From: Desulfobacteraceae bacterium
Lineage (GTDB): Bacteria; Desulfobacterota; Desulfobacteria; Desulfobacterales; Desulfobacteraceae
Direction: 5' to 3'
Length of the DNA stretch: 32,557 nt
Assembly (NCBI GenBank): GCA_024226935.1
Contig: JAAELK010000435.1
Span: forward strand, 1 to 32,557
A program made the position numbers and the translations under genes. This document shows positions 1-32,557 of this stretch, one piece after another; within the stretch, counting starts at the first letter, position 1, and each line of letters opens with the position of its first letter. Under the pieces are notes generated by a model. That model worked only from the letters and a program-made list of their open reading frames with translations. It made no database searches and was not told where the DNA came from.

Positions 1-65
1 AACTCTGAAACAATTGGAGATACTTCTTCTTTAGACATTTTGAGGATTTGGCCTATGGTTTTCAT
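1..65 (-). CDS. 5' end of an unidentified gene, cut by the window edge
   Basis: An ATG at 65 opens a minus-strand frame with no stop down to base 1, giving 21 codons that start MKTIGQILKMSKEEVSPIVS. The stretch is too short to assign a family. No Shine-Dalgarno sequence precedes the ATG, but a near-consensus promoter ends only six bases upstream of it, which supports a real start and suggests leaderless translation. The second Met (codon 10) also lacks a ribosome-binding site. The call rests on the promoter and the open frame only. Confidence 0.45.
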   Translation of the reverse strand, partial: MKTIGQILKMSKEEVSPIVSE

Positions 66-71
66 GCACTG

Positions 72-100
72 AGTATAGTATAAAAAAAGGCCAATGTCTA
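72..100 (-). promoter_or_regulatory. Sigma-70-type promoter for the left-edge gene
   Basis: On the minus strand a -35 TAGACA (100-95) and a -10 TATACT (77-72) are separated by exactly 17 bases; each hexamer matches five of six consensus positions. The expected start of transcription, about seven bases past the -10, falls on the A of the ATG at 65. Confidence 0.6.
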
Positions 101-408
101 GATTTTATTTAAGATTTCCCCACATTTATTGAGAAGTTGCTGATTCTATATATCTTGCATTTTTTTTTATAGTTTGACAATGAAATCCAAATCAAGAACA
201 ACTTTTTTATCCGGCTAAGGCTGCAATATAAGATTATCATGATTTGTTTGGAAAAACTTCGATATTTTGCAAAAAACAGATTGCCACGCAGCTCCACCCT
301 GTCGGTTACATACCTTACAACTAAAAAAAAATTAGATGGTATTGCCCCATTTTTTAATGGGCGTAACAAATATTATTTATTTTTTTATAAGCAAAGACTT
401 TTTTTTGC

Positions 409-438
409 TTGACTGGAAGTATCCTTCTTCTCTATAGT
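409..438 (+). promoter_or_regulatory. Promoter of the liv operon
   Basis: TTGACT (409-414) and TATAGT (433-438) are separated by 18 bases and lie about 70 bases before the livK start, which has its own AGGGGAG ribosome-binding site at 496-502. The resulting leader would be around 60 nt. Confidence 0.55.
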
Positions 439-508
439 TTGCATTACTCATAATAGAAACTGCAATTATGCTGCACTAGAAGTTAACCTAAACCAAGGGG
501 AGAAAAAG

Positions 509-1627
509 ATGAAATCTATTTTCAAAGCGTTGGCAGTTGCTACACTATCGATGGCTATATTTGCCATACCCAGTTTCGCCGGTGATACAGTCAAACTTGG
601 TGTCGCCGGGGTTATTTCCGGCGATTTAGCACCCTATGGGATTTCGTCTGTAAGAGGGGTTGAAATTGCAATTGAAGATATCAATGCCAAGGGCGGTGTT
701 CTAGGCAAAAAAATCGAACTGCTGATCGGTGATGATGTGTGCAAACCTGAAATCGCTGTCAACATGGCAACCAAGCTGGTTTCCGACGGAGCCCAGATGA
801 TTGTCGGCCATGTCTGCTCAGGATGCACCATTGCGGCAAATAAAATCTATAAAGATGCCAATCTTCTAGTTGTATCTCCTGCCTCCACCAATGATTCCCT
901 GACATTGGATGGCGAACACCCCAATTTTTTTAGAACCATTGCCTATGATGGTGCCCAGGCGACCCTCATGACCAACTTTGCTAAAAATGAACTCAAGGCA
1001 AAAAAAGTTGCCTTGATCCACGACAAAGGAGATTATGGAAAAGGCCAGATGGACCTTGCAAGGGCAGCTTTTAAAAAACTGGGAGGAGTCGAAGTCGTAT
1101 TGTTTGAAGGAGTTACCACAGGTGCCGTTGATTTTAGCGCAATAGTTCAAAAAATAAAAAGATCAAAAGCCGATCTCACCATGTGGGGGGGATATCACTC
1201 TGATGCTTCTAAAATTGTTGGATTACTGAAAAAGAAACGGGTTAAAACCACTTTCTTTGGCGGTGACGGTATCATCGGTGCCAACTTCACCACATTGGCC
1301 GGCAAATATGCAGAGGGCGTATATGCAACAGGTCCCAACGATACATCCTCCAATCCCCTTTATCAAAAAATTGCCGCCAAACATATAAAAAAATATGGCG
1401 AAAAACCCGGAACATTCTTTTTTAACGCTTATACCTGCGTCCAGGCCCTTACCAAGGCAGCAGAGACAGCCGGAGCCGTTGACACAAACAAGATGGAGGC
1501 GGCCATGCATATAAATAAAATTAAGTCTCCTCTGGGAACCATTGGTTTTGATAAAAACGGAGACGTTGTAGGCGCAGGTTTTTCTGTCTACAAAGTCATC
1601 AATGGACAATATAAGCAGGTTAATTAA
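509..1627 (+). CDS. livK: Branched-chain amino acid-type ABC transporter, substrate-binding protein (LivK-like)
   Basis: This is a periplasmic type I binding protein that delivers ligand to the LivHM channel encoded just downstream. A Sec signal peptide with a hydrophobic core is visible at residues 5-24, with likely cleavage at SFA-GD. The mature start (VKLGVAGVISGDLAPYGI) and the VGHVCSGCT and SPASTNDSLT stretches are typical of the Leu/Ile/Val-binding family, and 372 residues is the usual length. The ATG has an AGGGGAG site six bases upstream. A hairpin follows the gene, so the binding protein may be made in excess over the permease. Ligand cannot be read from sequence: family members bind branched-chain or aromatic amino acids, amides, urea or aromatic acids, and the pad cluster nearby makes phenylalanine or an aromatic acid worth considering. 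Confidence 0.9.
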   Translation: MKSIFKALAVATLSMAIFAIPSFAGDTVKLGVAGVISGDLAPYGISSVRGVEIAIEDINAKGGVLGKKIELLIGDDVCKPEIAVNMATKLVSDGAQMIVGHVCSGCTIAANKIYKDANLLVVSPASTNDSLTLDGEHPNFFRTIAYDGAQATLMTNFAKNELKAKKVALIHDKGDYGKGQMDLARAAFKKLGGVEVVLFEGVTTGAVDFSAIVQKIKRSKADLTMWGGYHSDASKIVGLLKKKRVKTTFFGGDGIIGANFTTLAGKYAEGVYATGPNDTSSNPLYQKIAAKHIKKYGEKPGTFFFNAYTCVQALTKAAETAGAVDTNKMEAAMHINKIKSPLGTIGFDKNGDVVGAGFSVYKVINGQYKQVN

Positions 1628-1642
1628 TCGCTGATATTATAT

Positions 1643-1683
1643 AAAACAGGAGCATAATTCTTGAAATTCAAGTTCCTGTTTTT
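1643..1683 (+). terminator. Attenuator-like hairpin between livK and livH
   Basis: AAAACAGGA (1643-1651) pairs with TCCTGTTTT (1674-1682), and an inner arm CTTG/CAAG (1660-1663 with 1669-1672) extends the structure. The 3' arm runs into five T's ending at 1683. Because livHMGF has no obvious strong promoter of its own, this is more likely a partial terminator than an operon end. Confidence 0.55.
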
Positions 1684-1826
1684 ACAAATATCAGATCTAT
1701 TTTAGCTTAATAACGGCCATGGGCCGCCAAGAAAGTTCCATCGGCTTGCCCACAACAAAATATGAGAAAATTCGATAAGTATATTGATTCTTTCATATAA
1801 AAGTATAGGAGTTGAAATTAATTAAT

Positions 1827-2810
1827 ATGCGCTGGATTAATATAACTTTAGGTTTGATCTTCACCGGGGTTTTAGGCTTTTGGGGTACAAGAGAAGTAAT
1901 TTCCGACCCCGTCTATTTTCTGGAACTGCTTTTAGGAGGAATCACAAGGGGCAGCATCTATGCCCTGATCGCCCTTGGATACACAATGGTATACGGAATT
2001 ATCCAGTTAATCAACTTTGCCCATGGCGAAATCTATATGATTGGTGCCATGACAGCCCTTATTGTTGCCAGCGTGATGGGTCTTTGGGGATGGAACTCTG
2101 CTGTAATTGCAATTCTTGCCGTTGTTTTTGCCATAGTATATTCTTGTGCCTATGGCTTTACCGTTGAAAAAATAGCATATAAACCCCTGAGAAATGCCCC
2201 CAGACTATCGGCCCTGATTTCTGCCATCGGAATGAGTCTATTCCTTCAAAACTATGTCATGCTTGCCCAGACCCCGGAATTTCTACCCTTTAAAAGTCTG
2301 ATTCCCGATTTTTTATTCTGGGAACCCTATGCACATATTATCACCTCCGTTGAATTAAGCATTATCATCGTAACTATCATCGTCATGATCCTTCTAGGAA
2401 TACTTATCAAATTTACCACCATAGGCAAGGCCATGCGAGCCACGGCCCAGGACAAAGTCATGGCAGCGCTTTTAGGTATCAATGTCAACCAGGTAATCTC
2501 AACCACCTTTGTGGTGGGATCGGCCACAGCTGCCATCGGCGGGGTATTGATCGCCTGCCACGTGGGACAGATAAACTTTTTCATAGGCTTTCTTGCCGGA
2601 CTCAAGGCATTTATCGCAGCAGTACTGGGCGGGATTGGTTCGGTTCCAGGAGCGGTACTTGGCAGCCTTGTCCTGGGAATTTCAGAAAGCTTTTTTACCG
2701 GCTATTTTTGGAGCGAGTATGAAGATGTGTTTGCCTTCAGTATTCTCGTTATTATTCTAATCTTCAGACCATCAGGCATACTTGGTAAACACGAGACCCA
2801 AAAAGTTTAA
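1827..2810 (+). CDS. livH: Branched-chain amino acid-type ABC transporter permease (LivH-like)
   Basis: This inner-membrane permease forms the translocation channel with LivM. Multiple hydrophobic segments are visible. The stretch ALGYTMVYGIIQLINFAHGE is the classic LivH signature, and GGIGSVPGAVLGSLVLGISE is the cytoplasmic loop that contacts the ATPases. I start the gene at ATG 1827 (MRWINITLGL). An in-frame TTG at 1812 directly abuts the GGAG site (1808-1811) and would leave no spacing, while the ATG lies about 15 bases from it, which is long but possible. The product is 327 residues; the extra N-terminal hydrophobic segment before the core is a little longer than in E. coli LivH. It lies about 200 bases after livK and 27 before livM. 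Confidence 0.9.
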   Translation: MRWINITLGLIFTGVLGFWGTREVISDPVYFLELLLGGITRGSIYALIALGYTMVYGIIQLINFAHGEIYMIGAMTALIVASVMGLWGWNSAVIAILAVVFAIVYSCAYGFTVEKIAYKPLRNAPRLSALISAIGMSLFLQNYVMLAQTPEFLPFKSLIPDFLFWEPYAHIITSVELSIIIVTIIVMILLGILIKFTTIGKAMRATAQDKVMAALLGINVNQVISTTFVVGSATAAIGGVLIACHVGQINFFIGFLAGLKAFIAAVLGGIGSVPGAVLGSLVLGISESFFTGYFWSEYEDVFAFSILVIILIFRPSGILGKHETQKV

Positions 2811-2837
2811 TCTTAAATTATTAAGAAAAAGAAGATT

Positions 2838-4040
2838 ATGGTTACAAAAAAAGAGATCAAACAGGCATTTTTCATTGCTCTATGGTTCATGGTACTGACC
2901 TTCCCCATCATGGTCATCAAAGTAAATACCATAAAAAACATTGTCATTTTCAGGTGGAATTATCTTTTCTGGATCGGTATCGGCACTTTTTTTGCGGCTC
3001 TGACCTGGAACTATTTTTTACAACTAAAAGAAAACAAACAAAAAACAGAGACTTCCGATGATATTCCCCTGGTTCACAAACTCCTCCAAAACGCCCGGTT
3101 CAAAATACCATTTCTAATAGTCCTTGCCATCTTTTTTCTGGTCTATCCCTTTATTTTCCCCATGTATCATACCAGCATCATGATATCGGCCCTGGTATAT
3201 GTAATGCTGGGATTGGGCTTGAACATCGTTGTCGGACTTGCAGGTCTTTTAGATCTGGGATACGTGGCTTTTTACTGCGTGGGAGCCTATGCCTATGCCC
3301 TCTTGAATTTACATTTCGGAGTCAGTTTTTGGTTGGCACTACCCATTTCAGCAGTTTTAGGATTTTTATTCGGCACCCTTCTGGGATATCCGGTACTTCG
3401 ATTAAGAGGGGATTACCTGGCCATTGTCACCCTGGGTTTTGGTGAAATTATCCGGATAATAATGGAAAACTGGGATAGTTTTTCCAATGGCCCCCGGGGA
3501 ATCGCCAATATTCCGCCACCAAGTTTATTTAATATCGACCTGAATCAGCATAATACAGTTATCTATATCTATTTTATAGTTATAGCACTTGTACTTATGA
3601 CCATTTTTTTTGTGGCCCGATTGGAAGATTCCAGAATAGGACGTGCCTGGATCGCTCTGCGGGATGATGAAATTGCCTGCCAGGCCATGGGCATCAGCAA
3701 AGTAAAAACCAAATTGACAGCCTTTGCCCTGGGAGCCACCTGGGCAAGCATTGGTGGTGTGGTCTTTGCGGCCAAGACCTCCTACATCAACCCCATGTCC
3801 TTTACAATATGGGAGTCCATCACCATCTTGTCCGTGGTGGTAATCGGCGGAATGGGATCTGCCATCGGCGTTATAGCAGGGGCCTTTGTACTCATTTTGC
3901 TCCCTGAATACCTGCGGGCGGTGGCCGAATACAGAATGCTGGTATTTGGCGCCCTGCAGGTCATTGTCATGGTATTCAAACCCGAAGGACTGATTAAAGG
4001 CGTCCGAAAAATATATAAATTTAAAAAAGTAGAAGAATAA
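2838..4040 (+). CDS. livM: Branched-chain amino acid-type ABC transporter permease (LivM-like)
   Basis: This is the second channel subunit of the importer. After about 100 residues with two extra hydrophobic segments, the protein carries the LivM core: MLGLGLNIVVGLAGLLDLGY, then GDYLAIVTLGFGEIIRI, then the NGPRGIANIP loop and the coupling loop ALRDDEIACQAMGI. At 400 residues it is close to the length of E. coli LivM, which also has an N-terminal extension. The ATG at 2838 follows an AAGAAAAAGAAG purine tract. The gene is tightly followed by livG, four bases after its stop, so co-translation is likely. Confidence 0.9.
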   Translation: MVTKKEIKQAFFIALWFMVLTFPIMVIKVNTIKNIVIFRWNYLFWIGIGTFFAALTWNYFLQLKENKQKTETSDDIPLVHKLLQNARFKIPFLIVLAIFFLVYPFIFPMYHTSIMISALVYVMLGLGLNIVVGLAGLLDLGYVAFYCVGAYAYALLNLHFGVSFWLALPISAVLGFLFGTLLGYPVLRLRGDYLAIVTLGFGEIIRIIMENWDSFSNGPRGIANIPPPSLFNIDLNQHNTVIYIYFIVIALVLMTIFFVARLEDSRIGRAWIALRDDEIACQAMGISKVKTKLTAFALGATWASIGGVVFAAKTSYINPMSFTIWESITILSVVVIGGMGSAIGVIAGAFVLILLPEYLRAVAEYRMLVFGALQVIVMVFKPEGLIKGVRKIYKFKKVEE

Positions 4041-4044
4041 ATTA

Positions 4045-4836
4045 ATGGAACCGATACTCAATGTAGAAAATCTCACCATGATCTTCGGGGGGCTTAAGGC
4101 CCTGAATAATGTTAATATTACCATTGAACAAGGACAGATAGCAGCACTCATAGGCCCCAATGGGGCCGGGAAAACTACATTTTTCAATTGTATCACAGGT
4201 ATTTACGAACCCACGACGGGAGATGTAACCATCACACCTCCCGGCAAATCCTCCCAGAGTCTGAAAGGCCTCAAGCCCAATCAGGTCACGCAAAAAGGAC
4301 TTGCCAGAACATTCCAGAATATCCGTCTCTTCCAAGGCATGACCGTGCTGGAAAATGTAATGATCGGGCGGCATTGTAGAATGAAGGCAGGAATTTTTGG
4401 AGCATTGTTTCACACCCATGCCCAAAAAAATGAAGAAAAAAAAGCAATCTATGACAGTTATGAAATCCTTGAAAAAATTGGTCTGGAACAATATGTCAAT
4501 GAGATGGCAAAAAATTTACCCTATGGTGCCCAACGCCGTCTTGAAATTGCCCGGGCCCTTGCCACCGATCCCTTTCTCCTCTTACTGGATGAACCGGCAG
4601 CCGGCATGAATCCCCAGGAAACAAAAGAACTGGATGATCTGATCATCTGGCTGCGGGACAACGAGAATCTTTCCATCTTATTGATTGAACATGACATGAA
4701 ACTTGTCATGAGTCTTTCCGACAAAATCCATGTGGTGGATTACGGTAAAAAAATTGCGCAGGGCAATCCGGAAGAAGTAAAATCCAATCCGGAAGTCATC
4801 AAAGCCTATCTGGGAGATGAATCTGAAGATGCTTAA
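4045..4836 (+). CDS. livG: ABC transporter ATP-binding protein (LivG-like)
   Basis: This cytoplasmic ATPase powers LivHM. Walker A is GPNGAGKTT near residue 35, and the Q-loop region reads GLARTFQNIRLFQGMTVLENV, which is typical of LivG. The signature segment is degenerate (LPYGAQRRLEIARAL), as is normal for this family, followed by Walker B LLLLDEPAAGMNP and the switch His in LIEHDM. The length of 263 residues is standard. The C-terminal end overlaps the start of livF, which argues for translational coupling. Confidence 0.92.
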   Translation: MEPILNVENLTMIFGGLKALNNVNITIEQGQIAALIGPNGAGKTTFFNCITGIYEPTTGDVTITPPGKSSQSLKGLKPNQVTQKGLARTFQNIRLFQGMTVLENVMIGRHCRMKAGIFGALFHTHAQKNEEKKAIYDSYEILEKIGLEQYVNEMAKNLPYGAQRRLEIARALATDPFLLLLDEPAAGMNPQETKELDDLIIWLRDNENLSILLIEHDMKLVMSLSDKIHVVDYGKKIAQGNPEEVKSNPEVIKAYLGDESEDA

Positions 4837-5536
4837 ATTAAAAGATATACATACCTATTATGGAAATATCCATGCCCTGAAAGGAATCAGCATTGAGGTG
4901 TCCAAAGGAGAAGTCATCTCCTTGATCGGTGCCAACGGAGCAGGAAAATCAACCACCCTGATGACCACCTCGGGAGTGGTCCCTGCCAAAAGAGGCAGTA
5001 TCGAATTTGAAGGCCGCGATATTACCCACCTGCCCCCGGATAAAATTGTTAAAATGGGTATCTGCCAGGTCCCGGAAGGTCGCAGAATTTTCCCCTACCT
5101 TACTGTGGCGGAAAACCTGGATATGGGTGCATTCCTACGCAAGGATACTGCTCAAATCAAATCAGATCTGGATTACGTATATGATCTTTTCCCCATCCTT
5201 GCCAGCAGGTGTAACCAGACCGGAGGAACCCTGAGCGGTGGTGAACAGCAGATGTTGGCCATTTCAAGGGCACTTATGTGTCGGCCAAAGATGCTACTCT
5301 TGGATGAACCCTCCCTGGGCCTTGCTCCCATTATTATAAAGCAGATCTTTAGTATTATTAAAAAGATTAATGAGGAACATAACACGACCATATTTATTGT
5401 GGAACAAAATGCCAATCTCGCTCTCAAGGCAGCCCACCGGGGGTATGTCATGGAAAACGGGGTGATCACCATGACCGATACCGGCGAAAACCTGCGAACC
5501 AACGAGGATATAAAAAAAGCATATCTGGGAATTTAG
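4829..5536 (+). CDS. livF: ABC transporter ATP-binding protein (LivF-like)
   Basis: This is the second ATPase of the importer. Walker A (GANGAGKST), signature (LSGGEQQMLAISRAL), Walker B (LLLDEPSLGLAP) and switch His region (IFIVEQNANLAL) are all intact, and CQVPEGRRIFPYLTVAENL is a LivF hallmark. I chose ATG 4829 (MLKLKDIHTYYG), which leaves 12 bases after GGGAG at 4812-4816. The upstream ATG at 4817 touches that site directly. The start therefore lies inside the last codons of livG. The operon ends with a strong terminator 13 bases after the stop. Confidence 0.92.
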   Translation: MLKLKDIHTYYGNIHALKGISIEVSKGEVISLIGANGAGKSTTLMTTSGVVPAKRGSIEFEGRDITHLPPDKIVKMGICQVPEGRRIFPYLTVAENLDMGAFLRKDTAQIKSDLDYVYDLFPILASRCNQTGGTLSGGEQQMLAISRALMCRPKMLLLDEPSLGLAPIIIKQIFSIIKKINEEHNTTIFIVEQNANLALKAAHRGYVMENGVITMTDTGENLRTNEDIKKAYLGI

Positions 5537-5548
5537 AAGATAAAACTT

Positions 5549-5580
5549 AAAATGCACCTATTCATCAGGTGCATTTTTTT
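5549..5580 (+). terminator. Rho-independent terminator of the liv operon
   Basis: AAAATGCACCT (5549-5559) pairs perfectly with AGGTGCATTTT (5567-5577) around a 7-base loop, and the 3' arm continues as an unbroken T run to at least 5580. It could also work from the minus strand, because the 5' arm is flanked by A's, and so may serve the convergent acetyltransferase gene. Confidence 0.85.
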
Positions 5581-5644
5581 TACCCATTGGGGCAATTCGA
5601 CCGGATACGCCTCGCTGTTTACAGCAAAGAACATCCATATAAAA

Positions 5645-6097
5645 TCAAAGATCTTTTTTCAGATTAATAAACTCGCTGCGCTTAAACCCGAGTTTTTTGA
5701 AAAAGGAAAGCAGATCAATGGAATCCCAGACCACCGAGGAATAGATTGATTTCACCCCGTCTTCCTTATAGATAGCAAAGATCCTGTCGGCAAGCTTAAT
5801 ACCAAGACCCTTTCCCATATAATCGGGATGGACACCAAAGGATACAATCCATGCACTTTTCCCAATACCAAAACCCGCGTAGAGGGTGGTGGACAGCATA
5901 TATGCTACCACCTGGCCGTCAACTTCGGCTAGAAGACTTGTTTTACCTCCAGCGATCGAAACATGCTGTTCAACCAATTTTTGGAAATCAACCACGGCAT
6001 CTTCATCGGAAATGGCAATTCGTATATCCTGAATGGCTTGTGTATCTTCCAACCTGATTTCCCTTATGCTGACACTTTCTTCCACAAGACTCTCCAT
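5645..6097 (-). CDS. GNAT-family N-acetyltransferase
   Basis: This is a 150-residue single-domain GNAT protein. IREIRLEDTQAIQDIRIAI is the usual first strand and helix. AWIVSFGVHPDYMGKGLGIKL is the acetyl-CoA-binding motif A (V-x-P-x-x-x-G-x-G-x-G-x). SFFKKLGFKRSEF near the C-terminus is the conserved FYxKxGF-like motif. The acceptor cannot be predicted. The start lies two bases after the stop of the DUF2080-like gene, so the two are probably co-transcribed and coupled. Confidence 0.8.
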   Translation of the reverse strand: MESLVEESVSIREIRLEDTQAIQDIRIAISDEDAVVDFQKLVEQHVSIAGGKTSLLAEVDGQVVAYMLSTTLYAGFGIGKSAWIVSFGVHPDYMGKGLGIKLADRIFAIYKEDGVKSIYSSVVWDSIDLLSFFKKLGFKRSEFINLKKDL

Positions 6098-6099
6098 TC

Positions 6100-6282
6100 T
6101 TATTCTATTTTTATGATTTTCACCGTGTGCCCAACCCAGTTAGGAGGAAGATAGATCCTTCCGCTATTGCCCGAGGACTTGACCTCTTTTTCGATCATTT
6201 CCTCTCCATAGACCTCAAATTTCACCTTGGCCTGGGGATTATATTTTTTATCTGAACGCTTATCTTTTTTATTATCAACCAT
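6100..6282 (-). CDS. Small DUF2080-like (transposon-associated family) protein
   Basis: The 60-residue basic protein has a charged N-terminal tail and a C-terminal module of the form EKEVKSSGNSGRIYLPPNWV followed by GHTVKIIKIE. That SGNSGR-(I/V)YLP-xxWxG-xxVK pattern is the one I associate with DUF2080, small proteins often called putative transposon-encoded and best known from archaea; its beta-strand layout recalls AbrB/SpoVT-type DNA-binding swapped hairpins. No transposase lies nearby. It is preceded by a TAGGA ribosome-binding site and abuts the acetyltransferase gene. DNA binding, perhaps autoregulation of the pair, is inference. Confidence 0.6.
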   Translation of the reverse strand: MVDNKKDKRSDKKYNPQAKVKFEVYGEEMIEKEVKSSGNSGRIYLPPNWVGHTVKIIKIE

Positions 6283-6405
6283 ATAACATCCTATTTTTAC
6301 AAAAACTCATTTTTGACATTTTTTTTAACAAGAGTCAATTTTTTTAGTATAAATCACTTTATCAGCAGAAAATTTGATGCTCTAAACAAGACATTTCTTC
6401 AATTG

Positions 6406-7311
6406 TTAAAACAATGGTTTATACACAGCACTTTTCATGATGGTGTAACGCAGGGCCAGATCCCCGACCAGCACAGCTATCAACCTTAAAAAAAGCAAGA
6501 ATCCGTTAATGTTTCCTTCCCACATGATCAAAATCAACAATGCGGGAATTACAAGACCAACCCCCCCGACTCCGATATAAAAAATTTGGGACAATTTTCC
6601 TTTAAGTTGTATCACAATGGACTCTTTGGCAATTTTATCAGCATGATAAGTTCCCCATACATAAAGCAGGACACAGATCAGATAGATCAGAAAAAACACT
6701 TTGGCCCAGACTTCCATACCGGAAGCTAACACCCCGCTCCCCCCCATTACAAACATCATCTGCAACAATTGGCTGCCAACCCAGATTCCTGAAATCAGAG
6801 AAAGGGGCAGCACCATGGTGGAACTCCATGCAGGAAGGGCTCTTATCACATTCATGGTGACAAACCCATGGGAAATGATCAACAGACATAAAATTCCCAT
6901 GATAAAATTAAACACGATATTAAACCCACCCTGGCTGGTCATCTGGAAAAATCCCAACAGGGCAAAAATACCGATGATCCAGACTCCTCTGGACAATTCC
7001 GAAGTGTTTGGTTTCATTATCATCCGCCAGGCCCTGAAAGGATTACCAAGATACAAAACATGGATAGTACCGCCGAGAATCAGGGTGATAAGCCAGCCCA
7101 AAATAATACCAGGACGGTATTCATGAAAAAGAGACATAAAATAAAGGCCAGCACCAATTTCAGAAGAAAAAAAAGCCAGCCACAAAAAGAGACCCTTATC
7201 ATCGATCCACTGGGTTTGAGCAGTTGGACGCACCATCCATTCATAGGGTTTTAACCCGGTACCGTCGGAGGGAAACATATTTTTTTCAAGATCATCAATT
7301 TTATCTTTCAT
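6406..7311 (-). CDS. padD: Phenylacetyl-CoA:acceptor oxidoreductase, membrane subunit (NrfD/PsrC family)
   Basis: This integral membrane subunit should anchor PadBC and hand electrons to menaquinone. The 301-residue protein has a 40-residue hydrophilic N-terminus, then about eight hydrophobic helices. FFSSEIGAGLYFMSLF and GGTIHVLYLGNPFRAWRMI are NrfD/PsrC-type sequences. It contains no haem or Fe-S motif. The start has a GGGGAGG site and lies six bases after the padB stop, and the order padC-padB-padD matches a three-subunit complex. Thauera aromatica PadBCD is a membrane-bound Mo/Fe-S enzyme with one large and two smaller subunits. The alternative is a polysulfide- or thiosulfate-reductase-like complex, made less likely by the cytoplasmic type of PadB and the adjoining phenylglyoxylate genes. 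Confidence 0.72.
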   Translation of the reverse strand: MKDKIDDLEKNMFPSDGTGLKPYEWMVRPTAQTQWIDDKGLFLWLAFFSSEIGAGLYFMSLFHEYRPGIILGWLITLILGGTIHVLYLGNPFRAWRMIMKPNTSELSRGVWIIGIFALLGFFQMTSQGGFNIVFNFIMGILCLLIISHGFVTMNVIRALPAWSSTMVLPLSLISGIWVGSQLLQMMFVMGGSGVLASGMEVWAKVFFLIYLICVLLYVWGTYHADKIAKESIVIQLKGKLSQIFYIGVGGVGLVIPALLILIMWEGNINGFLLFLRLIAVLVGDLALRYTIMKSAVYKPLF

Positions 7312-7317
7312 CCTAGT

Positions 7318-9933
7318 TTACCTCCCCTGGTCTTTATAAATTTTCACTGCAACGGCAGTTTCAATATTGCCGGTGATGGGATCATAATGTCTCAAATAAG
7401 AGGGAAGCAATTTACAAAAATTTGATCCCTTACCCCTGGCAATGGGGCGGCCGTCGGCCCAGAGCCCCCCTTGCCCTGAAATACCTACAACTCTTGGACT
7501 TTGAGCCTCCATGGTCTTGACAATGCCATTTTCCTTTACACCATACCTATTTTCCAGCCAGATGATATCTCCATCGGCAAGCCCCCTTTCGTCTGCCAGT
7601 GCCCTGTTCAAAGTGATGGTGAATGTATAGGGACACATCTTGGACACTTCATCCACGTAGGGGTTTTGAAAGGTGGTATTATTTGTATGGAGAATATCCC
7701 GGTATGAAAAAGCCAGCAAGTCATACTCAGAATCCAGCTCTTTATGGGAAGTTGGCACAAACCAGTCGGGCATGGGAGTATACTGGTCCAATTCCATTTC
7801 CAGCTCAAAACCGGTATCTTCTATGATTTTTTCAACCGCCCTTCTATCATGGAGCAAAAATTCCATATAAACCGGACATCTGCTTTGGGTATTCCACCGC
7901 CAATAAACGTCTTCGATGGGTTTATGCCAGGTTGCATACCCCTGTTTTTCCACCTTTTCCTTGTCATCTCCATAAACCCAGCGCATATATCTTTCACCGA
8001 TCTGCTTCCAGTTCAGGACCTCTCCCGGTTTGATCTTAAGGGCTTCATCGGTAACCCCATAATAGTTGTTCAGGCTTTCATTAAATTTATCTAAAACCCC
8101 CACACGCTGGGCCACGTCAATATAAACATCCATGAAGAACCTGGATTCGCCAATGGGCTCAGCCACAGGTTGCTGTAGGTGCACAAACCAGTCTTCGTTG
8201 GAAGGAGACCCGGAAAAAAAGAAAGCATCAATTTCCGAAGACCAGCAATCTTTTTCAAGATAGGAAACATCGGGCAGAATAATATCACCAATGGCCTGGT
8301 CCGTCTCATTGACCCAAAGATCCATCTGAACCACAAAACAATCTTTAAAATTTTCCACTGCCACATCCCAGTCGGACTGGCTGATAATAAAGTTGGCTGC
8401 AATCCCGAAGATCATTTCCGGCTTGGCTCCCATGCCAAATTTTTCATGGATATAATCACGCTCTTTTACATAGGGGATATGGGAAAGGGTGCAATGGGTC
8501 CAAAAATCCACACAACCATTATTATCGCAGGGCACACTGGGAATATGGACCGGCCAGGGATCATGGGAATAAAAAACAGCCGGAATCAGGACACCGTCCT
8601 CGCCGATTCTCGGCATCCGCTCATATTGTCCCCCTGGATATTTTCGTCGTTTGGAAGGCCATCCCATGGTACCCCCGGGAACATCTTCGGCCCCCACCAG
8701 CTGACTCATAAGATCGATTGCCGCCACCTGGTGAATACCATTGGAATGTCCCTGGGAACCACGAAAAGTAACCGAAGCTACAGGTCTATAGGGAAAACTC
8801 TGCCCTTCAATTGTGATGGTGGAACCGATCTGGGCATTATCCACCCAATCTTTGGCCACCTTAAGAATGGTGCCCACGGGAACCGTTGAAATCTGGGATG
8901 CCCATTGGGGGGTAAATTGTTTCAAATGTTGCTTTAAGGCTTCAAAACAGGGACGAACTTTTTCCCCTTTGTATTCATATTCTCCATAGAGAGAAAAATC
9001 CTCGTGGGCAATGGAGTTATCATCAAACTCTTTAATTTTACCTTCCTTGCCGTCAAACACCAGGGGTTTATTGCTTTTTTCATGGCGAATAAAAGTACCG
9101 TCTTCCCGGATAAGATATACAAAATTTGTTTTGGCTTTCAGATAGAGTTCATCAATTTCACCCCGGGTGTTGAGAATATAGTTGGCGATTGCAAGCCCTA
9201 CCGCCGTGTCTGTTCCCGGCAAAATGGGCACCCATTCAGTGGCCTTACCCCCGGCAAAGTTACCCATGGGATCAAAAACAACTTCCCTTGTGCCCCTTCT
9301 TATGGCATCTGCACGAAGTCTTGCATTGGTCATGGCCGAATGCCCGGATCCTGTCCCCTTACTGGAGCCCCATTTAAGAACATATTTTGTATACCGCCAA
9401 TCAGGGGCTATGGACCATGCTCCGTGGATGAGTCCCCCCAACATATGGGCGGCATTTCCGCAATGAAGACTGCCGCCACCGATAATAAAATTACCATTAT
9501 TTTTCACCCCGAATGCCTGGGCATAAAAATAAGCATGGTTATGGGGACCGTCACTTGCTCTCATGGTCTGGTTGGTAAAAAGAATCTTATTTGGATCATC
9601 TTCCATGATTTTTTTCATCCGGGTGGAAATTTCTTCAAGAGCTTCTTCCCATTCTATCTCCTTCCACATGGGGTCCACCCCTATTCCTTTTTCAGGGTTA
9701 GTTCTTCGCAAAGGTTTTTTAATGCGATTAGGATCATGGTAATACATTAATCCTGCAGCGCCTTTACCGCAAAGACCTGCTCCATCTCCTCCCATGGTGC
9801 TTTCTTTAATACCCTCAATTTTCACAGGCACACCATTGACCACGCGAACCTTGGCACCACAACCGCAATAACACACTCCACAGGTGGTATTTACCCATTT
9901 ATCTTCCCAAATTTCATCTGTTTTATAGGTCAT
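7318..9933 (-). CDS. padB: Phenylacetyl-CoA:acceptor oxidoreductase, molybdopterin catalytic subunit
   Basis: This is an 871-residue DMSO-reductase-family molybdenum enzyme, likely oxidising phenylacetyl-CoA to phenylglyoxylate. The N-terminal 4Fe-4S site is C18-x2-C21-x3-C25 with C55 in LCGKG. A cysteine at about 158 in GGGSLHCGNAAHM is the expected Mo ligand, as in PsrA/NapA-type enzymes. The C-terminal MopB-binding domain ends with LLPSYLRHYDPITGN. There is no twin-arginine signal, so the enzyme faces the cytoplasm, which suits an acyl-CoA substrate and argues against periplasmic polysulfide or thiosulfate reductases. Size fits the roughly 93-kDa large subunit described for Thauera. The start has an AGGGGGA site. 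The substrate assignment depends mainly on the adjoining 2-oxoacid oxidoreductase genes. Acetylene hydratase and other cytoplasmic relatives are the alternatives. Confidence 0.75.
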   Translation of the reverse strand: MTYKTDEIWEDKWVNTTCGVCYCGCGAKVRVVNGVPVKIEGIKESTMGGDGAGLCGKGAAGLMYYHDPNRIKKPLRRTNPEKGIGVDPMWKEIEWEEALEEISTRMKKIMEDDPNKILFTNQTMRASDGPHNHAYFYAQAFGVKNNGNFIIGGGSLHCGNAAHMLGGLIHGAWSIAPDWRYTKYVLKWGSSKGTGSGHSAMTNARLRADAIRRGTREVVFDPMGNFAGGKATEWVPILPGTDTAVGLAIANYILNTRGEIDELYLKAKTNFVYLIREDGTFIRHEKSNKPLVFDGKEGKIKEFDDNSIAHEDFSLYGEYEYKGEKVRPCFEALKQHLKQFTPQWASQISTVPVGTILKVAKDWVDNAQIGSTITIEGQSFPYRPVASVTFRGSQGHSNGIHQVAAIDLMSQLVGAEDVPGGTMGWPSKRRKYPGGQYERMPRIGEDGVLIPAVFYSHDPWPVHIPSVPCDNNGCVDFWTHCTLSHIPYVKERDYIHEKFGMGAKPEMIFGIAANFIISQSDWDVAVENFKDCFVVQMDLWVNETDQAIGDIILPDVSYLEKDCWSSEIDAFFFSGSPSNEDWFVHLQQPVAEPIGESRFFMDVYIDVAQRVGVLDKFNESLNNYYGVTDEALKIKPGEVLNWKQIGERYMRWVYGDDKEKVEKQGYATWHKPIEDVYWRWNTQSRCPVYMEFLLHDRRAVEKIIEDTGFELEMELDQYTPMPDWFVPTSHKELDSEYDLLAFSYRDILHTNNTTFQNPYVDEVSKMCPYTFTITLNRALADERGLADGDIIWLENRYGVKENGIVKTMEAQSPRVVGISGQGGLWADGRPIARGKGSNFCKLLPSYLRHYDPITGNIETAVAVKIYKDQGR

Positions 9934-9948
9934 TTTTCCCCCTGATTC

Positions 9949-10605
9949 TTAATCGATGTAATAGACAGCAGGCTCGGTACCAAATTCTTTTTTAAGCTGT
10001 TTCCCTTTTTTTTCCATGATCAGACGACTTACAACACTGTCGGGATCATCCAAATCACCGAAGATCCTCGCATTCACCGGACAGATATTAACACAAGCAG
10101 GAGAAGCATCCTCATCCCTACCCGGGACAAGTCCTTTTTTCATGCCTTCTTCAAGTCTTTCCATACAAAAATTACACTTAATAACGGTTCCTAGTTTAAA
10201 GGGATAAAGCTTTTCACCAATCAACTCCATTGCGGTTTTACCCTGGCCGGGGAAATATTCTCTGTCTTTAACCGTTTGATCGTAATAGGTTCGCTGCTGG
10301 TAGGGACAACTGACAAGACAGGCCCGACAACCCACACATTTTTTATCGTCCACAGCCACAATACCATCCACTCTCACATAGGTGGCTCCCGTGGGGCAGG
10401 CCTCCACACAGGCAGCATCGGAACAATGATTACATAGAATCGGATAAATCAATTTACGAGAAGATGGAAATTTACCAGTCTCTCCAATCAAAATCCTGTT
10501 CCAGAACACCCCGGGGGGAAGAAAATGCTCCTCTTTACATGCGATGGTGCAGCCCCAACAAGCGATACACCTTTTTACATCTATCACCATTCCCCATCTA
10601 GGCAT
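9949..10605 (-). CDS. padC: Phenylacetyl-CoA:acceptor oxidoreductase, four-cluster ferredoxin subunit
   Basis: This is a 218-residue electron-transfer subunit of the DmsB/PsrB type, linking PadB to PadD. Four cysteine groups are visible in order: CIACWGCTIAC near residue 13, CNHCSDAACVEACP near 60, CVGCRACLVSCP near 90, and a split fourth site CNFC plus CVNICP. That is the normal 16-Cys layout for four 4Fe-4S clusters. No signal peptide is present, consistent with a cytoplasmic complex. The start is supported by an AAAGGAG site. It lies 60 bases downstream of padE and 15 upstream of padB. The family is certain; the Pad assignment comes from context. Confidence 0.78.
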   Translation of the reverse strand: MPRWGMVIDVKRCIACWGCTIACKEEHFLPPGVFWNRILIGETGKFPSSRKLIYPILCNHCSDAACVEACPTGATYVRVDGIVAVDDKKCVGCRACLVSCPYQQRTYYDQTVKDREYFPGQGKTAMELIGEKLYPFKLGTVIKCNFCMERLEEGMKKGLVPGRDEDASPACVNICPVNARIFGDLDDPDSVVSRLIMEKKGKQLKKEFGTEPAVYYID

Positions 10606-10665
10606 AACAACTCCTTTTGCGATTAAAAAGTTATCCCTTCATCGACCCTTGATAAGAAAAACCAC

Positions 10666-11214
10666 CTATAAATCAAATATTTTGACTTCTTTAAACCCTC
10701 TATCTACACAAATCAAATTGGCTGCTAATTTTTTACCTGAAAAAAAATCCTGGAGAGCATCACAACAGGGTTCAATTTGCAAAAGACCGGACATTTTTGC
10801 AAATGCTCCGACAATAACCGTGTTGGGTATGGACACACCGATCTCTTCTCCTGCAATTTTACTGGCATCGATGATAGCAAGTTTCCTTAAATTTTTGTGG
10901 AAAACATTACCCTTAAGTTCAGAATCGTTAAGCAGCATCATTGCCCCGGGCAACAACCCTTCAAATACGGCTGGTGAATTTTTCTGGGAAGGATCCAGAA
11001 TGACCAGAATATCCGGATTATAAATTTGCGTTTTTTCCCTGACAGGCGAGGAAGAAAACCTGGCAAATGCTGTTACAGGAGCACCTCTTCTCTCAAATCC
11101 GAACATAGGAAAACTTGCGCCAAATTGTCCGGTTCGAACAAAGGCATTGGCAAGAATTTTTGAGGTGGTAACAACACCCTGGCCTCCTCTGCCATGAAAT
11201 CTGACTTCACTCAT
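10666..11214 (-). CDS. padE: Phenylglyoxylate:acceptor oxidoreductase, gamma subunit
   Basis: This is the gamma domain of a 2-oxoacid:ferredoxin oxidoreductase, which takes part in the CoA-binding part of the reaction. Hallmarks are VRFHGRGGQGVVTTSKIL at the N-terminus and FERRGAPVTAFARFSS. I start at ATG 11214 (MSEVRFHGRGG, 182 residues) because AAAGGAGAC sits eight bases upstream. An earlier in-frame start would add about 20 unrelated residues overlapping padI. The gap to the padI stop is 13 bases. In the Azoarcus/Aromatoleum scheme PadE is gamma, PadF delta, PadG alpha and PadI beta. By sequence alone this could be a pyruvate or branched-chain 2-oxoacid enzyme. Confidence 0.72.
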   Translation of the reverse strand: MSEVRFHGRGGQGVVTTSKILANAFVRTGQFGASFPMFGFERRGAPVTAFARFSSSPVREKTQIYNPDILVILDPSQKNSPAVFEGLLPGAMMLLNDSELKGNVFHKNLRKLAIIDASKIAGEEIGVSIPNTVIVGAFAKMSGLLQIEPCCDALQDFFSGKKLAANLICVDRGFKEVKIFDL

Positions 11215-11227
11215 TGTCGCGTCTCCT

Positions 11228-12187
11228 TTAATCTTCATCGGACAAGGCAAGCCGACATTCCGATTCCAATACACTCAAGCCGCCAAGCACGCAGTATTCA
11301 TAATCAATATCATCCTGGAGAATCCCAAGATCTGCCTGACTCAAATGGGCAAACTTTTTCATCAGCCGGGTATAAGTTTCCACGGGTTTGGGTTTTTTAA
11401 CAATTCTGGTCATTCTGATCCTGCCGTTTATAGCTTCCCATAAAGGAAAGTAATTGGTCTTCACAGCTCTACGACAGGCTTCAATGGTATGATCCGGTGC
11501 CAATCCCCATCCAGTAGGACAAGGAGCTAAAATATGAAGAAAACAAAACCCCTGGGTTTTCATCTCTTTTGCTTTTTTGAGTTTTTTTGCAAGATCATCC
11601 AGGTCACTCAACGTTGCTGTTGCCGCATAGGAAATCTTGTGCATGGCCATTTGCAATCCCAAATTCATTCTTCTAACATTTTTCCCCCGAAGAGCCCGGG
11701 CTCCATGGGGAGTGGTACTGGTGACCGCCCCAAAGGGTGTGGTTCCACTTTTTTGAATACCGGTATTCATATACCCTTCATTATCATAACAGATATAAAT
11801 AAAGGGTTCATTTCGTTCTGCAGCCCCTGACAGATTTCCAAACCCTATATCGGCTGCGGTTCCATCTCCGTTAAAACAAACCACGGTATTCTCAATACCG
11901 GCTTTCCTGTAATATCTTACAAGGCCTGTAGCATTTGCCGCAGCACCTGTCATCAAAGTTCCAAAATATGATAGTGTATGCCAGGATCGGTTATTTTGTC
12001 CAAGAAGTACAGGAGCTGAACAAGATGGAGTACCTGTAATGACGATATCATTTCCCAGAACCCTTGGAATAATCCTCAATAAAAGCTCCAACCCACACCC
12101 GGGACAAAATGCCACCCCCTTGGAAAATGGATCATCGTGGATAAGATGATCCAATGCCTTGGTAAGTTTGCCCTTTTTTTTTGTCAT
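11228..12187 (-). CDS. padI: Phenylglyoxylate:acceptor oxidoreductase, beta (TPP-binding) subunit
   Basis: This is the thiamine-diphosphate subunit of the four-subunit 2-oxoacid oxidoreductase. The TPP motif runs GDGTAADIGFGNLSGAAERN to about YDNEGYMNTG. Cysteines CPGCG near residue 28, a further one in TPSCSAP, and CPTG near 225 fit the 4Fe-4S ligands of POR-type beta subunits. It has 319 residues, with a C-terminal extension of about 40 beyond the common core. Its ATG overlaps the padG stop (ATGA), so the two are translationally coupled. Predicted role: phenylglyoxylate decarboxylation and acyl transfer to CoA, giving benzoyl-CoA and CO2. Confidence 0.73.
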   Translation of the reverse strand: MTKKKGKLTKALDHLIHDDPFSKGVAFCPGCGLELLLRIIPRVLGNDIVITGTPSCSAPVLLGQNNRSWHTLSYFGTLMTGAAANATGLVRYYRKAGIENTVVCFNGDGTAADIGFGNLSGAAERNEPFIYICYDNEGYMNTGIQKSGTTPFGAVTSTTPHGARALRGKNVRRMNLGLQMAMHKISYAATATLSDLDDLAKKLKKAKEMKTQGFCFLHILAPCPTGWGLAPDHTIEACRRAVKTNYFPLWEAINGRIRMTRIVKKPKPVETYTRLMKKFAHLSQADLGILQDDIDYEYCVLGGLSVLESECRLALSDED

Positions 12188-13431
12188 TTTACTGCCCTCC
12201 CGTTTTTTGGCAAGTCCGGTTCATTGGCCTCGGGATAGCAAACCCAGGTGACTTCCCGGACATCTTTGCCGGCTGCAAGATCACAAAGGGTATCGATCAT
12301 TAGTCCCACATTGGCTGTGGTTATATCTGTATTGGCGATACCATCAATGAAGCTGATCATTTCAGACCCCCCAAGCTGTGTTTCAAACGCCTTGAGTTCC
12401 ATATAAATAGGACCACCTTTAAACCCGAAGCTAAGACTTCTGTCCACAACACCAATGGCTTTTTTCCCTTTCAAGGCTTTAACCATGATTTCAGACGGAA
12501 AAGGGCGGTACATTCTTATTTTTAAAAGACCGACCTTTATACCGACATCACGTTTTTTATCGATCACGGTTTTTATGGTTCCGCACATGGAGCCTGAACC
12601 GACCAGGACCACGTGGGCATCCTCCATTTTATATTCTTCAACCTGACCGCCGTAAGACCTTCCAAAAATTTTTTCGTACTCCTTATCGATGAGATCAAAT
12701 TTATCTTTTGATCTTTCCATGGCAGCCATATGTTTGTATCGCAATTCCAGATACCCCCCCAGAATACCATGGGAACCGCAACCCAATTTTCCCCCGGGTA
12801 CAAGTTTTGTTCTTTCAGGCTGATCTTTTAAAACCAAAAAGAAATTATCCACATCTTCCTGGAAAGGAATATCAACCCCTTCGGACAGATAGGAAAGATA
12901 AAATCCGTCATAGTGTACCATTACAGGCAGTTGGATCTCATAATCCTCTGCCAGGCGATAGGCTTGAATAACAAGATCCATTATTTCCTGGCAATCTTCG
13001 GCTATTAAAAATATCCATCCGGCATCCCTTGTACAAATCATATCCTGCTGACCCGAGGACACTGCGATGATACCAGGTGTTTCGCGATTCACATTCACCA
13101 TGACCACAGGGGCTCTTGCTCCTGCCGTTGCAAGAACGGCATCATACATAAAAACAAGCCCCCAGGAAGAAGTGGCGGTAAAAACCCGCCCGCCGGCAAG
13201 ACTGGCTGCCATAACAACATTCATGGCTGAGTTTTCACCTTCAACGGTAATCAGCTCGCAATCCATCTCTCCTGTGGCATGAAATTTGGAGATCTGCTCA
13301 ATTATTTCTGTCTGGGGGGTAATGGGATATGCCGCAACAACGTCCGGTCTTACAAGTTTTGCCGCAATAGCTGCTGCACCATTTCCGGTAATTACTTTGA
13401 CTTGGGTTTTATCTTTAATTTTTGTAATCAT
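12184..13431 (-). CDS. padG: Phenylglyoxylate:acceptor oxidoreductase, alpha subunit
   Basis: This 415-residue alpha subunit is of the pyruvate/2-oxoacid:ferredoxin oxidoreductase type. TGNGAAAIAAKLVRPDVVAA then YPITPQTEI is the domain I signature; VEGENSAMNVVMAASLAGGR and TATSSWGLVFMYDAV follow. The C-terminal domain II includes VVLVGSGSMCGTIKTVI and IRMYRPFP. The length is the same as known alpha subunits including PadG. It overlaps padF upstream and padI downstream by ATGA at both ends. Electrons should leave through PadF to ferredoxin, as no NAD(P)H-linked PadH-type flavoprotein is encoded in the window. Confidence 0.75.
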   Translation of the reverse strand: MITKIKDKTQVKVITGNGAAAIAAKLVRPDVVAAYPITPQTEIIEQISKFHATGEMDCELITVEGENSAMNVVMAASLAGGRVFTATSSWGLVFMYDAVLATAGARAPVVMVNVNRETPGIIAVSSGQQDMICTRDAGWIFLIAEDCQEIMDLVIQAYRLAEDYEIQLPVMVHYDGFYLSYLSEGVDIPFQEDVDNFFLVLKDQPERTKLVPGGKLGCGSHGILGGYLELRYKHMAAMERSKDKFDLIDKEYEKIFGRSYGGQVEEYKMEDAHVVLVGSGSMCGTIKTVIDKKRDVGIKVGLLKIRMYRPFPSEIMVKALKGKKAIGVVDRSLSFGFKGGPIYMELKAFETQLGGSEMISFIDGIANTDITTANVGLMIDTLCDLAAGKDVREVTWVCYPEANEPDLPKNGRAVK

Positions 13432-13715
13432 TTTTTAAAATTTCCTTCCGATATCATGACAATGGCATCTTTGGGACATTCCTTGGCACAGATACCGCAT
13501 CCTTTACAAAAACTTAAATCGGCCTCAAAATGGGTTTGTCCTTTCATTTCAACTATCTGAATGGGACAATAAAGGGCACAAAACCCGCAAAATATACATT
13601 TATGCTTATCCAGCACCGGACGCTTTGTTCGCCAATCACCGGTATCACTACACATCAAAGGATCATTTGCATCGGACCACGGACCTTCATGCTTAAAATA
13701 CTTGTTTGACGCCAT
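13428..13715 (-). CDS. padF: Phenylglyoxylate:acceptor oxidoreductase, delta (ferredoxin) subunit
   Basis: This is a 95-residue 2[4Fe-4S] subunit and the first gene of the pad operon. Two full ferredoxin motifs are seen: CIFCGFCALYCP and CKGCGICAKECP, with a 35-residue N-terminal extension (WSDANDPLMCSDTGDWRTKR) typical of POR delta subunits. I chose ATG 13715; GGGAG at 13727-13723 is seven bases upstream. A GTG three bases earlier would be only four bases from it. The gene overlaps padG by ATGA. It probably carries electrons from PadGI to soluble ferredoxin. Confidence 0.75.
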   Translation of the reverse strand: MASNKYFKHEGPWSDANDPLMCSDTGDWRTKRPVLDKHKCIFCGFCALYCPIQIVEMKGQTHFEADLSFCKGCGICAKECPKDAIVMISEGNFKK

Positions 13716-13776
13716 CACTCTCTCCCTTATTAACGGATATGATAACCTCGAATGGAATCCTTAGGATATTTGATAT

Positions 13777-13821
13777 CTATTTCATAGCTATCAAATAGCT
13801 ATAGAATAGTTGTATTGTCAA
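13777..13821 (-). promoter_or_regulatory. pad operon promoter overlapped by a 33-nt palindromic operator
   Basis: CTATTTCATAGCTAT (13777-13791) and ATAGCTATAGAATAG (13795-13809) are inverted copies matching at 13 of 15 positions around CAA. Each arm contains the self-complementary octamer ATAGCTAT, and the two octamers are 11 bases apart, one helical turn. On the minus strand a perfect -35 TTGACA (13821-13816) abuts the palindrome, so the operator covers the spacer and -10 region, the usual place for a repressor. padF starts about 60 bases downstream. The regulator is not encoded in the window. Confidence 0.65.
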
Positions 13822-13944
13822 GAAAAAAATATACGAAAAATTTAAGGTTGATAATAAAGTGTTTTTTTTGTTAAAGTGACCTATAAAATTTAAATAATAC
13901 GAAATAGACAATCGCCAATCCAACAATTCTAAAGGTAAGAAATT

Positions 13945-14796
13945 ATGTGTAATAACCACAAAATTCCTTTTACTTGTATTTGTTTTTTTCTTTGGCTCAA
14001 TTTTTTTTCTATTCCCCTTTCTGATCAACTCAACTTTTCAAAAAATATCCCGGGTATTTCTCTCGTATATGCCGACCAATCCGCCAACAAAAATGAAAAA
14101 AATCCAGCGAAAACAACCAGTGAAATAATAGAAAAAACTGGAAATACCATGTCTGGAAATAACAACAAGACGCACTTGGAAAATAATGGTAAAATGCCGA
14201 TACAAGATGGTGCCATGATGAAAAAAATGATTGAATCCGGGGTAGCGCTAAAATTATTTCGACCACAATTATATCCAAGCATGACTGTGGTTCACGATCC
14301 AACCCAAGAATCTTTAAACACCTTTGAACAACTTTCATTAAAAAGAATGTTACGAGGATATGAATTATTATCGGAAAGCATGAATCAAATTTCCATGGCC
14401 GTCACATCCAAAGATCTCCCAAAAATCCGAAAAACCCAGGAACAACTCCGGACAGGTTATGAGCAGCTGACAAGTGGTATTTCAACATACCTGAAACTTA
14501 CAGACAAAGAATCTGCCCATGAAATTGGTTTGAATTGGTTCAAGCAGGAGTTAAATATTGACTATTCTTCGCCCTTCCATCCCCAGGATATATTGTGGGG
14601 AATGGATGCAAAGCGCTTGATCATGTGCATAATCATGCTCTCCGGATTTATTTTAGCGATTATCGCTTACGCCTATCGCATGGGAAGAGTAAAAGCTTTG
14701 TTTCAAAAAATTTCTACAGGTGACTCTGTAAAATCGTCCCCTATAAAATCTGATCCCGTAAAATCTGACAATAACATAACGGTCAAGATAGAATAA
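13945..14796 (+). CDS. Unrecognised membrane-anchored protein, first gene of a cytochrome operon
   Basis: I do not recognise a family. The 283-residue protein starts with a hydrophobic segment (about residues 8-28, signal or anchor), then a low-complexity Asn/Lys/Thr-rich linker to about 85, a helical middle rich in Leu, Gln and Met (about 110-190), a second hydrophobic segment near residues 229-247 (LIMCIIMLSGFILAIIAYAY) and a short basic tail. The middle therefore lies in the periplasm. It has no CxxCH motif and almost no Cys after the signal. An AAAGGTAAG site precedes the ATG. The next gene starts three bases after its stop, so it probably acts with the cytochromes, perhaps as an assembly or docking subunit (inference). 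Confidence 0.7.
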   Translation: MCNNHKIPFTCICFFLWLNFFSIPLSDQLNFSKNIPGISLVYADQSANKNEKNPAKTTSEIIEKTGNTMSGNNNKTHLENNGKMPIQDGAMMKKMIESGVALKLFRPQLYPSMTVVHDPTQESLNTFEQLSLKRMLRGYELLSESMNQISMAVTSKDLPKIRKTQEQLRTGYEQLTSGISTYLKLTDKESAHEIGLNWFKQELNIDYSSPFHPQDILWGMDAKRLIMCIIMLSGFILAIIAYAYRMGRVKALFQKISTGDSVKSSPIKSDPVKSDNNITVKIE

Positions 14797-14799
14797 AAT

Positions 14800-15471
14800 A
14801 TGAAAAAAATAGAATCCCGTATAACTCTCTTCATCCTGATCGGTTTATTTATCCTGGCCTATATGGGTGATATATATCAAGTGCCCAGGTTTGCTGGCAG
14901 TGCCCTGGGGGGACTTATAGGAATTATTGCAGCCTTTTTTATGTTCTTTCCCGCCATATATATGCTGGTCAAACGTATAAAATTTATACGAAAAGCCGTG
15001 ACAAAAATCATTCCCAAACATACCCTGCTTACGATTCATATTTATGCAACATTATTTGCGGCCATACTTACATTTGTGCATTCTGGAAATATGGAGAAAA
15101 CTTTTTATGGTCAAGCATTGACTCTCTTGTTGCTCATCATCATAGGCAGCGGTTACACAGGAAGATATTTAATGGGTTTTCTCATAAAAGATATCAAAAA
15201 ACAAAAAGCCATCCTGACACGTATGGACATGGAATACACAAAATATACAAATGGTGTGGAAAAGACACAACATCCGGCCTTTGCAGCCTCCCTGCCGGAA
15301 ATAATTTTCGCAATGGCAGACTTGGATTTTTCCATCCATGCCCAGGATAAAGTAAAAAAACTATTTTCCCGGTGGCTGAACTTCCATATCGGAATAACCA
15401 TGATATTTTATGCCATCCTCGTGTTGCACATATGGACCGGAATCGACTACGGAATCAGGTGGTATCCATGA
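14800..15471 (+). CDS. Di-haem cytochrome b-type membrane protein
   Basis: This 223-residue membrane protein has about five hydrophobic segments. Two of them carry His pairs spaced alike: H80 and H94, and H196 and H210. This H-x13-H plus H-x13-H pattern in two helices is what ferric-reductase/NOX-like and related cytochromes use to hold two stacked b haems across the membrane. There is no flavin or NADPH domain, so the electron partner should be quinol or the co-encoded cytochrome c. A cytoplasmic loop of about 60 residues lies between the third and last helices. The stop overlaps the cytochrome c start (ATGA), which implies coupled synthesis. Its exact family is unknown to me. Confidence 0.72.
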   Translation: MKKIESRITLFILIGLFILAYMGDIYQVPRFAGSALGGLIGIIAAFFMFFPAIYMLVKRIKFIRKAVTKIIPKHTLLTIHIYATLFAAILTFVHSGNMEKTFYGQALTLLLLIIIGSGYTGRYLMGFLIKDIKKQKAILTRMDMEYTKYTNGVEKTQHPAFAASLPEIIFAMADLDFSIHAQDKVKKLFSRWLNFHIGITMIFYAILVLHIWTGIDYGIRWYP

Positions 15472-16304
15472 GCAAGAAAAAAAAATCATTGGTCCTTTTA
15501 ATCAACCTGATGCTTTTTGTCGCTGTTCTCCTTTTTTTTGGTTTGACACCCTATCGGTACCGGGCAAGCAATCCGGGCCCCTTATCAACCTCCCACCTGT
15601 TTCTTCTTGATAACTGCAATGCCTGTCACACAACCGCCCGCAGCGTTGACCCGGAAAAATGCAGATTTTGTCATGATACCGATGCCATTGTCTTTAACCG
15701 CCAGGTGGTATCATTTCATTCAACAATCACCAGCTGCAAAGAATGTCATGTCGAACATCACAAAACCAGGACACAACCCACCCTCATGAACCACGATGCT
15801 TTGACGCTTATTTTCAAAAGACAAATATTAAAAAATGATTCAATGAATGGATCCAAATCGGACACCCCCCAAGAATACACTGAGCATAAATTACACGAAT
15901 TTGAAAAAATTCTTTCGGATAGATATCCACTGGTAGATGCCAAAGAAGCTATTTTAAACTGTACCACCTGCCATTCTGATCAAGACCCCCATCAAGGCTC
16001 TTTTGGTTCTTCTTGCATAGAATGCCACACGATCGACAAATGGAGTGTTCCAGGATATATCCATCCGCCTGATACCAATAGGGATTGCAAACAATGCCAT
16101 ATCGGTCCCCTATGTCACTATACCCCCATGTTCAAAAAACGTTGTGAAAAAATGTTAGGAAAAAAAGATACCGATGTCAACGCTTGCTATGTATGCCACA
16201 CCGTAAACTCATGGCAATATCTGAAGGGCATTGGATGGTTCACCATATTTCCATATTCAGCAAAAAACAAAAAAATTGACAGTCTTTCAATTCATCCCCA
16301 ATAA
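15468..16304 (+). CDS. Membrane-anchored heptahaem cytochrome c
   Basis: This 278-residue protein has an N-terminal hydrophobic segment (residues 7-26) after four lysines, probably an uncleaved anchor, and seven CxxCH haem-c motifs at C50, C65, C90, C165, C183, C207 and C240. A 70-residue haem-free stretch separates the third and fourth motifs, giving a 3+4 arrangement. Further His residues (for example 84, 97, 98, 175) could be distal ligands. I start at ATG 15468, which overlaps the stop of the cytochrome b gene. An earlier in-frame start at 15372 lies inside that gene and would hide the anchor. Likely role: periplasmic electron transfer from the b-type partner to soluble cytochromes such as the c3 pool; the partner is inferred. 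Confidence 0.85.
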   Translation: MSKKKKSLVLLINLMLFVAVLLFFGLTPYRYRASNPGPLSTSHLFLLDNCNACHTTARSVDPEKCRFCHDTDAIVFNRQVVSFHSTITSCKECHVEHHKTRTQPTLMNHDALTLIFKRQILKNDSMNGSKSDTPQEYTEHKLHEFEKILSDRYPLVDAKEAILNCTTCHSDQDPHQGSFGSSCIECHTIDKWSVPGYIHPPDTNRDCKQCHIGPLCHYTPMFKKRCEKMLGKKDTDVNACYVCHTVNSWQYLKGIGWFTIFPYSAKNKKIDSLSIHPQ

Positions 16305-16336
16305 TTCAAGAAGAACATTTTTATTTTACAGATACA

Positions 16337-16374
16337 CCTGGTATAAATTTATTATTGTCTTTATACCGGGTTTT
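16337..16374 (+). terminator. Probable terminator of the cytochrome operon
   Basis: CCTGGTATAAA (16337-16347) pairs with TTTATACCGGG (16360-16370), one pair being G-U, around a 12-base loop, followed by four T's. It stands 33 bases after the cytochrome c stop. The short T run lowers certainty. Confidence 0.55.
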
Positions 16375-16425
16375 GGACTATCTTCACAATAGATTCAGTC
16401 ATGGTGTAAAAAAAAGAGGGGCAAC

Positions 16426-16485
16426 ATGAAAGCCAAGCATTTAAATCAAGCAAGACCTTCTGGAAAAGAGATTATCGAATCATGA
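16426..16485 (+). CDS. Possible 19-residue leader ORF coupled to the corrinoid-activation genes
   Basis: ATG 16426 follows a good AGAGGGG site (from 16415) and encodes MKAKHLNQARPSGKEIIES before a TGA that overlaps the next gene's ATG (ATGA at 16482-16485). The neighbour's own ribosome-binding site is weaker, so translation of this ORF may drive it. The peptide has no motif I recognise. It may be a leader peptide or the remnant of a lost upstream gene's start. Confidence 0.35.
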   Translation: MKAKHLNQARPSGKEIIES

Positions 16486-17216
16486 CTGCTGATCTTGTCC
16501 TTCCCATCGATACACAACCCCATGTTCTCTCCCCCATAAAAGTTGATCTGACTTTTCAAGATCTTAAACAAAAAATTACAACTTCGACTGATCATCCTGA
16601 AATTATAAAAATTGCAAAAAAAACACTTGATATGGCCCAAGGCATTTGGAACCCAAAAGCTGTATATCAGTGGTTTGAATTCCAAACCACCGGTAAAAAC
16701 AGTTCAGGAAATATAATTCAAGGCCCCAATAATCTGGTAAATTTTGATTTCGGGTGTTCCATCAAATTTTTAACCAAGGCAGAATATGCTCTAATCTCAG
16801 TTTACACCCCGGGACAAGGGCTTGAGCAAAAATCAAAACAAGCCTCATCAAAGGGTGATTTACTGGAAGCATATTTTCTTGACCTCATTGGTCTGATAAT
16901 TCTTGATAAAATCAGCCTGGTAATCACAAAAATAGCCGAAAAGCAGGCCGCAAATATAGGATGGGGAGTAAGCCCATTTTTGAGTCCAGGTTCAGTTCAT
17001 GGGTGGAAAACCAAAGACCAGACAAAACTTTGTCGGCTTTTACCCCTTGAAAAAATCGATGTAAAAATTGGAACCAATGCAGTCCTATCACCCTTTAAAA
17101 CAATTTCTTGTTTAATTGGTTTGGGTCCCAGATATGATGATAGGCTGGTTGGAACAACCTGCCAGGTCTGCGCAAAGAATCATGATTGCCGGATAAAAAA
17201 GGATCAAAAAACTTAG
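16482..17216 (+). CDS. MetH activation-domain-like protein
   Basis: The C-terminal half resembles the S-adenosylmethionine-binding activation domain of cobalamin-dependent methionine synthase: GWGVSPFLSPGSVHGW then a KDQTKLCRLLPLEKIDVKIG segment and the SPFKTISCLIGLG end. The first 80 residues recall the short proteins that carry this domain alone. It closes with a Cys cluster, C-x2-C-x5-C (CQVCAKNHDC), which may hold a metal or Fe-S centre. The protein has 244 residues. The next gene starts immediately after its TAG, and that gene is a corrinoid reductive activator, so a shared role in reactivating a Co(II) corrinoid protein is likely. No methionine synthase or other corrinoid protein is adjacent. 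Confidence 0.65.
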   Translation: MTADLVLPIDTQPHVLSPIKVDLTFQDLKQKITTSTDHPEIIKIAKKTLDMAQGIWNPKAVYQWFEFQTTGKNSSGNIIQGPNNLVNFDFGCSIKFLTKAEYALISVYTPGQGLEQKSKQASSKGDLLEAYFLDLIGLIILDKISLVITKIAEKQAANIGWGVSPFLSPGSVHGWKTKDQTKLCRLLPLEKIDVKIGTNAVLSPFKTISCLIGLGPRYDDRLVGTTCQVCAKNHDCRIKKDQKT

Positions 17217-18806
17217 ATGTCAAACAAAAATCTTCATATTTTACCCCATGATAAAAATATCAAAATCAAACCCGGCAAAAGCCTGATAGAATCACTTATG
17301 AATCAGGGTATTTTTTTAAGATCCGATTGCGGCGGTAAAGGAATCTGTGGAAAATGCCGGGTCAAAAAAATTTCAAATAATGGGGACAATAAATTTATAA
17401 ACTCCTGCACATATATGGTTTCAAAAAATCTTCAGATTGAAATACCAGAATCTTCCATGCAGTCTTGTCATATTCTCAACAAAGCACCGGTATCTCTTCC
17501 TGAAATATTCACAAACAGCTTTAAAAAAAATAATGGAAAAAAATGCCATGGAGTTGCCGTGGATCTGGGCACAACAACCATAGCAATTTACTTGATCAAC
17601 ACCGATAGAGGTAAGATTCTTTCTTCATTGGCCATAAAAAATCCCCAATCTTTTTATGGGGATGACGTTATGAGTCGTATTAGTGCCATCGGACAGGAGA
17701 AAAAAAAACTTAGGACTTTGCAAAAGATAGTTGTCAAGGCCATAGAGTGGGGCATCAAAGAACTCTTAACCTCACTTGATTTGAAAAAAAATACGATTTC
17801 TCAAATGGTGGCGGTTGGTAATCCAACAATGATCCACATATTGACAGGGATCGATCCAAAACCCATTGGAATTTCTCCCCATCAACCAGCTTTTTATGAA
17901 GCAAAAAGTATTCAATCAAATGAATTAGGCTTTAAATTGGAAAATTTTCCAATTCAAACTTTGCCCCAGGTGTCAGGCTTTATAGGAGGAGACATTCTCA
18001 GTGCCGCCATTGCCATTGATCTTGAGAATAAACCCGATGGCACTCTATTGGTGGATCTGGGGACTAATGGAGAACTTGTGCTCAAGGTAAATAATAGATT
18101 CTATGCAACCTCATGTGCAACCGGCCCTGCCTTTGAAGGTGCTTGTCTTTCCTGCGGGATGCAGGCTATCCCCGGGGCTATCACCGGGGTCCACATAAAA
18201 AACCTGCAAGAGTTACCCGAATATACATTTGTCAATCCATTAAACACTTCCGGGCAAAGGCCGGCTGGGATCTGTGGAACAGGTATTATCAGTGCCGTGG
18301 CCCAATTGTATAAAAACAAGATTATAAAGCCGGATGGTGCTTTTACAAAAGATATTATTCTTCCAGCTTTAAAGAAAAACAGTTCGGGTAAAATACAATA
18401 TATTATAGTGCCTGAAAAATTTTCCCGGGATGGTTCTGAAATTTTCATCAGCCAGAAGGATATTCGTTCTGTTCAACTTGGTAAGGCCGCATTAAGTACC
18501 GCAATAAAATTTCTTTTAAAAAAAGCAAAAATTGATAAACCTGAAAAAATCATCATCGCCGGGGCACTGGGGACATTTCTCGACAAGAATGATATGATAA
18601 CCCTGGGAATGATCCCATCCATGGCCCCTGACAAAATAGAAACCGCCGGGAATTTAGCCGGTGTGGGTGCTATAATGGTCCTATGCAATGAGATCTACCT
18701 TAAAAAGTTAATAGAGATGAAAATTGATATAGTCGATCTCACCTGCAACCAAAATTTTCAAAACACCTTTATTAAAAGCTTAGGTTTTCCCCCCTGCCCC
18801 AAATAG
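17217..18806 (+). CDS. 2Fe-2S/ASKHA-domain reductive activator of corrinoid proteins (RACE type)
   Basis: This is an ATP-dependent activator that returns inactive Co(II) corrinoid to Co(I). Residues 1-80 form a plant-type 2Fe-2S domain with C38-x5-C44-x2-C47 and a fourth Cys at 64. After a linker, the ASKHA ATPase core (DUF4445-like) begins with VAVDLGTTTIAIYLINTDRG, continues with GDDVMSRISA, and has the second phosphate motif LLVDLGTNGELVL. IIIAGALGTFLDKNDMITLG is the adenosine motif seen in this family. The length of 529 is at the short end, as many members exceed 600. It is translated directly after the MetH-activation-like gene. The corrinoid partner must be encoded elsewhere. Confidence 0.8.
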   Translation: MSNKNLHILPHDKNIKIKPGKSLIESLMNQGIFLRSDCGGKGICGKCRVKKISNNGDNKFINSCTYMVSKNLQIEIPESSMQSCHILNKAPVSLPEIFTNSFKKNNGKKCHGVAVDLGTTTIAIYLINTDRGKILSSLAIKNPQSFYGDDVMSRISAIGQEKKKLRTLQKIVVKAIEWGIKELLTSLDLKKNTISQMVAVGNPTMIHILTGIDPKPIGISPHQPAFYEAKSIQSNELGFKLENFPIQTLPQVSGFIGGDILSAAIAIDLENKPDGTLLVDLGTNGELVLKVNNRFYATSCATGPAFEGACLSCGMQAIPGAITGVHIKNLQELPEYTFVNPLNTSGQRPAGICGTGIISAVAQLYKNKIIKPDGAFTKDIILPALKKNSSGKIQYIIVPEKFSRDGSEIFISQKDIRSVQLGKAALSTAIKFLLKKAKIDKPEKIIIAGALGTFLDKNDMITLGMIPSMAPDKIETAGNLAGVGAIMVLCNEIYLKKLIEMKIDIVDLTCNQNFQNTFIKSLGFPPCPK

Positions 18807-18909
18807 CTTCTATTGGATTCCAGAATCTTATTTTTATTATCACTCATACAACCGCAAATTTTTGCAAGACTTTAAATCATTCCACACCGTGGTATTAATC
18901 AGCAGGGCA

Positions 18910-20499
18910 TTACATAACAGTACCGGCTATATTTGGTATTTCCATGCCATGATGAAACAGCCAGGCGACAAGCATCGCCACAGGTATAATAAATAAAAAC
19001 AAAGAGATAAGATATACCCACACCATTTTACCGAAACTGGCTTCAGCAAGTTTCCTGAAATCAGTAATGACCCCAAGACTGAAAAAAGTAAGCATAAAAA
19101 AGAGCTTCCGAAAACCTTTTTCCACTGGAATCACACCTGATTTTGCGGCCAAGAGTGTATCCATTCCCTCGGGCGCACCTGATCCGGCAGCAAAAAAAAC
19201 ACCCAGATATATAAACCAGGTGGCAAAATAACCAAATACAAACTTGGGGAATCTATGCCATATCTCCGACGGCAAAACGGTCTCTCCCGGCCTCTTATCA
19301 ATTTTATAGACCCATACCATGGCCAGCACAAACGCCCACAGTCCAATAAACATATCTATCCATACTTTTGTCATGACCGCACTGGCGGTAATCACGCCTT
19401 CAGGCCACTGTACAGCACCGTCAGTCTCAATGATTATCTTATTTCTCATAAATTCATCCAGCAATCCACCGGCTGCAGCATCAGCCCCGTCAGTCTTAAC
19501 CGCCATACCCATTGCAGAACCCGCCACCAGCGGATCCGCTGTTGTAGGCCATACATGTGTAAAAAAACCAGGCAAAACAACAAGTTCAATAACCGCCCAT
19601 ACAACAACCAGTGCCGAAACCATAACAGACACTACTGGTTTTGCCCTTACTGCACCACCGGTAGCTACAGCAGCGGAAACGCCGCAGATGGAGATACCCG
19701 AACCCAAAACCGCTGCGGTCTTTCTGGGAAGTTTAAATATCAAACGGGAGATGGTATAAACACCAGGCCAAAAAATTAAATAGGCAACAACTGTAGCCAC
19801 TGCACCTGCAAGAAACAACTCGCCGGTAAGTCCGGCCATCTCTTTACCCAGTTTTGCTGATGTTAGCGCAGCTTTAATTGGCAGATAACCAACTTTTACC
19901 CCTAAAAACACAATGGCAGTTTTGATATACCACTCAGGCTTTGCTGCTTCACTCAAAAAATTTGCGAATGGTTTAAAAAAATTTCCGATAATCAATCCGA
20001 CAATTAAAGCCAAAATAAAAGAAGCACCACCCCCAAGAGAAAGAGCAAAATCTAAACCATATTTTTCACAATTAATTGTATTAGCAGCAAAAAAAGCATG
20101 GTGACCGACAAACCATGTAGCAATCGTCATAAAGTAAATACATGTCCAACCAAGAAAAAACTTTCTCAGGTTCCATTTCATGCAAAAAGCGCCAAGACAT
20201 GTCGCACAAGTGAAAACTACATAGGTCCAAAGAATACTCCACCAGCCAAGCCCCCCATAAAATTCTTTTGAGGTTAAACTGTATTCACCACCAAGCGCAT
20301 GAAAAGCCGAAGCAATATCACCTTTCCCACCGTCTAAAGGATTAAACACCCATATTCTCGGATAGGTTGCCCAGCCAACAAGATCAATACCGGCTAAAGA
20401 TAAAAACCCCATCACAAAAAAGAATAGACCCAGCCAAACAGCCCACCAGTCTTCCTGGGTGGTCATACCCGAGTACCATTTTCTGTTTATGCTTGCCAT
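18910..20499 (-). CDS. Long YeiH-family (putative sulfate exporter) transporter
   Basis: This is a polytopic membrane protein of the YeiH/UPF0324 family. At 529 residues it is much longer than E. coli YeiH (about 350), because of an N-terminal extension with three or four hydrophobic helices (residues 15-135). Core features include PEWYIKTAIVFLGVKVGY, VLGSGISICGVSAAVATGG, a GAxxGG-like DAAAGGLLDEF stretch and FFMLTFFSLGVITDFRKLAE. The start has a strong GGAGGATATT-ATG context. It shares the motif EDWWAxWxG near its N-terminus with the second YeiH protein at 22340-24097. The substrate of the family is unproven; export of sulfate, sulfite or sulfonate-derived anions is the usual suggestion and would be relevant to a sulfate reducer. 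Confidence 0.82.
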   Translation of the reverse strand: MASINRKWYSGMTTQEDWWAVWLGLFFFVMGFLSLAGIDLVGWATYPRIWVFNPLDGGKGDIASAFHALGGEYSLTSKEFYGGLGWWSILWTYVVFTCATCLGAFCMKWNLRKFFLGWTCIYFMTIATWFVGHHAFFAANTINCEKYGLDFALSLGGGASFILALIVGLIIGNFFKPFANFLSEAAKPEWYIKTAIVFLGVKVGYLPIKAALTSAKLGKEMAGLTGELFLAGAVATVVAYLIFWPGVYTISRLIFKLPRKTAAVLGSGISICGVSAAVATGGAVRAKPVVSVMVSALVVVWAVIELVVLPGFFTHVWPTTADPLVAGSAMGMAVKTDGADAAAGGLLDEFMRNKIIIETDGAVQWPEGVITASAVMTKVWIDMFIGLWAFVLAMVWVYKIDKRPGETVLPSEIWHRFPKFVFGYFATWFIYLGVFFAAGSGAPEGMDTLLAAKSGVIPVEKGFRKLFFMLTFFSLGVITDFRKLAEASFGKMVWVYLISLFLFIIPVAMLVAWLFHHGMEIPNIAGTVM

Positions 20500-20798
20500 A
20501 ATATCCTCCGCTATATTTTTGAATTACACTTCATCAATGCAAGGTAATTACAACACTATTGCAAATATCTATAATGCTCCAATCCCAAGATTAGAAAAAG
20601 GTAGTAAAATTCAATACAAACCCTTGAGCCGCACAAAAGACAGAACAACATAGATCTTATCTATAGGGTAAAATACAACTTTTTCGTTTAATTTCTGGAT
20701 ATCACTTGTGACGAATTCCAAAATATCGTACTAACTTATGGGAACCCTTTATTTAGAATTTTTCCCCACATTTTGTGATTTTTTATGCGACTATTTAG
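20500..20798. other. Intergenic region upstream of the 529-residue YeiH gene
   Basis: About 300 bases without a gene. It holds the GGAGG site of the YeiH gene at its left end and a small palindrome ATAGAT-CTT-ATCTAT (20650-20664). I see no convincing -35/-10 pair and no clear terminator for the minus-strand genes ending at 20799. The one plus-strand frame here runs into the YeiH start and looks spurious. Confidence 0.5.
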
Positions 20799-21044
20799 CT
20801 ATCCACTAATCTCAACGACTCGATTAAAATAATGCTGGGCATACTGTCGGATCCACTGGGGAATGGTAGAGTTATCAAAAGCCATAAAGACTTTTTTCTT
20901 GTCACCTTTTTTAACTAACCCCTTATTTCTCATCTGTTCTTCAAGGGCCAGATCAAGCCCATCCAGCGTTGGCGACGATACAGACAACACCTCATTTTTT
21001 GCATTCCAGTTTACTCCATCATGATCAATTACAAGCTCTATCAT
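20799..21044 (-). CDS. Small soluble protein of unknown function in the YeiH cluster
   Basis: This 81-residue acidic-to-neutral protein begins MIELVIDHDGVNWNAKNEVL and ends with FDNSTIPQWIRQYAQHYFNR plus VVEISG. No membrane segment or cofactor motif is seen. I do not recognise it with confidence. I chose ATG 21044, ten bases after the stop of the 58-residue gene; the longer reading from 21080 would overlap that gene and adds no sensible sequence. Its position between two transporters suggests a cytoplasmic accessory or regulatory subunit. Confidence 0.65.
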   Translation of the reverse strand: MIELVIDHDGVNWNAKNEVLSVSSPTLDGLDLALEEQMRNKGLVKKGDKKKVFMAFDNSTIPQWIRQYAQHYFNRVVEISG

Positions 21045-21054
21045 TGTCAAATAC

Positions 21055-21231
21055 TCAATGCAGTATGGAGGTTGGAACAAAAATCAGTCCGAGAATTAGA
21101 ACTATCGCTGCCACGGCAAGTGACCATAAGACAAGTTTTGTTTCAATGGGTTCCCAGGGTTCAGCACCAGCTGTGACATCATCAACCTCATAGTCTCCCC
21201 CGGACAGAGTACTTTTTTCTTCTTGTGACAT
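21055..21231 (-). CDS. 58-residue single-span membrane protein in the YeiH cluster
   Basis: The frame from ATG 21231 to TGA 21055 encodes MSQEEKSTLSGGDYEVDDVT followed by an acidic stretch and one hydrophobic helix (about residues 34-53, LVLWSLAVAAIVLILGLIFV). A strong AAGGAGG site lies four bases before the ATG. The acidic N-terminus with a C-terminal span suggests a small transporter subunit with its N-terminus in the cytoplasm. It is followed ten bases later by the 81-residue gene. It is short enough to be missed by length-filtered gene callers. Confidence 0.7.
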   Translation of the reverse strand: MSQEEKSTLSGGDYEVDDVTAGAEPWEPIETKLVLWSLAVAAIVLILGLIFVPTSILH

Positions 21232-21402
21232 GACGCCTCCTTGTTTAAGCAGGTGTAAAAAGGCTCAAATTTATTCAGCGAATGGATATTTAATTGAAAT
21301 AATTTAATAATAATTATTACACAGCATAAATATCAAGAAATCGACAGAATGTAAAGTAAAATCTCGTATGATGGATAACTTTTGAACAAATGCAAAATCA
21401 AG

Positions 21403-22020
21403 CTATTTAACGGATGGGAAAAACTTATTAATTTCCAGCCGATGAACCTTGTCCGAACCCCTTTCTATTTTTTTTATGGTAGATGCAAGGTCCTTAACAG
21501 TTTTACAAAGCGTTGGCACCAATGCCCTGTTCAGGTTTTTTTCAGCTTCGGTCATCCGATTAATCAAAAAAATAAAATCTTGCCGACGGTTCCCATAGGC
21601 AGACTTGACCAAAGCCCCATAGGTATCTCCTTTGGCCTTCAACAAAAGGGTATAATGGGTGACCATCACTTTGAGCAGTTCATCATATTTATCCATCGCC
21701 GCAGCCTTCAGACCTACCTGGGCTGCAAGCTGCCATGTATCCGGTTTTCTCCCTTTATCAATACTTTTTTTGACTTCATTCAACACCTTTTTTCTGGTAA
21801 GAAGCCAATTGGCCAGAAACTCTTTTCTCTGTTTTTTATAGGCGGAAAAATCCTGAAAATAAAAAATAAAGATAAAAGGGATAAAAATCATCCATGGACT
21901 CAACTTCGGTTTAACCAATACCTGATTGGCAAGCAGTTGCGCAAATTTTATTTCGTAGGCCAATATAAGTTCTTTTTTATCCATATTCATGATATCCAAT
22001 CTTTGATACCCATGGTTCAT
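21403..22020 (-). CDS. Unrecognised protein with one hydrophobic segment in the YeiH cluster
   Basis: A 205-residue protein starting MNHGYQRLDIMNMDKKELIL at ATG 22020, which overlaps the stop of the preceding 108-residue gene (ATGA); that overlap decides the start over the upstream frame. A hydrophobic segment near residues 42-57 (SPWMIFIPFIFIFYF) is followed by a Lys/Arg-rich, strongly helical domain (AYKKQRKEFLANWLLTRKKV onward) with few Cys. It looks like a membrane-tethered helical protein; no family is recognised. The C-terminal gap of 171 bases to the 58-residue gene holds no other gene. Confidence 0.65.
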   Translation of the reverse strand: MNHGYQRLDIMNMDKKELILAYEIKFAQLLANQVLVKPKLSPWMIFIPFIFIFYFQDFSAYKKQRKEFLANWLLTRKKVLNEVKKSIDKGRKPDTWQLAAQVGLKAAAMDKYDELLKVMVTHYTLLLKAKGDTYGALVKSAYGNRRQDFIFLINRMTEAEKNLNRALVPTLCKTVKDLASTIKKIERGSDKVHRLEINKFFPSVK

Positions 22021-22343
22021 TCCAAAATAAATAGCCAACCAAACCCTAAAATCAAAAAACAAGAGATAAGGCCTCCAACAAAGCCTTTGGTCATTCCGTA
22101 ATCATCGCGTTTAGAATGTTTAAACGAATCTGCCAGATAATATTCACCGTCATAGGAGCCTGCCGAATCACCATACATATAGGCGCCAGAATCAATATCG
22201 CGTTCCTCTACGATCTGGGCAATTTGACCATAAATGGAAATATTTTTTTCCATATATGGTCCCACAACCCAGCCGAAAACCCAGATGAGAAAAGAATAAA
22301 AGATAAGCTGTCCCCACGCTTTTGCCTTGGGATTATCCATCAT
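22017..22343 (-). CDS. Two-span small membrane protein in the YeiH cluster
   Basis: This 108-residue protein has hydrophobic segments near residues 11-28 and 88-106 that enclose a polar, Tyr/Asp/Ser-rich loop (SGAYMYGDSAGSYDGEYYLA). Its ATG overlaps the stop of the 585-residue YeiH gene, and its stop overlaps the next gene's ATG, so three genes are joined by ATGA junctions. Such tight coupling suggests a transporter subunit with a roughly 60-residue loop on one face of the membrane. The family is not recognised. Confidence 0.68.
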   Translation of the reverse strand: MMDNPKAKAWGQLIFYSFLIWVFGWVVGPYMEKNISIYGQIAQIVEERDIDSGAYMYGDSAGSYDGEYYLADSFKHSKRDDYGMTKGFVGGLISCFLILGFGWLFILE

Positions 22344-24097
22344 ATGGTTGCCGTCAATCCGGGAAACACCACATAAAACATGATATATGCCATGATCAAG
22401 GTCAAAATCAAATTGAAGGACTGGCCAAACAAATAAAGAATCAACGGTTTCCCACCTTTAAAATGTTCTTTGAGTTCACGAAAATTAGTTGCAAGCCCTA
22501 TACTGACAAAAGACAGGGTGAAAAACCAGCCCCTGAAAAGATCAGATCCCCCCTTGATGGCGCCCTTATCAATCATGGCACGTCCAAGGCCATCCAGCTG
22601 CAAATTAAACCAGGAATAGATCAGGGAAAATACTATGGACGCAGCCATAAACCCAATGACAAATTTTGGAAACCGAAACCAGATTTCTCCCAGTCCTACC
22701 TTTGCTCCGGTCTCTTCCACTTCCACCCGGGTGGTAAAATACAAAGCTACAAAAAATGCTATCACCCCTATGAGAATATTCTGGATCATTTTTATGGTGG
22801 CTGCCACATAAAGAGCTTTCTCACCGAGGAATGCCCCGGCGGCAGCAACGGCACCAGAGGCATCAATGGTTCCACCCATCCAGGCACCGCCAAGGACCAT
22901 CTGTTTATCAAGGGGGAAGGTTCCTTTAATAAAAGCCGGCATCACAATCATCATGATGGCTGTAAACACCAGGGAAAGACCCACGGCAAGGGTCAACTCC
23001 TCTTTTTTCGCACGACAGGCCGAGGCCGCTGCAATGGCAGCAGAGACGCCGCACACTGACATATCCGAACAGATAACCGCATTCAACCGCTTGGAAGGTA
23101 TGTTAATTATTTTCTGGCCGAACCAATAGGTCACCAACCATACGGTGGGTGTCACAACCCAGGCAACAAAAATACCAGCCGTTCCAATGGTAATTATTTT
23201 TTCAAATAAAATTTTCGCTCCCAAAAGCACCAGCCCCGTCTTAATATAATATTCAGTCTGGACGGCAGGCATGGCCCATTTAGGGGTTCCAACGGTATTG
23301 GAAATCAACATTCCAAGCAAAATAGCCCAGGCTGCATACCCTACCCCGTAATGCTTCATGGTGACTTGATAACTAAAAAACCAGGCGACAACAGCCACGA
23401 CATAGACAAAGACAAACCCCAGGGCAAATTGTCTAAAGGGTACTCCCATGGTGGTAATTGGAATACCAAAAAGAACACAAAAAAACACCCCCAGGCCAAT
23501 AAGTTTACCAATCCTATTATAGGGTTTTACCTGGGTTTTCTTTTTAGCTGCAGCCGCTGCAAGCTTTGCATCACGCCATTTATCAATAGCAGTCGATGCG
23601 GATAAATTGAGCGCAGCATTTGTAAAACCGGCTGTTTGTGCAATCTTTTCGGCCCCAAAGGCCACAGCAAAACTAATTTCTTCTACTATCTTTTTCTTTA
23701 GATACCTGCCCCTGGCGGAAGCGGCCTTGGCATCCGCCTTTTCCTTACCCATGAAAAAAGCATCCATGGGATTATCTTTCCATCCATGGGGTTTAGCGGC
23801 AAAGCTTGTCAGCCACTTACCCGCTGGAATTTTTCTGACTTCTGCTTTTTTCTTGGCATCGGACATTTTATACCATGCAATGGTTTTGATAGCAGAGGTC
23901 CGCCTATCATCCTGACCATATTTTACCATGGCCTTATTAATAATTTCCTTCATTTCTCCCGAATGGGGAAAATAAACAAACATGGCCGCAATAAGAATAA
24001 AAAACCCGATCCAGATTGCCCACCAATCTTCTTTTTTCCACATTTGTGACCATTCCCACCTGCCCTGATCAACAACAATTCCATTACCTTCCTCCAT
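22340..24097 (-). CDS. Second long YeiH-family transporter with a charged N-terminal insert
   Basis: A 585-residue membrane protein. The first helix follows KKEDWWAIWIGFFILIAAMF, the same EDWWAxWxG motif as its paralogue. Then comes a soluble Lys/Ala-rich stretch of about 140 residues (roughly 45-185, with DAKAASARGRYLKKK and KLAAAAAKKKTQ) before the remaining helices. Core YeiH sequences include TEYYIKTGLVLLGAKILFEK, CSDMSVCGVSAAIAAASACR, GGTIDASGAVAAAGAFLGEK and FVSIGLATNFRELKEH. I start at ATG 24097 because GAGG lies six bases upstream; an earlier ATG at 24130 has no site. The inverted repeat at 24113-24141 lies just before it. Function is as for the paralogue, and the two may work as a pair. 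Confidence 0.8.
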   Translation of the reverse strand: MEEGNGIVVDQGRWEWSQMWKKEDWWAIWIGFFILIAAMFVYFPHSGEMKEIINKAMVKYGQDDRRTSAIKTIAWYKMSDAKKKAEVRKIPAGKWLTSFAAKPHGWKDNPMDAFFMGKEKADAKAASARGRYLKKKIVEEISFAVAFGAEKIAQTAGFTNAALNLSASTAIDKWRDAKLAAAAAKKKTQVKPYNRIGKLIGLGVFFCVLFGIPITTMGVPFRQFALGFVFVYVVAVVAWFFSYQVTMKHYGVGYAAWAILLGMLISNTVGTPKWAMPAVQTEYYIKTGLVLLGAKILFEKIITIGTAGIFVAWVVTPTVWLVTYWFGQKIINIPSKRLNAVICSDMSVCGVSAAIAAASACRAKKEELTLAVGLSLVFTAIMMIVMPAFIKGTFPLDKQMVLGGAWMGGTIDASGAVAAAGAFLGEKALYVAATIKMIQNILIGVIAFFVALYFTTRVEVEETGAKVGLGEIWFRFPKFVIGFMAASIVFSLIYSWFNLQLDGLGRAMIDKGAIKGGSDLFRGWFFTLSFVSIGLATNFRELKEHFKGGKPLILYLFGQSFNLILTLIMAYIMFYVVFPGLTATI

Positions 24098-24112
24098 AAT
24101 GAACCTCGCTTT

Positions 24113-24141
24113 TTGATTATGGGTTATCAAAAAATAATCAA
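24113..24141 (-). repeat. Inverted repeat before the 585-residue YeiH gene
   Basis: TTGATTAT (24113-24120) and ATAATCAA (24134-24141) are perfect inverted copies separated by 13 bases, 16 bases before the YeiH ATG. It may be an operator or a 5' leader hairpin that also ends trmL transcripts. Confidence 0.45.
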
Positions 24142-24192
24142 GGGGTCAAAGATTGCTATGGTCCGGGATACAAATTCACACTGAACATTCCA

Positions 24193-24681
24193 TCAATCGT
24201 CTAAATCGCCCACGGCCTTAAGGCCTACAAAAGCATATTGCCGCATAACCTCATAACTTAAGATCGCCACGGTATTGGCCAAATTTAAGGATCTGGTACC
24301 AGCAGACATTGGTACTCTCACGCAAAAATCCCGATTTTCCACCAATAATTTTTCCGGCAGACCCAATGACTCCTTTCCAAAGATCAGATAAACTTTGGAT
24401 TCATAACAAAATTGATCACACCTGTTGGTGGCTTTTTTTGAAATAAATACTTTCTGCCCCTGGGGATTTTTTACAAGGAAATCCCCATAATCCCTATAAT
24501 ATTTCACATTAAGCTCTTTCCAATAATCCATCCCGGCACGCTTTAAATATTTATCCTCCAAAGAGAATCCCAAGGGTTCCACTAAATGCAAAACTGCCCC
24601 CATGGCATTACAGGTTCTGCCGATATTTCCAGTATTCTGAGGTATTTCCGGTTCCAACAACACTATATTTAGTTCCACCAT
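24193..24681 (-). CDS. trmL: tRNA (cytidine(34)-2'-O)-methyltransferase
   Basis: TrmL methylates the 2'-O of the wobble base in certain leucine tRNAs. The 162-residue protein is the standard single-domain SPOUT length. Motifs are NIVLLEPEIPQNTGNIGRTC at the N-terminus, LIFGKESLGLPEKLL (motif 2) and VPMSAGTRSLNLANTVAILS (motif 3), which form the knotted AdoMet site. The MVELNIVLLEP start is typical. The gene stands alone as a housekeeping gene between the YeiH cluster and the divergent binding-protein gene; about 60-95 bases separate it from the YeiH start, so partial read-through is possible. Confidence 0.92.
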   Translation of the reverse strand: MVELNIVLLEPEIPQNTGNIGRTCNAMGAVLHLVEPLGFSLEDKYLKRAGMDYWKELNVKYYRDYGDFLVKNPQGQKVFISKKATNRCDQFCYESKVYLIFGKESLGLPEKLLVENRDFCVRVPMSAGTRSLNLANTVAILSYEVMRQYAFVGLKAVGDLDD

Positions 24682-24770
24682 TAATGCACCTTATTTTTAT
24701 AAAAAAACAAATTATAACAGATCTGCTGAAAAAAAGACCAAGGAAAGATAAATTCAGGAATTTTTGGTCA

Positions 24771-24850
24771 ATTTGACTTTCCAGAAATTTTTTATTAAAA
24801 AGTATCATATAAACTTTGGTTCTTCAATGTGACATTTCCATATAAGCTAA
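24771..24850 (+). promoter_or_regulatory. Copy A of a shared upstream element
   Basis: This 80-base stretch matches 28027-28105 at about 66 of 80 positions by hand alignment with one gap. The best-kept part is TTTGGTTCTTC-N2-TGTG-N-CATTTCCATATAAG. It ends 40 bases before the binding-protein start. It looks like a common promoter or operator; which bases are -35/-10 is not clear. Confidence 0.6.
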
Positions 24851-24890
24851 CAACCTGTACAAATTTTATTAGCAAAAAATGGAGGAAGAG

Positions 24891-25799
24891 ATGAAACACT
24901 TGATATGGTTCCCGATTTTCTGTTTTTTCTTTATCACCCCCTTGGCTCTGGCCGGAGAAATTGAAAAGATCCAAACCAAAGGGGAACTTGTTGTCTCATT
25001 ACACGAAGGCTCGCCACCCTTTTCCATACTCTTAAACAATCAATTACGGGGTATAGACGTAGATATCGCAACCCTATTGGCAGACTATCTGGGAGTTTCA
25101 GTCCGATTTGTCCATCCCAAGACTTATGACCAGCAGATACCTGCCCTGCTCTCAGGCAAGGCAGACATTATTATTTCCGCCATGACCCGGACCATGGACC
25201 GGGGATTAAAGATCAGTTTTACCAATCCTTATTTTGAAGTCAGTCAGGCAGCTCTGGTCCTGCGAAAACTTGTCAAACCCGCGGCAGAATCATATTTTGA
25301 CCTGGTTGATATTGAAGGACTCTCCATGGGTATCAAGACCGGCTCCATCTATGAAAACTATGCCAGAGAACTATTCCCCAAAACCACCATCAAATTATAT
25401 CCCACAAACCTGGCAGCGGTAAATGGCATGATCAAGGGTCAAGTCACTGCGATCATAGCTGACTCCCCCTTCATCAAGGTATGGGCCAAAACCCACCCGG
25501 AACAATATTTAAAATTCAAACCTCTTCTAACACCGGTCACTCTGAGACATTATGCCTTTGCCATTCGCCATGGAGATCCTATTTTTCTAAACTGGCTGAA
25601 CCTTTTCATTGACCAGATTAAAACCGATGGCACCCTTGATTTTTTAATTTATAAATATTTCAAACAATCAAAAAAAAACCAAGGGATAGAAAAAAACAAA
25701 CGGGCCATTTTTCTAAAAAACAAATTTATTATTCAGCAACAAAAAATATTAAAAAAAAGGCGGGTGGAATCGCAAAAGATTAAAACCCTTGAGGATTAG
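24891..25799 (+). CDS. Orphan amino-acid-type (family 3) solute-binding protein
   Basis: This periplasmic type II binding protein of the amino-acid family has a signal peptide (core residues 4-18, likely cleavage at ALA-GE). GELVVSLHEGSPPFSILLNN then RGIDVDIATLLADYLGVSV, GKADIIISAMTRTMDRGLKI and FTNPYFEVSQAALVLRK follow the family pattern; QIKTDGTLDFLIYKYF closes the fold. I start at ATG 24891, where GGAGGAAGAG is directly upstream; an ATG at 24879 contains that site. The last 45 residues are strongly basic (many KK and RR) and outside the usual fold. No permease or ATPase gene is adjacent. It may feed a transporter elsewhere or serve a sensor. Its promoter region shares an element with sdaA. 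Confidence 0.82.
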   Translation: MKHLIWFPIFCFFFITPLALAGEIEKIQTKGELVVSLHEGSPPFSILLNNQLRGIDVDIATLLADYLGVSVRFVHPKTYDQQIPALLSGKADIIISAMTRTMDRGLKISFTNPYFEVSQAALVLRKLVKPAAESYFDLVDIEGLSMGIKTGSIYENYARELFPKTTIKLYPTNLAAVNGMIKGQVTAIIADSPFIKVWAKTHPEQYLKFKPLLTPVTLRHYAFAIRHGDPIFLNWLNLFIDQIKTDGTLDFLIYKYFKQSKKNQGIEKNKRAIFLKNKFIIQQQKILKKRRVESQKIKTLED

Positions 25800-25803
25800 A
25801 TCC

Positions 25804-25845
25804 GATTCAGATCGGCACCTGCCATGGAATGGATCGATCTGAATC
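25804..25845. repeat. Perfect inverted repeat between convergent genes
   Basis: GATTCAGATCG (25804-25814) and CGATCTGAATC (25835-25845) are perfect 11-base inverted copies around a 20-base loop. The repeat begins four bases after the binding-protein stop and ends 27 before the rlhA-like stop. No T run follows on either strand, so a bidirectional terminator is possible but not typical. Confidence 0.5.
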
Positions 25846-25872
25846 TGTTCTGAACAAAATACGACCCAAGTT

Positions 25873-27714
25873 TTACAAAATTTTAATTTTCATCCGGCAG
25901 AGCTTACAATCAAAAACAATTTGAAACCGACCCTTTGTATTTTCAAGAAAAAGTGGATCACTCCATATTCCCAGGCAATTTTTCGTTTCCTTCGGGCACT
26001 GGCCCAGAGCCTGGCGAATACAATGACGAAGGGTCATCACAACTGTACCAGCCCCCGGAGATGACAATTCAAAACCAGGGTCAATGACAGCTACACCTCG
26101 CTTTCGATAAAATTGAACCGCTTTTTCATTGGAAACATTACCAGTAAAATCCACTTGGCTTTCAGGATATTGAACAGGTAAGGGTCTTGGGATTGCATCA
26201 AAGCGTCTGTAAACTTCAACCCGTTTTGTGGTCATTATATTCAAAAGCCCTCGTCTCATCTTATTTAGGTCACGAATGGGTATAAAATACGGCTTTGAAT
26301 GAATAACAAGCCCCTTGAGATAAAATATGGAAGTGCCAAGTTTGCCAAGCTGTTTTTTCAAAGTAGCAAGACCAGCCGATTCGTTTTGGGCGGGTATTTT
26401 TTCCATATCAAACCTGAATTCACTTAAGTTTTCGTCTTCATCCCGCCCTTTCAGGACAAAGCCTTCCAAGGTTTCATGAAAAGACAGCTCTATACCTATT
26501 CTTCTTTCTGCAGAAACCCCAGCCAGTTTTTTTAAAAATTGATGGTCGTGATTTCTATAAATAAGAGCCTTGGAAAAAAGAGAACTTTTTATAAGATTTA
26601 AACGGCCCGATGGATAAATCTTACCCCGGTCAGTTGAATTAACCTGAAATCCCTGAAGTTTTCCACCTTGATCCAAATAACAAAGACCATCACCATTATT
26701 AATATCATGGGCTTTTTTCAGAGTCATATAAGAAGATTCAATACGATCGACCACACCGATTTTTTCCCCCAAAGATTTAGGTGTATCAAAGGAGTGGACC
26801 TTTCCCTTCCGTCCAAAAAGAAAATAATCTGTTTCTCCCCGATTAAAAGTTTTTAAAGGATCAGGCTTAAAAAAGAAAAGAGTTCTGCCGGAAGAAACGG
26901 GAGTATAATTAACTTCATTTGCCATAAAAGCATCCAGTTTTTCCCTGTAAAAAGCAGTAATATTTTTTACATAGGCAAGATCTTTCAAACGCCCCTCTAT
27001 TTTAAACGAGGTAATTCCGGCCCTGGCCAATCGTCCAATATGATCTGACCGATTCATATCCTTAAGGGAAAGAAGATGCCGGTCTCTTTCCAACACCTGA
27101 CCGGTTTGTGAAATAAGATTCCAGGATAAACGGCAGGGTTGACCACACTCTCCTCGGTTGGCACTTCTTTTACCAATGGCAGCACTGAAATAACACTGAC
27201 CGCTGTAGCAAGCACAGAGCGCTCCATGCACAAATGCCTCCAAAGCTATGGTTGTAGACTGGGAAATTTGTTCAATTTCGCGAAGACCAAGTTCCCTGGC
27301 AAATACCACCCGTTCAAACCCCGAGGCCTCAAGAAACCGAACCTGGGATAAGGTTTGGTTATTAACCTGGGTACTGGCAAAAAGAGGTATGGGCGGCAGA
27401 TCCATTTCCAAAAGCCCCATATCCTGAATAATCAGTGCATCGGCCCCGGCATTCCACAAATCTTCTATCAATTTTCCGGCTTCTTCCAGCTCATGATCAA
27501 AAAGAATAGTATTCAAAGCTATATAAACCCTGGCGTTATACAGATGGGCATAGCTTACCAATTCTTCAATCTCAGACACCTGGTTGCCAGCGGCCGTCCG
27601 GGCACTGAATTGATCGGCCCCGATATATACGGCATCTGCACCATGGCTGATGGCAGCAATGCCAAATTCCTTGTTCTTTGCCGGAGACAAAAGTTCCAGC
27701 TTTTTAGAAATCAC
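25873..27714 (-). CDS. rlhA: U32-family peptidase, RlhA-like (23S rRNA C2501 hydroxylation)
   Basis: RlhA is a U32-type protein needed for 5-hydroxycytidine at 23S rRNA position 2501. The N-terminus KLELLSPAKNKEFGIAAISH with GADAVYIGADQFSAR is the U32 start. The signature EAFVHGALCACYSGQCYFSA with SANRGECGQPCR supplies the conserved Cys (about 167, 174, 190, 194). A DUF3656-like middle and a C-terminal segment with FDCKLCRMKI follow. The length of 613 fits RlhA-type rather than the shorter TrhP type. Translation starts at a GTG (27714) with AGGAG ten bases upstream. It stands alone; a tandem repeat lies in its upstream region. Confidence 0.75.
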   Translation of the reverse strand: MISKKLELLSPAKNKEFGIAAISHGADAVYIGADQFSARTAAGNQVSEIEELVSYAHLYNARVYIALNTILFDHELEEAGKLIEDLWNAGADALIIQDMGLLEMDLPPIPLFASTQVNNQTLSQVRFLEASGFERVVFARELGLREIEQISQSTTIALEAFVHGALCACYSGQCYFSAAIGKRSANRGECGQPCRLSWNLISQTGQVLERDRHLLSLKDMNRSDHIGRLARAGITSFKIEGRLKDLAYVKNITAFYREKLDAFMANEVNYTPVSSGRTLFFFKPDPLKTFNRGETDYFLFGRKGKVHSFDTPKSLGEKIGVVDRIESSYMTLKKAHDINNGDGLCYLDQGGKLQGFQVNSTDRGKIYPSGRLNLIKSSLFSKALIYRNHDHQFLKKLAGVSAERRIGIELSFHETLEGFVLKGRDEDENLSEFRFDMEKIPAQNESAGLATLKKQLGKLGTSIFYLKGLVIHSKPYFIPIRDLNKMRRGLLNIMTTKRVEVYRRFDAIPRPLPVQYPESQVDFTGNVSNEKAVQFYRKRGVAVIDPGFELSSPGAGTVVMTLRHCIRQALGQCPKETKNCLGIWSDPLFLENTKGRFQIVFDCKLCRMKIKIL

Positions 27715-27756
27715 GATAAATGGGCTCCTGTTAATTTAAATATTGGGTATTTCTTT

Positions 27757-27790
27757 GATGTGCTCGTATAATTGATGCGCTCGTACAAGT
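27757..27790. repeat. 17-base tandem direct repeat upstream of the rlhA-like gene
   Basis: GATGTGCTCGTATAATT (27757-27773) is followed directly by GATGCGCTCGTACAAGT (27774-27790), matching at 14 of 17 positions. It lies about 45 bases upstream of the rlhA-like start, in the likely promoter zone on the minus strand. Confidence 0.55.
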
Positions 27791-28026
27791 TTACATCCTG
27801 ACCAATGGACTAATGGGTTTATATTATTTTACAAATCTTAACCTTTGGGTAACTTTTTATTATAGCACTAAACAGGCCATGGTGAAATATAGAAAATCTG
27901 GTAAAATAAACAAAAATCAGAAGGATAACCAAAGACTTTGCCGGGACTTATGATTTTTTTTCTACCATACCATGTCACCTTTTCTGTGAATTAATCATTT
28001 TTTAATTTCCCATTGATTTCTTATTA

Positions 28027-28105
28027 ATTTGACTTTTCAACGATTCTTTATTAGGAAGTATATGTAAATTTTGGTTCTTCCGTGTGGCATTTCCATATAA
28101 GGTAA
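28027..28105 (+). promoter_or_regulatory. Copy B of the shared upstream element
   Basis: This 79-base stretch matches 24771-24850 (about 82% identity, one gap). Flanking DNA beyond both ends diverges, so the similarity is confined to the element. It ends 107 bases before the sdaA start, leaving a longer leader than at copy A. Confidence 0.6.
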
Positions 28106-28212
28106 AAACAACGACAAATAAAATCATTTATGATTTAAGATAACTATTGAAATTTATTATTTCAACAAAACCCGGATATTCACATTTCCCCTGTAAACTT
28201 TAGGTAATTATT

Positions 28213-29580
28213 ATGGATAATTGTATTACAACTTCGATTTTTGATATATTTAAAACGGGCCCCGGCCCATCCAGCTCACACACCACAGGTCCCATGAAAG
28301 CCGCACTTTTGTTTCGGGACGCCATGGTAAAACTGAACCCTGATATGATGGAAAGCCTGAGACTCGACGTTCATCTCTTTGGTTCCCTATGCCTTACCGG
28401 AATAGGCCATGGTACACATAAGGCAATTTTGGGTGGTCTTCTGGGCTGGCAACCAGAAGACTGCGATTGCGACCTTCTCTGCCAACTATTAGAAGATCCG
28501 GACAAAATCTATAAAATCCCCCTGGGAAAAGGAGATATTAAATTTTCATCCCACCATATCCATTTTGAAAATGAAAAGATTGAAGACCTGTCCTTTTCCA
28601 ACACCATGCGTTTCAAGCTCAGCCAGGGAGATCAGCTCTTACTGGAAAAAGAATACTATTCAATTGGCGGTGGATTCATCCAATGCAAAGGTAAAATAGA
28701 GCAAATACCAAAAAATCCGCCCCATGGTTACCGAAACATGAATCAATTAAGAGATTTACTGGACAAGACTGGGCTGACCCTAAGCCAGATCATTCTGGAA
28801 AATGAACAGTTCATCACCGGCTCATCAACTACCCAGATCTATGAAGACCTGGACCAAATCATCGAGACCATGTGCAGCTGCGTTAAAAGAGGACTTTCAA
28901 CCGAGGGCGTTTTACCCGGCCCCATAGGTTTATTTCGCAAGGCCAAAATGATGATAAACAACTCCCGACGGATGAAACAGGAAACCGGCCGCTTTCTTGC
29001 CAGATTAAACGCCTATGCCATGGCAGCTGCAGAAGAGAATGCCGCAGGCCAACGGGTGGTCACAGCCCCTACTTCCGGCTCCGCCGGGGTGATGCCAGGA
29101 GTTCTCTATTTATTAAAACACAAATATCAACTATCCCAGCAACAACTGAGGGAAGGGATGCTGGCAGCGGCAGCCATAGCCTTTATTGCCAAAAATAATG
29201 CCAGTATTTCCGGTGCAGAAGTTGGCTGCCAGGGTGAAATAGGTGTAGCCTCGGCCATGGCGGCAGCTCTCATGACATATGCCCTGGAAGGCCCCATGGA
29301 AAAGGTGGAAAATGCAGCAGAAATAGCCCTTGAGCATCATCTGGGATTGACCTGTGATCCAGTGGGGGGCTATGTACAAATTCCCTGTATAGAACGAAAT
29401 GCCGTGGGCGCTGTCACCGCTGCCAATGCCTATATCCTGGCAGAGGTAGGAGACCCGGACCATCAAAAAGTTTCCTTTGATGAAGTGGTGAAAACCATGA
29501 TGGAAACCGGACGGGACATGTGCAGCCGCTACAAGGAAACAGCCCTGGGCGGATTAGCTATTTGCTGTGTCTCCTGTTAA
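28213..29580 (+). CDS. sdaA: L-serine ammonia-lyase (iron-sulfur dependent, single chain)
   Basis: This enzyme deaminates L-serine to pyruvate and ammonia with a 4Fe-4S cluster. It is a full-length single-chain form of 455 residues, with the beta domain first (SIFDIFKTGPGPSSSHTTGP) and then the alpha domain (TAPTSGSAGVMPGVLYLLKH). Cysteines at 339 (GAEVGCQGEIG), 381 (GLTCDPVGG) and 392 (IPCIERN) match the three cluster ligands of the Legionella enzyme, and the chain ends in CCVSC, giving the C-terminal Cys that fills the active site in that type. AGG lies eight bases before the ATG. The asparaginase gene follows, so the two may form an amino-acid catabolic operon. Confidence 0.93.
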   Translation: MDNCITTSIFDIFKTGPGPSSSHTTGPMKAALLFRDAMVKLNPDMMESLRLDVHLFGSLCLTGIGHGTHKAILGGLLGWQPEDCDCDLLCQLLEDPDKIYKIPLGKGDIKFSSHHIHFENEKIEDLSFSNTMRFKLSQGDQLLLEKEYYSIGGGFIQCKGKIEQIPKNPPHGYRNMNQLRDLLDKTGLTLSQIILENEQFITGSSTTQIYEDLDQIIETMCSCVKRGLSTEGVLPGPIGLFRKAKMMINNSRRMKQETGRFLARLNAYAMAAAEENAAGQRVVTAPTSGSAGVMPGVLYLLKHKYQLSQQQLREGMLAAAAIAFIAKNNASISGAEVGCQGEIGVASAMAAALMTYALEGPMEKVENAAEIALEHHLGLTCDPVGGYVQIPCIERNAVGAVTAANAYILAEVGDPDHQKVSFDEVVKTMMETGRDMCSRYKETALGGLAICCVSC

Positions 29581-29611
29581 TATTGGATTAAAAATACACG
29601 GAAAAAACATT

Positions 29612-30601
29612 ATGAAACCTTCTGTCACCATAATAGCCACCGGCGGCACCATTGCCGGCACAGCCCCTTCATCCACCCAGGCCGGATATACCTCTGGGAA
29701 ACTTGATATTAACAACCTGATCCAGACAGTGCCAAATCTTGAAAGATTGGCCCGAATAGATGGCGAACAATTTTCAAATGTAGGGTCCCAGGACATGTCC
29801 TTTGAAATCATGATCAATCTTGCCCGCCGGATAAATAAACTTCTGATAGAAGAAAAAATAGACGGGGTGGTAGTTACCCATGGCACAGATACCATGGAGG
29901 AAACCGCATTTTTCTTAAATCTGACAATAAAAAGCCCCAAGCCAGTTGTAATGACGGGTGCCATGCGCCCTTTTACAGCCCTGAGTGCGGACGGCCCCCT
30001 GAACCTCTACAATGCAGTGGCGGTAGCAGCCGATCCAAGATCCTGCGGACAGGGGGTGATGGTGGTCATGAACGACAGAATCCATGATGCCCATTCCCTG
30101 AGCAAAACCAATACCACCTCGGTGGAAACCTTTTTGTCGCCGGTAAACGGACTCTTGGGCACCGTGATCTACGGAGCCCTCCAATACTATAGAGGGCCCT
30201 TCCAGAACCACACAACTTCCAGTGAATTTTCCCTTAAAGGGGTTGATTCCCTGCCCCGGGTGGATATCATATACGCCTGCGCTGACATGCCACCGGATCT
30301 GATCGATTGCTCCGTGGCCAGTGGAGCCAAGGGGATTGTCATAGCAGGTTACGGCAATGGAAACATGAATGAAACAACCCTTAAAAAAGCGGCTCAGATG
30401 GCACAACAGGGCATCTTCATTATCCGCTCCTCACGGGTTCCCACGGGAAGAGTGGTTAGAAACGTAGAAGTGGATGATGATATCAATCAATTTATTGCTT
30501 CGGACGAACTCAACCCGGCCAAGGCAAGAATTCTGCTCATACTTGCCCTTTTAAAAAAACGCAGCTTTCAACAGGTCCAGGATCTTTTTTATTCCTATTA
30601 A
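29612..30601 (+). CDS. L-asparaginase (type I/II fold), probably cytoplasmic
   Basis: The enzyme hydrolyses asparagine (and possibly glutamine) to aspartate and ammonia. Both catalytic triads are present: T13 in ATGGTIAGT and Y26 in AGYTSG; T92 and D93 in HGTDTMEET with K165 in SKTNTT. These line up with T12, Y25, T89, D90 and K162 of E. coli AnsB, to which the sequence is closer than to AnsA. Yet no signal peptide is seen from ATG 29612 (329 residues), nor from an earlier GTG at 29567 that would overlap sdaA. A cytoplasmic location is therefore likely, unlike classic AnsB. The gap to sdaA is 31 bases, so they are probably co-transcribed. Confidence 0.9.
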   Translation: MKPSVTIIATGGTIAGTAPSSTQAGYTSGKLDINNLIQTVPNLERLARIDGEQFSNVGSQDMSFEIMINLARRINKLLIEEKIDGVVVTHGTDTMEETAFFLNLTIKSPKPVVMTGAMRPFTALSADGPLNLYNAVAVAADPRSCGQGVMVVMNDRIHDAHSLSKTNTTSVETFLSPVNGLLGTVIYGALQYYRGPFQNHTTSSEFSLKGVDSLPRVDIIYACADMPPDLIDCSVASGAKGIVIAGYGNGNMNETTLKKAAQMAQQGIFIIRSSRVPTGRVVRNVEVDDDINQFIASDELNPAKARILLILALLKKRSFQQVQDLFYSY

Positions 30602-30625
30602 TCCTTTTTGGTAAATCATTCGATT

Positions 30626-31951
30626 CTATTTTTTGGGGGGAGAGGACAGCGGCAGATAGATCTGTTCTCCCTTGGCCAGATGAGTAAAATCAGTTATTTT
30701 ATCTCCGGTCAAAAGCCTACCGGAGGATAAGTAATAAACAGTTTCAAACGATTTATATTTGCTGCCGGCTATTTTATAAGCAGTTTGAGCCTCGGTAATC
30801 GGGAAAGGTCCTTTATACCCAACGAGTAACCTGGTTTTTAAAGGCAGGTCATCCCAATCCAAAATTTTTGAACCTGGATAAACCCGCCCCGAAGGTAAAA
30901 AATAAATAGTGGTATCCTCCTTATAGGCTACCCCGGCATGGGACCAGGCAGTCATACTCTTGGAAATTGTTTTCACCGGAGTCTGATCCTGGATAACAAC
31001 AGGTTCCACATCCTGATTAAGAACCACCTTTGTATTCATTGGCAAGCGATCCCAACCAAGAGTTTGCTTAATCTTATTTCCCGGTAACCTGGCTCCGCCG
31101 GGAAAAAGATAAATTGTCCTCTCGTTATTATAATCTTCTCCTGCAATGGACCAGGCGGAATTGGTTTTTGATATAATATTTGATCCACTACCCGGGGATT
31201 TTACCAAGGGATTTACCCCATGATAAGGAACACCATAAAACACTCCTACCAGTTCCGGATCTGGCAAAAGCCTACCCGCCAAGACATCAGGATCATATTT
31301 CCACCCAGGCCCCAATCCGGCTTTGGAACGATTAAAATTTTTTGCACACCATTTGCGCCCCCTGTGATTTTTCCAAAACCAGGGATTTGGTTTTCCATAT
31401 GCCACCTGGCTGTGGGTCAGGACATCCCGGTCATCAAGACTATAAACCTTTTTTAGAATACAGATAAGCAACCCCACAGATCTATATTGAGCGGCACTTA
31501 TAGGAGCATCGTGATATCCTACCAATTCAATGCCCACGGAAAAGTCACTAAGATCTGTCCGCCCCTGCCACATTGAACGGCCTGCATGGTCTGCTCGATA
31601 TTTTTTATCTAAAATCCGGTAGGTATACCCATTTCTGGCAATCACATAATTAGCATGCCCCCCGGGGGTTTTATATCCACTTTGAAACTGCTTACCCCTG
31701 GACACCACCCGCAAACTTGTATCAAGACCCAGTTCAGTGGTATGAACAATAATATACAAAGTCTTCCGACGTATACTCTTTTTAAATTTCCGATTCAAAT
31801 GGGAGCGATAATCGATAATCCTTCCCTGAAATTTTTGGTATTGAGACGGGCTGTAGCCTTCTGACAAAGAGGGTATACCCAACTGTAAACAAAAAAAAAC
31901 AAGCCAGCAATATATCCAGCGGATATTAATAAAATTACGGTTAGTCATCAT
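30626..31951 (-). CDS. Exported N-acetylmuramoyl-L-alanine amidase with three C-terminal repeats
   Basis: This 441-residue cell-wall hydrolase has a hydrophobic signal segment at residues 9-25. The amidase_2 (AmpD/PGRP-like) domain covers about 60-225: YIIVHTTE (H70), GGHANYVIARNGYTYRIL, HAGRSMWQG and VLTHSQV (H180) include two zinc His. The third ligand is uncertain; C202 in GRKWC or D220 in KYDPD are candidates. After that come three units of about 46 residues at roughly 264-311, 333-377 and 388-433, with a pattern A-W/Y-x3-AG-x2-Y-x5-I/V-Y-x4-GR-x3-G-x-K-I. They resemble degenerate LysM units and may bind the wall. Start: ATG at 31951 or 31948; an in-frame TTG precedes them. It converges on the asparaginase gene. 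Confidence 0.85.
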   Translation of the reverse strand: MMTNRNFINIRWIYCWLVFFCLQLGIPSLSEGYSPSQYQKFQGRIIDYRSHLNRKFKKSIRRKTLYIIVHTTELGLDTSLRVVSRGKQFQSGYKTPGGHANYVIARNGYTYRILDKKYRADHAGRSMWQGRTDLSDFSVGIELVGYHDAPISAAQYRSVGLLICILKKVYSLDDRDVLTHSQVAYGKPNPWFWKNHRGRKWCAKNFNRSKAGLGPGWKYDPDVLAGRLLPDPELVGVFYGVPYHGVNPLVKSPGSGSNIISKTNSAWSIAGEDYNNERTIYLFPGGARLPGNKIKQTLGWDRLPMNTKVVLNQDVEPVVIQDQTPVKTISKSMTAWSHAGVAYKEDTTIYFLPSGRVYPGSKILDWDDLPLKTRLLVGYKGPFPITEAQTAYKIAGSKYKSFETVYYLSSGRLLTGDKITDFTHLAKGEQIYLPLSSPPKK

Positions 31952-32110
31952 CAATTATTTTTTTTCTTAAAAATTAAAATATATGGTCCATCCACGTTTA
32001 GTCCTACACCAGCGACATATCAAATTAAAAACAACAAATCCATGGAAACTATATAAAAATATAATCTCTCGTATATTAAAAAAGATAATAAATTAATTTT
32101 TATTGATGAG

Positions 32111-32153
32111 AATAGAAAGGTTCTGCGGCCGGGATGATCCCGACCACAAAACC
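32111..32153 (-). terminator. Terminator of the chemotaxis-receptor gene
   Basis: On the minus strand a 16-pair stem forms between 32153-32138 and 32134-32119 with a 3-base loop, followed by TTTCTATT. Three pairs are G-U only when read as minus-strand RNA; on the plus strand they would be A/C mismatches, which points to function on the minus strand. It begins 12 bases after the gene's stop. Confidence 0.75.
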
Positions 32154-32165
32154 TGGATGCGCAAA

Positions 32166-32557
32166 TTAAACCTTAAACCTGCCCACCAGCTGATCAAGCT
32201 TGGCTGCCAACTTGGACAGACCTTCAGCACTCAGACTTACCTGGCCACTCTTGTCAGCTATTTCCCCCGAGGACTCATTAACATCTGTGATCTCTTTTGT
32301 AATTTCATCGGCCACGACAGAACTCTGACTCACATTCTGGTTCACCTCTTCGATGCCTGAAGAAGCCTGGGCAATATTTTCAGCTATTTCCCTTGTGGCG
32401 GATGATTGTTCCTCCACCGCCGTGGCAATAGTGGCTACAATATCGTTGACATCGGAAATAACTGTTCTGACTTCACCTATACCGGCCAGGGTACCGGTGG
32501 AACTTTCCTGGATATTATCTATCTTTTCTTTTATATCCATGGATGCATCCGAAGTCT
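32166..32557 (-). CDS. Methyl-accepting chemotaxis protein, C-terminal part (cut by window edge)
   Basis: The frame is open to the right edge, so only the last 130 residues are seen. It is the descending arm of the cytoplasmic signalling hairpin: ISDVNDIVATIATAVEEQSS and ATREIAENIAQASSGIEEVN are the standard methylation-helix and bundle sequences, with heptad spacing and no Cys. The C-terminus (LAAKLDQLVGRFKV) is the common receptor end, with no CheR-docking pentapeptide. The conserved hairpin tip, transmembrane helices and sensor domain must lie beyond 32557. An internal Met at 32540 is not the start. Confidence 0.9.
   Translation of the reverse strand, partial: TSDASMDIKEKIDNIQESSTGTLAGIGEVRTVISDVNDIVATIATAVEEQSSATREIAENIAQASSGIEEVNQNVSQSSVVADEITKEITDVNESSGEIADKSGQVSLSAEGLSKLAAKLDQLVGRFKV

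Follow-up and report, generated by a model that had tools for sequence, protein, structure and literature searches.

What could feed a transmembrane haem wire that lacks the domain through which its relatives appear to take up electrons? The question is raised by three adjoining genes on contig JAAELK010000435.1 of a Desulfobacteraceae bacterium (assembly GCA_024226935.1), of which a stretch of 32,557 nucleotides, here called the window, was analysed. All three genes lie on the forward strand. Gene 1 (13945..14796) encodes an anchor protein of 283 residues, gene 2 (14800..15471) a di-haem b subunit of 223 residues and gene 3 (15468..16304) a membrane-anchored heptahaem c subunit of 278 residues. 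Gene 1 and the b gene are separated by a 3-base gap (14797-14799), and the b and c genes share an ATGA overlap (15468-15471). These positions and junctions agree with an initial annotation made from the sequence alone, and its view of the trio as one operon-like transmembrane electron-transfer module is supported. A promoter scan returned 12 promoter-like sites against a shuffle mean of 9.5, hence no excess, and a terminator scan returned none.

Hydropathy divides protein 1 into an N-terminal hydrophobic stretch (export signal), a helical domain, a single membrane helix (residues 225-243; 14617..14673, +) and a short tail. The helical domain is likely periplasmic and the tail cytoplasmic. The protein matches no Pfam family at E <= 0.001. 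Its N-terminal part is homologous to gene 1 of the relatives described below, and a model built from these relatives with the window excluded scores it at 96.7 bits. The b subunit has five hydrophobic helices and two H-x13-H pairs, H80 with H94 (15037..15081, +) and H196 with H210 (15385..15429, +). All 27 alignment rows share the four histidines; L046 as well as L043 and L045 (copies of L044) were dropped from this alignment. Lysine and arginine counts of the b loops from N- to C-terminus (3, 1, 7, 1, 11, 1) fit an N-in, C-out topology, which would place H80 and H196 near the cytosol and H94 and H210 near the periplasm. The b protein has no confident Pfam family, and searches of NCBIfam and of PDB sequences gave no relevant match. 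The c subunit carries a single N-terminal hydrophobic helix upstream of its CxxCH motifs, which are split into three (residues 50, 65 and 90; 15615..15749, +) and four (residues 165, 183, 207 and 240; 15960..16199, +). Seven CxxCH are found in c at 28 of 30 loci, with the remaining two truncated by contig ends. All seven motifs and seven further histidines are invariant in the c alignment (17/17 rows), enough to ligate seven bis-histidine haems. By sequence, c retrieves only general multihaem cytochromes from the PDB, including UndA (E 2.1e-5) and a tetrahaem cytochrome (E 5.8e-5). Its predicted structure has a mean pLDDT of 54.1 and was for this reason left unused. The haem motifs reported by the initial annotation thus recur throughout the relatives, and we agree that the window b has no flavin domain.

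Genes for an anchor protein, a di-haem b and a heptahaem c also stand in this order in members of the Planctomycetota, Proteobacteria, Bdellovibrionota and Bacteroidota, and in a small number of Desulfobacterota. The order is kept at 28 of the 29 loci outside the window. The exception is L046, where the contig ends inside b and the 4.2 kb upstream hold no gene 1 or Fer2 open reading frame of at least 150 residues. GTDB contigs yielded no match when scanned with the single b sequence. With the b alignment they yielded 19 loci, which belong to Planctomycetota, Alpha- and Gammaproteobacteria, Bdellovibrionota and Desulfobacterota and in some cases to unclassified MAGs. The b gene also matches 52 plasmid records (E <= 1e-5), including plasmids of Sphingobium, Alteromonas, Legionella and Variovorax as well as of the Bacteroidota Spirosoma and Pontibacter, and 26 of the 52 are typed as conjugative. 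The N-terminal part of gene 1 matches 21 plasmid records, all among these 52. The initial annotation had held that gene 1 homologues without the cytochromes would speak against a complex, and on plasmids b accompanies gene 1 in all 21 records. It had also called the module unrecognised. No literature description or name for the family was found in open-licence PMC papers, and in this sense the term holds; as a family, the trio is present in five phyla.

The relatives differ from the window copy in how protein 1 ends. At 22 of the 29 loci, protein 1 continues after the membrane helix into a fusion of FAD_binding_6, NAD_binding_1 and Fer2 (Pfam; the domain type of L029, L042 and L049 was taken from Pfam, and protein 1 of L041 and L043 runs off the contig at the N-terminus). 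Protein 1 of the Desulfobacterota genome G421 has a fused Fer2 without the reductase, and that of Bradyrhizobium retains an IS-truncated remnant of NAD and Fer2 domains. On the Bradyrhizobium plasmid (pBBta01, L057), an IS3 element splits the protein 1 gene, and a second copy of gene 1 lies about 8 kb away. Three genomes (G127, G400 and G362) combine a short anchor with a stand-alone Fer2 gene of 88 residues, located between gene 1 and b. A fourth, G458 (L051), has a gene 1 of 122 residues and a ferredoxin frame interrupted by TGA at the first cluster cysteine, with ATA at the start position. This frame lies at 8189-8455 on the minus strand, with the TGA at 8342-8344 (residue 38 of 88), and the other ferredoxin genes start with ATG. 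The G458 genome encodes a tRNA-Sec (71.7 bits), which makes a selenocysteine ligand possible and a pseudogene equally so; the predicted fold of the 60 bases that begin with the TGA is no more stable than that of shuffled sequences (z -0.75). Overall, a [2Fe-2S] inlet is readable, fused or adjacent, in 27 of the 29 relatives. Lying C-terminal to the helix, the inlet domain would face the cytosol if the N-terminus is exported.

In the window, FAD/NAD(P) and [2Fe-2S] domains are absent both from gene 1 and from between genes 1 and 2, and the stop codon of gene 1 sits 3 bases 5' of b. We therefore class the window copy as a divergent derivative rather than a full member of the family. The last residues of protein 1, NNITVKIE and stop (14770..14796, +), resemble the C-terminus of a Fer2 domain and could be the scar of an in-frame FNR-Fer2 deletion. 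Applied to 561 proteins that lack a match to the Fer2 motif, a pattern for such a tail, chosen after the window tail had been seen, fits 3. Two of the three are gene 1 copies of G394 whose Fer2 was missed by the motif, which leaves the window protein. This tail suggests an in-frame deletion of the inlet, with the reservation that the pattern is post hoc. Elsewhere in the window genome, no dedicated ferredoxin or FNR-Fer2 partner was found, and the only Fer2 match is a frame of 655 residues on another contig.

We propose, with a probability of about 0.6, that the trio derives from a transmembrane conduit family, has lost its inlet through an in-frame deletion and now takes electrons either from a cytosolic, unlinked donor of the ferredoxin type or from menaquinol. 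The trio is a real and intact derivative of this family; gene order, haem ligands, homology and the missing domain are established by sequence. Protein 1 would anchor in the membrane with its helical domain facing the periplasm. The five-helix b would hold a cytosol-near haem between H80 and H196 and a periplasm-near haem between H94 and H210, and c would be anchored beside b with seven bis-histidine haems extending into the periplasm. The family inlet would be cytosolic, with electrons passing from NAD(P)H to FAD and on to the [2Fe-2S] cluster, all in the C-terminal region of protein 1, or else arriving from a separate [2Fe-2S] ferredoxin. Deprived of its inlet, the wire in the window would have to draw on one of these two sources. 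Most likely, electrons still pass through the trio from the cytosolic face of the membrane to cytochromes in the periplasm, despite the loss of the original inlet. Among possible donors, a cytosolic ferredoxin is our first choice and menaquinol the main rival, with decay of the module ranking third. What the comparison adds to the initial annotation is that the relatives possess an electron-intake domain, absent from the window copy.

By analogy with complexes of Geobacter sulfurreducens, b could instead oxidise menaquinol, for example from the neighbouring molybdenum-enzyme operon, and c could pass the electrons to periplasmic cytochromes. PMC7726332 describes CbcBA (Cbc5) as a b-type inner-membrane cytochrome with a heptahaem c, and CbcB as annotated with the cytochrome b561 family PF01292. 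CbcBA is reported to be tied to Fe(III) reduction near -0.21 V. The window trio likewise pairs a heptahaem c with a membrane b, and among named complexes CbcBA comes nearest to it in composition. CbcBA, with its di-haem-type b, hence runs against the initial annotation, which knew of no named complex with such a composition. CbcBA as described in the literature consulted includes no gene 1, whereas the window trio has one. CbcL joins a di-haem b membrane part to a multihaem c periplasmic part, all bis-histidine (PMC9129911). It is a single polypeptide with six helices and nine c haems, whereas the trio has separate genes, five hydrophobic helices and seven c haems. Such Geobacter complexes of b and multihaem c are described as menaquinol oxidisers in PMC12307469, PMC9129911 and PMC7726332. 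A quinol route would also suit a window without any cytosolic inlet domain and a trio standing head to head with an oxidoreductase operon. However, the window b lies outside the CbcB family. It does not match PF01292 (weak matches are confined to 3 of 17 family rows, with an E of 0.084 at best), and in hhalign the profile of b reaches a probability of 0.07% against the PF01292 set. The inlets of the 27 relatives further point to a cytosolic donor, either FAD/NAD(P) with [2Fe-2S] or a separate [2Fe-2S] ferredoxin, and not to quinol. In addition, menaquinol would usually be too oxidising to reduce low-potential periplasmic cytochromes in sulfate reducers. Taken together, we regard the quinol route as unlikely.

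The head-to-head operon noted in the initial annotation is present and encodes a 2-oxoacid oxidoreductase. The assignment of this operon to Pad is unconfirmed because the scores for PadF and PadG fall under their cut-offs. The delta subunit scores 82.4 with the PadF model (cut-off 150) and passes the general PorD/KorD model with 91.9 bits (cut-off 60.05); the alpha subunit scores 338.9 with PadG (cut-off 700). A link of the module to phenylacetate was not found: the neighbourhoods that were read show no relative beside phenylacetate-metabolism genes, and of 86 genomes from the family to which the window belongs, 84 lack the module.

Within these 86 genomes, matches were confined to the window and G058, and among 145 relatives the window, G058 and G127 alone carried the b protein. 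When 395 Desulfobacterota genomes were searched with a profile, there were five strong matches apart from the window (G421, G394, G400, G458 and G362) and thirteen weaker ones. The contig of G058 (C498; L007/L043), 3169 bases long, is 99.8% identical end to end to a Halobacteriovoraceae contig (L044). We rejected G058 as a close full-form relative and treat this contig of a Desulfobacteraceae MAG as mis-binned. The window is thus probably the sole genuine carrier in its family. The window genome probably acquired the trio laterally.

The history of the inlet was considered on a tree of b proteins without L046 and without L043 and L045; L054 was also left out of the tree and AU analysis. The window b forms the longest branch (2.63). 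The four operons with a separate ferredoxin form one clade (100/100), and the window groups among full-form rows, in a set of 17 supported at 99/99. Placement of the window with the separate-ferredoxin clade is not rejected by the AU test (p 0.129). The window shares with the full-form rows a long periplasmic domain and an insert between haems 3 and 4 of c. The separate-ferredoxin form and the inlet-less form of the window probably each arose from the full form by a loss of its own. The window b also deviates at G84T, G87A, P88A and H97N, near-invariant sites beside the haems at which the other rows agree in 26, 25, 24 and 26 of 26. These changes indicate an altered pocket, through new function or relaxed constraint, and together with the long branch they make relaxed constraint or decay possible. 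The cytosolic loop of the window b is short at 69 residues, which is unspecific since three relatives with flavin domains have 68-73. Horizontal import, followed by loss of the inlet and a drift towards non-function, would account for the long branch, the missing inlet domain, the altered near-invariant residues and the near absence from the 86 family genomes (the window and the one mis-binned contig), but such decay is quite improbable given three intact frames with tight junctions and the retention of 4/4 b-haem ligands, 7/7 CxxCH and 7/7 distal histidines, much for unselected genes so diverged.

The neighbours of the relatives may hint at the use of the conduit. Motifs of multicopper oxidases, P1B-ATPases or Met-rich Spy-like proteins occur near 15 of 28 non-window loci, in a scan run without a control, with unequal flanks and with near-duplicates included (L046 was left out and L008 stands for L047). 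Annotated plasmids, though not all of them, carry CopB, multicopper oxidase, RND efflux and copper-binding proteins close to the trio. The copper or metal linkage of the family is suggestive. On Glaciecola and Alteromonas plasmids, the trio lies directly 5' of a [NiFe] hydrogenase cluster, and in Methylocystis neither copper-resistance genes nor a hydrogenase cluster adjoin it. The Alteromonas macleodii plasmid pAM1A3 has the order gene 1, b, c, a 407-residue protein, hynD, hupH and hynS. The HynSL cluster is published as orf1/cyt/orf2/hynD/hupH/hynS/hynL. The orders coincide, so that Orf1 and Cyt would, going by gene order, be homologues of b and c. Both are reported in PMC3102683 as dispensable for maximal HynSL activity in E. 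coli. The HynSL-linked version of Alteromonas is the full form with FNR-Fer2, whereas the window copy is without it. The separate-ferredoxin operons of G400 and G458 have genes for a heptahaem cytochrome and for a barrel of about 670 residues close by (L050 3598-6379; L051 3451-6370). The G400 barrel scores 20.5 against MtrB_PioB, under the cut-off of 23. The window genome has no MtrB_PioB match, which is weak evidence of absence because the model misses the G400 barrel and stays under the cut-off in all 14 control genomes. The copper, hydrogenase and barrel neighbours of the relatives are all absent from the window, and the motif scan found no metal markers near its trio.

A broader scenario is more tentative than the proposal for the window itself, and we consider it somewhat short of even odds. 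The five-phylum family might send cytosolic NAD(P)H or ferredoxin electrons to periplasmic haems while bypassing quinones, spread on plasmids with copper-resistance genes, and serve periplasmic metal reduction or metal-stressed partners. In Desulfobacterota, the inlet might have been rebuilt stepwise, from FNR-Fer2 to Fer2 alone, to a separate ferredoxin and to none, with the window as the last step, re-plugged into another source. If the family works in this way, it would connect the cytosolic NAD(P)H/ferredoxin pool directly with periplasmic cytochromes, both in sulfate and metal reducers and in aerobes that carry it on conjugative plasmids. Such a route would explain genes labelled merely 'iron reductase', 'hypothetical protein' and 'cytochrome c3 family protein' near copper-resistance operons and the Alteromonas hydrogenase. 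The window copy would then be a natural experiment, a haem wire minus its inlet, on whether such a wire works and what feeds it.

The family resembles NADPH oxidases and ferric reductases (SpNOX, FRE) in its two predicted transmembrane haems, ligated by paired histidines on two helices. The relatives further share with these enzymes a cytosolic FAD/NAD(P) reductase that would feed the haems, which is absent in the window. Their reductase is, unlike that of NADPH oxidases and ferric reductases, on a separate polypeptide from b and includes a [2Fe-2S] domain. The outlet also differs, being oxygen or iron in these enzymes and seven c haems in the trio. Structural comparison of the window b model (pLDDT 82.2) with VIA-align places SpNOX in row 11 (Z 8.3, 123 aligned residues, rmsd 4.3, 15% identity), tied with unrelated helical bundles and with b561 at 7.9. 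Foldseek returned 0 matches at E <= 0.001 for the same model, with SpNOX at rank 44 (E 2.9). By sequence, the b profile reaches a probability of 0.5% against four Ferric_reduct proteins, and PF01794 does not match the window b (weak matches in 4 of 17 rows, with an E of 0.045 at best). These comparisons do not establish homology with the ferric reductase/NADPH oxidase family.

Clearer kin form a wider set of gene pairs in Desulfobacterota, in which b proteins with two H-x13-H pairs also adjoin a multihaem c (L014, L015, L016, L018, L021 and L025). These pairs match the profile of the window family at 99.9% (E 8e-34) and on this sequence evidence are clearly related to it. They differ in having 8 to 13 CxxCH in the available pieces, several of which end at the locus edge, and no gene 1 there. 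Two of these pairs were scanned against NCBIfam, which gave no named family for either.

Downstream of the trio, the window encodes on the forward strand (16482-18806) a 244-residue protein that matches no Pfam family and, after it, a RACo-like corrinoid activator (Fer2, Raco_middle and RACo_C_ter). The Fer2 of this activator is the sole one near the trio, and nothing ties the activator to it. Further on, two similar large multi-helix membrane proteins are encoded on the minus strand (18910-20499 and 22340-24130), which may be YeiH-like transporters.
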